Below, piece after piece: positions 1-64,000 of a stretch of 64,000 bases of DNA. This stretch comes from Thermomicrobiales bacterium (GTDB lineage: Bacteria > Chloroflexota > Chloroflexia > Thermomicrobiales > UBA6265): positions 1-64,000 of the forward strand of contig JAMLHN010000018.1 of the NCBI GenBank assembly GCA_023957115.1. Direction: 5' to 3'. Within the stretch, counting starts at the first letter, position 1, and each line of letters starts with the position of its first letter. The notes under the pieces were generated by a model. The model had not been told where the DNA came from and ran no database searches. It worked only from the letters and a program-made list of their open reading frames with translations. The translations under genes were made by a program, and so were the position numbers.

Positions 1-17
1 TCTCGCACCCCCGGGAC

Positions 18-43
18 GCGCCGGATCGACATCGATCCGGCGC
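18..43. terminator. Hairpin terminator beyond metY
   Basis: A perfect 11-bp stem (18-28 with 33-43) has an ACAT loop. On the plus strand it is followed by a T-rich stretch (TTCTTGC). It lies just past the metY stop, so it may serve a plus-strand gene outside the window, or both directions. Confidence 0.5.
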
Positions 44-83
44 TTCTTGCATTCTCTGCGCGCTGCCTGCCGGGTGCCGCCTG

Positions 84-1443
<1,360 letters not shown>

Positions 1444-2697
1444 CTATCCGTGGCTGGCGGTCCGCGTCTCCGCAGCCTCCACCTGGTCAAGTGCGTCCGA
1501 GACAAACGGTCCGATCGATTCGGTCAACATCTCCCATTCCTTGAGAAAGGCGTCGTGACCATCGGGTGAATCGAGCTCGTAATAGGTCACATCTTTGCCG
1601 GCGGCTTCCACCTGATCGTGCAATTCGCGCACGCCTGCCGCCGGATAGAGCCAGTCGCTCCGAATACCGAGCAGCAGCATCGGCGCATCGATAGGATCGA
1701 GCCACTGTTCCGGCGTTCCATCCCGGTAGACGTCGTACAGATCCATGGCGCGGGTCAAATAGAGGTGGCTGTTGGCATCGAACCGACGCACCAGGGCGGC
1801 GCCGTGATAGTGGATATATCCCTCGACATCGAAGGTGCCACCGAGGGACGGATAGAGACTGGGCCGCGTTGCGGGCTTCCGGCTGAACCGGCCTCCCATA
1901 CTCTCCGTCGAATGGAATTGCGTCATCGCGATCATACGGGCGATGCTGAGTCCATCCGCCGGAAAAACGCCTTCACTTGCGTACTCACCGCCGCGCCAGT
2001 CCGGATCGGCCATGATGGCGCGCCGTCCCGCTTCGTTGAGGGCGATGGCCTGCGGTCCGAGCGCGGACGTCACCGCAACCGGCACCGACGCGCGCACCAG
2101 ATCGGCATGCCGGGTGGCCCATTCGAGCGCCTGGGCTCCGCCGATCGACCCACCGATGGCGATCAGACCAGTGATGCCAAACGATTCGATCAAACGACGC
2201 TGCACGGTGACCATGTCCCCAATGGTGATCAGCGGAAAGCGCATGGCATAGGGGCGGCCCGTAAGTGGATCGATCGAGGCTGGGCCGGTGGTTCCCTGAC
2301 ACCCACCCAGGATGTTCGAGCAGATCACGAACGAGCGCTCGGTATCGAGCGCTCGGCCGGGTCCGATCAGCGGCGCCCACCACCCACCGTCGCCGCCGGC
2401 CTGACTGTCGCCGGTCAGGGCGTGGAGGACGAGAATGGCGTTATCGCGCGTGTCGTTCAGCTTGCCCCACGTCCGATAGGCAACGGTGACCGCGGGCAGC
2501 GAGCCACCCAGCTCCAATTGCACCGGACCGGTGGAAAACCAGTGGAGCTCGCCATCGGCGGTATCCACGGTCACCCCGGGAGGCGGGACGAGATGGAGAT
2601 GCGCACCGCGCTCGGTATGGTCACCCACAAACGGAGTATCGACTGGTATGTAGATGGAACCGTCAAATCGTTGCTTCACGCGCATTGCCTGTTTCAA
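1444..2697 (-). CDS. metX: Homoserine O-acetyltransferase
   Basis: Acetylates homoserine from acetyl-CoA, the first committed step to methionine by direct sulfhydrylation. Alpha/beta hydrolase fold, about 417 residues. Visible motifs are LVLHALTGDSQ (oxyanion region), the nucleophile elbow GGSIGGAQALEW with catalytic Ser, and DSPDGHDAFL carrying the catalytic His. Family members usually have Met-Gly-Gly after the Ser; here it is Ile-Gly-Gly. The longest frame starts with TTG at 2697; an ATG at 2685 is an equal candidate, and neither has a strong ribosome site. It is followed 63 bp later by metY and preceded by a SAM-I riboswitch, so the pair is very probably one SAM-repressed operon. Confidence 0.93.
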   Translation of the reverse strand: MKQAMRVKQRFDGSIYIPVDTPFVGDHTERGAHLHLVPPPGVTVDTADGELHWFSTGPVQLELGGSLPAVTVAYRTWGKLNDTRDNAILVLHALTGDSQAGGDGGWWAPLIGPGRALDTERSFVICSNILGGCQGTTGPASIDPLTGRPYAMRFPLITIGDMVTVQRRLIESFGITGLIAIGGSIGGAQALEWATRHADLVRASVPVAVTSALGPQAIALNEAGRRAIMADPDWRGGEYASEGVFPADGLSIARMIAMTQFHSTESMGGRFSRKPATRPSLYPSLGGTFDVEGYIHYHGAALVRRFDANSHLYLTRAMDLYDVYRDGTPEQWLDPIDAPMLLLGIRSDWLYPAAGVRELHDQVEAAGKDVTYYELDSPDGHDAFLKEWEMLTESIGPFVSDALDQVEAAETRTASHG

Positions 2698-2722
2698 CGG
2701 CTCATTGGCCGGAATGGGTCAA

Positions 2723-2743
2723 CAAAAATCCCCTGCCGGGGAT
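2723..2743 (-). terminator. Riboswitch-controlled intrinsic terminator
   Basis: Read on the minus strand: stem ATCCCC/GGGGAT with a GGCA loop, followed directly by TTTTT. It lies between the SAM-I aptamer and the metX start, the expected position for the expression platform of a transcriptional OFF switch. Confidence 0.8.
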
Positions 2744-2771
2744 GACAAGGGGTGCGCGTATGCAGCGTTCC

Positions 2772-2874
2772 CTTATCTTGCGAGTTACCTCGCCGGAATT
2801 GGCACCTTGCCGCGCATTCGCGTGGCAGGCTGCCGGGCTTCACAGGGCCGTATCCCTCCACCTCTCCTGATAAG
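2772..2874 (-). promoter_or_regulatory. SAM-I riboswitch aptamer
   Basis: The minus strand matches the SAM-I (S-box) consensus closely. The P1 strands CTTATC (2869-2874) and GATAAG (2772-2777) close the element. Inside are AGAGGTGGAGGGA, GGCCCTGTGAAGCCCGGCA and AAGGTGCCAATTCC in the right order. SAM binding stabilises P1 and lets the downstream terminator form, so metX-metY should be shut off when SAM is plentiful. The sequence match is direct; the regulatory outcome is inferred from the family. Confidence 0.95.
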
Positions 2875-3178
2875 GATTGCTATTCAGTTGTTGAGTGAGA
2901 ATTTAGCGATTCCGCTTCGACGTGTCAAGGATGGTGAGTTAGGAGTTGGGATTTAGGAGTTAGGGTGTGTTCGAAACGGACTTCGGAGGCGGGAGGAGAC
3001 CGGCGAGACCAATGGTCAGGCGCGGTTCATGTCCATGCCGGCCCGTAGCGTCGCCGTAAATGGCGACGCCACGACACTTCCCGAAACGCAATTGCGAACC
3101 GTTTCGGAATCTGCCCGAAAGGGCCTCCCCGTCCGGGGGCTTCTACGTACGGAAGAATAGCCCCGTGCCCGATCCAGG
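2875..3178. repeat. Intergenic region with heptamer and dispersed repeats
   Basis: No gene is seen here. At 2936-2963 there is a heptamer-phased repeat built on GAGTTAG/GAGTTGG; its 19-mer at 2936-2954 recurs on the other strand at 59810-59828. At 2966-2988 is a copy of a GTGTTCGAAACGG motif also present near 29330 and 29430. At 3048-3069 is a hairpin (GCGTCGCC/GGCGACGC) whose surroundings to about 3122 resemble 37454-37527. Confidence 0.6.
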
Positions 3179-4841
3179 TCATTCCTCACTCCCAGATTCC
3201 GGCTCCCAGTTCCTCAGGGAGAGACGACCGTCACGCGTCGCGTAGATGCGGTCGAAGCCGACCCGGTCGAGGAAGGCGCGGTCATGCGAAACGACGATGA
3301 TCGCGCCATCGTACGTCTGGAGCGCCGTTTCCAGCTGCTCGATCGCGGGAAGGTCGAGGTGGCTGGTCGGCTCGTCGAACATCAGAAGATTGGCGCCCTC
3401 GGCGGTCATCCGGGCGAGCTCGAACCGGATACGCTCGCCCGCGCTCAGGTCTCGGAGCCGTTTGAAGACGGCATCCCCCGTGAAATGAAATTGAGCCAGC
3501 AGATTTCGCGCGTCGGTTGCGCTGCGGCCGTCACGGTTCTGGATCGCATCCAGCACGGTGGTCTCGACTACACCGCCCGACTGAAGCAGTTCCTGGTTCA
3601 GATAGCCGATGCGCAGGGCGGACGAGCGGTAGATCGACCCGTCCGCCGGTTCGAGCTCACCGACCAGCGTTCGCAGGAGCGACGTCTTTCCACTGCCATT
3701 CTCCCCGACGATGGCAATCCGATCGCCACCGCGGACGACCAGATCGACCGACCCGAGAATCGGCACACCATCCGGCGCGACCGCGACCTCCGCGGCGCTC
3801 AGGAGCGTGCGCCGGTCGCTCAACCCCGCCGAGACGAGGCCCTCCAGAAAGATCGGCTTGACGCTTTCCGGTCGTTCGAGATGCTCTTCGCTGGCCATTT
3901 CTCGCTCCAGCCGGTTCTTCTGGACTGTGGCGCGGCGCGCGATCCCTTTGGCGATCTTACGTTGGTGAAAGTTGATGGTTCCCTGTTCGATCGACCGGGC
4001 TTGCTGATCGAGCTTGCGTACGACCTCCTCGGTTCGGGCAATCGAATCCTGTTGATCCTGAAATGCCATCTGGTGCTGCCGGCGCTCGCGAGCTCGCGTT
4101 TCGGCATAGTCGGAGTAACTGCCGGCAAACGAGCGCAGACGATGCGTCCGCGGGTCGATCTCCAGGATGCGCGTCACCGTCGCATCGAGAAACCGCCGGT
4201 CATGCGACACGATGAGCATCGAAATCGACGAGCTGCGGACAAATGATTCGAGCCAATCGAGCGCGGGAAGATCGAGATAATTGGTCGGCTCGTCGAGCAG
4301 GATGAGCGTGGGCTCGGCGATCAACAATGAGCCGAGCATGACCCGGGTTTTCTGACCGCCGCTGAGCAGACCGAACCGTTGGTCGCTGGGGATCGACCCC
4401 AGCCCGAGTCCTTGCTGGACCGCCTCGATGCGCGCTTCGAGACCCCAGCCTCCGGCGGATTCGAACCGGTCGACCGCCTGTGCGTAGCGGTCGAGTATGG
4501 CGTCCTGCGGGTCTGGAGATCGCTCAACTCCGCCAGCGCGCGCGCTCCATCTCGGACCGAGCATCCGACCACGACCGCGATCCACGCGCCAGCATGTCGA
4601 AGACGGTTATCTGGTCGGCCGCCGCCAGAATCTGGGGAGATATCCGATCAAACCGCCACCGACCAGTTGCGCGGAACCGCGGGTCGGCCGAAGCTCGCCC
4701 GCAATGAGCTTCTGCAGGGTGGATTTGCCGGATCCATTGGCGCCGACGAGTCCAACTTTCTCGCCATCATGGATCGAAAATGTGACGTCCTCCAGAATTG
4801 AGGCCATCGATCTCATAGAAAAGGGAATTGACTGAAAGCAA
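3179..4841 (-). pseudogene. ABC-F family ATPase, frameshifted N-terminal part
   Basis: Soluble duplicated-ATPase protein of the ABC-F family (ribosome-associated translation factors or antibiotic-protection proteins). The first ATPase domain shows VGANGSGKST, signature LSGGQKTR and LLDEPTNYLDL; the second shows VGENGSGKTS, signature LSAGERIRF and MFDEPTSHLDL. The linker is rich in Arg/Gln/Glu as in the family. There is no membrane segment. The C-terminal 450 residues are intact, but about 4520-4810 contains at least four frame changes: one near the first strand (about 4800), one in a CCCC run near 4635, and two around 4510-4550. A plausible start is TTG at 4841. Total length would be near 550 residues. 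Which subfamily it belongs to cannot be told here. Confidence 0.8.
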
Positions 4842-5126
4842 AACGAGTTTCCCGGTCGGAAACACGTCGATCCAGATGAGTGGAAGCTGAATGGAATGAG
4901 GAGCGTACGGAATTCACAGGGGATTGAGGGTCGAATCGCGAGGCTCCATGACAGAGGCAGCTCACCATCAGGCATCGACCCGAATCCGCACAAAACGGCT
5001 GGGGGAAGAACGACGATGTGGAACTAATCCGTCAAAGGTGACCTCCTGCAGAACCTGGAAAGGATACTCCCAGATTTCCTTCAGGAGATGTCAAGCCAGA
5101 CATGCTTTCGAATCGGATGAAACGCG

Positions 5127-6677
5127 TTACAACCCGCCGCAAATGCGCGGACTAGCGCTTGCGGCCGCCGAATTCCCGCAAAGCTCACCGCCCTGGCGGC
5201 CAATCTCCCGTCCGATCTGAGTGGACGCCTGCTGAATGACCTCGTCAAAGGGATTCTTCGGTTTCCGTCGGCTGGAGCTGCTCTTCTTTTCCCTGGCAGC
5301 CTCCTTCTCAGCCTTCTCGCGCGCCTTCTCGGCTTCGGCCTGTGCTTGCTCGGCCGCTTCCTGCGATGCTCTGGCCGCGCGCTCCTCCTCGATTATTTCG
5401 GAAGCCGAACGATTGTCGACCGCCTGGGAGTATTTGGCGCCATAGGGGGAATTGGCAATAATCTGGGCTCGCTCAGCGTCGGTGATCGTGCCGACGCGGC
5501 TGCGCGGGGGAACGATCAGCCCACGCTCCACGATCCCGGGAGCACCCTTCTCCTCCAGGAATGAAAGCAACGCCTCACCAACCTGAAGCTCCGTCACCGC
5601 AGTTTCGACATCGATGTCCGGATTGGTGCGGAATGTTTCGGCAACGGCGCGGATCGCCTTCTGATCCCTCGGCGTGTAGGCGCGCAATGCATGCTCGACC
5701 CGGTTGCCAAGCTGACCCAGGATCACATCGGGCACGTCGATCGGCATTTGCGTGATGAAGAAGATGCCGACGCCCTTCGAGCGGATCAACCGAACGACCT
5801 GCTCGATCTTGTCGCGCAATGGTTTGGGTGTTTCGTCGAAGAGCAGATGCGCCTCATCGAAGAAAAAGACCAGGGACGGCTTTTCCGGATCGCCAACCTC
5901 GGGGAGTGATTCGAAGAGCTCCGACAAAAGCCAGAGCAGGAAGGTGGAATAGGCGATCGGCGACTGATAGAGGGTCGAGGCCGAAAGCACATTGATCTGT
6001 CCCAGACCGTCCGGCGTGGTGCGGACGAAATCGAACAAGTCGAGCGCCGGCTCACCGAAGAACTTGTCGACCCCCTGCTGTTCCATTGTCAACACGGCAC
6101 GCTGGATCGCCCCGATCGACTGGGGCGAGACGGTGCCATAGTCCGCAAGGAGCTCCTGGCGTCGCTCGGCCACCTCGCCCAGCAATGCACGGAGGTCCTT
6201 GAGGTCGATCAGCGGGTAGTGCTGCGCATCGGCCCAGGCGAAGACGATCTGCAGGACCCCGGTCTGCGTATCGTTGAGCTGCATCAACCGGGCCAGCAGA
6301 ACGGGTCCCAGCTCGGAGATCGTCGTTCGGACCTGGTGACCGTCTTCGCCGTAGACATCCCAAAAGACCACTGGGTATCCACGGGGGGTGTAGTCCGGGA
6401 TTGCCATCTCGGCAAGCCGCTGGTCGACCTTCTCATTGCCGCCGCCCGGTTGGGAGAGTCCGGCAAGATCGCCTTTCACATCGGCCACGAAGACCGGAGT
6501 GCCGATCTCGGAGAAGCGCTCGCACATAGATTGAATCGTGACGGTTTTGCCGGTACCGGTCGCGCCGCACACGATTCCGTGACGGTTGGCCATGCCAGGC
6601 AACAGCACGATGTCCTGGGCGTCCGATTTCGCTACGAGCAATGGTTCGACCACGCTATCTCCCTGACCATTCACCAA
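5127..6677 (-). CDS. HerA/YjgR-type P-loop ATPase (DUF853)
   Basis: A 516-residue cytosolic ATPase of the HerA-like helicase superfamily, DUF853/YjgR branch; the physiological role of this branch is poorly known. Walker A is GATGTGKT near residue 38, Walker B is LVFFFDEAH near 270, and an ITQMP sensor follows. An Ala/Glu/Lys-rich probable coiled coil occupies about residues 425-470. The encoded tail after IGREIGRQGGEL runs into Cys/Ser/Ala-rich sequence unlike the family. One base restored near 5180 would give a basic ending REFGGRKR with a stop at 5152, so a small indel near the 3' end is likely. Confidence 0.85.
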   Translation of the reverse strand: MVNGQGDSVVEPLLVAKSDAQDIVLLPGMANRHGIVCGATGTGKTVTIQSMCERFSEIGTPVFVADVKGDLAGLSQPGGGNEKVDQRLAEMAIPDYTPRGYPVVFWDVYGEDGHQVRTTISELGPVLLARLMQLNDTQTGVLQIVFAWADAQHYPLIDLKDLRALLGEVAERRQELLADYGTVSPQSIGAIQRAVLTMEQQGVDKFFGEPALDLFDFVRTTPDGLGQINVLSASTLYQSPIAYSTFLLWLLSELFESLPEVGDPEKPSLVFFFDEAHLLFDETPKPLRDKIEQVVRLIRSKGVGIFFITQMPIDVPDVILGQLGNRVEHALRAYTPRDQKAIRAVAETFRTNPDIDVETAVTELQVGEALLSFLEEKGAPGIVERGLIVPPRSRVGTITDAERAQIIANSPYGAKYSQAVDNRSASEIIEEERAARASQEAAEQAQAEAEKAREKAEKEAAREKKSSSSRRKPKNPFDEVIQQASTQIGREIGRQGGELCGNSAAASASPRICGGL

Positions 6678-6707
6678 CGCAATTCAGTGCAGCCAGTATG
6701 CGCGAAA

Positions 6708-7676
6708 CTAGCGTTCGTTCGCGAGGAGATCGAGCCAGTCGAGCTCGGCATTGCTGAGCGTCACATCGAGCGCGGCCACATTCTCTGCAAATTCGCCCGG
6801 AGAGCGGCTACCGCTGACTGCATAGACATCGCATTGCTGTTCGAGAATAAAGGCGAGCGCAATCTGCGCAACCGAGCACTCGCGTTCGGCCGCCAAAATC
6901 TCCGCCCGACACAGGCGCTCGAAGTTCTCCGGAGAACCGTAGATTTCGAGCATGAATGGATCGAGCCCGTCGACCGGTCCATCGCGCATCTCCGACCGGA
7001 CGAGTCCCGACCAAAACCCGTGCGCCAGACTCGACCAGGCGAAGATGGGCATGCGTGTTGTGCGATACCAGGCACGAGCGTCGGCGGCTCTGGGGCCGCT
7101 GATCGAAACCGTGCTCGGCCAGGGCGCGGTCACCTGATCGGCCAGACTGAAGTTCGGGCTACTGGCGACGAACGGCTGCATTCCCTGTTCACGCGCGTAT
7201 CGATTCGCTTCCTGTATGCGCTCGATTGACCAATTGGACGCGCCGATAGCGCCGATCTTTCCGGCCCCGATATGCGCGTCGAGGACACCGATCAGCTCTT
7301 CGACCGGGATATCCGGATTGTCGCGGTGGAGGAAATAGAGGTCGATTCGCTCGACGCCGAGTCTGGCGAGAGAATCGTGCAGATCGGCGGTGAGATCGAA
7401 TGGGGTCACACGCTGCCGATCTTGCGTGTGGTGACACCCTTTCGTGATGACCAGAACCCGATCGTGATTGCGCCTGGCCGCCATCCAGCGGCCGAGAATC
7501 CGCTCGGCATTGCCATCGAGATAACTCTGGGCAGTGTCGAAGGTCGTGCCGCCTTGCTCGACGATGGCATCCAGCAATGCGAATGAGGCGTCGATGTCAC
7601 CCGGATCGAGCATGGTCGTGCCCTGCACGATCCGCGCAATCGGTTTGTCGATCCCGGTGATCTGCCCGTATTTCAT
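6708..7676 (-). CDS. Aldo/keto reductase
   Basis: NAD(P)H-dependent oxidoreductase with a TIM-barrel fold, 322 residues from the ATG at 7676 (MKYGQITG). The AKR tetrad is visible: Asp in TFDTAQSY, Tyr in the same segment, Lys in VITKG and His in YFLHRDN. The C-terminal cofactor region contains YAVSGSRSP. The substrate cannot be predicted. It lies 31 bp upstream of the HerA-like ATPase, possibly in one transcript. Confidence 0.88.
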   Translation of the reverse strand: MKYGQITGIDKPIARIVQGTTMLDPGDIDASFALLDAIVEQGGTTFDTAQSYLDGNAERILGRWMAARRNHDRVLVITKGCHHTQDRQRVTPFDLTADLHDSLARLGVERIDLYFLHRDNPDIPVEELIGVLDAHIGAGKIGAIGASNWSIERIQEANRYAREQGMQPFVASSPNFSLADQVTAPWPSTVSISGPRAADARAWYRTTRMPIFAWSSLAHGFWSGLVRSEMRDGPVDGLDPFMLEIYGSPENFERLCRAEILAAERECSVAQIALAFILEQQCDVYAVSGSRSPGEFAENVAALDVTLSNAELDWLDLLANER

Positions 7677-7928
7677 GCGACCGCCTTCGCTCATTCACCA
7701 TCGTCTACGCTGACCGGCCGCTCGCAGATGCATGTCACCGCAGCATTCGACTGAACACAATACCAGCGAAGGCGAGCGCGCCGCGCACCATTCGGTTCCC
7801 GAAATCGGCACGAACGTACGGCTAACGAACGAAGCTGGCGTCCGGCTCGATGTCATTGTCGGACGGGTGGGTGGTCTCCGGTTTGAGATGAACGTACGTC
7901 GAGTTCGATCCCGATTTTGCAAAGGCTC

Positions 7929-7958
7929 TTGCGCGGATACCCGTTTAGGATGTATAAG
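7929..7958 (+). promoter_or_regulatory. Putative promoter for the argF T-box operon
   Basis: TTGCGC (7929-7934) and TATAAG (7953-7958) are separated by 18 bp, a plausible sigma-70 type promoter. It would give a leader of about 230 nt before the T-box. The remainder of 7677-8180 shows no convincing gene, only weak overlapping ORFs. Confidence 0.4.
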
Positions 7959-8194
7959 ATGATCTGGTCAGGCGCTCCATCTGCCCTGAGCTTTTTTTGT
8001 TTCCCTAGTCGAGGTCGTTTGCCTCGATTGCGGCTCCTGGAGGGTATCGCGATGAACACAATGCACCGCGTGGAGGGCCCTCCCCGCTCTCCGCTCCGGC
8101 GGCCAGAGCGTTAACGGAGACGTTTCAGGCCGCCAACATTTCGTAAACAACTCGCACGAATTCGTTGGTATCCTGCTGTCAGGATTCGTCCTGA

Positions 8195-8478
8195 CGATGC
8201 CCGTGAAGACGGGGACCAGTAGACAGTCGTCAGTCGCGAGCGACTCGGGGAGAGTGGAAGCCCGGGACCGATGGAACGCTGTCGAACGCGCCCCCGAACG
8301 GCCGGCCGAAGAAAGGGCGTTTGCCCAAGTAGGCTCGGGTGAGTGGCGCTCACGCCAGCAACAGCCAAGAGATGCATGGCGGTTCAGGCCATGCAAGAAG
8401 GGTGGTACCGCGAGCCTCGACGCTGCTCGCCCCTTCCGCTCGCTCGCTGCGAGCAACGCGCGTCTCGGAGTTTTCGAG
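8195..8478 (+). promoter_or_regulatory. T-box leader, specifier CGC (Arg)
   Basis: tRNA-sensing leader. Stem I has the specifier-loop signature AGTA (8218-8221) opposite GAA (8284-8286), followed by the specifier CGC (8287-8289, arginine) and a purine. The lower helix is GGGG with CCCC, and the upper helix is GACAG with CTGTC. The T-box sequence AGGGTGGTACCGCG lies at 8399-8412. Downstream, GACGC..TGCTCGC can pair with GCGAGCA..GCGTC before TTTT at 8471-8474, which would be the terminator. Uncharged tRNA-Arg should therefore turn on argF and the genes after it. The T-box core is certain; the codon assignment rests on hand folding. Confidence 0.9.
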
Positions 8479-8496
8479 AGCCGGAAGGGAGCCACC

Positions 8497-9591
8497 GTGG
8501 CCGATTCCACAGTTCCAGTCAATATGCGCGATCCTCACGGGAGCCGGGCGGCGGAGCATATCCGCACGCAGGCGAACCTTCAGGTGGTCGACCGTCTTGA
8601 CGATTTGCAAACCAAATCGCTGGGAGGTGGCGCCCCCGAGAAGCTGCGCACCTTCACGGTCAGCACCCGCCTGCGCGGCCGCAGCCTGGTGGAAGACACG
8701 GATCTGACCACCGATGAGATTCTGGATCTGCTTGACACGGCCTCCCGCCTGAAACGGATGCATCGCCAGGGCGAGGCGCACACCTACCTTCCAGGCAAGA
8801 CCCTGGGAATGGTCTTCCAGCATCCCAGCACGCGCACCCGCGTCTCGTTCGAGGCAGGAATGGCGCAATTGGGAGGAACCGCAATCTATCTGGGCGTCAA
8901 CGATCTGCAACTGCGCCGGGGCGAGACGGTTTCAGACACGGCCCAGGTACTCGGCCGGTATGTCGACGTTCTGGTTGCCCGGGTGAAGCTGCACAGCGAC
9001 ATCCAGGAGCTGGCCGCGAACGCTGGTATTCCGGTGATCAACGGGCTTTCCGACGAGTTCCATCCGACCCAGGCGCTGGCCGACCTGTTGACCCTGCAAG
9101 AGAACTTCGGTCGTCTCCAGGGACTGAAGGTGGCCTATGTCGGGGACGGCAACAATGTTGCCGTTTCCCTGATGCTGGCCGCCTCGGCGGTCGGGGTAAG
9201 CGTCCGGATGGCGAATCCGGAGGGATACACGCCGCCAGCCGATATCGTCACTCAGGCAACCTGGCTGGCCGCAGCCAGCGACGCAACCCTTGAGATGTAT
9301 CGCGATCCCCGGGAAGCCGTTCGCGGCGCGGACGCGGTCTATACCGATGTTCACGTCTCGATGGGCATGGAAGAAACCGCCGCGCGCGCGGTTGCGCTGG
9401 CTCCATACAAAGTGACCACCGAGCTCATGAGTCTGGCCGCCCCGAACGCGATCTTCATGCACGACCTGCCGATGCATCGCGATGAAGAAGTCGAGGCGGC
9501 GGTCGCCGACGGACCACAGTCCGTCATCTTCGATCAAGCCGAAAACCGGCTGCATGCACACAAGGCGCTGCTGTTGCAGATGCTGTGCTGA
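8497..9591 (+). CDS. argF: Ornithine carbamoyltransferase
   Basis: Makes citrulline from ornithine and carbamoyl phosphate. The start is the GTG at 8497 behind GGAAGGGAG, giving 364 residues with about 45 extra N-terminal residues compared with most family members. The carbamoyl-phosphate loop STRTRVSFE, the FHPTQALADLLT motif and VSMGMEE are present. The ornithine-binding motif, normally HCLP, reads HDLP (MHDLPMHR), so the usual Cys is Asp. The C-terminus FDQAENRLHAHKALL is typical. The arginine T-box upstream and lysW downstream support an arginine role. An alternative substrate (for example a modified ornithine) cannot be excluded because of the motif change. Confidence 0.9.
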   Translation: MADSTVPVNMRDPHGSRAAEHIRTQANLQVVDRLDDLQTKSLGGGAPEKLRTFTVSTRLRGRSLVEDTDLTTDEILDLLDTASRLKRMHRQGEAHTYLPGKTLGMVFQHPSTRTRVSFEAGMAQLGGTAIYLGVNDLQLRRGETVSDTAQVLGRYVDVLVARVKLHSDIQELAANAGIPVINGLSDEFHPTQALADLLTLQENFGRLQGLKVAYVGDGNNVAVSLMLAASAVGVSVRMANPEGYTPPADIVTQATWLAAASDATLEMYRDPREAVRGADAVYTDVHVSMGMEETAARAVALAPYKVTTELMSLAAPNAIFMHDLPMHRDEEVEAAVADGPQSVIFDQAENRLHAHKALLLQMLC

Positions 9592-9685
9592 GCCGCACAC
9601 GGAACACGCATCCAGCGAAACTGCGGACGGGGCGGTCTCGTCCGTAAATGGAAACGAAGAACTGAGGAAGGAAACGAGAAAACCA

Positions 9686-9847
9686 ATGGTCGAATGTCCT
9701 GAATGCGGAGCGGAGTTCGATGCCGGCGCAGTTGAAGTGGGCGAGATCATCGTCTGCCCCGATTGCGGCGTCGACCTGGAAGTACTGACGGTCGACCCGG
9801 TGACAGTCGGTCAGGCGCCCGAGGAAGGCGAAGACTGGGGCGAATAG
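9686..9847 (+). CDS. lysW: Amino-group carrier protein LysW
   Basis: A 53-residue acidic carrier. The alpha-amino group of 2-aminoadipate (lysine branch) or glutamate (arginine branch) is linked to its C-terminal glutamate, and intermediates stay attached until LysK releases the product. A zinc knuckle is formed by CPEC near residue 4 and CPDC near 24. The C-terminus is EDWGE, the exact attachment signature of the family. A purine-rich ribosome site (GAGGAAGGAAACGAG) precedes the ATG. The gene is 94 bp after argF and upstream of the degenerate LysX-like gene and lysK. Confidence 0.97.
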   Translation: MVECPECGAEFDAGAVEVGEIIVCPDCGVDLEVLTVDPVTVGQAPEEGEDWGE

Positions 9848-9943
9848 CGATAAGGGTCCGGAGTTCTGAGTCCGGAGTGTTTCTCCGGCACCCGGGCTCC
9901 GGACCAAGAGCGCGGCGAGATGGCAGGAAGATTGGACAGGGAA

Positions 9944-10867
9944 ATGGGTAACGTAGCGGTGCTTTGCACCCGGGTTCGAGTCGAGGAGAAGCAGCTACTG
10001 GCGGGGTTCGCGAACGCGGGCATCCCGGCGGAGCCAGTTGCCCCCGAGTCGGACCCGTTCCCTATTCCGCGAGTCAGCCTCGCCACCACCGGGTTCGATC
10101 AGACCGCCACGTCCTCCGCCGGCAACCATCGCTTCTCGATCGTCATCGACCGGTTGCAAAATCGATCGGTGGGGAGCGCGATCATTCGGAATCACCGGGC
10201 CGTGGGAACGCCGGTCATCGATAGCGGAATCGCCGCGACCGGCAACCGGCTCGAGGTGTTGCATGCGCTGGCGGGGGCGGGGCTCCCATTGCCGCCAGTC
10301 CTGCTTGCGCTTTCGGAGGGCGCCGGTCTGGTCGCCATCGAGCAGACCGGCTATCCGGCCACGATCTTTCCCATGCAGATCGGTCTCTCGGGTATCGGCC
10401 TGCAAGATCGCGAGATTGCGGAAGCGATCCTGGAGCATCGCGATACGCTCGGCGGCTCGGCCGAGGCCGTGTTCGTGGTCCAGGCGGGCATTCACAACGA
10501 AGACGATCTGATCAAGGCGGTCGTGGTCGACGGAATGGTTGTCGCCTACGAGGGCACCTGTCTGCATCCAAACGGATTCGCCGGCTGCGAGCAGCTGGCC
10601 GTTGCCGCCGCGGCGGCGCTTGGCGCCACGTTCGTTGGCGTCACGATGGCGCACACGGCGGACGGTCTGGTCGTCTGGGACGTCCGTCCCACACCCGATT
10701 TCCGCAGGTCGATTCCGACCGGGACCGCGACCGTCGCCGATGCGCTGGTGGCGCTGGCGCAGCGGACGTCGAGCATGAATCCGGTTTCTGGTTCGATCTC
10801 TCGGGCGACGATGCCCTCATTGGTCGGAGCGTCCGGCCTGGGGAACGACATTGTCCTCTCAGCCTGA
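9944..10867 (+). CDS. Degenerate LysX/RimK-like ATP-grasp homologue
   Basis: A 307-residue protein (or 315 from an ATG at 9920) that aligns along its length with the two LysX-type ligases downstream. Its opening, VAVLCTRVRVEEK, matches [14 protein letters not shown] of lysX. Family active-site segments are eroded. The [14 protein letters not shown] segment that carries the ATP-binding Lys has become FPMQIGLSGIGL. The metal-binding [11 protein letters not shown] has become DVRPTPDFRRS, losing Glu and Asn. RDIRSFVV has become DLIKAVVV. It is probably not a ligase. It overlaps lysK by 17 bp, so it belongs to the Arg T-box operon. It might act as a LysW-binding adaptor or regulator; that is speculation. 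The reading frame is intact, which argues against simple decay. Confidence 0.8.
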   Translation: MGNVAVLCTRVRVEEKQLLAGFANAGIPAEPVAPESDPFPIPRVSLATTGFDQTATSSAGNHRFSIVIDRLQNRSVGSAIIRNHRAVGTPVIDSGIAATGNRLEVLHALAGAGLPLPPVLLALSEGAGLVAIEQTGYPATIFPMQIGLSGIGLQDREIAEAILEHRDTLGGSAEAVFVVQAGIHNEDDLIKAVVVDGMVVAYEGTCLHPNGFAGCEQLAVAAAAALGATFVGVTMAHTADGLVVWDVRPTPDFRRSIPTGTATVADALVALAQRTSSMNPVSGSISRATMPSLVGASGLGNDIVLSA

Positions 10868-11924
10868 AACGATCGCCGAACACGACACGACCGCTGCCGG
10901 CCAAATCGACCTGCTGCACGGGCTCGTTGCCATTCCGAGCCTGAGCGGCGAGGAGCGCGCGGCGGTGACCTACCTGGTTCAGGAAATGAGCGCGCGAGGG
11001 CTGGATGCGCATATCGACGCGGCCGGCAACGCCATTGGGGTCAAGGGCAACGGTCCGACCAGGATTGTGCTGCTTGGGCATATCGATACGGTGCCGGGCG
11101 ACATCCCGGTCCGGGTCGACGACGGCGTCTTGCACGGACGCGGCTCCGTCGACGCCAAAGGCCCCCTGGCCACGTTCGTCGCGGCAGCCGAACAGGCGTC
11201 GGGACAGAACGCAACGATCACGGTGGTCGGCGCGGTTGGCGAAGAGTCGATCGGTTCACCGGGGGCACATCATGCGGCCACCTGGCCGGCGCCCGATCTC
11301 TGCATCATCGGGGAACCGAGTAGCTGGGACGCGGTCTGTCTCGGATACCGGGGCACCATCTCATTTACCTATCGACTCGTCCAGGCAGGGCGGCATACCG
11401 CGGGTCCGGGCGAGACGGTTGGCGAACTGGGCGTGCAGTTCTGGAATCTGTTGCTGGCCGAGATTCAGCGTCTCAATGGCGACTCCGAAGGGTTCCACTC
11501 TATTGGAACATCCCTGCGATCGATCAATACCTCGACCGATGGTTTGTATGACACGGTCGAGATGTCGATTGGAATTCGCATTCCGCCGGCGGTGCCGTCC
11601 GCTCGTGTCCTGGAAATCATCGACGGACTCAGGGATCGGGCCGAAATCGAACTGCACGGGGTCCAGGAGGGGTATTCGACCAACAAGCGAAATCCGATGA
11701 CGGCTCCCTTTCTACGCGCCATTCGAGCCGAGGGCGGAAACCCACGGTTCACGCGCAAGCTGGGAACCGCGGATATGACCGTGGTCGGCCCCGTCTGGCA
11801 ATGCCCGATCGTGGCCTATGGTCCCGGCGATGCCGCACTCGATCACACCCCGGAAGAACGGATCGATCTGGATGACTACGTGCGGGCCGTACGGGTCCTG
11901 ACAGCAGTGCTGGATGCGGTATGA
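10851..11924 (+). CDS. lysK: [LysW]-lysine/ornithine hydrolase
   Basis: M20-family metallopeptidase that cleaves the finished lysine or ornithine from LysW. 357 residues from a TTG start at 10851, inside the end of the preceding gene. Metal ligands are visible in LLGHIDTVPG (His, Asp), GRGSVDAKGPL (Asp), VGAVGEESIGSPGA (Glu-Glu) and IIGEPSS, with a C-terminal His in LDHTPEE. The length and the GSVDAKGP motif suit LysK rather than ArgE or DapE. A 4-bp ATGA overlap couples it to the ArgX-type ligase. Confidence 0.93.
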   Translation: MSSQPETIAEHDTTAAGQIDLLHGLVAIPSLSGEERAAVTYLVQEMSARGLDAHIDAAGNAIGVKGNGPTRIVLLGHIDTVPGDIPVRVDDGVLHGRGSVDAKGPLATFVAAAEQASGQNATITVVGAVGEESIGSPGAHHAATWPAPDLCIIGEPSSWDAVCLGYRGTISFTYRLVQAGRHTAGPGETVGELGVQFWNLLLAEIQRLNGDSEGFHSIGTSLRSINTSTDGLYDTVEMSIGIRIPPAVPSARVLEIIDGLRDRAEIELHGVQEGYSTNKRNPMTAPFLRAIRAEGGNPRFTRKLGTADMTVVGPVWQCPIVAYGPGDAALDHTPEERIDLDDYVRAVRVLTAVLDAV

Positions 11925-12868
11925 CCATTTCGCATTTCATCAATGATCCGTTGACCGAAGATAGCGACATACGACTGGGCGTGCTCGTATCGCATCTGCG
12001 CATGGAAGAGAAGCTTATTCTCGAAGCAGGACGGCGGCGCGGCCTGGCCATCACACCGATCTTCGATCGGAAGATCGTGCTCGATCTTTCGAATCTTTCC
12101 GGGACGGCGGCATCGAGCTTCCCGTACGATGTCGTGCTCGACCGAAGCGTGGCGCACTCGCGCGCGCTTTACAGCTTGAAATCCTTCGAAGCGTGGGGCA
12201 TCCCCACGCTCAACCGGTCGACCGCCACCCAGATCTGCGACGACAAGGCGCTCTGTAGTCTGGCGCTTGGCTCGGCCAATGTACCGACGCCGCGCACGTT
12301 GCTCGCCTATTCGATCGAGTCCGCGCTGGAAGCATGTGCGTTGCTGGGATACCCAGCCGTGCTCAAGCCGGTTACCGGTTCCTGGGGGCGCCTGCTGGCC
12401 AAGGTGAACGGACCGGATCAGGCAAAAGCCCTGCTGGAACAAAAGGTGTCCCTGGGCTCGTATCAGCACGCGCTCTTCTACGTGCAGGAATACCAGGAGA
12501 AACCGGGGCGCGATATTCGCGTCTTCGTCGTGGGTGACCGGGTTTTGGCGGCGAGCTACCGGTCGGCCGATCATTGGATTACCAATACGGCCCGGGGCGC
12601 GTCTTCGTCGAAGTGCCCGATCACGCCCCAGATCGAAGATATCGTGCTGAATGCATGTCAAGCGGTCGGCGCGCGGCTGGCTGGGGTCGATTTGATCGAA
12701 ACCTACGATGGCTATACCGTGCTCGAAGTCAATACCGGTGGCGAGTTCCACGGACTGATGACGACCACCGATGTCGATATCGCCGGTGAGATCGTCGAGG
12801 AGGCGATGCGCATCGCACGCGCATCGGCCATGCGTCGTCTCGAAACGACTACCGCTGCAGGAGATTGA
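11921..12868 (+). CDS. argX: LysW ligase, ArgX type (glutamate--LysW)
   Basis: ATP-grasp ligase joining an amino acid to the C-terminus of LysW, 315 residues. Active-site segments are intact: [16 protein letters not shown] (ATP-binding Lys), FYVQEYQE, GRDIRVFVVGD and the metal-binding EVNTGGEFHG. The final segment differs from the lysX paralogue ([11 protein letters not shown]), as expected for different substrates. It is last in the operon behind the Arg T-box, so glutamate to ornithine (ArgX) is the better guess. The assignment of this gene to Arg and the next ligase to Lys is inferred from the leaders and this motif, not proven. Confidence 0.85.
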   Translation: MTISHFINDPLTEDSDIRLGVLVSHLRMEEKLILEAGRRRGLAITPIFDRKIVLDLSNLSGTAASSFPYDVVLDRSVAHSRALYSLKSFEAWGIPTLNRSTATQICDDKALCSLALGSANVPTPRTLLAYSIESALEACALLGYPAVLKPVTGSWGRLLAKVNGPDQAKALLEQKVSLGSYQHALFYVQEYQEKPGRDIRVFVVGDRVLAASYRSADHWITNTARGASSSKCPITPQIEDIVLNACQAVGARLAGVDLIETYDGYTVLEVNTGGEFHGLMTTTDVDIAGEIVEEAMRIARASAMRRLETTTAAGD

Positions 12869-12902
12869 CAGGAGCCAAGGCATTTCCTAAGCTCAATATC
12901 AA

Positions 12903-13220
12903 TGGCTTCGACGGGGAGTTCCCGGTGGGTCCGAAGCAGCAGAGAGCGGGTAGCTGGTGTGAATCCCGCGGATAGTCGGCCCAGAGGACAAGACCCCAGA
13001 GCCGCCGGAAGAAGCGGAGCGGACGCTCCCCAGTAGAACCGGCCGGGTGCTCCCGTTACTGAGCTCAGTCTGTACCGAGCAACCCGTTGGTCCGCCGCGC
13101 GCGGCGATGCGACGGAACGCTCGACTGGCTGACGAGGCCGTCCGCCAAAAGAGGACGGCGAACAAAGGTGGTACCACGGAGTGAAGCCCTCCGTCCTTTG
13201 GACGTGGGGCTTCTGTATTT
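12903..13220 (+). promoter_or_regulatory. T-box leader, specifier AAG (Lys)
   Basis: Second tRNA-sensing leader. The specifier loop is AGTT (12917-12920) opposite GAC (12987-12989), followed by AAG (12990-12992, lysine) and a purine. The lower helix is GGGG (12913-12916) with CCCC (12994-12997). The distal AGAGAG and GGTGTGAA motifs of Stem I are at about 12941-12963. The T-box sequence AAAGGTGGTACCACGG lies at 13164-13179. A terminator stem GAAGCCC (13183-13189) with GGGCTTC (13207-13213) is followed by TGTATTTATT. Uncharged tRNA-Lys should raise lysX expression. The AGTT/GAC pair departs from the usual AGTA/GAA, so the codon call is slightly less secure than for the Arg leader. Confidence 0.88.
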
Positions 13221-13240
13221 ATTCGACGGAGGTCGAATTC

Positions 13241-14137
13241 GTGGGTACGCCACTCAATATCGCCATTCTCATGTCCCGGGTCCGGGTCGAAGAAAAACTG
13301 CTGCTGACCGAGCTGGAAAAACGCGGGGTCGCGATTCAGCGGATCGACGACCGCACGATCAATCTCGATCTCGAACGCCCCAACCTCGATTGCGATGTCG
13401 TGCTCGAACGCGCGGTCAATCACTTGCGCGCGCTCTATGCATTGCGCATTTACAACGACTGGGGTATTCCCACCGTCAACACGTACGATGTGGCAAACAC
13501 GTGTGGCGACAAGCTGCTGACCAGCGCAGCGCTGGCGCGCCACAATGTCCCCTCCCCGCGCACCGTCATCGCCTTCACTCCGGAATCCGCGCTCGAAGCG
13601 ATCGAGGAGATGGGCTATCCCGTCGTCCTCAAGCCAGCGGTGGGATCGTGGGGGCGTCTCCTGGCGAAAGTCAACGACCGGGACGCCGCCGAGGCGCTAC
13701 TGGAGCACAAAGTCACACTCGGATCGTTCCATCACGGAGCCTTCTACATCCAGGAATATGTCGAAAAAGGTGGACGGGATATTCGCTCCTTTGTCGTGGA
13801 TGACGAGACGATTTGCGCCATCTACCGTGCCTCCCCGCACTGGATCACCAATACGGCGAGAGGGGGCGCTGCCTCGAACTGTCCAATCACGGCGGAGATC
13901 GACGAGGTGTCACGCGCCGCGGCGCGGGCGGTCGGCGGTGGTGTGGTTGCCGTCGATCTCTTCGAAACCGAACGGGGCATGCTGGTCAACGAAGTGAACT
14001 ACACGATGGAGTTTCGCAACAGCATCGACACGACCGGGGTGAATATCCCGGCCCGAATCGTCGATTATGTCATCAAGGTCGGCGAAGCGGGCCGCGCTCG
14101 CGCTGAGCAGAACGGCCGAGTTGCGACGCTCGCTTAA
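13241..14137 (+). CDS. lysX: 2-aminoadipate--[LysW] ligase
   Basis: ATP-grasp ligase that charges LysW with 2-aminoadipate at the start of carrier-bound lysine synthesis. 298 residues from the GTG at 13241 behind a strong GGAGGT; this start lies just after the T-box terminator and fits homologue N-termini. Intact motifs: [35 protein letters not shown] and [11 protein letters not shown] followed by DTTGVNIP, as in classical LysX. The Lys-specific T-box supports the lysine assignment. Its stop codon touches a heptamer repeat. Confidence 0.92.
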
Positions 14138-14139
14138 AG

Positions 14140-14174
14140 GGCAAGAGGCAAGAGGCAAGAGGCAAGAGGCAAGA
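14140..14174 (+). repeat. Heptamer tandem repeat (GGCAAGA)5
   Basis: Five perfect copies of GGCAAGA start three bases after the lysX stop codon. Other heptamer arrays in the window also touch stop codons. Confidence 0.95.
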
Positions 14175-14200
14175 GGAGTCTACGGGCACGATCAACCCCG

Positions 14201-14311
14201 TTTGTCATCCTGAACGAAGTGAAGGATCTCTTCGGCGGGCTGGCAGGTAAACCGGAGTGAGACGTGACGCGCGGCAACGGGAGAGATTCTTCGCTGCGCT
14301 CAGAATGACGG
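14201..14311. repeat. Inverted dispersed repeat pair (TGTCATCCTGA type)
   Basis: A left arm beginning TTTGTCATCCTGAACGAAG (ends about 14233) and a right arm, inverted, ending GCGCTCAGAATGACG (14279-14310) form imperfect inverted repeats about 45 bp apart. The same two arms recur in the opposite arrangement at 17203-17288. It resembles a REP/MITE-type element; no coding content is seen. Confidence 0.8.
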
Positions 14312-14374
14312 ATATGTGAGCACGTTCGGTATGGCAACGGCGCTCTTACGGAGCAGAGGAGAGGTTCCACGACT

Positions 14375-15424
14375 ATGGCGGTAAAGACTTCGATCATTGG
14401 TGGGTCGGGATATGCGGGCGGGGAGCTGTTGCGGCTGCTTCTGAGCCATCCGATGGCGCAGGTGCACCAGGTGACCTCGGAGCGCAATGCCGGGAAGTTC
14501 GTCTTCTCGGTGCATCCGAACCTCCGCAAGCGAACGCAGCTCAAGTTCTCCAGTGTGAATGACATCGAACCGGTAGACGTGCTGTTCGTGGCGACACCGC
14601 ATGGTGCGTCGATGAAGAAGATGGAGGAATTCCGCGCACTCGCCCCGATCGTGATCGACCTGAGCGCCGACTTCCGCTTGAATTCTCCGGACGGTTATCC
14701 GAAGTGGTATGCCCACGATCACATCCTTCCCGAGATGTTGACCGAGTTCATCTACGGAATTCCGGAGCTGCACCGGGATGAGATCCGCGAAGCCAATCTG
14801 ATCTCGAGCGCCGGCTGCATGGCCACCACGTCCATCCTCGGGCTCTATCCCCTCTTCCAGGCGGGTGTGGTCGATCTGTCGATGCCGGCAATCATCGAAG
14901 CCAAAACTGGGTCGTCGGGTTCCGGCAACTCGGCCAATCTTTCCTCACACCATCCCGAGCGGGCAGGGGTGATCCGCTCGTTCAAACCGACCGGCCACCG
15001 GCATTCGGCCGAGATCATCCAGGAGCTGACCTTCGACGGCAATGTGCCGGAGATCGCGTTCTCGGCCACCTCGGTCGAGGCCGTGCGCGGCATTCTGGCA
15101 ACCTCGCATGTCTACCTGAAGGAGCCGATGACCGACAAAGAGGTCTGGGCAATCTATCGGAAGGCGTACAAGGACGAACCGTTCCTGCGGGTGGTGAAGG
15201 AATCGTCCGGAATCCACCGGTATCCCGAACCGAAGATCCTTTCGGGTTCGAACTACTGCGATGTCGGGTTCGAGCGGGATCCAGACTCGAACCGCCTGGT
15301 TGTGATGGCCGCGCTCGACAACCTGATGAAGGGCGCCTCCGGACAGGCCGTCCAGGCATTCAATATCCGAATGGGGTACGAGGAGACGTGCGGGATCGAT
15401 TTTCCGGGTCTCCACCCGATCTAG
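14375..15424 (+). CDS. lysY: [LysW]-acyl phosphate reductase (LysY/ArgC)
   Basis: NADPH-dependent reductase that turns the LysW-bound aminoadipyl (or glutamyl) phosphate into the semialdehyde. 349 residues. N-terminal Rossmann motif IIGGSGYAGGELLRLL; catalytic Cys in LISSAGCMATTSI; catalytic His region FKPTGHRHSAE. Length and order match the ArgC/LysY family. No second copy is in the window, so it probably serves both branches. It begins a separate cluster (lysY, LLM gene, lysZ, lysJ) with no T-box in front, which fits a shared function. Confidence 0.93.
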   Translation: MAVKTSIIGGSGYAGGELLRLLLSHPMAQVHQVTSERNAGKFVFSVHPNLRKRTQLKFSSVNDIEPVDVLFVATPHGASMKKMEEFRALAPIVIDLSADFRLNSPDGYPKWYAHDHILPEMLTEFIYGIPELHRDEIREANLISSAGCMATTSILGLYPLFQAGVVDLSMPAIIEAKTGSSGSGNSANLSSHHPERAGVIRSFKPTGHRHSAEIIQELTFDGNVPEIAFSATSVEAVRGILATSHVYLKEPMTDKEVWAIYRKAYKDEPFLRVVKESSGIHRYPEPKILSGSNYCDVGFERDPDSNRLVVMAALDNLMKGASGQAVQAFNIRMGYEETCGIDFPGLHPI

Positions 15425-15520
15425 GCCCAACCGCCTCCCCTACGCCGGCGAGATTTGACACGGGAACCCATGCGTGCGTCATATGGATTCGTGCCGAAAA
15501 TGACGCATGCGAGGCGAGTA

Positions 15521-16339
15521 ATGAAGTTTGGATTTGTCATTCCATACGCCAGTGCCAGTGAGTTTCTGGAACTGGCAGTCGAAATCGAACAAGCCGGTTG
15601 GGATGCGGCGTTCGGCTGGGAAACGGTCTACGGGATCGATCCCTGGGTCGTGCTCGGCGGTATGGCGGCATTGACCGAGCGGGTCACGCTTGGCACGTTG
15701 CTGACGCCACCGTCGCGACGGCGACCGTGGAAACTGGCGAGTGAGCTGGTGACGCTCGATCTGGTCTCGAACGGACGTGCGCTGCTCTGCGCGGGGCTGG
15801 GCGCCCTGGAGACGGGATTCGCGCAGGTCGGTGAAGAAACCGACCGCAAGAAACGCGCCGAGCTGATGGACGAATGCCTCGAATTGTTGACGCAATTCTG
15901 GACCGGCAAACCGTTCGAGTTTCACGGTCGGCACTACGACGTCGATTGGACCGCCTCGATGGGCGAAGTGGGCCCCGTACAGCAACCACGCATTCCGATC
16001 TGGAATGTTGGGTTGATGGGAAGCACTGCCTCGCTGCGTCGTGCCGCCCGTTGGGACGGTGTGCTGCCAAACATGCGCGACCCGGAGACGGGATGGCGTG
16101 TTCCAGGTCCGGCGGATCTGCCCGGGTTGCTGGCGGAGCTGGAAGCGCTTGGCGCGAATCTGGATACGTTCGACATCGCAGTCGAAGGCGTCACGCCCAT
16201 CGGAAACACCGCCGCGCTCGACAACGTGCGTGGGTTGGCGGAAAACGGGGCGACCTGGTGGATCGAATCGATGTGGGAAACCCCGGGCGGCATTCCCGCC
16301 GTGCGGGAACGAATCGCGGCAGGACCGCCGCAGCTCTAG
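15521..16339 (+). CDS. LLM-class flavin-dependent oxidoreductase
   Basis: Luciferase-like TIM-barrel protein of 272 residues, starting MKFGFVIPYASASEF at the ATG at 15521; upstream ATGs exist but lack homology support. Family features are an N-terminal strand, RVTLGTLLTPPSRRRPWKLASELVT-type sequence (15686-15755), and a WDGVLPNM segment late in the protein. It would use FMN or F420; which one cannot be told. It sits between lysY and lysZ, 15 bp from lysZ, so it is co-transcribed with the Lys/Arg genes although no such step is known in the LysW pathway. Confidence 0.85.
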   Translation: MKFGFVIPYASASEFLELAVEIEQAGWDAAFGWETVYGIDPWVVLGGMAALTERVTLGTLLTPPSRRRPWKLASELVTLDLVSNGRALLCAGLGALETGFAQVGEETDRKKRAELMDECLELLTQFWTGKPFEFHGRHYDVDWTASMGEVGPVQQPRIPIWNVGLMGSTASLRRAARWDGVLPNMRDPETGWRVPGPADLPGLLAELEALGANLDTFDIAVEGVTPIGNTAALDNVRGLAENGATWWIESMWETPGGIPAVRERIAAGPPQL

Positions 16340-16354
16340 CAGAGGAAGGAATCG

Positions 16355-17179
16355 ATGATCGTCGTCAAGATCGGCGGCGGGGCGGGCATCACTGCCGAGT
16401 CCTATGCCAACTTCGCGGAGGACCTGGCAGCGCTGGAAATGCCGGTCGTCCTGATTCATGGCGGAAACGCCGAATTCAGCCAGCTCAGCCGCGATCTTGG
16501 ACGTCCGCCACGGATGGTGACGAACGAGAAGGGACGCGTCAGCCGCTACACCGATTCCGAAACGATCGATATGATGCTGATGACCTACGCCGGCAAGGTC
16601 AACAAACGAATCGTCGCCCAATTGCAGGCAGCCGGGGTCAACGCGGTGGGCCTCAGCGCGATCGACGGACGGATCGCAACCGGGCGGCGCAAATCGGTCA
16701 TTCGGGTCATCGAGGACGGCAAGGCCAGGGTGCTGCGTGACGACCATGCCGGCACCATCGAGCAGGTCGACACAACGCTCATCCGCCTCCTACTCGATGC
16801 CGGGTATCTGCCGGTCATCACGCCACCGGCGCTCGCGCGTGCCGAGGGGACTCCGATCAATGTCGACGGCGATAAGCTCTCCCTCGAGCTGGCGATCGAG
16901 TTGGGCGCGGAGGCAATCTACTTCTTCTCGGATACCCCGGGGCTGCTGGCCGACAAGGACGACGAATCGACCCTGATACGCCAGATCGACATCGCCGATC
17001 CGGAAACGGCCCTCGAATCGGCACAGGGGCGGATGAAGGTCAAAGTCGAGTCGGCAATCAAGGCGATCGAGCGAGGCGTCGGACGGGTCGTCTTCTCGGA
17101 CGCCCGCGCCGAGCATCCATTGCAACGCGCGCTGGATGGCGAAGGCACGGTGATCGAACGACTGAGTCCTGGGTCCTGA
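16355..17179 (+). CDS. lysZ: [LysW]-aminoadipate/glutamate kinase
   Basis: Amino-acid-kinase-family enzyme that phosphorylates the side-chain carboxylate of LysW-bound aminoadipate or glutamate. 274 residues. N-terminal MIVVKIGGGAGI (phosphate-binding Lys and Gly), VVLIHGGNAEF, the substrate region RYTDSETIDMM, and the late INVDGDKLSLELAIELGA and FFSDTPGLL segments typical of the ArgB/LysZ family. It precedes lysJ. The stop codon lies inside a short repeat built on GTCCTGGGTCCTG. Confidence 0.93.
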   Translation: MIVVKIGGGAGITAESYANFAEDLAALEMPVVLIHGGNAEFSQLSRDLGRPPRMVTNEKGRVSRYTDSETIDMMLMTYAGKVNKRIVAQLQAAGVNAVGLSAIDGRIATGRRKSVIRVIEDGKARVLRDDHAGTIEQVDTTLIRLLLDAGYLPVITPPALARAEGTPINVDGDKLSLELAIELGAEAIYFFSDTPGLLADKDDESTLIRQIDIADPETALESAQGRMKVKVESAIKAIERGVGRVVFSDARAEHPLQRALDGEGTVIERLSPGS

Positions 17180-17202
17180 GCCGAACGAGTGGTCCGCACC
17201 GG

Positions 17203-17288
17203 CGGGAGAGATCCTTCACTTCGTTCAGGATGACAATGGGGAAGGTGCTGGCCCTCTGTCATGCTGAGCCACGCGAAGAATCTCTCGT
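17203..17288. repeat. Second copy of the TGTCATCCTGA repeat pair
   Basis: The arm GAGAGATCCTTCACTTCG through CAGGATGACA (to about 17234) is the reverse complement of the left arm at 14201. It is followed at 17255 by TGTCATGCTGAGCCACGC running to AATCTC. Compared with the first copy, the arms are swapped. Confidence 0.75.
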
Positions 17289-17327
17289 CTTCCGGGTCCA
17301 GAAACCCGGGCATCTCAAGAACATATC

Positions 17328-18545
17328 TTGGCAACCGATTACGACATGAGGACAACGACCTTGACGATTCCAACCCCGATGCTGGCATTCGATTCGATTC
17401 GGGAGCTCGAAACCGATCTCCAGATGCCGCTCTATGCGAAGCGAGATATTGCCCTGGTGCGTGGAGAGGGATCGTATCTCTTCGACTCCGAAGGGAAGCG
17501 GTACCTCGATGCCATGAGCAACTACGGTGTGGCGGCGCTGGGGCATGCCGATCCGGTATTCATGGCGGCAATGGCGGATCAGCTCTCCCGGCTGACGACC
17601 TGCCATCAGAGCTTCTATAACGATGCGCGCGCGGCTGCGCTCGCCGCCATCCGGCAGATCGCGCCGGATGGGTTGACGCGCTATTTCACCAGCAACTCGG
17701 GTGCGGAAGCCATCGAAGCCGGGTTGAAATTCGCGATGATGGCCACCGGGCGGCACAACGTGGTGGCATTGCGGCGCGGTTATCACGGGCGAACGCTTGG
17801 AGCGTTGTCCGCTACCTTCGATCCGAAGTACCGCAAACCGTTCGAGCCATTGCCGATTCCCGTCACCCATGTCACCTTCAACGACTACGAGGCGCTGGCC
17901 GAGCAGGTGAACGAGGAGACCGCCGCAATCATCCTCGAACCGGTGCAGGGCGAGGCCGGCATCTTTCCGGCCGATGACGACTATCTGCGTGCCGTGCGCG
18001 AGCTCGCGACGGCCAATGGCGCACTGCTGATCGCCGATGAGGTGCAAACCGGATTCCGCACCGGCGCGCCATTCGCGATTACGCACGCCGGAATCTCGCC
18101 CGATATCCTGTGCACCGCCAAGGCAATCGGCAACGGATTCCCGGTGGGCGTCACGATGGTCACCGAGGCGATTTCCGAAAAGACCGTCGGCGGCGCCCAC
18201 GGCACCACGTTTGGAGGCAACCCGCTTGCGATGCGCGCCGTGGTCACGACCCTGCAGGCGTTCCAGGATCGCAACCTGTACGCTCGGTCGGCGGAATTGG
18301 GAGACCGGCTGATCTCCAGCGTCGAAGCGCTCGAAAGTCCGAAAATCCGCCAGGTTCGCGGGCGAGGCTTTATGATCGGTGTGGAGATGAAGGAGCGAAT
18401 CACCCCAACCCTACGGGCGCTTCAGGAAAGTGGTGTGCTGGCGTTGCCGGCCAGTCCGGTCGTCTTCCGGCTCCTGCCGCCCTTGGTTTGGGAAGAGGAG
18501 CAGGTGAATGAATTCATCGGAACGCTGGCGAAGGTGCTCGCCTGA
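17328..18545 (+). CDS. lysJ: [LysW]-aminoadipate/glutamate semialdehyde aminotransferase
   Basis: Class III PLP aminotransferase that converts the LysW-bound semialdehyde to LysW-lysine or LysW-ornithine. About 400 residues. Visible motifs: YFTSNSGAEAIEAGLKFA, RGYHGRTLGALS, IILEPVQGEAGIFP, LLIADEVQTGFRTG and the PLP-lysine region DILCTAKAIGNGFPVG. The start is unclear: TTG 17328, ATG 17346 or ATG 17379-17390 are possible and none has a strong ribosome site. It completes the pathway lysW/lysX/lysZ/lysY/lysJ/lysK. Confidence 0.92.
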   Translation: MATDYDMRTTTLTIPTPMLAFDSIRELETDLQMPLYAKRDIALVRGEGSYLFDSEGKRYLDAMSNYGVAALGHADPVFMAAMADQLSRLTTCHQSFYNDARAAALAAIRQIAPDGLTRYFTSNSGAEAIEAGLKFAMMATGRHNVVALRRGYHGRTLGALSATFDPKYRKPFEPLPIPVTHVTFNDYEALAEQVNEETAAIILEPVQGEAGIFPADDDYLRAVRELATANGALLIADEVQTGFRTGAPFAITHAGISPDILCTAKAIGNGFPVGVTMVTEAISEKTVGGAHGTTFGGNPLAMRAVVTTLQAFQDRNLYARSAELGDRLISSVEALESPKIRQVRGRGFMIGVEMKERITPTLRALQESGVLALPASPVVFRLLPPLVWEEEQVNEFIGTLAKVLA

Positions 18546-18549
18546 TCGA

Positions 18550-19989
18550 ATGAGCTTGAGTCGCTTCACAGTCTTGCTTCTGGTGCTCGCGCTTGTATGG
18601 CAGGCGCCGGCGCCAGCAATCGCTCAGGATGCCTGCGGTGACTACGCTGTGGCTACCGCACCGCAGCAGGCCGGGAATCCACTTTCAGACAATGTCATTA
18701 CGCTGACGAGTTCCGAGGGGAGCGTCGTCTCCGGCGACTTCGACGAACCACGCACCGTCGAGCCATCCCCCAAACCTGGAGTCGCACTCATCGGATCGCT
18801 CGGGGGTGTGTACGGGCTGATGGACGTCGAAACCGGCGCCGTCACCGCGCTGAACATCCCTGAAGACGACCATGATCAACTCACCTCGACCTACCCAACC
18901 ATCCGCAATGCGCCCGAATCCGATTTCATGTTGCTCGCCTCCGTCACAGGACAAGTGTGGTTGGTCGATCTGACGAGCGGCGATGCTTTGGATCTCTCCG
19001 ACCTACGAGAAGACAGTCCACGCTTCATCAACAGCGCCCAAATCTCTCCCAACGGGAAGTGGGCTGTTGTGTACTACCGAGACGACGGGCTCCTGATCTC
19101 GCTCGAAACTCCCGGTGATCCGCACCCGATTGACGACGAGCCGATAGTCGCATTCCCGTCCTTCGATGCGGACAGCCAACTGGTCTACGGTGTTGGGGAG
19201 GACGGCGACATCACAATCCGAAAGCTCGACCCGGTCACCGGCGTGCGCACCGATCTTGCCGAAGCGCCCGGCGGTCGGGCCCTCCCTCTCCGCTACGGGG
19301 GACCGTTGCTGCTCCTGGAGGCGGACAGTCTTTCGGTCCTGGACGAGGGCGCAGCCGCTCCACGAACCGTTTTCGAATGGACGGGCGAGTCGTCCGGCGT
19401 GCTGACGAGCGCAACGGGGACACACCTGCTGATCGGCGATGAGATCGACGATACGAAAACGTGGCATCTGCTGGACATCGCCTCCGGTTCGAGCCAGCAC
19501 CTCAGCGAACTCGATCAGATGACGCCCATGACGCCGAGCAACACCCTCGATGCGGTGCTCTTCACGCCCACCCCGCGGATCGGCAAAGGGGCGCCAGGAG
19601 CTCCGTATCGCACGCTCGATCTCACGACGGGAACGGTCACGACCGTGCTGGAGCAGGACTCAGACGATGTGTATCAGGTGCGCCCGGGCGGAGACACCGC
19701 CGGACGCTACGCAATCGTCAACGCCGTCAGTCCAGGCTCAGGGCGCATCTGGTTGATCGACAATCAGCTCGGTACCGCAACGCTGGCCGGCACCTCGTCG
19801 GGAAATGTCAACGCGCTCGTATCCCCAGATGGATGCCACCTGGCGGTCGGCATCTTCGACACGATCGGACAAGGCAAGACCGGTGACGTGATCGTCACCT
19901 CACTCATCGATGGCTCGACGATCGCCACCGTTTCCGACGCCATTCTTGTCGGGTGGGCCTCAACGGAGGAGTCAGGCGCTGGGATTTAG
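18550..19989 (+). CDS. Secreted beta-propeller-like protein
   Basis: A 479-residue exported protein from the ATG at 18550: Sec signal peptide (RFTVLLLVLALVWQ, cleavage after AIAQ), then repeated beta-rich segments such as VWLVDLTSGD, ITIRKLDPVTGVRT, YRTLDLTTGTVTT and IWLIDNQLGTAT, spaced like blades of a TolB/WD40-type propeller. There is no catalytic motif. It starts 4 bp after lysJ but is functionally unrelated as far as can be seen. The function is unknown. Confidence 0.75.
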   Translation: MSLSRFTVLLLVLALVWQAPAPAIAQDACGDYAVATAPQQAGNPLSDNVITLTSSEGSVVSGDFDEPRTVEPSPKPGVALIGSLGGVYGLMDVETGAVTALNIPEDDHDQLTSTYPTIRNAPESDFMLLASVTGQVWLVDLTSGDALDLSDLREDSPRFINSAQISPNGKWAVVYYRDDGLLISLETPGDPHPIDDEPIVAFPSFDADSQLVYGVGEDGDITIRKLDPVTGVRTDLAEAPGGRALPLRYGGPLLLLEADSLSVLDEGAAAPRTVFEWTGESSGVLTSATGTHLLIGDEIDDTKTWHLLDIASGSSQHLSELDQMTPMTPSNTLDAVLFTPTPRIGKGAPGAPYRTLDLTTGTVTTVLEQDSDDVYQVRPGGDTAGRYAIVNAVSPGSGRIWLIDNQLGTATLAGTSSGNVNALVSPDGCHLAVGIFDTIGQGKTGDVIVTSLIDGSTIATVSDAILVGWASTEESGAGI

Positions 19990-20036
19990 AAGCTCGGGAT
20001 GTACGGACTTCCGAGCTTCCAGCTCCTGATGACCCA

Positions 20037-21800
20037 TCAATACCGCGGTTCGTCGGTCTCGACGTCGAGACCAAATTCGTGCGCCTCGTTCTCGGCGATC
20101 TCTGCCAGCATCCGCACGATCTCGGCGACTGCTTGATCGACCGGGGCGAAGATCGCGTCCTTGGCGGTTCGCAACTTGAGCTCGACCTGGTCGTTGGCCA
20201 GATTGCGCGCGCTGATGGCCACACGAAGGGGGATGCCGATCAGGTCAGCGTCGTTGAATTTCACGCCTGGCCGCTCGTCACGGTCGTCATACAAGACTTC
20301 AACGCCGACCTCTTCGAGCTCTCGATAGAGGCGCTCGGCGATCTCTCTCGACCGGTCGTCATGGGGCGACGGGATTTCGATGAGTGAAACATGATACGGC
20401 GCGATGCTCAGGGGCCAGATGATGCCTTTATCGTCGTGCCGTTGTTCCACCACGGCAGCCGAGCTGCGCGCCGGACCGATCCCGTAGGATCCCATGATGA
20501 TCGGGTGAGCCTGCCCTTCCGCATCGAGATAGTCCGCACCCAGCTTTTCACTGTAGCGCGTGCCGAGCTTGAAGATATTGCCAACCTCGATCGCTCTGGT
20601 CACCTGCAGCGGATGTCCACAGTCCACACACGGAAAGCCCTCTTCCGCGGTCGCGATATCCGCCACGATATCCGCCTCGTAGTCCCGTCCGAGGTTGACG
20701 TTCTTGAAGTGATATCCCGGTTTGTTGGCGCCCGCGACCAGATTGGGCGTGTCGCGGACGGACTCGTCCACGACGATGACAGCATCGCGCACGCCCACCG
20801 GCGAGCCATAACCCGGCTCGGCGCCGATCGCCTTGATCTCATCCGCGGTCGCCGGCGTGAGCGTGCGCTCGCCGGTCGCATTGCGCAGGGCCGTCTCGTT
20901 GACATCGAGGTCGCCACGAATTACCGCAAAGACGAAACGTCCCGAGCTGCCCATGAAAAAGACGGCCTTGGCGGTTTTCGACGTAGGGATGCCGAGCAGA
21001 TCGGCAAGCGCCTGAATCGTCGGCGTATTGGGCGTCTCGATCTCCTCGAGTGACAACGCATCTTCATGGACCGGCTCGTCCCGTTGGAACGTCGCCACCT
21101 CCCGGTTGGCGGCATAACCACACTGATCGCAGTACAGGATGGTGTCCTCGCCATTCTCGGAAAACGCCATGAACTCGTGCGAGGCCGTGCCGCCCATCAT
21201 CCCGACATCGGCGCCGACGATGATGAAGCGCAGTCCGATCCGGCGGAAGATGCGATCGTACGCTCTCCAGTGCAGCCGGTAGGCATGATCGAGCCCGTCT
21301 TCGTCCAGATCGAAGCTGTACGAATCCTTCATCGTGAATTCGCGGACGCGGATCAGCCCGCCACGGGAACGCGGCTCGTCCCGGAATTTGGTCTGCAGGT
21401 GATAGACGATCATGGGGAGTTGACGATAGGAGCTGATCTGCTGCCGGGCGAGATCGGTGACGACCTCTTCATGCGTCAACGCCAACACCATGTCGCGGTC
21501 CGCGCGGTCTTTGAAGCGAGCCATTTCCGGGCCGACCTGTTCGTAGCGGCCGGATTCGCGCCAGATATCGGCTGGATGCACCACAGGCATCAACAACTCC
21601 TGGCCCCCGATCGCATTCATCTCTTCCCGGACGATCTGCTCCACCTTGTTGACCACACGCCAGCCGAGCGGCAGCAGGCTGATGAGTCCGGAGCCAAGCG
21701 GCTGAATCATTCCGGCACGGAGCATCAACTGATGGCTGACGATCTCGACATCATTCGGAGCGGCACGGAGTGTCCGCCCGAACAGGTGTGACATACGCAC
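20037..21800 (-). CDS. proS: Prolyl-tRNA synthetase
   Basis: Class II aminoacyl-tRNA synthetase, bacterial type with the inserted editing domain. Class II motif 1 lies in the GMIQPLGSGLISLLP region. Motif 2 is FRDEPRSRGGLIRVREFTMK. The editing insertion has ADLLGIPTSKTAKAVFF near the middle. Motif 3 is MGSYGIGPARSSAA. The C-terminal anticodon-binding domain ends the protein. The start is the GTG at 21800 behind AGGGG, or the ATG two codons later; 586 residues. The gene follows the nos cluster on the same strand, but a hairpin lies between them. Confidence 0.95.
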   Translation of the reverse strand: MRMSHLFGRTLRAAPNDVEIVSHQLMLRAGMIQPLGSGLISLLPLGWRVVNKVEQIVREEMNAIGGQELLMPVVHPADIWRESGRYEQVGPEMARFKDRADRDMVLALTHEEVVTDLARQQISSYRQLPMIVYHLQTKFRDEPRSRGGLIRVREFTMKDSYSFDLDEDGLDHAYRLHWRAYDRIFRRIGLRFIIVGADVGMMGGTASHEFMAFSENGEDTILYCDQCGYAANREVATFQRDEPVHEDALSLEEIETPNTPTIQALADLLGIPTSKTAKAVFFMGSSGRFVFAVIRGDLDVNETALRNATGERTLTPATADEIKAIGAEPGYGSPVGVRDAVIVVDESVRDTPNLVAGANKPGYHFKNVNLGRDYEADIVADIATAEEGFPCVDCGHPLQVTRAIEVGNIFKLGTRYSEKLGADYLDAEGQAHPIIMGSYGIGPARSSAAVVEQRHDDKGIIWPLSIAPYHVSLIEIPSPHDDRSREIAERLYRELEEVGVEVLYDDRDERPGVKFNDADLIGIPLRVAISARNLANDQVELKLRTAKDAIFAPVDQAVAEIVRMLAEIAENEAHEFGLDVETDEPRY

Positions 21801-21915
21801 GGTGTTTTTCCCCTGACCGAAAGAATCTGCCCCATTGGCAGAAGATAGACAGCTAATTCTACGGGTCAGCCGGTCCCAAGCACACTGAGCGTCCAATCGG
21901 CGCGGAGATATGAAA

Positions 21916-21943
21916 CGCCGTGGGGTCGATCGACCCCACGGCG
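21916..21943 (-). terminator. Terminator at the end of the nos cluster
   Basis: A perfect 28-base palindrome with 14-base arms (CGCCGTGGGGTCGA and its complement) lies 27 bp past the cytochrome c stop. On the minus strand it is followed by TTTCAT. It probably separates nos-cluster transcription from proS. Confidence 0.6.
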
Positions 21944-21969
21944 CAGCATTGATGATCGGCGGCAGCGCA

Positions 21970-22419
21970 CTATTCGCCGGCGAGAGACCGGATGTAGGCA
22001 ACGATGTCGATGATGTCCTCATCGGTCAGAATTGCCCCATACGGTGGCATCGCGCCGGCCGGAAAGCCCTTGACGATCTTGGCGCCAGGATCCTTGATCG
22101 ACTCGATCAGGTACGCCTCGTCCGCGATGACGGTCGTACCATCCTCGAGCTCGACTTCATGCCCATACAAGCCCTTCCAGGTTGGGCCAACCATTTGGCT
22201 GCCGTCCACGGAATGGCAGGAAAGACATTGCGACGCCAGCGCTTTTCCAGCCTCGACATCTCCAGCCACGGCCACCGGTGACCCGACCGGTGATCCAGCG
22301 GGAGAAGCAGCCGGCGATGCTGTGGAGGACGTATCCTGAGCCTGGCTCCGGAACGTTCCTCCAAGCAGGGTAGCAGCCACCAACCCAAATACGACCGCGA
22401 GAACGAATCCTCTTCGCAT
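21970..22419 (-). CDS. Class I c-type cytochrome, exported
   Basis: A 149-residue monohaem cytochrome. From the ATG at 22419 (GGGAGAAG ribosome site) there is a signal or anchor segment (RRGFVLAVVFGLVAATLLGG), a Ser/Pro/Ala-rich linker, then the haem site CLSCH and an axial-ligand candidate Met in AGAMPPYGAIL. The C-terminal helix is DIVAYIRSLAG. It is a close paralogue of the cytochrome at 29485. It lies 37 bp after nosL, so it is probably in the nos transcript and may deliver electrons to NosZ. Confidence 0.9.
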   Translation of the reverse strand: MRRGFVLAVVFGLVAATLLGGTFRSQAQDTSSTASPAASPAGSPVGSPVAVAGDVEAGKALASQCLSCHSVDGSQMVGPTWKGLYGHEVELEDGTTVIADEAYLIESIKDPGAKIVKGFPAGAMPPYGAILTDEDIIDIVAYIRSLAGE

Positions 22420-22456
22420 ACTTCTCCCTTTCGCTCGTCGTGCCAACGACCCGCGT

Positions 22457-22924
22457 TCACATCAATGCCTCAAATGTCCAATTGGCGAGCAGATCGGTCC
22501 ATGCATAGACGGTTCCGTTATGCTCGCCCGCAAACGCTTGCGCGTCAGATTCGGTATCGAATGGAAAGACGCCCGAGCCCATCGGCGTTGGAACGTCCAT
22601 GGTCACCACGTACCAGGCTTCACGCGCATCCATCCACTCCAGGGATGGGGAGCCGTGCACCCAGACACGCCGGTCGTTGAGTCCTTCTTCCTGCACCGTT
22701 GCGATCATCTCTCCGGCATCGTCGAAGATCAGCGCGTTTCCATCGCGGTCGACGGTGCCGCTGGCGAAACGCTCTTCGGAGATGATCATTCCGCACCGTT
22801 TGCACGTATCGCGTCCGAGCTTGATCGAAGGTGGCTCGTTCCCCGAGGCTTTCTTCCCACCACATGCCGCCAGCACGAAGGGGAGCGAGGCCGCGGTGGC
22901 GAGGAGCTGACGCCGGCTGCTCAT
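22457..22924 (-). CDS. nosL: NosL copper-chaperone lipoprotein
   Basis: Outer-face lipoprotein that supplies copper for NosZ assembly. 155 residues from the ATG at 22924, which overlaps the nosY stop (ATGA). The lipobox LAAC is at residues 18-21, and the conserved copper motif CKRCGMII is near residue 41. The segments RVWVHGSPSLEWMDAREAWYVV and FPFDTESDAQAFAGEHNG are typical of NosL. The open frame extends far upstream of this start, but only as an antisense-like reading of nosY. Confidence 0.93.
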   Translation of the reverse strand: MSSRRQLLATAASLPFVLAACGGKKASGNEPPSIKLGRDTCKRCGMIISEERFASGTVDRDGNALIFDDAGEMIATVQEEGLNDRRVWVHGSPSLEWMDAREAWYVVTMDVPTPMGSGVFPFDTESDAQAFAGEHNGTVYAWTDLLANWTFEALM

Positions 22925-23751
22925 TGGAAATCCGTTCGCTTGAAGAGCCAATACCCGATCGGAAGCGGCACGATGACCCACAGCGCCAGCAATCCGAGCA
23001 TGAGATAGGTGTAGGTCGAGCCGAACCGGTCCACCGCGTAGATTCCCGCGGGACCCAGGACGTCGAGCGACGTATGCAACAGGTCGACCCCCGCCATCTT
23101 GTAGACGTTGAGCGGATTGAGCGCGGTCAGGGAGAGCATCGATTCCGGGCTGAGCCCCAGCACCATCGAGCTTCCCATGATGCCGAGGTCGCCAACGATC
23201 ACAAAGAGCAACCACATGGTCAGCGCAATACCGAGTGCCGCCGCAGTCTGGCGGGAAAAGCTGGAGATCAGGTACCCGACGCTCAACATCGCCAGTCCAA
23301 GCAGCAAGGTCAGCGCCACGAGCACGAGAAAGCTGCCGGTCCCACCGGAACCTCCCCGGACGGCCATCACCGCGCCGGCTCCGCCGAAACCAATGAGCAG
23401 CATCAACATCAGCGTGACGGCCGCGCCGAGGAATTTCCCGATGTAGACCTCGAGCGGAGTCAACGGTTGAGCCAGGAGATAGTCGAGACTTCGGTCCTGG
23501 CGCTCGGCCGCGATGAGCTGAGCGCCGATGGTGAGCGCGATCAACGGCACCATCAGCAGCAACAGGTTCAGCAAACCGGCGGAGGTCCGTCCAAAGCCGG
23601 CCTGACCGGTCAGGCTCGATCCGCTCAAGGCAACTGCCACGAACCCGATAATCAGAATCGCAAAAAGCACCGTGTAGAGCGCGAACCACCGGTTCCGCAG
23701 CCCGATCCTGGCTTCTTTTGCCGCAATGGCCGCAACTATCGCTTTGTCCAT
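22921..23751 (-). CDS. nosY: NosY ABC permease
   Basis: Membrane subunit of the NosFY transporter needed to mature NosZ. 276 residues from the ATG at 23751; about six membrane spans. LIAAERQDRSLDYLLAQPLT is the typical cytoplasmic coupling segment of ABC-2 type NosY proteins. It overlaps nosF by 16 bp and nosL by 4 bp. Confidence 0.92.
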   Translation of the reverse strand: MDKAIVAAIAAKEARIGLRNRWFALYTVLFAILIIGFVAVALSGSSLTGQAGFGRTSAGLLNLLLLMVPLIALTIGAQLIAAERQDRSLDYLLAQPLTPLEVYIGKFLGAAVTLMLMLLIGFGGAGAVMAVRGGSGGTGSFLVLVALTLLLGLAMLSVGYLISSFSRQTAAALGIALTMWLLFVIVGDLGIMGSSMVLGLSPESMLSLTALNPLNVYKMAGVDLLHTSLDVLGPAGIYAVDRFGSTYTYLMLGLLALWVIVPLPIGYWLFKRTDFQ

Positions 23752-24647
23752 GCGTACTGCTCCCAATCGAAATCTTCGATATCCACGCCGTTGCGCGCCA
23801 TTGCCGACAGCACCAGTGCTTTCTGATCGACGCGAATCGGCACCGAGACGACCTTCCCTTCGCCCGACCCGGTCAAGCCGATATCGGTCAAGGTGTCCAG
23901 CGCGGTTTGCATATGGCCGTTGCGCAGGAAGACGACGAGCCGCGACTCGTTCCCAAGCGTCGACTTGAACGCGCCCGGCGATTGCTCCTCGGCCAGCACA
24001 CCGCCATCGAGCATCAGAATCCGGTCCGCGAGCGCCAGCACATCTTCCGGACGGTGCGAGGAGAAGATCAGGGTCATGCCGTTCCGCTTCAGCCCGTGGA
24101 GGAGCTGCAGCAGATCGGCGCGTCCTTTGGCGTCGAGACTGGCCGTCGGCTCGTCGAGCAGCAGGATGGACGGATTGCCGATCAAGGCAAGGGCAAGCGC
24201 CAGGCGTTGCTTCATCCCGCCGGAGAGCGCGCGAATCTCCTTGTTGACTTCGTTTTGGAGCCCGAGCAACGCCAAACGGTCCAGCGAGTCCTTCTGATCG
24301 GCTCGCTTGAGCTTGGCGATGAAGGCCACCATCTCGCCGATGGTCATCGGTTGGACCGGAAGATCCTGTGGGACATAGCCGATCGCGGTCCTGGCCTGCT
24401 GGCCGTCTTTCACCGGGTCGTGTCCTGCTACAGCGATCTTGCCCCGATACTTGGTCAACCCCAGCAGGCAGCGCATAACCGTCGTTTTGCCCGCCCCGTT
24501 TGGTCCCCAGAGCGCCGCGGATTCGCCCGCGCCGATGCGAAAGGACACCCGATCGAGGGCGGGAAACGGTCCGTAGTACTTGGACACGTCCTCGACCGAG
24601 ATGGCAGCGTCAACGGTTCCTCCAGGAACAACAACCTCGTCAGTCAT
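23736..24647 (-). CDS. nosF: NosF ABC ATPase
   Basis: ATPase subunit of NosFY. 303 residues. Walker A is WGPNGAGKTT, the signature is LSGGMKQRLALALAL, and Walker B is ILLLDEPTASLD, followed by FSSHRPEDVLALADR. A C-terminal domain of about 80 residues follows, as in NosF. The start at 24647 overlaps the nosD stop by 4 bp. Confidence 0.93.
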   Translation of the reverse strand: MTDEVVVPGGTVDAAISVEDVSKYYGPFPALDRVSFRIGAGESAALWGPNGAGKTTVMRCLLGLTKYRGKIAVAGHDPVKDGQQARTAIGYVPQDLPVQPMTIGEMVAFIAKLKRADQKDSLDRLALLGLQNEVNKEIRALSGGMKQRLALALALIGNPSILLLDEPTASLDAKGRADLLQLLHGLKRNGMTLIFSSHRPEDVLALADRILMLDGGVLAEEQSPGAFKSTLGNESRLVVFLRNGHMQTALDTLTDIGLTGSGEGKVVSVPIRVDQKALVLSAMARNGVDIEDFDWEQYAWTKR

Positions 24648-26134
24648 ACCGGTGTCACCTCGTTTCTGGGGTGCGTAGCAGTGGTTGGAAACCGGCTCCG
24701 CTGCCGGAGCCGCAGCGCGCCGACCGACGCGACGCCGAAGACCGCTATACCCGAGAGTCCAAGCATCACCCGGCGGGATTCCGACTCCTGTTGGATCGGG
24801 GGGAGAAAGGGCGAGCCGGTGGGACTCATCAACGGATTGGGATCCTCGAATTTGACCTGCGGACGAAACGAGGGAAACGCCTTGGCGGCGAAGTCGATCG
24901 CCATCGAGGCGGGGCTGTAGGAAAAGAGGCGGAGCTCCGGGTTGTCGGCGAGGAGCGATTCGAAGAGCTGTTCCGAGACATAGGGAAGATCCCCCACCCC
25001 ATCGCCATCCGCGTCGTAGCCCGCGTAGTCGCTCCAGTAGTTGCCGCGTCCGTCTTCAGCCCAGGTGATTCCCTTGAGCTCTCCGCGACCTAGCAGGCTT
25101 ATATGCTCGTTGTTATCGATGAAGGCATTGTCGAGAAATGTGTTGTTTCGGACGGCGGGCTGCATTGCGATACCGATGTCGTTGAACGCAATGACGTTGC
25201 CGATGAACGCGTTGACGATGTTGGGTTCGCGGGGAGACGTGTCGATCTGGATGCCCGTCTGGTTGTTGACGAAGCGATTTCCCTCCACATGAGCTTCATC
25301 GACGTCCTTCAGGCCGAGACCGCCTCCCGTGGCGCCGGCATTGTTGGAAATGGAGTTTCCGACGATGTCGACCGTGCGGCTGTACATGACGTAGAGGCCA
25401 ATGGTGTTGTTGTCCAGCGAGTTGTTCTGGACGATCGCCTCATTGCTAAACATGAGGTGCATGCCGTAGCGATTTCGGTCGAATGCATTGTTGGTAACGA
25501 CGGCGCCGTTCGAGTACCAGAGAATGATGTCGCGGCCGTCAGTTGCTGTATTTCCGTCGATGGTGACGTTGTCCGAATACCAGACGCGAATGCCGTCCCC
25601 ACGCATGGCAACATCGACCGGCAACGCCGACACAACATTGTTCTGGATCAGCGAGCCCGGCGCCTGGCGAAGATAGATGCCAAAAAGCACATCCTCGAGC
25701 GTGTTGTCGACGATGACCGCACCGGCAGCATCGACCAGGATGCCGGTGTCCTCCTTATCGTGACTGTTGCCACTGTTGCGGAGGGTGAATCCGTCGATCG
25801 TGACACCGGCAGCCGTGATCCAGACCAGGGTTCCCTCGCCCTCTCCGTCGATCACGGGGTCGCCCGTGCCAATGAGGGCGACGGACTTGTCGATGACGAT
25901 CCCGCCGGGATGAACGCCGCCCCGCACTTCGATCCGGTCGCCATCGCTGGCAAGATCGACCGCCTCCTGGATGCCGGTCAGCTCGCAATCGCTGCACACG
26001 ACCAGGTCGGCCGGGGAGGCCAAGTCTGGATTGGTCTGGGCGCCGGCATCGAATGCCACGCTGAGCGCGACTAACGTCAGCGCCAACGTGGCGCCCAGAT
26101 ACCGAGTTCGGTAGGTGTCAGGAAACGGGCGCAT
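24644..26134 (-). CDS. nosD: NosD periplasmic copper-insertion protein
   Basis: Beta-helix protein that works with NosFY and NosL in building the copper centres of NosZ. 496 residues from the ATG at 26134; an in-frame extension upstream lies inside nosB and is unlikely to be translated. A signal peptide (YLGATLALTLVALSVAF) is followed by many short parallel-beta-helix turns (PbH1), such as IVDNTLEDVLFGIYLRQ and NRYGMHLMFSNEAIVQNN. The conserved GNYWSDYAGYDADGDGVGD block is present, and one C-terminal membrane span ends in a basic tail. Confidence 0.93.
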   Translation of the reverse strand: MRPFPDTYRTRYLGATLALTLVALSVAFDAGAQTNPDLASPADLVVCSDCELTGIQEAVDLASDGDRIEVRGGVHPGGIVIDKSVALIGTGDPVIDGEGEGTLVWITAAGVTIDGFTLRNSGNSHDKEDTGILVDAAGAVIVDNTLEDVLFGIYLRQAPGSLIQNNVVSALPVDVAMRGDGIRVWYSDNVTIDGNTATDGRDIILWYSNGAVVTNNAFDRNRYGMHLMFSNEAIVQNNSLDNNTIGLYVMYSRTVDIVGNSISNNAGATGGGLGLKDVDEAHVEGNRFVNNQTGIQIDTSPREPNIVNAFIGNVIAFNDIGIAMQPAVRNNTFLDNAFIDNNEHISLLGRGELKGITWAEDGRGNYWSDYAGYDADGDGVGDLPYVSEQLFESLLADNPELRLFSYSPASMAIDFAAKAFPSFRPQVKFEDPNPLMSPTGSPFLPPIQQESESRRVMLGLSGIAVFGVASVGALRLRQRSRFPTTATHPRNEVTPV

Positions 26135-26789
26135 GCCTCTTCGCTCTCCAGTCCGCCAGAACGGCGACAAGGGCAAGAAGCGCGGCAAGAATGGCCAGCC
26201 AGAATCCGATCTGGAATGAGGCTTCCGTCTGGAACTGCCCAATCACTCCGGTGCCAAAGATGCGAGGCGTGAACTCCTTGATCGAGCTACTCAACGCGGC
26301 CGTCTCGTCCAGCGAATGGCCCGCGTAATACAGCCATCCAAACAAGTCCACGGCGAACACCAGTGGATAGACGATGACGGGCAGGCGCGCCAGCGTACGC
26401 CAGATCCCCGGCAGAAATGTGGACGCCGCCGCCAGGAGTGCGATCAGGAGGATGGCGTAGACCGAGATTGCCCGTTCGATCGAGGCGGCATCGGTGAGCT
26501 TGATCATTCCGATGTAGTGATTGAGCCCATCGACTTCCCGAACCGATCGCATGTCTTCCAGCCGGTTGACATACACGTCGACCGTCAGTCCCCTCGGGTA
26601 CTGAGGCGCGCGCAGGATGATCTGCCAATAGGAGAAGAAGATCGATCCGATCAGGAGGCCGGCGGCGCCCAGCAACAGGACGATCTGAACCCAGGCCACC
26701 CGGCCCCGAGCCATCAGATGTGCCCACCGCTGCCCGCCCGGCTTGTCGACTCTCGCATTATTGATGGGTTGCGCACTGGAAAGGGACAT
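26118..26789 (-). CDS. nosB: NosB-like membrane protein
   Basis: A 223-residue membrane protein with about four hydrophobic spans. Between spans 1 and 2 is a periplasmic segment with ILRAPQYPRGLTVDVYVNR and GLNHYIGMI, a pattern I associate with the protein encoded just after nosZ in clade II nos clusters (NosB). Its biochemical role is not established. It lies between nosZ and nosD and overlaps nosD by 17 bp. The symbol is assigned by position and by recalled motif. Confidence 0.75.
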   Translation of the reverse strand: MSLSSAQPINNARVDKPGGQRWAHLMARGRVAWVQIVLLLGAAGLLIGSIFFSYWQIILRAPQYPRGLTVDVYVNRLEDMRSVREVDGLNHYIGMIKLTDAASIERAISVYAILLIALLAAASTFLPGIWRTLARLPVIVYPLVFAVDLFGWLYYAGHSLDETAALSSSIKEFTPRIFGTGVIGQFQTEASFQIGFWLAILAALLALVAVLADWRAKRHAPVS

Positions 26790-26843
26790 TGTGAGCTTCC
26801 TTGCTACACGTCGTTATCTCGCGTTTGCGCGAATTCGAGAACC

Positions 26844-26874
26844 GGGAGTGCCAGCCGCCGTGGCTGGCACTCCC
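26844..26874 (-). terminator. Hairpin between nosZ and nosB
   Basis: Perfect 13-bp stem (GGGAGTGCCAGCC with GGCTGGCACTCCC) 11 bp after the nosZ stop, with no T-run. It is better read as a partial terminator or mRNA 3'-end stabiliser that makes nosZ more abundant than the genes after it. Confidence 0.55.
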
Positions 26875-26884
26875 GTCATGCTGG

Positions 26885-28897
26885 TTATGGACTAACCAGG
26901 AAGTACCCCATCATCTCGAGGTGGAGCGCCGAGCAGAATTCGGTGCAGTAGTATGGATACGTCCCTTCCGTATCCGCGACGTAGGTCACGCTCGTGGTCT
27001 CGCCGGGCTCGATGCTCAGATTGATGTTCTGACCCGGCATCACAAAGCCGTGCGTGGCGTCCATGGCCATCTCCACATTGGTGATGTGCATCGTGACCGT
27101 ATCGCCCGCTTTGACCTCGAAGAAGTCGGGGCGGATCGTGCTGCGAATCATCGTCATGTAGACCGTGACGTTGTTTCCATCGCGCTCGACCCGCTCTTCG
27201 CTAATCTGCGTGGCGACATCGGACGGGGACTGCGTGATCGAGTTCCAGCCGACCTCCGGATAGACCTCCCAGATGTTCTCGAGTCGCTCGGACTTGATCA
27301 TCTGCACGTAGTGGGGTTCGCCGATGCCGATTGGCATGTCATAGATGAGCTCGAGCTCTTCCCCACTGATGTCGATGAGCTGGAAGTTCTGCGGCAGCAA
27401 CGGACCAACCGGATGGAACCGGTCGAGTGCCCATTTGTTCATGCCGATCATGTACTTGCCGGCCGGAGCGGCGGTATCGCCTTCGGCGACACAGATATGT
27501 CCGGTGTTGTATTGCATCGGAATCATATCGATCAGCTGCCAGCCGTCATCGATGCCTTCACCACCCAGCCTCCAGCGGGCGATACCGCTATCCAGGAAGA
27601 GACTCGTATAGGCGAATCCCTGATCGTCGAACTGGGTGTGCAGGGGACCAAGACCAAGCTCGACCTGAGCCTCGACGCACGATTCGAAGTCGAGCACCGG
27701 GACACCATAGGCATCCGGCTCATAGTCGCCGTCCGCAATCGTCTGCTGGATCTTCTCGAAGCTGTAGACCGTAACATGCGGATCGAGCTTGCCCGAAACC
27801 ACGATGTACTTGCCGTCCGGGGTGACATCGGCGCCGTGCGGGCTCTTCGGTTCCGGCACCAGCCAGAGCAGGCCCTCCTCGACGGCCACGGACATCGGGA
27901 TCATTGGCATCCCGCTCATATCCTCGGCTTTGCCGGCCGCGACGACCTCGGCAGCCTTCTCCCAGTTGATGATGGTCAGATAGTCCATATCGCGCTGGGA
28001 TGCGCCGACCTCGACCGGGGGCAGATCGCCCCCTCCGGTTCCATAGGAGAGCTCGGTATTGAAGGTGTTCGAGAACATCCAGCCCATGCTGGGTCCCTTG
28101 CCGGCGTCGGCCAGGTCATTCCAGTACGGCGGCAGTTCGACGGAAAAGGATTGTGCCTGGTCGATTCTGCCCGCATCGCGGTCGAATTTCCAGAAGGTCA
28201 TCGCACCCCGGTACGCATCCGCATAGCTCTCCAGCGGTGCATAGGTCCAGGAATGCGGGGTCGCATACTGCGATCCGTCGATGATGTACTCGGTGTTAGG
28301 GGTAACGAAGGTTCCGCCGTGGTTGCTGATGATATGCGGATTCTTGACGATCTGCTTGGTCTCGAAGTCCCGCAGGTCGATGACGCCGATGCGAGCGTTC
28401 GACTTGTCATTGATGAAGAGCCATTGCCCGTCATACTGACCGTCGGTTTCGCTCAGCCCAGGATGATGGGTATCGCCATAGGTCAGGACCTGGCCGTTGA
28501 CGGCGCCACCCGCCAGCACCTCCTGCGTCTCCGTCGAGAATCCGAATCCCTGCCAGGGCTCCGGCGCAAAGACGGCGATGACCTTCAACAATCGCATCGA
28601 AGGCACACCAATGACCAACACCTGGCCGGACTGTCCTCCGGAGCTGAAGACGAGATAGTCATCGTGCACACCACTGGGAACAAAGGTCTTGAGCGCCGCT
28701 CGAATATCCTGCGGTGTCAGACCACGTGCTTCGGCAATGGATTCGACACTTTCCTGGAGCGCGTTGGCCTGGGCGTCATTGCCATTCATTCGGGCGCCGA
28801 TACCGAGGGCGGCGCCGGTAGCGGTAACACCCGCGGCCCCCTTTATCATCGTCCTCCGGTTCACGCGTTCATTGGCGAAATTAGCTGCTTTGCTCAT
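26885..28897 (-). CDS. nosZ: Nitrous-oxide reductase, clade II
   Basis: Periplasmic copper enzyme reducing N2O to N2. 670 residues. The start is the ATG at 28897, eight bases after GGAGGG; a GTG three codons upstream overlaps that site. The N-terminus has NRRTMIKGAAG, a twin-arginine motif, followed by a weakly hydrophobic stretch. An N-terminal seven-bladed propeller should hold CuZ. The C-terminal cupredoxin domain has the CuA ligand motif CTEFCSALHLEMMG. The downstream order nosB-nosD-nosF-nosY-nosL and the lack of nosR and nosX point to clade II. Most clade II enzymes are Sec-exported, so the Tat motif is notable. Confidence 0.95.
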   Translation of the reverse strand: MSKAANFANERVNRRTMIKGAAGVTATGAALGIGARMNGNDAQANALQESVESIAEARGLTPQDIRAALKTFVPSGVHDDYLVFSSGGQSGQVLVIGVPSMRLLKVIAVFAPEPWQGFGFSTETQEVLAGGAVNGQVLTYGDTHHPGLSETDGQYDGQWLFINDKSNARIGVIDLRDFETKQIVKNPHIISNHGGTFVTPNTEYIIDGSQYATPHSWTYAPLESYADAYRGAMTFWKFDRDAGRIDQAQSFSVELPPYWNDLADAGKGPSMGWMFSNTFNTELSYGTGGGDLPPVEVGASQRDMDYLTIINWEKAAEVVAAGKAEDMSGMPMIPMSVAVEEGLLWLVPEPKSPHGADVTPDGKYIVVSGKLDPHVTVYSFEKIQQTIADGDYEPDAYGVPVLDFESCVEAQVELGLGPLHTQFDDQGFAYTSLFLDSGIARWRLGGEGIDDGWQLIDMIPMQYNTGHICVAEGDTAAPAGKYMIGMNKWALDRFHPVGPLLPQNFQLIDISGEELELIYDMPIGIGEPHYVQMIKSERLENIWEVYPEVGWNSITQSPSDVATQISEERVERDGNNVTVYMTMIRSTIRPDFFEVKAGDTVTMHITNVEMAMDATHGFVMPGQNINLSIEPGETTSVTYVADTEGTYPYYCTEFCSALHLEMMGYFLVSP

Positions 28898-29484
28898 TTC
28901 ATGCACCCTCCAGGGCTTCGCTGAGACCGTTCGAGGCTCTGCGTCTCCCAGGAAAGCGCGAATCGTTGCGTTATTCCGCTAGAACCAAGAAGCTCGCTTT
29001 GCCTGCCCCAAATGTAGTGTTCCGGGTATGACAAGGCTGTGACCTCCGCGCGGCGACTGTTACAAAACCGTTACAAATTGTGAGCATGGGACAATGCGGA
29101 ATTTTCGATGAACAGTTTGCGCAATCGCATGCGTGCAAATCGCAGTCGAAATGGCGCGTGCCGCCACTCCGGCGTCTTTGCCAGTCCGGAGGGGGTGATA
29201 CGAAATCCGCGTGATTGCTTGGAGATACAAGGTATGGGGTAGCCGCCGGCCCTGTGCCGGCGGCTCCAAGACGCGGGGGTGGACATCCTTGGGTATTTAC
29301 CCGGATTCCGTATTAGGAGCTGGAAGTTGGGGCGCGTTTGAAAGGGGTTCGGAGCCCGAAGTCCGGGGATCGGAGCAGACCCATCGGGACTATCGTGGCC
29401 AGCGCTTCGAACACGCCCCGGAAGTCAGGGCGTGTTCGAAACGGGGTCCGGTGGAGATTGGCTGGGTTCGCAGCTCGCCGGGGA
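28898..29484 (-). promoter_or_regulatory. nosZ upstream region with GTTACAAA direct repeat
   Basis: A non-coding stretch of almost 600 bp upstream of nosZ. At 29059-29066 and 29070-29077 lie two GTTACAAA copies with an 11-bp period, one DNA turn, a layout typical of a regulator binding side by side. No FNR-type palindrome was seen. At 29241-29265 there is a 10-bp-stem hairpin (AGCCGCCGGC). At 29283-29310 is a copy of a motif ending ACCCGGATTCCGTA that recurs at 45031-45061, and 29330-29450 holds copies of the GTGTTCGAAACGG motif in both orientations. Confidence 0.5.
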
Positions 29485-29916
29485 CTAAAGCGTCTTGATG
29501 TACGCGACCAGGTCCGCGATCTGCTGATCGGAGAGCACCGTGCCATAGAGTGGCATCGTGCCGGCGGCAAACCCCTTGACAACCTGTGCGGCTGGATCCT
29601 TGATCGATTCGGTCAGATAGGCTTCGTCGGCTTTGACGGTCGTTCCATTGGCCAGCTCCACGTCGGATCCGAAGAGGCCCTTCCAGGTCGGGCCGATGCC
29701 AACGCCGCCGTTGACCGAATGGCAGATGGTGCATTGCGCCGAGAGCTTCTTACCGGCTTCGACATCTCCCATCAGTGCAACCGGCGACGCCTGGGGCGAC
29801 GCCGACGCACGTCTCGTGGGCGTGGCAGTGGGATTTGCCGCGCCACCCAGGGGGACAGCGGCAACAACCGCCAGAACCACTCCCACCACAAACGCGAGAA
29901 TCACACCTCTTCGCAT
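29485..29916 (-). CDS. Class I c-type cytochrome, exported (paralogue)
   Basis: A 143-residue monohaem cytochrome: N-terminal anchor or signal RRGVILAFVVGVVLAVVAAV, a Ser/Pro/Thr-rich linker, haem site CTICH, axial Met candidate in AGTMPLYGTVLSDQQI, and C-terminal LVAYIKTL. It is clearly paralogous to the cytochrome at 21970, sharing the linker, GPTWKGL and ESIKDP segments. It lies upstream of nosZ on the same strand but about 590 bp away, so it may have its own transcript. A role as electron donor to NosZ is inferred from position. Confidence 0.9.
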   Translation of the reverse strand: MRRGVILAFVVGVVLAVVAAVPLGGAANPTATPTRRASASPQASPVALMGDVEAGKKLSAQCTICHSVNGGVGIGPTWKGLFGSDVELANGTTVKADEAYLTESIKDPAAQVVKGFAAGTMPLYGTVLSDQQIADLVAYIKTL

Positions 29917-30101
29917 TGTTTCGGTTCCTCATTCGCCGGGTCGACGGCGTGTTGCTTTGTCTGACGAACGTGAGCGCACCGGGCGGCACGAGATCGGCTC
30001 ACCGTGCGAGGCAGGTGAGAATACTCAGCGTTACGTATGCATGCTCATAGTATGAGATCGGAAGCGATTTTGCTATCGCCTATACGCAATGTCGTGCCGC
30101 C

Positions 30102-31241
30102 TCAGGCGGCCGCCAGCGCCTGCTCGAAATCGCGCCAGAGGTCTTCGATGTCCTCGATTCCGACCGATACCCGATTCAGCGCCGGATGCGTCGATTCTGC
30201 AACCCAGCGCGCGCGGCGCTCGATCAACGACTCCACGCTGCCCAGGCTAGTCGCGGGCACGAAAACCTCGCATCGCTCCACGACGCGCTGCGCCGCATGC
30301 TCGCCACCGTGCGGGATGAACGACAACATAGCCCCGAAGTACCCGTGCATCTGCTTTTTGGCCGTGTCGTGCCCCGGATGCGATGGTAACCCCGGGTAAT
30401 AGACATGCTCGACCGCCGGGTGCGCTGCCAAGCGAGTCGCCAACTCCAGCGCGTTCTCGCATTGCCGCTGATAGCGCACCGCCAGCGTCTGCGCTCCCCG
30501 CCGCGCCAGCCAGCAGCCGAACCCATCCGGCTGGGTTCCGATGTTGCCCCGGCGTCCACGCAGGCGCTTGGCCAGCTCCGGATCGTTGACGGCCACCGCC
30601 CCCAGAATCAAGTCACTGTGCCCCCCGATGTATTTGGTGACGCTATGCATCGCCCCCGCGGCGCCATAGTCGAGCGGGTTTTGAGCAATAGGCGTGGCGA
30701 ACGTGTTATCGCAAAACCAGGGAACCTCCATCTGGGCGCAAATCTCAGCGATCGCGTCCAGATCGGCAACCGACAGCAGCGGGTTGGTCGGGGTTTCTGT
30801 CCAGAAGAGCGATGCGCCCTGAAGCGCCTCGCGCACATCGTCGAGATTGGTTTGATCGACGAAGCGGACCTCGATGTTGCGCTGAGGCAGGAGCTCGGAC
30901 GCGCGCGCCCGAATCCCATAATACGCGTCGAATGGAAGCACGACGGCAGTCCCCGGCGCACCGTCGGCAAGAGCGGCGATTGCCGCTGAGATGCCGGCAT
31001 TGAATACGACCGAATCCCTCCCGTGCTCGAGCTGGGCAATCACGCGCTCGAGCTCGACGAATCCCGGCGAGCCTCCACGACCATAGGAATAGACCCCGTC
31101 GTCAGGATTGGACGGATCGCCGGAATGGATGAAGGTCGAGGAAAGCTGAATCGCAGGAGCGACCCCGCTGCCCTGCTGATGATCGAAGCCGCCTTTCACC
31201 GCGATCGTTGCCGGCGCCAGATCGTCCGTATGCCTGCCCAT
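30102..31241 (-). CDS. Cystathionine gamma-synthase/lyase family enzyme
   Basis: Trans-sulfuration PLP enzyme of 379 residues. Motifs: YSYGRGGSPGFVELE, WTETPTNPLLSVADL, WFCDNTFATP and the PLP lysine in HSVTKYIGGHSDLILGAV. Sequence alone does not separate synthase (MetB), lyase (Mgl/Cth) or another gamma-replacing activity. It is unlinked to the met operon at the window start and no SAM leader is seen in front of it. The start is the ATG at 31241. Confidence 0.88.
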   Translation of the reverse strand: MGRHTDDLAPATIAVKGGFDHQQGSGVAPAIQLSSTFIHSGDPSNPDDGVYSYGRGGSPGFVELERVIAQLEHGRDSVVFNAGISAAIAALADGAPGTAVVLPFDAYYGIRARASELLPQRNIEVRFVDQTNLDDVREALQGASLFWTETPTNPLLSVADLDAIAEICAQMEVPWFCDNTFATPIAQNPLDYGAAGAMHSVTKYIGGHSDLILGAVAVNDPELAKRLRGRRGNIGTQPDGFGCWLARRGAQTLAVRYQRQCENALELATRLAAHPAVEHVYYPGLPSHPGHDTAKKQMHGYFGAMLSFIPHGGEHAAQRVVERCEVFVPATSLGSVESLIERRARWVAESTHPALNRVSVGIEDIEDLWRDFEQALAAA

Positions 31242-31355
31242 GTTGCCTTCCCCATTCGTATCCCGGTCGATTGACTACCAGCATACTCAATCGGGTGGCG
31301 TCGCGAATGCGCCGCACGACCGAGCACAATACCTGACACGCCACGATCAACTCTC

Positions 31356-31384
31356 TTGACAAGAACGCGTCCGGTACGTAGCAT
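31356..31384 (+). promoter_or_regulatory. Sigma-70-type promoter of hsp20
   Basis: TTGACA (31356-31361) and TAGCAT (31379-31384) with 17-bp spacing, about 85 bp before the hsp20 ATG. No CIRCE-type inverted repeat was seen. Confidence 0.6.
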
Positions 31385-31468
31385 TGTCGCAGTTGAGTCC
31401 GGTCATATCAATCAGTCTTATTCGCGTATATACGATGCTTCGCCGGACTCGTATCAGGAGGTTGCCCA

Positions 31469-31993
31469 ATGGTTTCCCGATATCCTGTCACTGGTGAGCT
31501 TGTATCGTTGCGAGACGCCATGGACAAATTGATGAATGACGCGTTCGGCGGTTCCTTCCGGTCGGTTTTCCCGCCGGTCTCCGGCCAGACCCGGATGCCA
31601 CTTCCCCTCGACATCTATGCGACCAATGAAGAGGTTGTCGTCATTGCCGCGGTTCCCGGTATCGACCCGGCCACAATCGATATCACCGTCGACAAAGAAA
31701 CGGTCACCTTGACCGGTTCGACGCCAGATGTCGCGCTTTCCACGGACGCAGCCGAGGCGACCTGGTTCATGCACGAGCTTCCGCGTGGCACCTTCAGCCG
31801 GTCCATCACCCTTCCGGTCGAGATCGATGCAACCACGGCGGAGGCGACGTTCGAGCACGGTATGCTCAAGCTTCGTCTGCCAAAAGCCGAGACGGCACGG
31901 CCACGCAAAATCGAGATCCGCACCGTCCGGGCCAGCGATGTGCTGGAGGCCGAACCAGCTCAGGTCGAATCGAGCGCGGAAGCCGCCGAGTAG
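31469..31993 (+). CDS. Small heat-shock protein (Hsp20/alpha-crystallin)
   Basis: ATP-independent holding chaperone, 174 residues. Central alpha-crystallin domain: LPLDIYATNEEVVVIAAVPG (start), TVTLTG, then RGTFSRSITLPVEIDATTAEATFEHGML, 31788-31868 (the conserved strand before the beta-9 groove), and LRLPKAE. The C-terminal tail is Ala/Glu/Ser-rich and lacks an obvious IxI motif; ARPRKIEI is nearest. AGGAGG precedes the ATG. Single gene with its own promoter. Confidence 0.94.
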   Translation: MVSRYPVTGELVSLRDAMDKLMNDAFGGSFRSVFPPVSGQTRMPLPLDIYATNEEVVVIAAVPGIDPATIDITVDKETVTLTGSTPDVALSTDAAEATWFMHELPRGTFSRSITLPVEIDATTAEATFEHGMLKLRLPKAETARPRKIEIRTVRASDVLEAEPAQVESSAEAAE

Positions 31994-32118
31994 TTCTAAA
32001 GTCCAGTGTCCGGAGCCCAGGTTCCAGAGGAAGACCGAACGCACCAACGCTGGATACTTGGATCTCCCCCCGTCGGATAGGAGTTCAGGAGCGTCCCCGT
32101 CTCGTCCGCCAACAACTG

Positions 32119-32149
32119 AACGTGCCCCTGGTAGTCCCAGGGGCACGTT
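32119..32149 (+). terminator. Terminator after hsp20
   Basis: A 13-bp stem (AACGTGCCCCTGG with its complement) and a TAGT-type loop, followed at 32157-32171 by T-rich sequence ending TTTTTTT. It lies between the convergent hsp20 and ABC ATPase genes and may serve both. Confidence 0.6.
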
Positions 32150-32192
32150 GCCATTTGCTTTCGTTTTTTTCTCAGGACTCAGGACCAGCGCC

Positions 32193-33305
32193 CTAGACGT
32201 AGATCCCGTATTCGGTCTCAGGGTCGAAGAAGTGGAGTTTGTCCGGAGACGCCGTAACCTCCAGCTTCTGTCCACGTTCGAGCTTGATATCCGGATCCAT
32301 GCGAGCGGTGATGATGTCGCCATTGTCCATCGTCAGGTAGACGAAGATCTCGTTTCCAAGGAGCTCGATCACGTCGACCGTGACCGGGATCTTCGAATCC
32401 GAGGGAGCGATCCCATTTGCGTTGTCCCACGGAAGCAGGTGCTCGGGGCGAATACCAAGGATGACCCGTTTGCCGATGTACTTCTGCAGCGCGTCCTCCT
32501 TCCAGTCGGGAACCCGCATGTGGACATCGGTATTCACGGCGTAGAGGTGGCCGTCCTTCTGCTCGACCGTGACATCGAGGAAGTTCATCGACGGGGAGCC
32601 AATGAAGCCCGCGACAAACTTGTTCGCCGGCATATCGTAGAGACGCTGCGGTGTGTCCAGCTGTTGCAGAACGCCCAGACTCATGACCGCAATGCGGTCC
32701 CCCATGGTCATGGCTTCGACCTGGTCGTGGGTCACATAGATGGTGGTGGTGCTGACGCGCTCGTGCAGCTTGATCAGCTCGGCGCGCGTTTGCACGCGGA
32801 GCTTGGCGTCGAGGTTGGAGAGTGGCTCGTCCATCAGGAAGAGGTCGGCATTGCGGACGATCGCGCGGCCGAGGGCAACGCGCTGTCGCTGGCCGCCGGA
32901 AAGTGCCTTTGGCTTACGATCGAGCAATGGCTCGATGTCCAGCGTGCGCGCCGCTTCGCGGACACGACGGTCCCGCTCCTGCTTGGGAACCTTACGCAGC
33001 TTCAGCGGGTAGGCCAGGTTGTCGTAGACGGTCATATGGGGATAGAGCGCGTAGCTCTGGAACACCATGGCAACGTCGCGATCTTTTGGCGGAAGGTCGT
33101 TGACCACCCGGTCACCGATGATGATGCGGCCTTCCGTGATCTCTTCCAGACCGGCCACCATGCGCATGGCGGTCGACTTGCCACAACCGGAAGGGCCGAC
33201 CAGCACCAGGAACTCCTGGTCGTAGACCTCCATGTTGAGCTGATAGACCGCGGTCACCCCGCCGCTATAGCGCTTGGTGACATTGTCGAATATGACGCGA
33301 GCCAT
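32193..33305 (-). CDS. Sugar ABC transporter ATPase (UgpC/MsmK type)
   Basis: A 370-residue ATPase of carbohydrate importers. Walker A GPSGCGKSTA, signature LSGGQRQRVALGRAI, Walker B LFLMDEPLSNLDA, switch VTHDQVEAMTMGDRI, then the MalK-type regulatory domain containing GIRPEHLLPW. No permease or binding protein lies next to it, so it may be a shared ATPase that energises several sugar importers, as MsmK does. A second similar ATPase lies at 41902 inside a complete operon. Confidence 0.92.
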   Translation of the reverse strand: MARVIFDNVTKRYSGGVTAVYQLNMEVYDQEFLVLVGPSGCGKSTAMRMVAGLEEITEGRIIIGDRVVNDLPPKDRDVAMVFQSYALYPHMTVYDNLAYPLKLRKVPKQERDRRVREAARTLDIEPLLDRKPKALSGGQRQRVALGRAIVRNADLFLMDEPLSNLDAKLRVQTRAELIKLHERVSTTTIYVTHDQVEAMTMGDRIAVMSLGVLQQLDTPQRLYDMPANKFVAGFIGSPSMNFLDVTVEQKDGHLYAVNTDVHMRVPDWKEDALQKYIGKRVILGIRPEHLLPWDNANGIAPSDSKIPVTVDVIELLGNEIFVYLTMDNGDIITARMDPDIKLERGQKLEVTASPDKLHFFDPETEYGIYV

Positions 33306-33541
33306 CGATGCCCCACTTTCTTGACTACGGGACCGAAGCCAGTTGCTCCTGCCCAGAAACGCCTTCCAACCCGGTGCGACCTCGAATCACTCTTGTCCCA
33401 CCGTGCGCGTTACGGCGTCTTACAACGTGCAACGCCAGTGTGACCACCACGGAGAACGATGTCAAGGGGAAAATTGCGCGTGCCGAGCCGCTATGATTCA
33501 CATCAGCATTTGCCGAGACAGGTTGCGAGGAAGTGAGTTCG

Positions 33542-34561
33542 ATGTCCGAGACCCTACCGAAGCGTCCACGAGTCGTCACCTTCGGGGAAGGGATGATTCG
33601 ATTGACCCCACCGCGAAACGAGCGGCTGGAGCGAACCATCTCGCTCGATCTCAGTCCGGGAGGAGCGGAGCTGAACACCGCGGTGACGCTGGCATGCCTT
33701 GGCGTCGATGCGACCTGGGTTTCCCGACTTCCCGACAACGGCGCCGGGCGCTATCTGGCGCGTCAGAGCAGGGCCCACGGTGTCGATATCTCGCACGTAA
33801 GCTGGGTCGACGAGGACGAGGGTCGCATGGGGCTCTACTTTCTCGAAGAGGGAACCGACCCGCGACCGTCCTCGGTGCTGTACGACCGGCAGAATTCGGC
33901 CTTCGCGCGGCTGAAACCAGGTGAGTTCGACTGGGCCGAGATCTTCAAGGACGCGGACGCCTTCCACATTTCCGGGATCACCCCGGCAGTCAGCGAGACG
34001 GCTCGCACTGAATCGCTGACCGCCATCCAGGAAGCCAACAAGGCAAGCGTTCCTGTCTTCTTCGATCTCAACTACCGGTCGAAGCTCTGGTCGGAATCGG
34101 ACGCGAAGCAGTGCTTCATGGAATTGGCTCCCCTGGTCGATGTGATGTTCGCGTCACGAGGCGGCCTGGGTACCTTCTTCGGTATCGAAGGCGACCATGA
34201 AACGGTCATGGCGGCGGCACGTCAAAAGCTGGGTATTGCCGCCTGCGTGATGAGCAGAAAACGAGGGAAGAAGTCCCGCTCGCTCAAACTCTCTGGAATG
34301 GCGCTCGGGCCCAGCGGTCATATGCACCAAACCGATTGGACCTCGATCGAGGTGGTCGACCGGCTGGGTGGAGGCGACGCGTTCGCCGGTGGCTTCATCG
34401 CCGGATATATCGAGGATCCAACGAATCTGCAACGAGCACTCGAGCTGGGACTTGCCGCTTCGGCGTTGAAACACACCCTGGTCGGCGACTTTCTGGTGGC
34501 GACCCGCGCCGAGATCGAAGCGGCCGTGCTGGCGACCGATGGAGGCGTGCTGCAACGATAA
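33542..34561 (+). CDS. kdgK: PfkB-family sugar kinase, likely 2-keto-3-deoxygluconate kinase
   Basis: Phosphorylates a sugar or sugar acid. 339 residues from the ATG at 33542 (a GTG three codons upstream sits too close to GAGGAA). PfkB features: SPGGAELNTAVTLACLG substrate motif, FFDLNYRSKLW (typical of KDG kinases) and DRLGGGDAFAGGF with the catalytic Asp. Substrate is inferred from these motifs and from the gluconate-dehydratase-like gene at 39278, which would produce KDG. It starts divergently from the ABC ATPase across a 236-bp gap and is followed 4 bp later by a GNAT gene. Confidence 0.82.
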   Translation: MSETLPKRPRVVTFGEGMIRLTPPRNERLERTISLDLSPGGAELNTAVTLACLGVDATWVSRLPDNGAGRYLARQSRAHGVDISHVSWVDEDEGRMGLYFLEEGTDPRPSSVLYDRQNSAFARLKPGEFDWAEIFKDADAFHISGITPAVSETARTESLTAIQEANKASVPVFFDLNYRSKLWSESDAKQCFMELAPLVDVMFASRGGLGTFFGIEGDHETVMAAARQKLGIAACVMSRKRGKKSRSLKLSGMALGPSGHMHQTDWTSIEVVDRLGGGDAFAGGFIAGYIEDPTNLQRALELGLAASALKHTLVGDFLVATRAEIEAAVLATDGGVLQR

Positions 34562-34565
34562 GCAT

Positions 34566-35005
34566 ATGATCGTTCTGATCCCGATTACGATCCAAAACTG
34601 GGAAACGGCGGCGGCGCTGGAGCTCGAACCGGGGCAGGAAGCGTGGATACGCTCGAATGCCTGGTCGATCGCGGAGTCGCTCTATCACCCCGAGCTCAAC
34701 CCAATGGGAATCTATCGGGGCGGAACCATGGTCGGATTCCTGATGTATGGATCGGCCTGGCAGGACGGGCGCGTCTGGCTCTTCAGGCTGATGATCGACA
34801 AGAAGTATCAGGGCCAGGGGCTCGGCAGGGAAGCGCTGCAACGACTCATTCGCCGCATGCGGGATGAGGGGGTTCACCGAAGTCAATGTCGGGTGTGGAT
34901 CCGGACAACGACGTTGCCGGGCGGCTCTATCTCAAGCATGGATTCGAGCCAACCGGCATAGCCGAATGGGGCGAGAAGACGGCCCGGTTAACGCTTACGA
35001 CATAG
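34566..35005 (+). pseudogene. GNAT acetyltransferase, frameshifted
   Basis: N-acetyltransferase of the GNAT fold, resembling BltD/PaiA-type spermine/spermidine acetyltransferases. The intact first 105 residues hold WETAAALELEPGQEAWI, FRLMIDKKYQGQGLGREAL (acetyl-CoA-binding Q/R-x-x-G-x-G/A loop) and IRRMRDEG. The frame then shifts near 34870 (an extra G in a GGGGG run) and again near 34890. The remaining reading, [20 protein letters not shown] and a stop at 35003-35005, completes a normal GNAT end. Homopolymer involvement suggests that sequence error is possible. Confidence 0.72.
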
Positions 35006-35014
35006 GTCCGGAGC

Positions 35015-35085
35015 CAGCTCCCAGCTCCCAGCTCCCAGCTCCCAGCTCCCAGCTCCCAGCTCCCAGCTCCCAGCTCCCAGCTCCC
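35015..35085. repeat. Heptamer tandem repeat (AGCTCCC)10
   Basis: About ten near-perfect copies of a 7-bp unit (CAGCTCC/AGCTCCC) fill the gap between the convergent GNAT and thrB genes and run into the thrB stop codon. Confidence 0.97.
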
Positions 35086-35987
35086 TAGAAATGCTCGATC
35101 GAAACGCCGGATGACGTTGGCTTCAGGGGTTTCACCTCACCCTTGACATCGTGCTCGACGGCGACTTCGTGCAGAGCCTGGCAAACCGCATCGACGTTCT
35201 CGGGTTCGACCAGGGTCAGGATCGTCGGACCTGCCCCGCTCAATGACGCGCCGACGGCGCCAGCCTGACGCGCTGCATCGGTCATCGGGGTCAAATGGGG
35301 GAAAAGCCGGGCACGGTACGGCTCGTGCAACCGGTCGCGCATACCCGCCGCAATCGCCTCTCGGTTTCCGGTCGCGAGTCCCCACGTCAACCCGGAAGCG
35401 ACACCGACATTGAACGCGGCATCGGGCAACGGAACGTTCGATGGAAGCGCGGCGCGAGCCGCCCACGTGGCGCTGGTTGCCTCCGGAATGAAGGTCACGG
35501 CCATCAAACCCAGCTCATCGCCATTCGACAGCAAAATCGCATGCGACATACCGGTGACGGCAAGAACGGCCCCGCCGAAGAACGCCGCCCCGACATTGTC
35601 GCCATGCCCTTCCATCTGCCATGCCTGCAAGAAGAGCTCGACGTCACGCAACCCCAGACCGGCCAGCGCGTTGGCCGCCACCAAACCGCAGGCAAGTGCG
35701 GCCGCCGAGCTGCCCAGTCCGCGTGCGACGGGAACGTTGGCGCGTATGGTCATCGAAAAACCGGGCAGCCGCTTTCCGTACGCGGCGGAAAGTTCCTGCA
35801 TGGCGTTCAGACTGTAATTCTGCTTATCCGCCAGGAGCGTGCCATCCGCCCCCTCGACCGTCACCGTGCCGGGGATGCCGTTGGTGTCGATCTCGAGCTC
35901 GTTCCAGAGATCGAGGGCAAGCCCCAGGGCGTCGAACCCCGGTCCCAGGTTTGCGCTGGACGCGGGAGCCTTAACTCGAAAGCGCAT
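35085..35987 (-). CDS. thrB: Homoserine kinase
   Basis: GHMP kinase phosphorylating homoserine for threonine synthesis. 300 residues. [18 protein letters not shown] at the N-terminus, the ATP loop [19 protein letters not shown] near residue 90, and a C-terminal [14 protein letters not shown] motif are all typical. It overlaps thrC by 17 bp, giving a thrC-thrB order in one transcript. Its stop codon is the last unit of a heptamer repeat. Confidence 0.95.
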
Positions 35988-37284
35988 CGTCGAGAGTCCG
36001 TTCCAACGCGTCGAGGGTAGGTTCGACCGAAACCGGCCGGTTCACATTCGGCCGGCCGGCGCCACCCAGCTCGCCCAGGTGATAGCCCGTCACAGCGTCC
36101 GCGTCCTTGAGCAGATGTCCGGTGAGTATGCCGACCACAGTCGCATCCCGGTTGATAACCCCCGCGGCGACGAGCTTCCTGACGCCCGCCAGCGATGCGG
36201 CCGACGCGGGCTCGCAACCGATACCGGCCCGATCGATCCAGGACTTCGCCGCCAGGATCTCATCGTCGGTGACCGAGGTCACATGCCCATCGGTCAATTG
36301 AATGGCACGACGCGCACGCTGCATGCTGGCCGGATCGCCGATCTTGATGGCCGTGGCGACCGTTTCCGCCTTGACCGGTTCGTAACGGTCGAACCCGCTT
36401 TCGAAGTAGTGCGCGAACGGAGCCGCGCCTTCGGCCTGAATCGTCATCAGGCGAGGTATGCGGTCGATCAGCCTGGCTGCGTGGAGATCGTGCAGCGCTT
36501 TGCCAAATGCCGCGGTGTTCCCAAGGTTCCCACCGGGAAGCGCGATGACATCCGGGGGATTCCAATCGAGCTGCTCCAGCATCTCGATGACGATCGTTTT
36601 CTGTCCTTCGAGTCGAAATGGATTGACAGAGTTGACCAAATAGACCGGATATTTGGCGGTCAGCTGCCGGAGCAGCGCCAAGGCGATATCGAAATCACCT
36701 TCGACCTGTACGATTCGGGCACCCATGGCAATCGACTGCGCCAGCTTCCCCCCAGCAATCTTTCCTTCCGGGATGATGACCAGCGATTGCATCCCACCGG
36801 CCGCCGCATAGGAGGCCAGCGAGGCAGAGGTATTTCCCGTGGAGGCGCATGCAACGATCCTGGCGCCGACCGCTTTGGCATGACTGACCCCGACGGTCAT
36901 CCCGCGATCCTTGAACGATCCGGTCGGGTTCTGCCCCTCGTGTTTCAGACCGACCCTGGGGAGTCCGGCATAGGCAGCGATGCGGTCATCCCAATAGATC
37001 GCCGTGCGCCCCTCGGCCCGGGAGACGATGGAGTTCTCGGGCAGTCGTGGCAGGAGCGGCTGGTAGCGCCAGACACCGGAGAAGTACTTGCCACCGCTCG
37101 TGTCGCGGTCGAACGCACCGCGATCGAGCGGTGTCAGCCGGAGGTCGATCTCGAACAAGCCACCACAAACCGCACAAACCGAAACCGGTTCGGTCGCGGA
37201 TTGCTGGGCGCCACATTCCACGCACTGAATGTGGATCTGACGCAGAAGCATGGACGGCTCATCGTGCTGGCTGGGTACGCTCAA
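35971..37284 (-). CDS. thrC: Threonine synthase
   Basis: PLP enzyme converting O-phosphohomoserine to threonine. 437 residues, or 426 from Met at 37251. An N-terminal zinc-ribbon-like segment (CVEC and CAVCGG) is followed by the PLP-lysine region GQNPTGSFKDRGMT, the phosphate-binding CASTGNTSASLASYAAAGG, and ALPGGNLGNTAAFGKAL. It is the short form without regulatory domains. It is upstream of thrB in the same operon. Confidence 0.95.
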   Translation of the reverse strand: MSVPSQHDEPSMLLRQIHIQCVECGAQQSATEPVSVCAVCGGLFEIDLRLTPLDRGAFDRDTSGGKYFSGVWRYQPLLPRLPENSIVSRAEGRTAIYWDDRIAAYAGLPRVGLKHEGQNPTGSFKDRGMTVGVSHAKAVGARIVACASTGNTSASLASYAAAGGMQSLVIIPEGKIAGGKLAQSIAMGARIVQVEGDFDIALALLRQLTAKYPVYLVNSVNPFRLEGQKTIVIEMLEQLDWNPPDVIALPGGNLGNTAAFGKALHDLHAARLIDRIPRLMTIQAEGAAPFAHYFESGFDRYEPVKAETVATAIKIGDPASMQRARRAIQLTDGHVTSVTDDEILAAKSWIDRAGIGCEPASAASLAGVRKLVAAGVINRDATVVGILTGHLLKDADAVTGYHLGELGGAGRPNVNRPVSVEPTLDALERTLDDALSS

Positions 37285-37587
37285 GGGTCACTTTTTGGTA
37301 GGCGTAGACGCACAAACATGTCTCAGGCGCTGAGCATACCACGCTCCCAACGGACGGCGATTGCGGCATTGTCCAGACCGTTCGCGGCCGGTTTATCAGC
37401 TCGCTTCGCCGCTCGTGATGCTGTCCGAAACCGTAGCCAATGTCACGTGTTCTGGCCCGTCGCCATTGATGGCGACGGGCCCCAGTTTCCCCAAACGCAC
37501 CTGGGAACCCTGTCGGAATCTGTCCCCGCGAGCAAAACGGCGGCCGATTGGCCGCCGTTTTCGACATCACGTGAATTCGTGCCTGGC
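37285..37587. repeat. Intergenic hairpins and dispersed repeat
   Basis: No gene is seen. 37454-37481 is a perfect hairpin (GGCCCGTCGCCAT with its complement). Together with the following TTCCCCAAACGCACCTGGG to about 37527 it matches 3040-3122 imperfectly, so it is a dispersed repeat. 37534-37561 is a second hairpin (AAAACGGCGGCC, loop GATT) with A/T ends on both sides, a likely bidirectional terminator for the sortase gene. Confidence 0.65.
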
Positions 37588-38250
37588 TTACGCAGCCGGC
37601 GGCGTCTCGATGCGGTGCGCGCGAACGACGGTGCGCTCCAGGTAGACCCCGTTGGCGTAGTCGAACGGACCGCCGCAGGTGATGATCGTCAGGCTCTCGG
37701 TGTCGGTCGGGCCGACGATCTGGTCGAGCGGCGCATTGGCGGTTTCGAAGTTCTCGCGCCAGTCGACTTCGTAGGTATAGACGATACCGTCCTCACCAGT
37801 GATCGAAATGACATCGCCCTGGTTCAGATTGTTGACGTTGTAGAGGACGGCCGGTCCAACATCCCAGTAGTCGAGATGTCCCGCCATCAGGATATTGCCA
37901 AGCTCACCCAGCCGGGGGGATTCCTCGTACCAGGAAATCACCCAGGGACCGGTCGGATCCTGCATCACACCGTCGACGATGTTGACCGTCTCGACCTGCG
38001 CATCGACGAAAGCGTTGGGAATTTGGATCGCAATCGGAATAACGCCCTCGATCTCAGGAGTTGCCGATCCCGGCGCCAGCGCCGCGGCCGGACCGGGGCG
38101 CATACCGCCAGTGGTCGGCACCTCGCCGAGCGAGCTCGGTTGAATATGAGAATCCTGCGCCAATGCGACCGTCAGACTCCCCAACGAGAGGGTGCCGATC
38201 AGGAGAAATGCCCACAGCGCTTTGCACAAGCGAGCCACGGATATCGTCAT
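37588..38250 (-). CDS. Class F-type sortase
   Basis: Membrane-anchored transpeptidase or hydrolase, 220 residues from the ATG at 38250 (GGAG site eight bases upstream). One N-terminal hydrophobic segment (ALWAFLLIGTLSLGSLTV). The sortase core has GNILMAGHLDYW with the catalytic His, SLTIITCGGPFD with the catalytic Cys, and the catalytic Arg in YLERTVVRAHR. The G-x-x-L/V-x-A-G-H and L-T-L-I/V-T-C-G-G pattern suits class F. No LPxTG-type substrate gene is adjacent. Confidence 0.87.
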   Translation of the reverse strand: MTISVARLCKALWAFLLIGTLSLGSLTVALAQDSHIQPSSLGEVPTTGGMRPGPAAALAPGSATPEIEGVIPIAIQIPNAFVDAQVETVNIVDGVMQDPTGPWVISWYEESPRLGELGNILMAGHLDYWDVGPAVLYNVNNLNQGDVISITGEDGIVYTYEVDWRENFETANAPLDQIVGPTDTESLTIITCGGPFDYANGVYLERTVVRAHRIETPPAA

Positions 38251-38378
38251 TTGTTCACTCCGTTGGTGCCTACATACGATTGATGAGCCGGGAATGCACC
38301 CATTTTGCTCGACCACGTTAACCACTGTAACGCGCGGCCGCGGCAAATCGTATCACCGAGCTCGAATCTCATGGTAGA

Positions 38379-39281
38379 TCAATCCACCCGAGATGTCAGC
38401 CCGCGGCCGATCCATTCGTCGAGTTGAGCCATCCCAATTGCGTCCAATTCTGTCGCGGGCTGGCGTACGCGGTCGTTGGCAATGATTCCGCGTTGTCTCA
38501 GCTCGCGTTTGGCCGTCGTTACGGAATGGTCCAGCGATTGCATAGCCCACACCGAATATGGCAGCGCGGATTCGAGCAATGCTCGCGCACGCTCCCGGTT
38601 TCCCGCATCCCAGGCCGCATGGATGCCGGCAAACACGCCGGTGAAGTTCGCGGCCGGCATGCTCCCGACGGCGCCGCGTTCGAGCGCATCGAGAATACCG
38701 AGTCCTCCCCAACCGCAAAAAACCCGCATCGTTCCCCCACTCTGCTCGATCGCGGCGGAAATGGTGGCCCCCTGCGGGGTTCCCTCGGCCTTGATGGAGA
38801 TCTCGTTCTCAGCCGCACGTCCGATCTCGGCCCAAAGTGCGGGGCCCATGGCCACGCCGGTAAGCTGGGGGGCATCCTGGATCATGATCGGCACCGGGAC
38901 CGCATTGGCAATTGCCAGGTAGTACGCGCGCAACGATGCCGGCGACGGCTTGACCAGATAGGGCGGCAGCACCATCAGCGCATCCGCCCCGCTGGCGACG
39001 GCCCGTTTCGCACGGTCGACCGCAACGGCATTCCCCGCACCGTCAGCCGAGACGACCACCGGCACCCGCCCGGCGACGTGTTCGGCAACCGCCAACGAAA
39101 CCGCATCCCGTTCCGCCTCGGTGAGCTTGTACCCCTCACTGGCAAGCGCCAGCGTGGCAACTCCCGCTGCTCCTTCGGCAATCACCCAGTCGATTTGCGC
39201 ACGCAGACTCTCGAAGTCGATTGCATCATGCGCATCGAACGGCGTACAGAGAATCGGGATACAGCCGCTGAGCTCGGTCAT
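38379..39281 (-). CDS. DapA-family aldolase/lyase
   Basis: TIM-barrel class I aldolase-family protein, 300 residues from the ATG at 39281, overlapping the preceding stop (ATGA). The Schiff-base Lys is visible in EISIKAEGTP. The conserved Tyr of the family (Y-N-x-P) is absent: the segment reads IMIQDAPQLTG. It is therefore not a normal dihydrodipicolinate synthase. Context (sugar ABC importer and a gluconate-dehydratase-like enolase) suggests cleavage or dehydration of a 2-keto-3-deoxy sugar acid, but the missing Tyr makes this uncertain. Confidence 0.8.
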   Translation of the reverse strand: MTELSGCIPILCTPFDAHDAIDFESLRAQIDWVIAEGAAGVATLALASEGYKLTEAERDAVSLAVAEHVAGRVPVVVSADGAGNAVAVDRAKRAVASGADALMVLPPYLVKPSPASLRAYYLAIANAVPVPIMIQDAPQLTGVAMGPALWAEIGRAAENEISIKAEGTPQGATISAAIEQSGGTMRVFCGWGGLGILDALERGAVGSMPAANFTGVFAGIHAAWDAGNRERARALLESALPYSVWAMQSLDHSVTTAKRELRQRGIIANDRVRQPATELDAIGMAQLDEWIGRGLTSRVD

Positions 39282-40465
39282 GCGTTTGCGACCGCTCCTT
39301 CGCCTTCGCGCAGTGTCGAGCCTTCGCGGCGCTCCCATCCGACCTTGAAGAGCGGCAGGAAGTTGGATTTCTGATAGGGATGCTTCTCGACCTCGTTCCA
39401 GTTGAGATCGTTCCCCAACCCTGGCTCGCTCGGGATCTGAATGCGCCCATCGATCACCTTGACCGGATTGGTCACGATGTCGTGCTCCCACTCGGCATTG
39501 AACTCGTCGAAGAGCTCCTGAATCATCAGGTTCGGGGTGCAGGCTCCGATCTGGATACAGGCCGAGGTGGAAAGCGGACCCTGAGCCTGATGCGGCGCGA
39601 CTACGCCATAGAACGCATCGACCATCCCACAGACCAATCTGGTGCGGAAGATGCCGCCGAGGGTCGACGGATCGGGCTGGAGAATATGGACCGCATTGTG
39701 CGAAAGCAGCTCGGCGAACTGATAGGGATAGGAAAGACTCTCACCGGTTGCAATGGGCACATTGGTATGGCGGGCGACCTCGACGACCGCGTCGATCTTG
39801 GCGAAATCAGTCGGTTCCTCGAACCAGGCAGGTTTGTATTGCTCGATCTCGTCCGCCACCATGATGGCCTCATGCACGCTGAAGCGTTTGTGCCCTTCGA
39901 CCATCACCTGGACGTCTGGACCGACGACATCGCGCACAGCGCCGACAATGTCCGTCGAGAGTCTCCGGTCCTCTGGCGTCATGATGCGCCAGGCCGCTCC
40001 GAATGGATCGAACTTGAGGGCTTTGTAGCCGCGATCCATCACGATCTTCGCCTTTTCCTGGAAGTTCTCGATGGTGCGATCGCCGGTGTACCAACCGTTG
40101 GCATAGGCGGGAAGATCCTCGAAGCACCGACCGCCCAGCAGATCGTAAATGGGTCGGCCCAGCTCCTTGCCGATGATGTCCCAGCAGGCGGTTTCGATCG
40201 CGGCCACCGCGTTCATATGGATCTGGCCGCCCTCGTTGTACGGATCGCGTGACATCCGCTGGCAGATGGTCTCGATCTGGAAGGGATCCATCCCCTCATA
40301 GAAATGGGAAAGTTCGTGGATGGCCGCTTCGATGGTCTTGGCGAAACCGTTCAGCGAACCCTCCCCGACTCCGTAAAGTCCGGGCTGATCGGTGTCCAAC
40401 CGCACGAAGAGCCAGTTCTTCCACGGGTTTCCGACGATGTAGGTCGTCGCTTTGGTGATTCTCAC
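39278..40465 (-). CDS. Enolase-superfamily sugar-acid dehydratase (gluconate-dehydratase-like)
   Basis: Mandelate racemase/muconate lactonising fold, 395 residues from a GTG at 40465 behind GGGGAG. Metal and catalytic segments: GYKALKFDPFG, VQVMVEGHKRFS, WFEEPTDF, ATGESLSYP and HILQPDPSTLGG. The KALKFDPFG segment is as I recall it in archaeal gluconate dehydratase. Likely reaction: dehydration of an aldonate (gluconate or galactonate) to the 2-keto-3-deoxy acid. It is translationally coupled to the DapA-family gene. Substrate choice is inferred. Confidence 0.82.
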   Translation of the reverse strand: MRITKATTYIVGNPWKNWLFVRLDTDQPGLYGVGEGSLNGFAKTIEAAIHELSHFYEGMDPFQIETICQRMSRDPYNEGGQIHMNAVAAIETACWDIIGKELGRPIYDLLGGRCFEDLPAYANGWYTGDRTIENFQEKAKIVMDRGYKALKFDPFGAAWRIMTPEDRRLSTDIVGAVRDVVGPDVQVMVEGHKRFSVHEAIMVADEIEQYKPAWFEEPTDFAKIDAVVEVARHTNVPIATGESLSYPYQFAELLSHNAVHILQPDPSTLGGIFRTRLVCGMVDAFYGVVAPHQAQGPLSTSACIQIGACTPNLMIQELFDEFNAEWEHDIVTNPVKVIDGRIQIPSEPGLGNDLNWNEVEKHPYQKSNFLPLFKVGWERREGSTLREGEGAVANA

Positions 40466-40585
40466 AGCGTTTCTCCCCGTCCCTGGTGGGAACGCAAGCC
40501 CGCGTACCGGGCACACGGGCGGTAACCGGTCGTTGTCGAAGAGATTGTCCGGCAGATTGCCGATGTTTGCCCGCCGATATCGGCG

Positions 40586-41905
40586 TCAGCCGGCTCCGCA
40601 CCAGGCAGCCGCGGTCAATGCCATCACGCGCGCGGCGTCGTGCAACTGTTCGAGCTCGACATACTCATTCGGGGAATGCGCCTGGGCTATGCTGCCGGGT
40701 CCGAAGATCACACCGGGGATTCCCTGCTCCGCATACCAGGCGAGCTCCGAAGCCGCGTTGAATCCGACGATCTCCACATCGCGGCCGACGGCATCGAGCG
40801 CCGACGCAACCGTCCCGACGATGGGATGATCGGGTGGCGTATCGACCGGCGGAAAGAAGACATTCCGCGTTTTCCAGGTGAAACGCGGCGGACGCTCGCG
40901 CAACCAGGGATCGGTCTGGCAGACCGCGCCCACGAACGCTTCGATCTCCGCTCGAATTCCGTCGAACGTCTCATCCGGTAGATACCAGATGTTGTATTCG
41001 ATCGAGCAGTAGTTGGGTGAGGTGCCGGGATTAGCCACCAGGTTCAGGCGACCGTCCGATCCTCCGCCGGGACCGCCCACGATCATCCCCGGCATGATCG
41101 CGCTGAAACCGGGCGGAAGCAATGGATGCGAGCGATAGATGGCCCAGTCACGCTCCAGGCGTTGCAGAGCCTCCATGATCACAAGCCCCTTTTCGATAGC
41201 ATTGATGCCGCCCTCGGCGCCAAGCCCACCAGCGTGGATCGATTTGTATCGGTTGCCGGCATGGCTCTCCCGCCCATCGATCTCGATCCGCATATGGACC
41301 AATCCGCCTTCGACCGGCTGGATCTGCAGCGCGGTCGGTTCGGCCACGATGACCGCATCCACCTTCGGCAAACGGTCGACAAGATTTCGCGTGCTCCAGC
41401 CGACGACCTCTTCATCGGCGACGATATGCAGCCAGAGGTCTCCCGCTCGTTCGATCTCCGATTCGACCACCGCCTGAATCGCGAAGATCCCGGCCGCGAC
41501 CCCGGACTTCATATCGCAGGCGCCCCGCCCCCAAAGCTTGCCGTCCGCAGTCTCTCCACTCCACGGAGCATGATTCCAGGCCGAATCGTCTCCCACGGGT
41601 ACAACATCGATATGCCCGTTGATCGCCAGTGACCGTCCACCACCGCGCCCCGGCAGACGTGCCGCCAGCACCGGGTATCGCGGCTCCTCGAGCCAGCGTT
41701 CGACCTCCATGCCGATCGATTCCAGCTTGGCGGCAATGAGGTCATGACAACGCACCGCCTCGGGTTGAAATTCGGAATTGCCCTCGCTCTGACTGTCAGA
41801 ACGGCACCCGATGAGCTGCTGCGTAAACCTGGTCAGCTCGTCCGACTGCCGGTCGAGCGCGAAAAGTAGCTTCCCGCCCACGTCATCGCTCCCGCGCTCG
41901 TTCAC
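40586..41905 (-). CDS. M20-family amidohydrolase (ArgE/DapE-like)
   Basis: Zinc aminoacylase/deacetylase-type hydrolase, 439 residues. Metal ligands in INGHIDVVPVG (His), LWGRGACDMKSGVAAG (Asp), VADEEVVGW (Glu-Glu) and the late QAHSPNEYVE (His). The dimerisation domain has GGLVHMRIEIDGRESHAGNR. The substrate is unknown. It lies between a sugar ABC ATPase (4-bp overlap) and the enolase-family gene, so it may deacylate an imported amide-bearing compound rather than take part in arginine synthesis, which has its own lysK here. Confidence 0.85.
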   Translation of the reverse strand: MNERGSDDVGGKLLFALDRQSDELTRFTQQLIGCRSDSQSEGNSEFQPEAVRCHDLIAAKLESIGMEVERWLEEPRYPVLAARLPGRGGGRSLAINGHIDVVPVGDDSAWNHAPWSGETADGKLWGRGACDMKSGVAAGIFAIQAVVESEIERAGDLWLHIVADEEVVGWSTRNLVDRLPKVDAVIVAEPTALQIQPVEGGLVHMRIEIDGRESHAGNRYKSIHAGGLGAEGGINAIEKGLVIMEALQRLERDWAIYRSHPLLPPGFSAIMPGMIVGGPGGGSDGRLNLVANPGTSPNYCSIEYNIWYLPDETFDGIRAEIEAFVGAVCQTDPWLRERPPRFTWKTRNVFFPPVDTPPDHPIVGTVASALDAVGRDVEIVGFNAASELAWYAEQGIPGVIFGPGSIAQAHSPNEYVELEQLHDAARVMALTAAAWCGAG

Positions 41906-43029
41906 CCTGCCGCCCCTTCCAGATTCATGCCGTCTTCACCGAAGAGATGGGCATGCGTCAGATCGATCATCAGCGTGACCTCATCGCCGGTCCGCACCGG
42001 CAGGCGCGCTTCGGTCCGAGCCATCCATTCCATGGTCCCGGTCGTCGCGCGGACATAGAGGTCCGATCCGACCGGCTCGACCAACGTGATCGTGGCGGGA
42101 AGCTTCACCAACGCATCATGCTCATGTTTGCGTGAACCGGCATGCTCGACCGAAATGTCCTCCGGGCGTACCCCCAGCGCGACCTCGGCGCCGTCTCCAG
42201 CAGATCTGGCAAACGCCGACAAGGCAGGCCCGAGCGCAAACGACACCTCGCCCTGTTCGAACCGAGCAATGTCAGCTTCGAGCCGAATCGCTCCGGTCTG
42301 CAAATTAACCCGTGGATTCCCGAGAAATGCGGCGACGAAGGTATTGGCGGGATGGTCGTAGACGAACTGCGGTTTCCCCACTTGCTGCACCACCCCGGAC
42401 CGCATCACGACGATCCGATGGCCCATCGTCATCGCTTCGATCTGGTCGTGGGTGACGTAGATGGTTGTGGTCCCGAGCCGGGCGTGGAGCTTCAGGATCT
42501 CCTCACGGGTTTGCACCCGCAGCTGGGCATCGAGATTGGACAGTGGCTCGTCCATGAGGAAAACCGCTGGCTCGCGCACGATAGATCGTCCCAACGCCAC
42601 CCGCTGCCGCTGTCCACCGGACAACTGCTCCGGGCGCCGGTCCAGCAAGTCGCGCAGCCCGAGAATCTCGGCGGCTTCCGTGACGCGCCGGTCGATTTCT
42701 GCTTTCGGGAGCTTGTGCATCTTGAGCGGGAAGCCGATGTTCTCACGCACCGTCATGTGCGGATAGAGGGCATAGCTCTGGAAGACCATCGCGACATTGC
42801 GATCGCCCGGTTTGACGTAGTTGACCAGCCGGTCGTCGATGTAGATCTCGCCGCTGGTCACATCCTCGAGACCGGCGACCATCTTGAGCAAGGTGCTCTT
42901 TCCGCATCCGGACGGTCCGAGCAGCACCAGGAACTCACCGTCTTCGACGGTCAGATTGACATCCTGAACCGCCCCGGCTCCCGAATCTCCGTACTGCTTT
43001 CCGACTCCGACGAACTCGACTCGTCCCAC
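41902..43029 (-). CDS. Sugar ABC transporter ATPase (UgpC/MalK type)
   Basis: A 375-residue ATPase of the operon's importer. GPSGCGKSTL, signature LSGGQRQRVALGRSI, FLMDEPLSNLDA and VTHDQIEAMTMGHRI are present. The C-terminal OB-type regulatory domain has GVRPEDISVEHAG. It is close in sequence to the orphan ATPase at 32193. It starts 34 bp after the permease gene and overlaps the M20 gene. Confidence 0.93.
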   Translation of the reverse strand: MGRVEFVGVGKQYGDSGAGAVQDVNLTVEDGEFLVLLGPSGCGKSTLLKMVAGLEDVTSGEIYIDDRLVNYVKPGDRNVAMVFQSYALYPHMTVRENIGFPLKMHKLPKAEIDRRVTEAAEILGLRDLLDRRPEQLSGGQRQRVALGRSIVREPAVFLMDEPLSNLDAQLRVQTREEILKLHARLGTTTIYVTHDQIEAMTMGHRIVVMRSGVVQQVGKPQFVYDHPANTFVAAFLGNPRVNLQTGAIRLEADIARFEQGEVSFALGPALSAFARSAGDGAEVALGVRPEDISVEHAGSRKHEHDALVKLPATITLVEPVGSDLYVRATTGTMEWMARTEARLPVRTGDEVTLMIDLTHAHLFGEDGMNLEGAAG

Positions 43030-43063
43030 GCTGCAAATCCCCGATCGTTCCGCCGTGTCGACG

Positions 43064-43975
43064 TCATTCCTTCAAAGCACCGGCAATCGAACCGGCGATG
43101 AAATACCGTTGCAGGAAAATAAAGACCAGAATCGTTGGAAGCATCGAGAGGATCGCCGCCGCGGAGTTCAACCCCCAATCCTGGGTGAATGTCGAGGTCA
43201 GCGACCGCACGCCCACGGTCAGCGTCGCCATCTCCGGTTTGGTCACCACCACGAGCGGCCAGAGATAGCTCGTCCACTGCGTCATGAACGTAAAGACGCC
43301 CAGTACGACAAGCCCGGGTTTGATGAGCGGCAGGATCACCCGGCGGTAGATCTGAAATTCGGAGCACCCATCCAATCTCGCCGCATTCTCCAGATCGCTC
43401 GGGAGGGACTCGATGAACTGCCGCATCATGAACACCCCGATCGGACTGGCCAGTCCGGGCAGGATCAATCCCCAATACGTATTGAGCATGCCCAGCTCGC
43501 GGATGATGATGAAGGTCGGAATCAGCAAAGCGGCGAAGGGAACCATGAGCGACATCAGGACGACCAGAAAGAGCGCGTCCCGCCCGGGAAATCGCATCTT
43601 CGCAAATGCATAGCCGGCCATCGAATCGACGACGAGCTTGATTGCGGTCACCGAGCCGGCGACAACGAACGAATTGAACAACCAACGCCAGAAAGGATAG
43701 CGGTTCAGGAGATTGCGGTAGTTATCGAGCGTCGGGTTCTCCGGCAGCCAATCCGGCGGATAGGAAAAGAGCGACATCGTGCTCTTGAACGACGTCGAAA
43801 CTACGTACCCGAATGGCAGCAGGGAGATGAACACCGCGACGATCAGAATCACGTAGATCGCGATGGTATAGAGCGACTTGCCCCCGAACCGGCCCGGTTT
43901 CGGCTGCGGGTCGCGAGCGAGAGCCCGACCCTCGGCGCCCATTGTTTCCAGCTCAGGAAAGCTTGTCTCGATCAT
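43064..43975 (-). CDS. Sugar ABC permease (MalG type)
   Basis: Integral membrane subunit, 303 residues, six membrane spans after a cytoplasmic N-terminus. The EAA loop is LENAARLDGCSEFQIYRRVILPL, 43315-43383. It starts 4 bp after the MalF-type permease stop, with which it forms the translocation pore. Confidence 0.92.
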   Translation of the reverse strand: MIETSFPELETMGAEGRALARDPQPKPGRFGGKSLYTIAIYVILIVAVFISLLPFGYVVSTSFKSTMSLFSYPPDWLPENPTLDNYRNLLNRYPFWRWLFNSFVVAGSVTAIKLVVDSMAGYAFAKMRFPGRDALFLVVLMSLMVPFAALLIPTFIIIRELGMLNTYWGLILPGLASPIGVFMMRQFIESLPSDLENAARLDGCSEFQIYRRVILPLIKPGLVVLGVFTFMTQWTSYLWPLVVVTKPEMATLTVGVRSLTSTFTQDWGLNSAAAILSMLPTILVFIFLQRYFIAGSIAGALKE

Positions 43976-43979
43976 GACG

Positions 43980-44924
43980 CTACCGCTTTCTCAAGAGTCG
44001 GATTTCGATCAACGCAAGGAACAGAATCAGCAGCAGCAGCATGAAGCTCAGGGCCGCGCCAAAGCCGACCTTGTCCGTATAGGCAAACGTGGTCTGCTGG
44101 ATATACCAGACAACGGTTACGGTCGAATTCTGCGGTCCACCGTTGGTGAGGATGCTGACAGAATCGAAGAGCTGCAGGTTCCAGATCGTGGCCATCACGA
44201 CCGCAAAGAAGAACGTTGGCCGCATCAGCGGAATGGTCAGATACCGGAAGCGTTGCCAGGCGTTCGCGCCGTCGATTGCCGCGGCTTGATAGAGCTCTTT
44301 TGGCAGGCCGATCAAACCAGCGAGAAAGAGCAGGGTCCAGAATCCGACGCCACGCCAGACCTCGAGCATGGTGATCGACCGGAGCGCGAGATCCGGGCTT
44401 CCGAGCCAGTTGCGGGGTTCCTGCCCGAACTCGACCAGGATCATATTCAGGATGCCGAAATCCCGGTGCACGACAAATTGCCAAAGCAACGCGGCAACAA
44501 CATAGGGAGCCAGGGTCGGGATGTAGAGGAGCGAGCGAAATGCGCTTCCTCCCCGGGCCGCCTGCTGGAGCACCAGCGCCAACACCATCGAGATGACGAA
44601 GACGGCTGGAATTGCCATCAGGCAATAGACAACCGTGTTCTTGATGGCCGTGATGACCAGATCGTCGCGCAAGACATTGCGCCAGTTCGCGAGACCGACC
44701 CACTCGCGTTCGGAGATGATGCCGCCATTATTGAAGGTGTAGAAGAAGAGCAAGAGAATTGGAATGACGAGGAATGCAAAGAAGAAGATCGCGCCAGGCA
44801 GCAGAAAAAGGTATGCCGTCAGCGAGCGTCGACGTTGGTACCGGCGTTGCAGCCGCTGGTGCTCCTCTTCCGAGAGAGCAAGCGCCCGCGGCCGAGTTGT
44901 CTGAGTAACGGCTTGTTCCTGCAT
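43980..44924 (-). CDS. Sugar ABC permease (MalF type)
   Basis: Integral membrane subunit, 314 residues, six spans. N-terminal cytoplasmic Arg/Gln-rich segment, then LPGAIFFFAFLVIPILLLFF. The EAA-type loop is LYQAAAIDGANAWQRFRYLT with IPLMRP. It forms the pore with the next gene. Confidence 0.92.
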   Translation of the reverse strand: MQEQAVTQTTRPRALALSEEEHQRLQRRYQRRRSLTAYLFLLPGAIFFFAFLVIPILLLFFYTFNNGGIISEREWVGLANWRNVLRDDLVITAIKNTVVYCLMAIPAVFVISMVLALVLQQAARGGSAFRSLLYIPTLAPYVVAALLWQFVVHRDFGILNMILVEFGQEPRNWLGSPDLALRSITMLEVWRGVGFWTLLFLAGLIGLPKELYQAAAIDGANAWQRFRYLTIPLMRPTFFFAVVMATIWNLQLFDSVSILTNGGPQNSTVTVVWYIQQTTFAYTDKVGFGAALSFMLLLLILFLALIEIRLLRKR

Positions 44925-45077
44925 CAGGATCGAAAACTCACGAAGACTGCCTCGAATACGGAATCCGCCTGAACACGATGGGAAACGATGACATCACGTC
45001 GCCACGTCCCTACGGTTGAAACGCTGGGCGAACATCCCTGCGTCCTCACCCGGATTCCGTAGAACGTTCACGAGATG

Positions 45078-45143
45078 AGCAGCCGCTCCCGCCACCAATG
45101 GGAGGGAGACGGCTGCCCATGGACGCTTCAGTGCTGAAGCGTA
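45078..45143 (-). terminator. Intercistronic hairpins after the binding-protein gene
   Basis: On the minus strand, 13 bp past the stop, a stem ACGCTTCAG/CTGAAGCGT (45124-45144) is followed by a larger stem GCAGCCGTC with its complement near 45080. There is no T-run. Such hairpins after binding-protein genes usually reduce read-through into the permeases. Confidence 0.5.
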
Positions 45144-45155
45144 TTTCCTGCGTGA

Positions 45156-46531
45156 CTAGATCAAACCGGTGATGATCTCGCCAGCCTTGGCCATCGCTTC
45201 CTCACCGGACTGCTCACCGCGATAGGCTCGCTCGACCTCCGGCCACATGGTACGTACCATCTCGGCCCAATTCACATGGATCTGCGGCGGCTGGACCGCC
45301 GGCACCAGCTCCGCCTGGATCTTTTCCAGATGCGGATTGTTGTAGGGCGGGACGCTGTCGACGCGGACCGTCTGCAATCCGATTCGAGCGGCATACGGGT
45401 TGATCACATCCGCCTCGGCGAACCACTTGACGAACTCCCATGCCGCTTCCTTGTTGGGACTTTCCTCGGAAATCGTGGCGTAGCCGAAGTTGCCCATGGC
45501 GGTCCGGGTCGAGCCGTCTTCGCCGGCCGGAGCCATCGCAACGTCGTATTCGAACGGCAACCCAGGATCGGCATCCCAAACCGTGGCGCGCCAGGACTCG
45601 TCATGCAGGATCGCAATACGTCCCGCTGCGAAGAGCGCCGCCTGGCCCTCCCAGTCGTAGGCGCCGACATCGGGCGTCACTTTGTGCACCGACTGCAAGT
45701 CGGAGAGATATTGCGTTCCGGCCGCGCCAAGCGGATCCACATTCTGTGCGGTGAGATCGCCGGTGAGAATATCGGCGCCATCGTTGTGGATATGCAGAGA
45801 CCAGTCCCGGAACGCGGAATCCGCAACCGAATCGCGCAGCTTTCGAACCCGTACACGCCGTCGCGCGTCATCTCCAGCGCGGCATCCAGCATCCCCTGCC
45901 GGGTCTCGGGAAACTCGGTGATACCGGCTTCTTCGAAGAGATTCAGGTTGTACCAGATATTGAAGACCGCGCCGAGCACGCCAACGCCGTACTCCGCTCC
46001 GCCAACGTTCACCACATCCCAGGTGAAGGGCGCAATCGCCGCTCGCTCGTCTGCCCAGGCTGGGTCGTTGGCAAGCGAGGTGATGTCGGCAATCAATCCC
46101 TCGGACACCCAGCGGGCGAGCACCTGGTCGGTGTTGTAGACCACGTCCCAGGGATCTCCACTGGCATACCCGGCAGTCAGCTGCTCGGGCATGGTCGCCC
46201 AGTCATAGAACTCCGGCTGCAGGATGATGCCCGGATGCGCCGCTTCGAAATCGGCCTTCATCTCCTGCCAGATCTCGGCATCGTTGGGTGCATGGACGCC
46301 CTTGACGAACCGAATCGTCGCGTCCGCCTGTTTCGTCCAACGAGACACCGACGGTTTGGTCGCCGGCGCGGCCAGCGTATCCGCCAGCCGTGTTGCCATC
46401 GCCACACTGGCGCCGGCGGCCGTCATGCGTCCCATGAATTGACGGCGGCTGATAAGCGATCGTGAATAATCGACGATCGCCTCATCGCGAAGCGTCTTGT
46501 TTCGAAGCAACCGTTCCAGCAACAAACTCAC
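45156..46531 (-). pseudogene. Extracellular solute-binding protein, one frameshift
   Basis: Sugar-type (family 1) substrate-binding protein of the importer. GTG start at 46531 behind AGGGAG. A Tat-type signal SRRQFMGRMTAAGASVAM is followed by the mature domain with KADFEAAHPGIILQPEFY and PWDVVYNTDQ. The second half has GRIAILHDESWRATVW and KEAAWEFVKWFAEADVINP. The frame is lost near 45830, where one base is missing in ATTCCGCG. Adding it back joins the halves (AFRDWSLHIHNDGAD) into 458 residues, a normal size. It is otherwise intact, so it is probably a sequence error or a very recent mutation. Confidence 0.85.
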
Positions 46532-46698
46532 CTGTCGCGTCTCCCTTTCGTTCGATCTGCCAAATACTGGCAATCCAGATCTGCCGAACCACTGTGGAAC
46601 GAATTGGTCGCGCCGGATACGAGCCTCCGTCTCGCTCGGATCAAGCGACTGCATAAGCTCATTCGGATCGTAAGCAGTTTACAAAGCGTCTGAAGCGC

Positions 46699-46728
46699 AG
46701 TATAAGAACGCGATCGAGACGCTGTCAA
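46699..46728 (-). promoter_or_regulatory. Strong sigma-70 promoter of the sugar operon
   Basis: On the minus strand TTGACA (46723-46728) and TATACT (46699-46704) are separated by 18 bp, close to consensus. It gives a leader of about 160 nt before the GTG start of the binding-protein gene. Confidence 0.75.
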
Positions 46729-46800
46729 TCGACACTGATCAGTCGAGAACAAGGCAAATCTCAACGCAACGTTGAGCCAATTCTGCATACAGAGGAGCGC

Positions 46801-48876
46801 ATGGAAGGGATGGAGTCGTTGCCTGAGCCGTCGATATCTCTCGGCATCGATACGGGCGGGACGTTTACCGACCTCGTCGCGTTCGATGCCCAGTCCGGCC
46901 AGTTGGCCACATTCAAGACCCCATCGGTTGCCGCGAAACCAGGACAGGCGCTCTTCAACGCGATCCAGGGTTCCGAGGTCGACGTCGCCAGAATCGCCGA
47001 GCTCGTTCATGGAACGACCGTCTGCACCAATGCGCTCATCGAACGCACCGGCGCGCGGGTCGGATTCCTGACGACCCGCGGTCACGAAGACATTCCCTAC
47101 ATTCAGCGCATCAACCGCAAGACACTCTACGACCTGCAATGGCGCAAGCCGAAACCGCTGCTGCAATCGCGAGGGGACTGCCTGGGCATCGACGAGCGTA
47201 TGGGGAGCGCCGGTCAGGAGATCCTGCCGATCGACCCCGATGACGTTGCCGCGCAATGCGCGATTCTCCGCGCGCGTGGGGTCGAAGCGGTCGCAATCTG
47301 CCTCCTCTTCTCCTACGTCGAACCCGCGCACGAGCAGCTCGTCGCCGAGATCGTCGCGCGTGAGCTGCCGGGGATTCCGATCTCGATCTCGCACGAGGTG
47401 GCGCCGATCTGGCGTGAATACGAGCGCGCATCCACCACTATTGCCGATACCTATCTCAAACCCCTGATGAGCACCTATGTCGACAGCCTGACCGAGTCGC
47501 TGGCCGAGATCGAGATGCGGGCGCCTTGGACCATCATGAAGTCGAACGGCGGCGCAATGAAAGCCGCCGCCGCGGTCGCCAACCCGATCCAAACCGCGCA
47601 ATCCGGTCCAGCCGGTGGCATGATCGCCGCGGCCGCGCTCGGGAAGCAGGCCGGCGAGCCGAATCTGCTAACGCTCGACATGGGTGGAACCAGTGCCGAT
47701 GTCGGTCTGATCATCGACGGAGCGCAGAAACACACAACCGAATATGAGATCGAATGGGGCGTTCCCGCCGCCATTCCGTTGATCGACATCAAGTCGATCG
47801 GCGCGGGCGGCGGCAGCATCGCCTGGATCGACGCCGGTGGATTCCTCCGCGTTGGTCCGCAAAGCGCGCGGGCACTCCCGGGACCAGCCTGCTACGGACG
47901 CGGGGGCACCCTGCCAACCGTCACTGACGCCAATGTGGTGATGGGCCGCATCGACCCCGGGAATTTCCTCGGCGGCCGGATGACTCTCGACCGCGACGCG
48001 GCGGAGGCCGCCATCGCTCCCCTCGCCGCGCAGCTCGACATGTCGGTGCTCGATCTGGCCGCGGCCATTACCGCCATTGCCGACGAAAACATGGCCGGCG
48101 CGGTCAAGATGATCTCGATCGAGCGCGGGCACGATCCCCGCCGGTTCACCCTTTTCGGGTTCGGCGGCGCGGGACCGCTCCACGCCTGCGCGGTGGCGCG
48201 GGCGCTGGGAATCCCCAAAGTCCTCATTCCGATCTTTCCGGGGAATGCCTCGGCCCTGGGAATGCTGATCGCCGAACGGCGGGTCGACAAGGTCTGGACG
48301 CAGGCGTTCAGATCGACCCAGGTCGACGAGACGCAAGTAGCGCAGCAGTTCCAAATCATTCTCGATGCGGCGCTGGCCGAGCTCCGGGCCGAAGGCTTCA
48401 CCGGCGACCCATCGGTGGAGTACTCGATCAATATGCGTTATCTGGGACAGAACTATGAGCAGGAAGTCCCGATCGCGCTCGACGGCGCGATCGGGATGCT
48501 GGAAACGGCCTACCGAACGTTCGAGGATCACCATGCAGCCCTCTACGGCTACACGATCGAGAACGAAGTGATCGAGCTGGTTTCCTTTCGGGTTACGGTA
48601 CGAGGCAGCCGTCCACCGATACGGCTCTCGGTCGAGCCGGACCGCTCGGCTCCGGCGCAGCGTCCCGGCCGGGAGGTCTTCTTCCGGGGGCATGGGTTCG
48701 TTTCCGCGACCGTCTGGGATCGATACAAGCTGCCGCTGGGGTCACGAATCGATGGACCAGCCGTCATCGAGGAACCTGGCTCGACGACATTGATCGAGCC
48801 GGACATGTGGGCAGAGGTCCTGGATGACGGGCAACTACTGATCTGGGTCGCACCGGAAACCGAGGGACAGGCATGA
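46801..48876 (+). CDS. hyuA: Hydantoinase/oxoprolinase A-type subunit
   Basis: ATP-dependent ring-opening or carboxylating enzyme subunit of the HyuA/acetone-carboxylase-beta superfamily, 691 residues. The ASKHA-type ATP site is IDTGGTFTDLVAFD near residue 18, then LVHGTTVCTNALIER, LTLDMGGTSADVGLI and FGFGGAGPLHACAVA. Substrates in the family include hydantoins, 5-oxoproline and ketones, so the exact one cannot be named. The ATG follows GAGGAG; it is divergent from the sugar operon and overlaps hyuB by 4 bp. Confidence 0.92.
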   Translation: MEGMESLPEPSISLGIDTGGTFTDLVAFDAQSGQLATFKTPSVAAKPGQALFNAIQGSEVDVARIAELVHGTTVCTNALIERTGARVGFLTTRGHEDIPYIQRINRKTLYDLQWRKPKPLLQSRGDCLGIDERMGSAGQEILPIDPDDVAAQCAILRARGVEAVAICLLFSYVEPAHEQLVAEIVARELPGIPISISHEVAPIWREYERASTTIADTYLKPLMSTYVDSLTESLAEIEMRAPWTIMKSNGGAMKAAAAVANPIQTAQSGPAGGMIAAAALGKQAGEPNLLTLDMGGTSADVGLIIDGAQKHTTEYEIEWGVPAAIPLIDIKSIGAGGGSIAWIDAGGFLRVGPQSARALPGPACYGRGGTLPTVTDANVVMGRIDPGNFLGGRMTLDRDAAEAAIAPLAAQLDMSVLDLAAAITAIADENMAGAVKMISIERGHDPRRFTLFGFGGAGPLHACAVARALGIPKVLIPIFPGNASALGMLIAERRVDKVWTQAFRSTQVDETQVAQQFQIILDAALAELRAEGFTGDPSVEYSINMRYLGQNYEQEVPIALDGAIGMLETAYRTFEDHHAALYGYTIENEVIELVSFRVTVRGSRPPIRLSVEPDRSAPAQRPGREVFFRGHGFVSATVWDRYKLPLGSRIDGPAVIEEPGSTTLIEPDMWAEVLDDGQLLIWVAPETEGQA

Positions 48877-50603
48877 CATCGACGCAATCGAATCCAATCG
48901 ACCCCGTCACCCTGACGGTCATCGACAATTTCCTCACGTCCACCTGCCGCGACATGGGCGTGACGATGATGAAAACGAGCTATTCGCCAATCTTCAACGA
49001 ATCGCTCGACTTTTCGTGCGTGATCTTCGATCCCGATGGACAGATGCTGGCGCAGGCCGAATTCTGCCCCTCCCAAATCGGCACCGTGAAATTCACGGTG
49101 ACCTGGACGCTGGACGAGCTCGGTCTTGATGGGTTCGAGCCGGGCGATGTCGTCGTCCACGACGATCCGTATCGCGGGTCCGGGCACGTTCCCGAGCATA
49201 TGATGCTCAAGCCCGTCTTCTATAACGGCAAGATCTTTGCCTTTGTTGCGAACGTGGCCCATATGTCGGAACCCGGAGCCAAGACCCCGGGAGGTCTCTC
49301 CGGCGACGCCACGGAAGTCTTCCAGGAAGGTTTGCTCCTGCCGCCGGTCAAGATTCGATCGCGCGGCAAGGATGTCCCCGATATCTGGAAGATCATCCTC
49401 GCCAATCACCGCACGCCCAAAGTGACCTACGGCGACTTCCGCGCGATGCTGGCCTCGCTCGATCTCGCCGAGGCACGCATCATCGAGCTCCTCGATACCT
49501 ATGGCGAGGAGCTGGTGCGGGAAGCATCCCGCCAGTTGATGACCATTTCCGAACGACGCATGCGCGCAGAGATCGCGGCGATCCCCAACGGCGTCTACTC
49601 GTTCGAGGACGCCATCGAAGACGATGGCATCGGCACGCGCGATTTCCCCATGCGACTCAGATTGTCGGTCCGCGACGACGATATCATTGCCGACTTCACC
49701 GGATCGGCTCCGCAGGCGATCGGACCGGTCAATGCGATCTATGCGGTCACCGCCTCGGCCGTCTACAACGCGTTTCTCCACCTCACCGATCCCACCATCC
49801 CGCGTAATGAGGGATGTTACCGGCCATTCACGATCATCGCGCCACCCGGCACCATCGTGAATTGCAGCTTTCCCGCTCCGGTCGCGGGCGGGAACACGGA
49901 AACGAGTCCCCGAATTACCGATATGGTGTTCGGCGCCCTGCAACAAGCAATCCCGGACCGCGTGGTCGCCTCATGTGGGGGGACGTCGTCGCCATTCCTC
50001 TTCGGCGGGACCGATCCGCGCACCGGCGATCTCTACGCTCACTTCCATTTCGAGGGCGTCGGCTGGGGTGGACGCAAAGGCGCCGATGGCAACGACATGG
50101 TCGTGACGATCAATGGCAACTGCCGCAATACGCCGGTCGAGGTTTTCGAAACACGCTATCCGGCGTTCCTGATCGACTCGTACCGGCTGCTCGCGGACTC
50201 CGGCGGCCCGGGACAATGGCGTGGTGGCCTCGGAGGCGAACGCGTCCTGACCGTCCAGAACGAGGTGACGGTCAGCGCGCTGCTCAACCGGATGAAAACC
50301 GACCCCTGGGGCGTGCTCGGCGGCGACGCCGGGTCCCGGGGCGGTCTCTGGTTCCGGCCGGATGCGAACAGCGAATGGCGGACCTTCGTCGATGCCTTCG
50401 GGACGCGCTCCCCGTCCAAGTTCTCCGGAATCACCCTGGAATCGGGCAACCAGGTTCGTATCGTCATGCCCGGCGGCGGGGGGTACGGCTCCCCAGCCGA
50501 CCGCGATCCGGCGCTGATCTCGCAGGATATCGAAAACGGATTCGTCAGCATCGAGCGCGCGGAGCGAGACTATGGCTTTCAGGCTGGAATGGGAGAGCGG
50601 TAG
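48873..50603 (+). CDS. hyuB: Hydantoinase B-type subunit
   Basis: Partner of HyuA, 576 residues. Family features: VIDNFLTSTCRDMGVTMMKTSYS, DVVVHDDPYRGSGHVPEHMM (His/Asp-rich probable metal site), FVANVAHMSEPGAKTPGGLSGD, and a Gly-rich C-terminus PGGGGYGSPADRDP. It overlaps hyuA by 4 bp, so the two are translated together. Confidence 0.92.
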   Translation: MTSTQSNPIDPVTLTVIDNFLTSTCRDMGVTMMKTSYSPIFNESLDFSCVIFDPDGQMLAQAEFCPSQIGTVKFTVTWTLDELGLDGFEPGDVVVHDDPYRGSGHVPEHMMLKPVFYNGKIFAFVANVAHMSEPGAKTPGGLSGDATEVFQEGLLLPPVKIRSRGKDVPDIWKIILANHRTPKVTYGDFRAMLASLDLAEARIIELLDTYGEELVREASRQLMTISERRMRAEIAAIPNGVYSFEDAIEDDGIGTRDFPMRLRLSVRDDDIIADFTGSAPQAIGPVNAIYAVTASAVYNAFLHLTDPTIPRNEGCYRPFTIIAPPGTIVNCSFPAPVAGGNTETSPRITDMVFGALQQAIPDRVVASCGGTSSPFLFGGTDPRTGDLYAHFHFEGVGWGGRKGADGNDMVVTINGNCRNTPVEVFETRYPAFLIDSYRLLADSGGPGQWRGGLGGERVLTVQNEVTVSALLNRMKTDPWGVLGGDAGSRGGLWFRPDANSEWRTFVDAFGTRSPSKFSGITLESGNQVRIVMPGGGGYGSPADRDPALISQDIENGFVSIERAERDYGFQAGMGER

Positions 50604-50606
50604 GTC

Positions 50607-50849
50607 ATGACAACGAAAGGCCACGAGGGGAGCTGGGTCACGATCGATGTCGGCTATGTCGACCCGCAACGGCGCTCGTGCGCGCTTTGTGGGCGACCAC
50701 TGGCGCGCCGGATCTGGCGCGAAAATGTCGAAGGCCACATGCGCGAGTTCTGTGAACCCGCACATGTCGCCCTCTATCGCGACTACTGGCTTCCGCTCTA
50801 CGGCGCCGGTGCGGCTACCGCTTCTTCGGAGCCTCGGCTTCCGACTTGA
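50607..50849 (+). CDS. Small Cys-rich protein next to hyuAB
   Basis: An 80-residue protein starting 3 bp after hyu[14 protein letters not shown] and a later [16 protein letters not shown] provide Cys-x2-Cys and Cys-x3-His, a plausible zinc site. A third small subunit is known in related acetone and acetophenone carboxylases; whether this is such a subunit is inference from position. Its last 35 bp overlap the convergent slipin gene. Confidence 0.7.
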
Positions 50850-51603
50850 GCAGGTTCTCCGGCAGGAGTCCGAGCAATTCGATTGGGAGCGGGAAGACGA
50901 TTGTCGTGTTCTTCTCGGTCCCGATCTCGCCCAGCGTCTGCAGATAGCGGAGCTGCAAGGCAACCGGTTCCCGCGCGATCACATTTGCGGCTTCGGAGAG
51001 TTGCTGGCTCGCCTGGAACTCGCCTTCGGCGTGAATGATCTTCGCCCGCTTCTCTCGTTCGGCCTCAGCTTGCCGGGCCATCGCGCGCTGCATCGACTGC
51101 GGCAGCTCGACGTCCTTGACCTCGACGATCGAAATCTTGACGCCCCAGGGCTCGGTTTGCTCGTCGATGATCCGCTGCAGCTCGGCGTTGATCTTCTCTC
51201 GTTCCGCCAGCAGCTCATCGAGCGACGATTGACCGAGCACGCTGCGGAGGGTCGTTTGGGCAATCTGCGATGTCGCGCGAATGTAGTCGGTGACATTCGT
51301 CACCGCGGCCGCCGGATCGATCACGCGGAAATAGGACACCGCGTTGACGCGTACCGTGACATTGTCCCGGGTGATGACTTCCTGCGAAGGAACATCCATC
51401 GTCACCGTGCGCAGGTCGACCTTGGTCATCCGCTCGACGAACGGCAAGAGGAGGATGAGACCGGGGCCCCGGGGGCCAACCAGGCGACCGAGCCGGAAGA
51501 CCACGCCGCGTTCGTATTCACGGACGATCTTGACCGATGCGAGCAACACGATCAGGACGAAGAGAATGATGACGGCGACCAGCGCCAGGCCAACTGCGGC
51601 CAT
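50815..51603 (-). CDS. Slipin/stomatin-like SPFH protein
   Basis: Membrane scaffold protein, 262 residues from the ATG at 51603 (AAGGAG site). One N-terminal span ([16 protein letters not shown] type) precedes the SPFH domain: [60 protein letters not shown]. The Ala/Glu-rich oligomerisation helix has [20 protein letters not shown]. It follows the NfeD gene by 51 bp; slipin and NfeD proteases are a known conserved pair. Confidence 0.94.
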
Positions 51604-51654
51604 ATGGGGACGCTCCTTTCGAGCTACGCCGGCGCGGTCCGCGCACGACAAGAA

Positions 51655-53079
51655 TTACACAGGTTCCGGATTCCCCCAGGGTGGAACGGCCACCGACGCG
51701 CCCCCGCGCTGTTCGGCGTCGGTTGCGGGTCGAACGATCAAACGCAATCCATCGAGGCCGATCACGACCACGGAGTGCCCCTGTTCGAGCTCGTGATGGC
51801 CGGTCGATTCGTCGAGCGTGGCGCTCCAGAGCTCGCCTTGCGCGAAGACCATGCCGCTCGGCGCGAGCGTTTGCCGCACGACGCCGATCGCTCCCATCAA
51901 CCCTTCCCGGCCGACTTGCGACCGATTGAATCGCGTTTTCAAGGCGAAGGCCCCCATCAACACAAAGAATGTGGCAAGACAGATTGCCACGGTCCAAACG
52001 ACGACGCGTGAAAGCTCATACCCAGGAACACCCTCGTCGATGAGCATGAACGAGCCAAAGAGAAACGCCGCAACGCCACCCACAGTGAGCAAACCCGCGG
52101 ATGGAAGAAAAATGTCCGCGGCAAAGAGCAGGAACGCCAATCCCATCAGCGCCACGCCGGCCCAGTTGACCGGCAATGTGCCGAGCGAGAAGAGCCCGAC
52201 GATCAGCCCGATTGCCCCGGCGATTCCCGGCAACATTGCTCCTGGGTTCGAAAGCTCGAAGAAGAGCCCGAGCATGCCGAGACTGAGGAAGATGTAGCCG
52301 ATCGTCGGGTCGGCCAAGAATTGCAGCAATCGCTCGAAGACGCTCATCTCGACCGACGTTGTTTCCGCGCCGGCTGTGGCCAGGGTGACCGGGCCGCCGG
52401 CAAGCTCGACCGTACTGCCATCGATCTCGTTCAGCAGGGTTGGCAGATCGGGCGCGACATAGTCGATGACCCCCAACGCCAGTGCCTCGTCAGCCGTGAT
52501 GTTTGCGGCGTCGCGAACCGCGGATTCGGCCCAGTCGGCATTGCGACCGTACTGGTCCGCCAGATTGCGGATACGGGCGACGGCATCGTTGGTGATCTTG
52601 ACCGACATCGTGTCGTCGACATCGGAGACATTTCCGTCGGCGCCGAGGAAAACCGGCGAGGCCGAGCCGATATTGGTACCGGGGGCCATGGCCGCCACCT
52701 GCGACGCATAGCTGATGAAGACCCCGGCCGAGGCGGCACGCGCGCCACGCGGCGCCACATAGACGATGACCGGAACCTCGCTCTGGCTGATGTCCTCGAT
52801 GATGTCGTCCATCGCGGAGCTGAGTCCGCCGGGCGTATCCATCTCGAACACCACCGCGGCCGCCCCGTCGCGTTCTGCCCGGTCGATCGTCTTCTCAACA
52901 TACCGTGCCATGACCGGCGTAATGGTGCCGTCGATTTCCCCAACGATCACATGCGGCTGGTCGGATTGGGCAAACGAAGCCGTCAACGGCCAGAACAGGC
53001 CGATCGCAAGACAAAAAAGCCCCAGGAGCGGGAGTATCGGCCGCCGCGCAGATCGTTTCGTTTGGATATTGGTAGGCAC
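51655..53079 (-). CDS. NfeD-family membrane serine protease
   Basis: Long-form NfeD (NfeD1b type), 474 residues. Signal peptide (ILPLLGLFCLAIGLFWPL). ClpP-like domain with FEMDTPGG, catalytic Ser in ARAASAGVFISYA and catalytic Lys in SVKITNDAVARIR. Four to five membrane spans follow, then a C-terminal OB-fold domain (GAIGVVRQTLAPSGMVF, GHSVVVIGLDGLRL). It is thought to act with the slipin encoded next. Start ATG 53079. Confidence 0.93.
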   Translation of the reverse strand: MPTNIQTKRSARRPILPLLGLFCLAIGLFWPLTASFAQSDQPHVIVGEIDGTITPVMARYVEKTIDRAERDGAAAVVFEMDTPGGLSSAMDDIIEDISQSEVPVIVYVAPRGARAASAGVFISYASQVAAMAPGTNIGSASPVFLGADGNVSDVDDTMSVKITNDAVARIRNLADQYGRNADWAESAVRDAANITADEALALGVIDYVAPDLPTLLNEIDGSTVELAGGPVTLATAGAETTSVEMSVFERLLQFLADPTIGYIFLSLGMLGLFFELSNPGAMLPGIAGAIGLIVGLFSLGTLPVNWAGVALMGLAFLLFAADIFLPSAGLLTVGGVAAFLFGSFMLIDEGVPGYELSRVVVWTVAICLATFFVLMGAFALKTRFNRSQVGREGLMGAIGVVRQTLAPSGMVFAQGELWSATLDESTGHHELEQGHSVVVIGLDGLRLIVRPATDAEQRGGASVAVPPWGNPEPV

Positions 53080-53404
53080 AGCTCTTGGAGCTCCGGATTT
53101 CGCATGGCGGCAACCGCCAGCCCGTCACTCCTAATGATACTGGCGGCGAAGCGCCGGTCCCATCTCGGACGAGCCCATCGTAGGAGGTCGCCGCCGGCCC
53201 CGTACCGGCGAAGCACTGCCTACATCGGGCTGGCGGCTACAGCAGGCGTTGTTTCCCCAGGCAATCACTTGGATTCCATATGAATCCTGGATGGATACTG
53301 AGCAACCGGACGGTTGGGTGCTGGAGCCCAAAATGGAAGCGCACCGGACCGCGTTGGCCCGGTGCGTTCACGTTTCGATAAACGCGGCGTACCGGCGGCC
53401 GAGC
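53080..53404. terminator. Intergenic region with terminator of the sdh anchor gene
   Basis: No gene is seen. 53340-53366 forms a stem (CGCACCGG with CCGGTGCG) 39 bp past the stop of the minus-strand sdh gene, followed on that strand by CTTCCATTTT, a likely terminator. 53187-53210 carries GCCGCCGGCCCCGTACCGGCG, similar to the hairpin at 29241-29265. Confidence 0.6.
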
Positions 53405-54298
53405 CTACAGGAGCTCGTGCTGGATGATGATCCATCCGCTGATTGCAGTCAGGACGGCCGTCACCGCCAGCGCGGCCCAGAAGAGCTGCTTCTGCAGATG
53501 CAATCCGCGCTTCGAGAAGTTGATCAGGATGATTCGCAATCCATTGAGTGTGTGATAGAAGACGGCGCCAACCAGCGCAATCTCCATTGGAATCAGGAAC
53601 GGTGCCGCATAGACCGAGACCGCCTCGTCATAGACCTCCATGCTGAATCCGATCAGCATGATGTCGACGATATGGACGAGGAGGAAGAAGACGATTCCGG
53701 CTCCGGCCACCCGGTGGAGGATCCAGGCGTACTGGCCAAGATCGCCCCGGTAGATCGGCCGGGTGCCCAGGCTGATGTGCCGCAGAACGTAAATCACCAG
53801 CAACGCAGCGCCAACGTAGGTTGCGACCGCAAAGAGGTAGAGCGACCACTTGATGAGGTCGGCAACCCAGAACGCATCCGCCAGCGGACCGGCGTTCGAC
53901 CGGCCCTGCTCCTCGTCGAATGCGAAGATCGTAACTACGCCAAGCGCGAAGAAAATGATCCCGACCAGCCAGTTCAATCCATTGAGCGCAACGCGCCATC
54001 CGGCCGGTCGGATGAGATCGGTAATGATCATGCGAAGTCCGAGCATTCCGTGCCAGAGCGCGAAGAAGAGCAGCAAAAAGTCGAACGTCCGCCAGAAGGG
54101 ACTCGCCCAGCGGTTTGCAACGAAGTCAAACGTCGTCTCAGACGGTACATTGATGAAGTGCGTGATGATGACATGCCCACAGGCAAGAATCACCAGCGCC
54201 AATCCGGAAATCCGCAGGAAGTACCAGACGGCTCGGTCGAACCCGGGAATGCCCGCACTCACATCTGAATTCGGTCGCTCCGAAACCACCGCCGCCAT
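53405..54298 (-). CDS. Fused SdhD-SdhC membrane anchor of succinate dehydrogenase
   Basis: A 297-residue membrane protein with two halves. Residues 20-150 resemble actinobacterial-type SdhD (LRISGLALVILACGHVIITH, ASPFWRTFDFLLLFFALWHG, LRMII). Residues 190-297 resemble SdhC (WILHRVAGAGIVFFLLVHI, MEIALVGAVFYHTLNGLRII). Each half has about three spans and candidate haem-ligand His. The start is the ATG at 54298, ten bases after AGGAGGG; a GTG ten codons upstream is less likely. It should anchor SdhAB and pass electrons to quinone. sdhA and sdhB are not next to it in the window. Confidence 0.85.
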   Translation of the reverse strand: MAAVVSERPNSDVSAGIPGFDRAVWYFLRISGLALVILACGHVIITHFINVPSETTFDFVANRWASPFWRTFDFLLLFFALWHGMLGLRMIITDLIRPAGWRVALNGLNWLVGIIFFALGVVTIFAFDEEQGRSNAGPLADAFWVADLIKWSLYLFAVATYVGAALLVIYVLRHISLGTRPIYRGDLGQYAWILHRVAGAGIVFFLLVHIVDIMLIGFSMEVYDEAVSVYAAPFLIPMEIALVGAVFYHTLNGLRIILINFSKRGLHLQKQLFWAALAVTAVLTAISGWIIIQHELL

Positions 54299-54416
54299 CG
54301 AGACCAGTCCCTCCTGATACACCGGCACCGTGCCCTTCCGCAGCGGAACCGTATCCTTGCCGCGTCATTGTACGATCTTGTGGTACTCCCATCTGATCAT
54401 ATGAAACGGATGTCGC

Positions 54417-54872
54417 ATGACCGAGCTCGACGAGCGGGCGCCACAACGCAGAACAATCCCCTGGTATGTCGCGGCGGCTCCGCTTTGCGTCATGGTTGTC
54501 ATCTTCGCGCTGTCGAGCCGTTCACAGCTTCCCAATCTCGATGGCGGCCGTGATATTCAGAGCGTCGCGGGCCACTTCCTCGTCTACGCACTTCTCAGCG
54601 CCACGCTGACTCTTCTCTTTCGATCGCTGGGCTGGGGCATCGTTCCAGCGTTCGTGGTGGCGGTGCTCATCTCCGCGCTCTACGGTGTGTCCGACGAATT
54701 CCACCAGTCCTTCGTCCCGAATCGAGACTCAGACGTCCACGATCTGATCGTCGATTGTATCGGCGCGGTCTTTGGCAGCCTGCTCATGAACATGCTGGTG
54801 GAGACTCGCCGGCATCGTGCTAGTGCGTCGTCGGATGCTGACCGAGACCCGCCGGCGGCCGGGAATTCCTGA
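54417..54872 (+). CDS. VanZ-like membrane protein
   Basis: A 151-residue protein with about four spans. VanZ-family signature: IFALSSRSQLP, VAGHFLVYALLSATLTLL and YGVSDEFHQSFVPNRDSDVHDLIVDCIGAVFG (54684-54774). The family's function is unclear; some members relate to glycopeptide resistance. The last 53 bp overlap the convergent ABC permease gene. Confidence 0.9.
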   Translation: MTELDERAPQRRTIPWYVAAAPLCVMVVIFALSSRSQLPNLDGGRDIQSVAGHFLVYALLSATLTLLFRSLGWGIVPAFVVAVLISALYGVSDEFHQSFVPNRDSDVHDLIVDCIGAVFGSLLMNMLVETRRHRASASSDADRDPPAAGNS

Positions 54873-55701
54873 CGAATCCGGCCAGCGCAATCAGCGTCAG
54901 CAAATACGGCAACGCCAGGAGAAGATCGGTCGAGATGCCGATTCCCTTGATCTGCGCTTGCACCTGGAGCGCCTGCGACCCGGCGAACAGGAGACACGCG
55001 CCCAGCGTGCCAATCGGCATCCAGTTCCCAAAAATGACAGCCGCGAGGGCAATGAACCCGCGCCCGGCGGTCATGTCGCGCGTGAAGAGGGAGAGCGAGC
55101 CAATGGAGAGGTAGGCGCCGCCGGCCGCGGCAAACATTCCGCTCGTCATGACCGCGACGTAGCGGAGCTTGTCGACTGCGATGCCCACACTCTCAGCTGC
55201 CTGGGGACTCTCCCCACTTGCCATGAGGCGAAGTCCTGGTTTGGTCGTCCGTAGAAAATACCAGACGACGGGGACCAGCAGAAACGCGATGGGGACCAGC
55301 ACATTGACGCCGCTAGTCACATTTGGCAGCGTCTCGACCTGCGGGCTTCGTCCGGATTGCTGCCATAAGCGTTGACAGAGAAAGATCGTGATTCCTGCCG
55401 CGAGCAGGTTGATGGCCGTACCGGTGACGATCTGATCGGATCGCAGACCGATACTCCAGAAGGCGTGGATCAATCCGACCAGCGCACCGGAAATCAGGGC
55501 GCAAAGGAGCCCCCACCAGGGATTGTGCAGGTAGTAGGTTCCCAGCACCGCCACGAACGCGCCGGTGAGCATCATTCCTTCGAGCCCGATGTTCATGACA
55601 CCGGACCGCTCGCAGATGAGGCCGCCCATTGCCGCGAAGATCAACGGCGTCGCCATACGCAGGATCGCCTTGAGCAGGTTTATGTCGAAGAAGTCAGCCA
55701 T
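54820..55701 (-). CDS. Nucleoside-type ABC permease (NupQ/YufQ type)
   Basis: Branched-chain/ribose-type permease, 293 residues, about eight to ten spans. LIFAAMGGLICERSGVMNIGLEGMMLTGAF is the conserved N-terminal block (55587-55676), and GESPQAAESVGIAVDKLRY is the cytoplasmic coupling loop. Last gene of the BMP-type importer, 15 bp after its partner. Confidence 0.9.
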   Translation of the reverse strand: MADFFDINLLKAILRMATPLIFAAMGGLICERSGVMNIGLEGMMLTGAFVAVLGTYYLHNPWWGLLCALISGALVGLIHAFWSIGLRSDQIVTGTAINLLAAGITIFLCQRLWQQSGRSPQVETLPNVTSGVNVLVPIAFLLVPVVWYFLRTTKPGLRLMASGESPQAAESVGIAVDKLRYVAVMTSGMFAAAGGAYLSIGSLSLFTRDMTAGRGFIALAAVIFGNWMPIGTLGACLLFAGSQALQVQAQIKGIGISTDLLLALPYLLTLIALAGFVRNSRPPAGLGQHPTTH

Positions 55702-55715
55702 TCCCGCTCTGCTCC

Positions 55716-56834
55716 CTACAGCTCAGGCGCCACGCCCGGCTCGACGCCGACGGTATCTGTGCCTTCATCGAATCGCTGACCGCGCCGTTTGGCCCACCAG
55801 CTTTGAACGCGTCCCGAGGCGGCCAACGCGGCAAATGCCAGGATGACCAGACCTTGCAGCACCAGCACCAGTTCCTTGGACGTGCCGGCCTGGTTCTGCA
55901 TCGCGGTCGAGCCGCTCCGCAACGTTCCAAAGAGCAGCGCGGCAAGCACGACGCCAAATGGGTTGTTGCGGCCAACCAGACCAACCGCAATGGAGGCGAA
56001 TCCGTATCCCTGCGGCGCGTTGTACTGCTGGCCCAGGAGGCCAAGTGTCTCACTCGCGCCGCCCAATCCACCAAGCGCGCCGGAGATGAACATCGCAATC
56101 GTGATCGTCGCGCCCCAGCGCATACCGGCGTAGGCGGCCGCGCCCTTGCTCAAGCCGACGGTGCGGAGGCGATAGCCAAACGTCGTCCGGAAAAGCAGGT
56201 ACCAGACCAGCAACGCCATCAACAGGCCAAGAAGCAAGCCCGCGTGAAGGCGAGTCCCGGACAGGATGTTTGGCAGGCGCGCATCCGGACTGGACGGCTT
56301 GGTGGCTTGCAATTGTGGATTGACGGGCAGCCAGCCTTCGGTCCGCAGGAGGGTATAGCTCAAGACCTGAAACGCCAGATAGTTCAGCATGATGGTCGTG
56401 ATGACTTCATGCGCTCCGGAGACGGCCTTCAGGGCGCCGGCAATCGCACCCCAGATTCCGCCAGCGACAGCCGCCACCAGCAGCGCGCAGGGGATATAGA
56501 GCACGCGCGGCAAATCGAGGTTCCAGGCCGCGAAGACGCCGGCGGCCAGACCGCCCATCACCATCTGCCCTTCGATACCGATATTGAACAGACCGGCGCG
56601 ATAGGCCACCGCAAAGGCCAGGCCACCAAAAATGTATGGCGTGCTGGCGGCCAGCGTTTCGCCGATCGCGCGGCGGCTGCCGAAGGCACCTTCGAGCAAA
56701 GCCTTGTACGCGGTGACGGGGTTTTGTTGAGAAAGCAGAATGAAGATGGCCCCGACCAGCAATGCCACCGCGACGGCGGCCACCGAGGTCAGCACGGTCA
56801 TCGTCAAGCCACGCGACCGAAGGGAATCAGACAC
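55716..56834 (-). CDS. Nucleoside-type ABC permease (NupP/YufP type)
   Basis: A 372-residue permease from the GTG at 56834 (AAGGGG site), overlapping the ATPase stop by 8 bp; an ATG at 56870 is possible. LLEGAFGSRRAIGETLAAS, AGLFNIGIEGQMVMGG and VGLSKGAAAYAGMRWG match the larger permease of BMP-dependent nucleoside importers. Confidence 0.9.
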   Translation of the reverse strand: MSDSLRSRGLTMTVLTSVAAVAVALLVGAIFILLSQQNPVTAYKALLEGAFGSRRAIGETLAASTPYIFGGLAFAVAYRAGLFNIGIEGQMVMGGLAAGVFAAWNLDLPRVLYIPCALLVAAVAGGIWGAIAGALKAVSGAHEVITTIMLNYLAFQVLSYTLLRTEGWLPVNPQLQATKPSSPDARLPNILSGTRLHAGLLLGLLMALLVWYLLFRTTFGYRLRTVGLSKGAAAYAGMRWGATITIAMFISGALGGLGGASETLGLLGQQYNAPQGYGFASIAVGLVGRNNPFGVVLAALLFGTLRSGSTAMQNQAGTSKELVLVLQGLVILAFAALAASGRVQSWWAKRRGQRFDEGTDTVGVEPGVAPEL

Positions 56835-58395
56835 GGATCGGTTCCCCTTCCTGCTCGATCGTCTTGCCACCCATGAGCAATCCGCATTCGGCGCGGGTGA
56901 TCTTTCCGCTCGGGAAGTCTCCCACGATCCTGCCCTGGTAGATGATCAGAATTCTGTCGGCAAGATCGAAGATCTCGTCCAGGTCGAACGAGATCAGCAT
57001 GACCCCCCGTCCCTTGTCCCGTTCCTCGACCAGCTGTCCGTGGACGAACTCGATTGCGCCGACATCGAGACCGCGGGTCGGTTGGATCGCCAAAATCACA
57101 TCCGGTTCGCGAAAGAGCTCGCGGGCAATGATGAACTTTTGCTGGTTGCCGCCCGACAGCGAGCCCGCCGGTGTCTCCGGTCCGGGAGCGCGCACATCGA
57201 ATTCGGCCATCTCTTTGGCCGCAATCTCGCGCGTGCGGGCATAGTCGATCCGGCCACCCGAGCTGAACGGAGCGAAGGTGCTGTTTCCGAGAAGCATGTT
57301 CTCGGTCAGCGAGAATGGAAGCACGAGACCGCGATGATGCCGGTCTTCCGGGATGTACGAGAGCCCCACCTCGCGCAGCTCGATCGGGTTCCAGCCGGTC
57401 GTTTCCGTCCCCTGGATCATGATCGTGCCGGAATCGGGCTTCTGCAACCCGGCGATGCACTCGACCAGCTCGGTCTGGCCGTTGCCTTCCACCCCGGCGA
57501 CGCCAACGATCTCGCCCCGGCGTACACCGAGGCTCAACCCATCGAGAACGTCGCGGTTGCCTTTGCCACGCAGATGGAGATCGAACACCTGGAGCACCGC
57601 ATCGCCCGGTTGAGATGGCGGCCGGTCGACGTGCAAGCGCACATCGCGACCAACCATTAGCTCGGCAAGCTCTTCGGCGGTCGTTTCTCTCGTCTCGCGC
57701 GTACCGACCGTCTTGCCGCGCCGAATGACGGTCACCCGATCGCTGATGGCGGCGACCTCACGCAGCTTGTGTGTGATAAAGATGACCGTGTGGCCCGCTT
57801 CCTTGAGCTGAAGCAGAATGTCGTAGAGGTCTTCGACTTCCTGTGGGGTCAGCAATGCCGTTGGCTCGTCGAGAATCAAGGTCCGGCTCTGCTGGTACAA
57901 CACGCGGAGAATCTCGACGCGCTGTTGCATACCGACCGGCAGCTCGTCGATCAACGCCTTGGGATCGACACGCAATCCATACCGCTCGGCCGTCTCCCCA
58001 ACGGTCCGTTCCGCCGCTCGGCGATCCAATGTGAACGAGGCTCCCTCATTCCCCAGGATGACGTTCTCGGTGACCGTGAACCGAGAGATCAGCATGAAAT
58101 GCTGGTGAACCATTCCCAGCCCGGCATTGACCGCGTCACGGGGGCTATGGAAGCGAGCCGGTACACCGTCGATGCGGATCTCGCCGCTATCGGGCGGATA
58201 GAGCCCCATCAGGATGTTCATCAGGGTCGATTTGCCGGCCCCGTTTTCACCAAGCAGCGCATGGATCTCGCCTCGCCGAACGGAGAGATCGATCCCGTCA
58301 TTGGCGACGACACCGGGGAACCGCTTGACGATTCCGGCCATCTCGACCGCCAGCGGCGCCTGGGGTTCGGGCTGAACTACCACCCTGGACTCCAA
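56827..58395 (-). CDS. Nucleoside-type ABC ATPase (NupO/YufO type)
   Basis: Duplicated ATPase of 522 residues. The first domain has LLGENGAGKSTLMNILMG, GMQQRVEILRVLY and LILDEPTALLTPQE. The second has VAGVEGNGQTELVECIAG, LSGGNQQKFIIARELF and ILAIQPTRGLDVGA. The degenerate second P-loop is usual for this subfamily. It energises the two permeases downstream. Confidence 0.93.
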   Translation of the reverse strand: MESRVVVQPEPQAPLAVEMAGIVKRFPGVVANDGIDLSVRRGEIHALLGENGAGKSTLMNILMGLYPPDSGEIRIDGVPARFHSPRDAVNAGLGMVHQHFMLISRFTVTENVILGNEGASFTLDRRAAERTVGETAERYGLRVDPKALIDELPVGMQQRVEILRVLYQQSRTLILDEPTALLTPQEVEDLYDILLQLKEAGHTVIFITHKLREVAAISDRVTVIRRGKTVGTRETRETTAEELAELMVGRDVRLHVDRPPSQPGDAVLQVFDLHLRGKGNRDVLDGLSLGVRRGEIVGVAGVEGNGQTELVECIAGLQKPDSGTIMIQGTETTGWNPIELREVGLSYIPEDRHHRGLVLPFSLTENMLLGNSTFAPFSSGGRIDYARTREIAAKEMAEFDVRAPGPETPAGSLSGGNQQKFIIARELFREPDVILAIQPTRGLDVGAIEFVHGQLVEERDKGRGVMLISFDLDEIFDLADRILIIYQGRIVGDFPSGKITRAECGLLMGGKTIEQEGEPIRV

Positions 58396-58564
58396 CGTAT
58401 TTCAGCCGTCAAAGATCAGCACCTTGAAAGCGAACGTACACCGAACGCACGCATTGTACCCGGCAGCGCCCGTGGACGCCGGACGAAACGATGCCAGCGT
58501 CCGGTGTCCAGGGTGGTCGATGAACAAGAGAGCGCCGTTCCGCTCTGGACTCTGGACCCCGGAC

Positions 58565-58593
58565 AAAAAAGGAGCCCGCGAGAAGCGGACTCC
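58565..58593 (-). terminator. Intrinsic terminator after the BMP gene
   Basis: On the minus strand, stem GGAGTCCGC/GCGGGCTCC (58571-58593) is followed by TTTTTT (58565-58570). It lies 30 bp past the binding-protein stop, so binding protein should be made in excess over the transporter subunits. Confidence 0.85.
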
Positions 58594-58622
58594 CTTTGAA
58601 CTTTCGTACGACGTCGTTCTGC

Positions 58623-59660
58623 CTAGCCGGCCGCGGGGACCTCGAAGACCTCGTACTCCTCATCGGTCGACGGAGCCACCAGGGAGCCATCGAGGATCAT
58701 CGACTGGAAGGTCTCGACCTCGGTCATGATTTCGGCTGGAACCCGGCCGTTCGGGTCCTCGAAGCCGACACCACCCTCGGCAATGCCGAGGCTGTGGACA
58801 CCCGCCGTGAAGGTACCGTTGACCTCCTGCTCGATCGCCTGGTAGACGCCGGTATCGACACCCTTGCGAACGACGAACGCCTCGAAACCGGGAGCATTGT
58901 GCTCCTGGGTGACGTCCACGCCGATGACCCACTGCTCGCCCGGATTGTTCAGCTCAGAAATCGCGCTGTACGCGCCCACACCGGTCAGGCCGGCGATCGG
59001 GAAAAGGATGTCGGCACCATCGGCGAACTGGGCCAGCGCCAGCTCTTTGCCCTTGTCTGGATCGCCAAAATCATCCGCATAGGCGATCACGATCTCGGCA
59101 TCCGGGTTGACCGCTTCGACGCCGGCGCGGAAGCCGACTTCGTAGCGGATGACCGGCGGGATGCGCTGGCCGCCGATGATGCCGAGCTTGTTCGTTTGGG
59201 TCATGAGTCCCGCGGCAACACCGCCCAGGAACGCCGCCTCCTGCTCACGGTAGAGCACCGACTGCACATTGTCCGCCTCGACCGCGGCATCGATAATCGC
59301 GAAATGCGCGTCCGGGTACTGCGCGGCAACCTGAGCAACCGCATCGGTCAGCAGGAAGCCGACGGCAACCGTCAGCGGGCCCTGCTCGACCCCCGCCGTC
59401 AAGTTCGGAACATAGGCCGGGATATCGACCGATTCGAGCACTTTCCACTCGATACCGAAATCCTCGGCGGCCTGGGTTCCACCCGCGTTGGCGAGGTCGT
59501 TGAAATTCTGATCGCCAAGCCCAGCGGTGTCGGTCACCATGGTGACCGTGAAGCCCGCATCCTGCGCCCCAACACTCTGCAACGAAATCGGGAGTGCCGC
59601 AACGGCCGGAGCGGCAACCGCGGCCCCAACGAACGCGCGGCGAGTCAATCGAACCGTCAT
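58623..59660 (-). CDS. BMP-family nucleoside-binding protein
   Basis: Substrate-binding protein of the PnrA/Med/BMP family, 345 residues. Tat-type signal LTRRAFVGAAVAAPAVA with no lipobox Cys. Mature segments MVTDTAGLGDQNFNDLANAG, YREQEAAFLGGVAAGLM, GGQRIPPVIRYEVGFRAG and GVDVTQEHNAPGFE match nucleoside-binding members. First gene of the importer operon; GAGGAGAAAGAGG precedes the ATG. Purine nucleosides are likely substrates by family. Confidence 0.92.
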   Translation of the reverse strand: MTVRLTRRAFVGAAVAAPAVAALPISLQSVGAQDAGFTVTMVTDTAGLGDQNFNDLANAGGTQAAEDFGIEWKVLESVDIPAYVPNLTAGVEQGPLTVAVGFLLTDAVAQVAAQYPDAHFAIIDAAVEADNVQSVLYREQEAAFLGGVAAGLMTQTNKLGIIGGQRIPPVIRYEVGFRAGVEAVNPDAEIVIAYADDFGDPDKGKELALAQFADGADILFPIAGLTGVGAYSAISELNNPGEQWVIGVDVTQEHNAPGFEAFVVRKGVDTGVYQAIEQEVNGTFTAGVHSLGIAEGGVGFEDPNGRVPAEIMTEVETFQSMILDGSLVAPSTDEEYEVFEVPAAG

Positions 59661-59803
59661 CCTCTTTCTCCTCTGGCTGATCCCAACAAATCCCGCATCT
59701 CACACGAAAACGCGAGTGCTGGGCACCCGCGCACGCTAGCCGGGAGTCTACCATGCAGACGGACATAATCCGCTGCCGGCGGGTGTAGAGCTGGGAAAGC
59801 CCA

Positions 59804-59830
59804 ACTCCGAAATCCCAACTCCTAACTCCT
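59804..59830. repeat. Heptamer-type repeat at the moaC stop
   Basis: AACTCC units (AACTCCGAAATCCCAACTC, CTAACTCC) abut and overlap the moaC stop codon. The 19-mer at 59810-59828 is the exact reverse complement of 2936-2954. Confidence 0.85.
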
Positions 59831-60305
59831 AAGGTTCCCTCACCCAATGCCCGCTTCGGCCGCCTTCTTTCTCCTGCACGCCGATCCCCTCGATGGTCAT
59901 GCCCCGATCGACGGCCTTGACCATGTCGTAAATGGTCAGCGCCGCGCCCGAAACGGCGGTGAGCGCTTCCATTTCCACGCCGGTTTGACCGCGCGTTTCG
60001 ACCGTCGCTTCGATGCCGATCCCGTCCGGCTCGATCGCGAACGAGACGGCGACCTTGGTCAGCATCAGCGGATGACACATCGGGATCAGATCGGACGTTT
60101 TCTTGGCGGCCATGATGGCCGCCACCTGGGCGACTGCCAGAACATCCCCCTTCTTTGCACGTCCCTCACGGATCAGCTCGACCGTCTCGGGTTGCATCCG
60201 CACGAACCCGGTGGCGACCGCACGGCGGGAGGTAACCTCTTTTCCGCCGACGTCGACCATGTGGGCGCGTCCAGATTCATCGAAGTGGGTCAGCTTTTCC
60301 GGCAT
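59829..60305 (-). CDS. moaC: Cyclic pyranopterin monophosphate synthase
   Basis: Second step of molybdenum cofactor synthesis, forming cPMP from the MoaA product. 158 residues, a normal length. Motifs [58 protein letters not shown] and VKAVDRGM with the active-site Lys and Asp. Other moa genes are not in the window. It starts 4 bp after the sugar-isomerase gene stop, in one transcript. Confidence 0.96.
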
Positions 60306-60309
60306 TGCG

Positions 60310-61125
60310 CTACCAGGTCAGTCCGAACTTCTCATGCAGATTGGCGACCGTGCGTTTGGCCGCCGTCAGGCAACCATCGTAGTCCGGCCATCCCTTGTCG
60401 TCGAATTCCACTTCGGCGCTGATCGGCCCCTCGTATCCGGCGGCGTTCACCTTGGCAAGCAATGCGGCCATATCAATCTCTCCGTCACCCGGTGGCGGGA
60501 AGTTGAACACCCCCTTGCCGCCGATCTTGTCCTTGAAATGGAAATGGATCAACTGGGGCAGCGCGTAGTCGATATCCTCAACCGGATCGGCGCCGGCGTA
60601 ATAGATGACATTGCCCGGATCGTAGTTGAATCCGATCGTCCCGGGCCGATCGATTCGGGCCAGGATATCGACGCCAATCCTGGCCGTCGGCAGCATGTTG
60701 CTGTCAGTCTCCATACCGATCTTGAGCCCCTTGCCAGCGGCCTTGTCGCAGAGCTCGGTCACATTCGCGAAATAGGCGTCGTGCTCCGCGTCGGTTTTGG
60801 CATCTCCGGTGAACGTGTTGACGATCGACATACCGAGCACCTCGGCGATATCGATCACACGGCCAAGCCGCTCCTTGCCCTCATCGGTCTGGAGCTGGGT
60901 ATGACCGGCAATGCTGACGGGATTCAACCCCAGATCGGCCAGTTTGGTCTGGATCCGGTTGAGCTCCGCATCGGTGACCGTGTCCGGGTCGATGTGCTCG
61001 AACCACCCCTTGACCGCACCGATCTCACAGTTGCGATAGCCGGCGTCCGCCAACCCTTCGAGCGCAGCGTCGATGGGATGCGGCGCAAAAACGATGGTCG
61101 ATCCGAGAATGAGATTGTTTGGCAT
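60310..61125 (-). CDS. Sugar phosphate isomerase/epimerase family protein
   Basis: AP-endonuclease-2-type TIM barrel (IolE/hydroxypyruvate-isomerase superfamily), 271 residues. Metal-binding candidates: Glu in [11 protein letters not shown], Asp/Asn in GFNYDPGN, His in [12 protein letters not shown] and Glu in [11 protein letters not shown]. Substrate unknown. It starts directly after the upstream hydrolase stop. Confidence 0.85.
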
Positions 61126-61959
61126 CTAGTCGACTCCATTGGCGCCCTGCTCGGCCTCGAGCAGGAAATTTCCGACTGAACGATTGAAAAGCTCCGCCTG
61201 CTCCCAGAACACTCCGTGACCTGCCTCGGGAATGGTGGTCAACGTCGCGCCGGGGATCGCATTGGCAATCTCGATCGAATAACGGAGCGGCGTATAGATG
61301 TCCTCCTCGCCGACGATCACATGGGTTGGCGCGGTAATCGACGGCAACCGTGCGAGCGTGTCATGCGCCTTGAACGCGGCCGACTGCCGGAGATAGCTCT
61401 CCAACGATTGCGGAAAGGGCATCTGCTCACTGTCGCGCAGCAACGCGGGAAGCGGATCGGGGTCGGCATTGAAGAAACGCTCGGTGAAGACCCACAACCA
61501 GGTTGTTCGGTCCCAGGCTACTCTTCCCTGCGTTTCGAAAACATGGTCCCATTGCGTCATCAGCTCGACCATCCAGGGGTCACTCTTCGGCCAGGAGCAG
61601 ACGATCGTCGCGCTCCGCGTCCGCTCCGGATACCCGATGGCGAACTCCTGCGCAATCGCCCCGCCCATCGAAGCACCGGCGATGTGCGCGCTCGGCCAAC
61701 CAATGACATCCATCAACCCGGCCAGATCCGTCGCAAACTGCGCCATCGGATAGGGTTTCGGGTCGGAGCCACCGCCGGTTTCGCCGACGTCTCGATTGTC
61801 GAAGGTCAGCACTGTAAAGTGCCGGCTCAACACGTCAACCTGGGCATCCCAACCTGCCCGGGGGGAGCCAATCCCGTTGATGAGCGCAACGGGAGGGCCG
61901 GATCCCACCAGATCGTAGGCAATCTCCAGATCTCCAACCGCAGCCTTTGGCATGCGCAC
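61126..61959 (-). CDS. Alpha/beta hydrolase
   Basis: A 277-residue alpha/beta-fold hydrolase. Oxyanion region LINGIGSPRAGWDAQ, nucleophile elbow AGASMGGAIAQEFA, acid in HVIVGEEDIYTP and catalytic His in IPEAGHGVFWEQ. It resembles the family with 3-oxoadipate enol-lactonase and aclacinomycin methylesterase, but the substrate is not predictable. First gene of a compact transcript with the isomerase and moaC. Confidence 0.87.
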   Translation of the reverse strand: MRMPKAAVGDLEIAYDLVGSGPPVALINGIGSPRAGWDAQVDVLSRHFTVLTFDNRDVGETGGGSDPKPYPMAQFATDLAGLMDVIGWPSAHIAGASMGGAIAQEFAIGYPERTRSATIVCSWPKSDPWMVELMTQWDHVFETQGRVAWDRTTWLWVFTERFFNADPDPLPALLRDSEQMPFPQSLESYLRQSAAFKAHDTLARLPSITAPTHVIVGEEDIYTPLRYSIEIANAIPGATLTTIPEAGHGVFWEQAELFNRSVGNFLLEAEQGANGVD

Positions 61960-62199
61960 CTCCTGTGCCCAAATGCATCTGTCGAACGTCGTCGCGCATC
62001 ATAGCCGACCCGATTCATGAATGTGGTCTAGTTGTGCCACGAATGATCGATTCCATCCACCACATTGCCCAGATTTCTGCGTACGTACGCAGCATAGTTT
62101 GTTGCATGCCCGAAACGTGCGTGATAGGGTGGAGACATCCCGCTGTGACAATTCGACACATCTGCAGCGTGCCGGTGGCGCCGGCTGAGGGGGAAGCAG

Positions 62200-64000
62200 A
62201 TGGGCCTCGCACGTAGAGATCGTTCGTATTCGCGACCGTTTGGACGGACCGGCGGCATTTTCGCGCCTGAATCGCCCGAGATCAGTCGTCGTGTCGTCCT
62301 GAAGGCGAGCGCCCTGCTTGCCGCATTGGCAACGGGAACAGTATTTGGCGGGGGACGCGTCGTTTCCCATGCAGCCGCACAAGAGTCCGCGCCCGTCTCG
62401 TCGTTCGAATGGGTCGAAAGCGACTACATATCGGCCGATCTCATAGGAACCGGGAACTCGTTCATCGCCGAGGCGCCGTTTCTCTTCAGTTCGGTTGGCG
62501 CCAGCTGGCCGGTCGACGTTGGGGATTGGCCGGTCGTGCTCATCGAAGTCTCGACCGATGGAGTGAACTACTCCGAAACCTTCTCGGTTGGCGCATCCAG
62601 TGAATCCGGTCTGGTCGATCCGGGCGAGCGAATCTTCTCTCCACTCGTTTGCGCAACCCAGGGGGCAACGCTTCGCTACCGAACGGTCGACGGCGCGGGT
62701 AATCCGGCGTTCATCCCCGGCCTGACCTTCACCTTCATCGATTCGAGCAACGGACCATCGGTCGGGGATTTCCCGCAGTCGATCGCCGCCAAGGGAGCGT
62801 ACGACGTTTCTGTCCCGCCCGCGCTGATCAGCCGGCTGGAATGGGGCGCCGTTGAGTCCTACCGATTCGAGGAAGACGGCGAATGGTGGCTCAAGGAATA
62901 CCAGTTCGTCGAGCACGCGATCGTCCACCATTCGGAAACTCCGAACTCCCAGGACCCGCTGGAAGCCATCCGGTCGATCTACTACTACCACGCGGTCACC
63001 CGCGGGTGGCATGACATTGGCTACAACTATCTGGTCGACAAGTACGGCAATATCTATGAAGGACGGGCCGGCGGACGCAACGTCGTTGGCGGTCACGCCT
63101 ACGAGTACGCGCATGGATCGAGCGGGATCTGCTTCATCGGCGAGTTCTTCGATGACGAGGTCACGGAGGAGGCATTGGCGTCGATGGTCGCCATCCTCGC
63201 CTGGACCTGTCGCGATCTCGATCCGCTGGGGCAGCGGGATTTCCATTCCGAAACCCAGGTTCCCACCATTTGCGCGCATCGGGATGTGAACCTCTCGACC
63301 TGCCCCGGTGACAAGGCATACGCCGAGCTTCCGACTTTGCGCGCGCTGGTCGCGCAAACGCTGGCGAACTTTCCAGCTGGGGTGGCGGCTGATCTGATCG
63401 TGGGCGATCAGGTTCGAACCGTGGTCGGCACACCGGCCCGTGACGATGCCGGCTTCGCTGCCCCACAGACCCTCGAGCTGCCGGAATACGCTGTAGGCAT
63501 CGTCATGGCGGGGCCTGTTTTCGCGGATGGGCTGCCCTGGTATCTCATCTCGACCGACTACGGCCGCGGTTGGGTCGAATACTCCGCGCTCTTTCGCGAT
63601 CCCCCGATCGGCGGAACGAGCGGAATCTTCGGTCTCGAGGACATCGTCGAGCTCACCGAATCGGCCAACCTGCGGAATCGGCCGGGCGCCCAGTCGGAGG
63701 TCGCGGAGCACGCACCTGCTGGCACGGTTGGGTTGATCGTAGCCGGCCCGGAAGACGCCGACGGATACCGCTGGTATCGAGTCATGACCCGCGAACGATT
63801 CGCCTGGGTCGCGAGCACGTACCTGACCTGGTCAACTCAACCGGCTCCCGATCGACCGATACCAACCACCGATCTGTTCGTTGGCGACTCGGTTCGCGTC
63901 TTCGATGGGCCGCTGCAGGTTCACCGTACACCGGGACTGGGTGACGATGTCATCGGTATTCTGCAAACCGGTGACGTCGGAATCCTGACCGCGGGGCCAG
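62200..64000 (+). CDS. Tat-exported PGRP-type amidase with SH3-like repeats (partial)
   Basis: Cell-wall hydrolase, at least 600 residues, open at the window end. ATG 62200 with upstream GAGGGGGAAG. Tat signal ISRRVVLKASALLAALATG. Residues about 70-210 are a beta-rich domain. About 215-385 is an N-acetylmuramoyl-L-alanine amidase/PGRP domain: HAIVHHSETPNSQ (zinc His), WHDIGYNYLVDKYGNIYEGR, GICFIGEF and ICAHRDVNLSTCPGD (zinc His and Cys). After it come SH3-like segments (TESANLRNRPGAQSEV, YRWYRV, FAWVASTYL, LQVHRTPGLGDDV). It is expected to act outside the membrane. Confidence 0.92.
   Translation, partial: MGLARRDRSYSRPFGRTGGIFAPESPEISRRVVLKASALLAALATGTVFGGGRVVSHAAAQESAPVSSFEWVESDYISADLIGTGNSFIAEAPFLFSSVGASWPVDVGDWPVVLIEVSTDGVNYSETFSVGASSESGLVDPGERIFSPLVCATQGATLRYRTVDGAGNPAFIPGLTFTFIDSSNGPSVGDFPQSIAAKGAYDVSVPPALISRLEWGAVESYRFEEDGEWWLKEYQFVEHAIVHHSETPNSQDPLEAIRSIYYYHAVTRGWHDIGYNYLVDKYGNIYEGRAGGRNVVGGHAYEYAHGSSGICFIGEFFDDEVTEEALASMVAILAWTCRDLDPLGQRDFHSETQVPTICAHRDVNLSTCPGDKAYAELPTLRALVAQTLANFPAGVAADLIVGDQVRTVVGTPARDDAGFAAPQTLELPEYAVGIVMAGPVFADGLPWYLISTDYGRGWVEYSALFRDPPIGGTSGIFGLEDIVELTESANLRNRPGAQSEVAEHAPAGTVGLIVAGPEDADGYRWYRVMTRERFAWVASTYLTWSTQPAPDRPIPTTDLFVGDSVRVFDGPLQVHRTPGLGDDVIGILQTGDVGILTAGP

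Follow-up and report, generated by a model that had tools for sequence, protein, structure and literature searches.

With LysW-type carrier proteins, one set of enzymes makes both lysine and arginine. To our knowledge, how the shared carrier is partitioned between the two products is not understood. The DNA analyzed here, a stretch of 64,000 nucleotides from a Thermomicrobiales bacterium (the window), carries two intact ligase genes of the LysX/ArgX type together with a third LysX-like gene, called pX, between lysW and lysK. This third gene was originally predicted to encode a pseudo-enzyme without ATP-grasp active-site residues that could bind LysW as an adaptor. Whether pX is a real gene, what its product has lost, and what it may be kept for are the questions that this locus raises.

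The third LysX-like gene and its operon

The pX gene occupies 9944..10867 on the forward strand and encodes 307 amino acids. Its coordinates, strand, frame, and position between lysW and lysK were correctly given in the original prediction, with the start ATG at 9944 and the stop TGA at 10865-10867; an alternative ATG lies upstream at 9920, but the N-termini of pX homologues fit 9944 instead. Given a TTG start at 10851 for lysK, the two genes overlap by 17 nt. That pX is LysX-like is confirmed by profile search and structure prediction, which agree. Homology to LysX beyond chance is indicated by phmmer (8.8e-17 against Thermus LysX, 3vpd), by the Pfam domain LysX_preATP_grasp (PF22626, 31.9 bits, above the cut-off of 27), and by an AlphaFold2 model whose best PDB match is LysX 3VPD (Foldseek, E 2e-19). 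The product thus has the LysX pre-ATP-grasp domain and an ATP-grasp fold. The Pfam RimK ATP-grasp match is below cut-off, and TIGR02144 scores 69.4 bits, under the curated cut-off of 275.6 that both other ligases (X1 and X2) pass. The model has a pLDDT of 85, its low-confidence parts being a linker and the C-terminal 27 residues, and the C-terminal tail is disordered from about residue 281. Among solved structures, LysX, ArgX, and PDB 5I47 come closest to it. The open frame is weak evidence at this GC content, as 2.4% of codon-position shuffles stay open, so that the weight for a real gene falls on conservation in relatives rather than on the frame alone. A chance ORF in GC-rich DNA is ruled out by homology, fold, and synteny. 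No copy of pX was found on a plasmid. In most pX copies of the window's own family (f1), a variable disordered linker is followed by a conserved terminal V-[VA]-L-[ST]-A at the lysK start (10790-10867 in the window), which could represent a peptide motif or a vestige of translational coupling.

All genes of the cluster are on the forward strand, in the order argF - lysW - pX - lysK - X1 - X2 - argC - argB - argD. The carrier gene lysW (9686..9847; 53 aa; Pfam PF21344; TIGR01206, 68.6 bits, cut-off 53.2) ends in EDWGE and is the sole copy in the genome. Downstream of pX, lysK (10851..11924) encodes the [LysW]-lysine/ornithine hydrolase (NF003367, 404 bits, cut-off 363). It is followed by X1 (11921..12868; TIGR02144, 295 bits), an intact ligase that keeps the GSWGR and EVN motifs and bears a GGEF signature, read as ArgX-type; from this signature and its T-box context, X1 is probably glutamate-specific. 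X2 (13241..14137; TIGR02144, 344.7 bits; phmmer to 3vpd, 2e-93) is an intact LysX of the AAA type bearing EVNxTMEFxNS, the signature of Thermus LysX, and together with its leader this suggests specificity for aminoadipate. The cluster continues with argC/lysY (14375..15424; TIGR01850, 385 bits, cut-off 233.6), argB/lysZ (16355..17179; NF010659, 361 bits, cut-off 223), and argD/lysJ (17328..18545; best match NF042418, 413 bits, below the cut-off of 700). A search of the same genome for homocitrate synthase gave a best match below cut-off.

Two T-box leaders (Rfam RF00230) were detected on the forward strand, each below the gathering score of 93: one at 8197..8437 (62.9 bits, E 2.4e-12), before argF-lysW-pX-lysK-argX, and one at 12899..13201 (61.1 bits, E 6.6e-12), before lysX (X2). 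Their specifiers, read by eye from the alignment, are CGC (Arg) and AAG (Lys), and a relative (G004, with CGC at locus L042) has the same two. As judged from these leaders, pX sits in a putatively arginine-controlled half of the operon, with the active lysX behind a lysine-type T-box. The two leaders, both under the Rfam threshold, would place one shared LysW pathway under dual control by an Arg-type and a Lys-type T-box. The listed argF ORF (464 aa from 8197) starts within the first leader, and its translation probably begins around 8520 or further downstream. Thirteen loci of the window's family (L033, L035-L038, L041, L043, L045-L049, and L051) have two adjoining argF-like carbamoyltransferase matches 5' of lysW, compared with a single one in the window. 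Between argC and argB (15455-16339), an ORF resembles luciferase-like (LLM) flavin oxidoreductases. In Sphaerobacter, a long palindromic hairpin follows argX (L057:9553-9649); its miRNA-family matches on both strands are surely spurious, given the inverted repeat.

Loss of the ATP, metal, and LysW-tail sites

The window pX was aligned with 50 canonical LysX/ArgX and two RimK sequences, with numbering according to the window LysX (X2). K91 corresponds to R102 of pX, K131 to F142, and E172 to A181; D180 has become L189, R196 has become T205, D239 has become T234, and the loop bearing N204 and R207 is deleted. In the EVN metal site, E251 is replaced by D246 and N253 by R248. The replacement of the ATP-site Lys and of the EVN Glu and Asn had been read from the gene before, and these substitutions bear it out. 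The window pX is without both ATP lysines (one now Arg), the hinge Glu, and the TNxARGG loop; its metal site has lost Asp, Glu, and Asn; and zero polar nucleotide contacts are left. In Pseudomonas RimK, the side chains contacting ADP are K141, E178, I180, F210, S212, and N213 (PMC10092738), and five of these six (K141, E178, F210, S212, and N213) have no counterpart in pX, the I180 position still being aliphatic.

A further loss, which goes beyond the earlier reading, concerns the carrier. The GSWGR motif reads the C-terminal EDWGE of LysW (PMC10433800), and it is found in 0 of 37 aligned third copies vs 50 of 50 canonical LysX/ArgX. None of the residues expected of a LysX/ArgX ligase (ATP K91/K131/E172/N204, the metal Glu and Asn, and GSWGR) is present in the window pX, and the sequence alignment revealed no intact ATP site at shifted positions; such a site would have spoken against a dead enzyme. 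An active pX with an altered ATP site or a different chemistry would draw on the overall ATP-grasp fold, which is kept, and on two families of the order (f4 and f5) that retain some catalytic elements; but since the window's family is without both ATP lysines, the ADP-contacting Glu, the TNxARGG loop, and the metal Asn, and no shifted replacement residues were seen, this reading is highly improbable.

What pX retains lies elsewhere. The invariant non-catalytic residues R10, R12, E14, E15, K16, R70, E164, H165, R166, and L169 are kept, and conservation peaks at the N-terminus, in RxRxEEK of the pre-ATP-grasp domain. Residues specific to LysX have not been retained in preference to those that RimK also has (27% vs 44% in family f1). 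Among the 13 former catalytic positions covered by a ligand-pocket test, 11 were alignable, and mean conservation of the former catalytic columns is 0.53 vs 0.60 for random columns. A re-tooled ligand pocket is, overall, unsupported as a general claim across these positions. Within family f1, R102 (at the K91 site) and D246 (at the E251 site) are invariant, as is the new W245. These residues, together with the arginine-type T-box 5' of the pX operon, speak for a sensor, in which the former active site would bind a ligand such as arginine, lysine, or AMP and signal to the pathway. However, most former active-site columns are unconserved, and R102/W245/D246 are not common to families f2 and f3, which makes such a sensor improbable.

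Conservation, selection, and origin of the slot

Sixty-one related genomes were searched, and 41 have lysW, each in single copy. In all 41 of these sampled lysW-bearing Thermomicrobiales genomes, which span five families, lysW and lysK flank a LysX homologue (the count includes G018, where the adjacency of lysW and the third gene spans a contig break). Relatives of pX in the window's own family share 34-45% identity, and four other families of the order have a third homologue in the same slot. Local degeneration in a single genome is ruled out by this distribution. The degree of loss differs among families: in f4 and f5, the LKP/TKP lysine and the RDIR/RDLR segment are still present and GSWGR is gone; in f3, the family of Sphaerobacter, the lysine remains and the EVN motif is missing; and f1 has lost nearly all active-site features and acquired a signature of its own (P-x-T, EHRxxLG, QxG, and WDVxPVPEFR). 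From these alignments, loss of the ATP site is graded, from partial in f4 and f5 to near-complete in f1.

The third copy is under purifying selection. In close f3 pairs its dN/dS is 0.10-0.31 vs 0.02-0.10 for ArgX in the same genomes; f1 pairs give 0.13-0.54 and are more diverged, with dS near saturation. These estimates cover over 30 pairs, all of them pairs of other copies, the window pX itself being without a relative near enough. The third copy evolves at two to four times the rate of ArgX. Frames are open in the third copies examined across the five families, and neither a disrupted frame nor a dN/dS near 1, the marks of a decaying pseudogene, was seen. The maintenance suggested by the original prediction is therefore upheld by the 41 genomes and by dN/dS mostly of 0.10-0.31 in close pairs, with neither absence nor decay in close relatives. 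Catalytic residues have been lost while the frame is kept under purifying selection across lineages, the pattern of a pseudoenzyme. Decay is ruled out by dN/dS in the more than 30 pairs. A relic, in which lysX became redundant after a second lysX arose and slowly decays, kept only for lysK translation or by chance, would suit the fast evolution of pX, the graded loss of catalytic residues, and the second lysX found intact in the well-assembled genomes examined. It is nevertheless very unlikely, as none of the examined third copies is broken, dN/dS stays well below 1, and pX has its own EHRxxLG, QxG, and WDVxPVPEFR elements.

When 300 genomes from across the phylum were searched, the f1 profile matched strongly only in two, both from the window's family; outside the order, 9 of 10 extra-LysX loci inspected keep GSWGR. 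The exception is isolated: in a genome of the same class and another family (G140, L221:2770-3540), a divergent LysX-like copy lies away from lysW and has GDKGS replacing GSWGR; here LysW-tail binding may have been lost independently.

The slot itself seems to be older than pX. In another family of the same class (f13, genomes G144-G149), the lysW-lysK slot is filled by an intact LysX that has every motif, and ArgX follows lysK; pX therefore appears to occupy an inherited lysX slot. The active lysX has a different location: in f1 it adjoins argX, and in the two f3 genomes that were checked it is carried by a separate contig or replicon. In the tree, all third copies group together as a single clade (support 100/97) with long branches, outside the ArgX clade, and a test did not reject a group uniting the least diverged third copies with the f13 slot gene (p 0.25). 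Most simply, lysX would have been duplicated, after which the old copy lost catalysis, a reading of which the tree is no proof.

This origin bears on the proposed role as an adaptor, in which pX would bind LysW, with or without its amino acid, by its globular domain and pass it between enzymes or aid product release together with LysK. The gene always adjoins the sole lysW and lysK, and in the window the lysK start overlaps its end. However, the neighborhood looks inherited from an active lysX, so position beside lysW and lysK is no independent sign of partnership or of a new LysW role, and the motif that reads EDWGE is gone from every third copy. Capture of the LysW tail by pX is unlikely on both grounds; in its canonical form it is disfavored by the motif comparison, and the adaptor as a whole is unlikely. 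From the original prediction, a catalytically dead, maintained LysX paralogue stands, and the LysW adaptor as stated does not.

A possible partner of the active ligases and its known relatives

Altogether, it is strongly supported that pX is a pseudoenzyme, a LysX paralogue in the ancestral lysX slot, kept by selection for a non-catalytic job. A stepwise loss of predicted ATP, metal, and LysW-tail binding in the Thermomicrobiales copies is strongly supported by the residue comparisons. As for the job, we infer, with a probability of roughly 0.4, that pX serves the active ligases, ArgX (X1) foremost, as a partner subunit without catalytic activity. The pX protein would join ArgX or LysX through its retained N-terminal pre-ATP-grasp domain (RxRxEEK) and the EHRxxLG helix, and could thereby tune the loading of the single LysW pool with glutamate or aminoadipate. 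ArgX would be the first-choice partner, as it shares with pX the operon behind the arginine-type T-box. In RimK dimers, N-terminal loops lie against the ATP domain of the partner (PMC10092738); this contact, together with RxRxEEK being the most conserved part of pX, makes a mixed complex with ArgX or LysX the leading guess. Evolutionary-rate covariation in f1 and f3 singled out no pX partner: in f1, r is 0.54 for pX-ArgX and 0.43 for lysK-ArgX, and in f3, argB and argD rank higher. The conserved N-terminus could instead serve homo-oligomerization or folding only, and a ligand pocket would fit the invariant R102, D246, and W245 of the window's family equally well. An order-wide regulatory pseudo-ligase, whose mixed complex with ArgX (and LysX) would divide the shared LysW pool between arginine and lysine synthesis, is a more tentative extension of the partner-subunit reading, and a doubtful one.

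Retention of pX points to an unrecognized helper or regulatory role in the lysine/arginine pathway, and a dead ligase beside the sole lysW throughout the order offers a direct handle on how the carrier is divided. The graded series of third copies is a case in which an ATP-grasp ligase loses catalysis in steps and stays useful. An order-wide pseudoenzyme of the LysW pathway is apparently unreported in the searched literature, in which no paper was found tying ATP-grasp pseudoenzymes to LysX. We know of no earlier pseudoenzyme in the amino-group-carrier-protein pathway, so that pX would be the first if the regulatory reading is true.

Among known proteins, LysX and ArgX (3VPD, 3VPB, 5K2M; TIGR02144) resemble pX in fold, length, N-terminal pre-ATP-grasp domain, and the operon position of lysX, and their EHKxxLG helix has a counterpart in EHRxxLG; unlike them, pX is without ATP or metal residues, GSWGR, and the TNxARGG loop. 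A crystal structure from Sphaerobacter thermophilus, PDB 5I47, titled only 'RimK domain protein ATP-grasp', is 100% identical to the product of the third gene of G045, in the position orthologous to pX between lysW and lysK. It shares 28% identity with the window pX, keeps the LKS lysine, and is also without GSWGR and the EVN motif. No mention of it was found in the searched literature; the reading of pX given here provides it with a testable role and, if the regulatory reading is true, an unrecognized structure is already in the PDB. RimK, the ribosomal protein S6 glutamate ligase, has the ATP-grasp superfamily fold in common with pX, but is active, uses another acceptor, and does not have the EEK and EHKxxLG elements retained in pX. 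Finally, HisZ is a HisRS paralogue that partners HisG, a regulatory pseudoenzyme paralogue; it is like pX in being an inactive paralogue kept in amino-acid biosynthesis, and unlike it in fold and pathway, which are unrelated.

Follow-up and report, generated by a model that had tools for sequence, protein, structure and literature searches.

Complex II enzymes are sorted into classes A to F according to their membrane anchor, and the portion of that classification consulted here (PMC10238741) describes the class A anchor as two three-helix subunits, sometimes accompanied by the single-helix SdhF, the class B anchor as one five-helix chain carrying two haems, and the class F anchor as one six-helix chain together with a Rieske cluster. 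The class A di-haem succinate:menaquinone oxidoreductase Sdh2 of Mycobacterium smegmatis (PDB 6LUM) is built with separate three-helix SdhC and SdhD chains and the one-helix SdhF. In the excerpts consulted from PMC7447783, the ligands of its proximal haem are His D107 and His C87 and those of its distal haem His D65 and His C47, and SdhF lies near SdhC helix I, where it blocks the proximal quinone site. Here, we describe a gene from a Thermomicrobiales bacterium that very probably encodes, on one chain of seven helices, the complete di-haem quinone anchor of a class-A-like succinate:quinone oxidoreductase.

The gene is located in a 64,000-nucleotide stretch of DNA analysed in full (the window), at positions 53405-54298 on the minus strand, where an uninterrupted frame encodes 297 amino acids plus stop, with an AGGAGG-like motif preceding the ATG at 54298. 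The initial annotation, made from the letters alone, had recognized in this frame an SdhD-like half followed by an SdhC-like half, reversing the usual gene order, and both parts of this reading were borne out. The SdhD-type half (residues 20-125; 53924-54241, minus strand; helices 20-49, 67-95, and 99-125 in the structure model) was matched by the SdhD model TIGR02968 over residues 25-124 with 51.5 bits (cut-off 41.8), and the SdhC-type half (residues 180-296; 53411-53761, minus strand; helices 187-217, 233-261, and 265-295) by the SdhC model TIGR02970 over residues 182-288 with 77.1 bits (cut-off 52.3). The Pfam family Sdh_cyt (PF01127) matched the protein twice, with 83.4 bits against a cut-off of 25.8, all three superfamily profiles thus scoring above their curated cut-offs. 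Both equivalog models also matched all 26 members of alignment A2, from which L102 was left out; alignment A1 omits L011 and L016, which are cut at contig ends. With regard to order, the split genes of sister families run sdhC-sdhD. A stop between the halves was looked for and none was found, the frame being open throughout. Since the same fused frame recurs in 25/32 genomes of the family and in 26/51 loci of a larger collection, the fusion is confirmed as real and no accident of assembly. In two unclassified bacteria (L120 and L129), separate genes are ordered sdhD-sdhC-sdhA-sdhB and, therefore, D before C exists unfused too.

Each half resembles its Sdh2 counterpart. The two halves are about 40% identical to SdhC and SdhD of Sdh2 over approximately 115 columns, and a phmmer search of PDB chains aligned 6lum_D to residues 15-129 and 6lum_C to residues 179-282. 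In a structure model of the fused protein (pLDDT 83.9, pTM 0.80, 26 sequences), the predicted SdhD half superposes on 6lum_N with Z 16.7 and an rmsd of 0.9 over 115 residues, and the predicted SdhC half on 6lum_C with an rmsd of 2.1 over 116 columns. All four bis-His haem ligands are kept according to the alignment to the 6lum chains: His42 (54173-54175) and His209 (53672-53674) are the equivalents of His D65 and His C47, ligands of the distal haem bD, and His83 (54050-54052) and His249 (53552-53554) those of His D107 and His C87, ligands of the proximal haem bP, all codons lying on the minus strand. The four histidines are invariant in the 26-row alignment and in 23/23 proteins of a fused set that includes distant members (20 proteins from relatives and the window, plus L105, L134, and L135), and R63, the equivalent of Arg D87, is also invariant in these 23 proteins. 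Because the equivalents of the four ligands and of R63 never vary, the fused protein keeps the residues of a di-haem anchor of class A type, suggesting that it binds both haems. It differs from Sdh2 in being one chain, in having D before C, and in carrying an internal extra helix.

It is this extra helix that overturned one claim of the initial annotation, which had counted six membrane spans. There are seven, because the segment joining the two halves is itself a membrane helix (residues 143-176; 53771-53872, minus strand), absent from split SdhC and SdhD. Two hydropathy scales gave seven maxima in the window's protein, the fourth of them (residues 153-171) lying between the halves, and the model shows a 34-residue helix there in addition to the six listed above, with less certainty at the connection that follows it (block mean 62). 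The linker region forms one membrane segment in 23/23 fused proteins, its best 19-residue means ranging from 1.87 to 3.01. The span count of the whole protein depends on the threshold, seven spans being detected in 20/23 proteins at 1.2, in 16/23 at 1.4 (with six spans in 5 proteins and five in 2), and in 8/23 at 1.6. That a strict threshold leaves some members with only six maxima, and that the family models cover just the six core helices, would fit a six-span SdhD-SdhC chain in which the linker is a loop or a surface helix, but the hydrophobicity of the linker in every member and its modelled helix make such a chain very improbable, as does the orientation that it would impose on the SdhC half.

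Native SdhC and SdhD have three helices each, with the N-terminus in the cytoplasm. Two such units joined directly would therefore leave the second half upside down, and a seventh helix is topologically needed because each three-helix half must start in the cytoplasm. The charge pattern argues for the upright orientation, which the extra helix would restore in the SdhC half, and against the inverted one. The loops predicted to be cytoplasmic, including the one after the extra helix, are rich in Lys and Arg compared with most periplasmic ones, the mean number of these residues per loop being 2.3, 2.2, 2.95, and 3.8 inside versus 2.15, 0.9, 0.8, and 0.2 outside, with the exception that the first external loop (46-73), at 2.15, is not poor in them.

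Sdh2 likewise totals seven helices (3 + 3 + 1), which makes it attractive to read the linker as an SdhF-like element. By analogy with the mycobacterial enzyme, the protein would then represent a separate complex II class, a seven-helix one-chain di-haem anchor whose fourth helix does more than correct the topology: it would lie near SdhC helix I as the covalent counterpart of the free SdhF and shut the proximal quinone site, confining quinone reduction to the distal side. We consider this rather unlikely. The linker sequence lends no support to a likeness to SdhF: a 52-residue piece found no match to SdhF or to any PDB chain at E values up to 10, although so short a query excludes little. Should the extra helix act like SdhF, it would bear on the site of menaquinone reduction in di-haem enzymes.

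The fused protein shares its single chain with class B anchors (Wolinella FrdC and Chloroflexus aurantiacus 9LAY chain C) and with the class F anchor of M. smegmatis Sdh1. Assignment to either of these known classes might be suggested by the weak matches to the b558 profile TIGR02046 in 21/26 members and by the presence of class B chains among the structural matches, with Z about 12 and an rmsd of 4 to 5. However, the fit to the separate Sdh2 chains is much better, and the profile touches the C half only and remains far below its cut-off: in the eight proteins itemised, the match ran from profile position 7 to at most 87 of 212, with at most 22.9 bits against a cut-off of 96, and the window's protein was not matched at E 0.01. 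The b558 family was thus rejected as a full-length fit, and a better full-length match to another cytochrome b family, which the initial annotation had named as grounds for giving up its reading, was absent. The helix number also differs from class B, seven compared with five (likewise an odd number, and with two haems, in the part of PMC10238741 consulted). The same part gives class F six helices and a Rieske cluster, and the fused protein has no such cysteines; its only cysteine is C40 and, consequently, it has no Rieske site. Membership in class B or class F is therefore extremely improbable. The fused protein is better described as a class A variant that is covalently joined, permuted, and built of seven helices; it would work like class A but departs from it in being one chain instead of two subunits.

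The initial annotation had proposed a search for fused versions among relatives, and these were found. Within the window's order, where 61 genomes were searched, a full-length or near-full-length fusion is present in 25/32 genomes of the window's family (f1) and in 1/2 of family f4. Separate halves occur in 4/5 genomes of family f2 and in 18/21 of f3, with one further f3 genome matching in the C half only. In the single f5 genome searched, neither the fusion nor its halves were matched; a genome of this family (G028:C281:3551-4195) has instead an anchor of class B type (b558), with 210 bits. No split sdhC/sdhD pair was detected in any of the 32 f1 genomes, and the 7 in which the fusion was not found are 64-90% complete. 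Among the fused matches, the one in G054 is flagged for a TAG within the matched span, and those in G015 and G017 are cut at contig ends. Beyond the order, 158 genomes of the class yielded one further fusion (G151), and a phylum sample of 400 genomes two more (G223 and G180). Finally, a collection of 84,980 species genomes yielded 51 loci. The fusion was present in 26 of them, each with Thermomicrobiales, Chloroflexia, or Chloroflexi as its title, and the other 25 were split or represented by one half; this list was obtained with two exact peptide patterns, is hence not exhaustive, and includes neither G223 nor G180 among its identified loci. A linker profile scored in the fused loci only of this 51-locus set. 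A genome scan with the single protein as query gave no match, and the loci were recovered with an alignment-based scan.

The fused proteins are also held together phylogenetically. Of 119 loci with both halves, 84 were distinct, and the omission of 21 by hand (12 fused and 9 split) left a 63-row alignment, from which the linker columns were also omitted. In the resulting tree, the 17 fused rows group into a single clade (99/93, one change), although the bootstrap had yet to settle completely and the long branches of split rows leave the deeper order uncertain. The linkers of G223 and G180 are recognisably the same as that of the window's type. A single origin of the fusion, followed by transfer or loss, would fit these data best.

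With respect to the catalytic partners, the remark in the initial annotation that sdhA and sdhB are absent nearby proved accurate. They are not on the window's contig (C10 of the home genome, G000), and were found, both over their cut-offs, at G000:C5:25064-27484. The fusion and sdhB lie on different contigs in 18/18 genomes where both were found (17 of f1 and 1 of f4, the home genome included); this count covers genomes with a fused gene and an over-cut-off sdhB, and G008 and G016 have the fusion and no such sdhB. Sister families with the split arrangement sdhC-sdhD-sdhA-sdhB (for example, G038 and G033) carry the same SdhAB lineage, with SdhA about 67-70% identical, and both of their anchor genes are homologous to the corresponding halves. 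Their split form differs from the fusion in consisting of two genes, in the C-D order, directly before sdhA and without a linker helix. It follows that the operon of f1 lacks both genes and that the fused gene lies elsewhere, the anchor being encoded apart from sdhAB across the whole family.

This separation, together with a small membrane protein ORF that follows sdhB (L144:8662-9036, minus strand, in the home genome), might indicate that the fused protein acts on its own as a cytochrome b, for instance a quinol-linked haem protein, and that SdhAB is anchored by something else. The ORF, which matched no Pfam family over its cut-off, is found in many members of the order, in fused and split families alike; it was rejected as a substitute anchor because sister families that keep sdhCDAB have it too. 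Moreover, Sdh_cyt (PF01127) matched the assembled home genome just twice, in the fusion's own halves, and no b558 (TIGR02046) anchor was matched there. The pairing with SdhAB in the home genome thus rests on exclusion, the two loci being unlinked in 18/18 genomes, and since this genome is 90.86% complete, a further anchor could lie in its unassembled part. That the fused chain is an SdhAB anchor is most strongly supported by the two distant genomes, in which linkage is direct: in G223, sdhA-sdhB is immediately followed by the fusion, and in G180 the fusion comes directly after sdhB. Taken with the home genome, this makes a stand-alone cytochrome quite improbable. Since the SdhAB of G223 and G180 shares only 35-38% identity with the home type and is yet linked to the fusion, the fused chain as SdhAB anchor may serve two different SdhAB lineages. 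This divergent lineage comes with the fused anchor in L146 (G223) and L147 (G180) and with split sdhC and sdhD in L170 (G349) and L122.

Two minor observations concern sdhA itself. In two genomes of genus g3 of the window's family, two tandem sdhA genes lie beside sdhB (L152 of G021, 9493-13123, and G002:C30:18360-22017). The home genome also contains an SdhA-like flavoprotein match in two adjacent pieces in different frames (G000:C23:215457-216952), which we take to be perhaps a frameshifted aspartate oxidase.

Altogether, the data support the single-chain quinone/haem anchor proposed in the initial annotation, and suggest how it may work. The whole membrane anchor of complex II would be carried on one chain, with the three SdhD helices first and the three SdhC helices last. 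The SdhD half would end on the periplasmic side, and the recruited helix would return the chain to the cytoplasm, allowing the SdhC half to insert in its native orientation. The halves would then pack like a class A anchor around two b haems, bP held by H83/H249 and bD by H42/H209, and dock SdhAB made from the unlinked operon. SdhB and then the haems would presumably relay electrons from succinate to quinone.

The chemistry would therefore be that of an ordinary complex II, and it is the build that surprises. The architecture is real, conserved and, as far as our searches reach, undescribed, no published account of a fused anchor having been found in the openly licensed papers searched, and its functional reading is clear. 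Anchor classes are sorted by chain and helix number, a scheme that the fused anchor breaks: class A haem ligands, one chain as in class B, and seven helices form a combination under no class listed in the consulted portion of PMC10238741. It also cleanly illustrates a parity rule for membrane protein fusions, namely that two same-facing units with odd numbers of helices can be joined only by helix gain or loss.

As for the surroundings of the fused gene, window positions 50815-53079 encode an NfeD-type membrane protein and then an SPFH/Band 7 protein. In several genomes, the fused gene has a MoaC-like gene, so named by eye, close by or immediately ahead of it (window 59829-60305; L086:7146-7679; L088:7249-7848).
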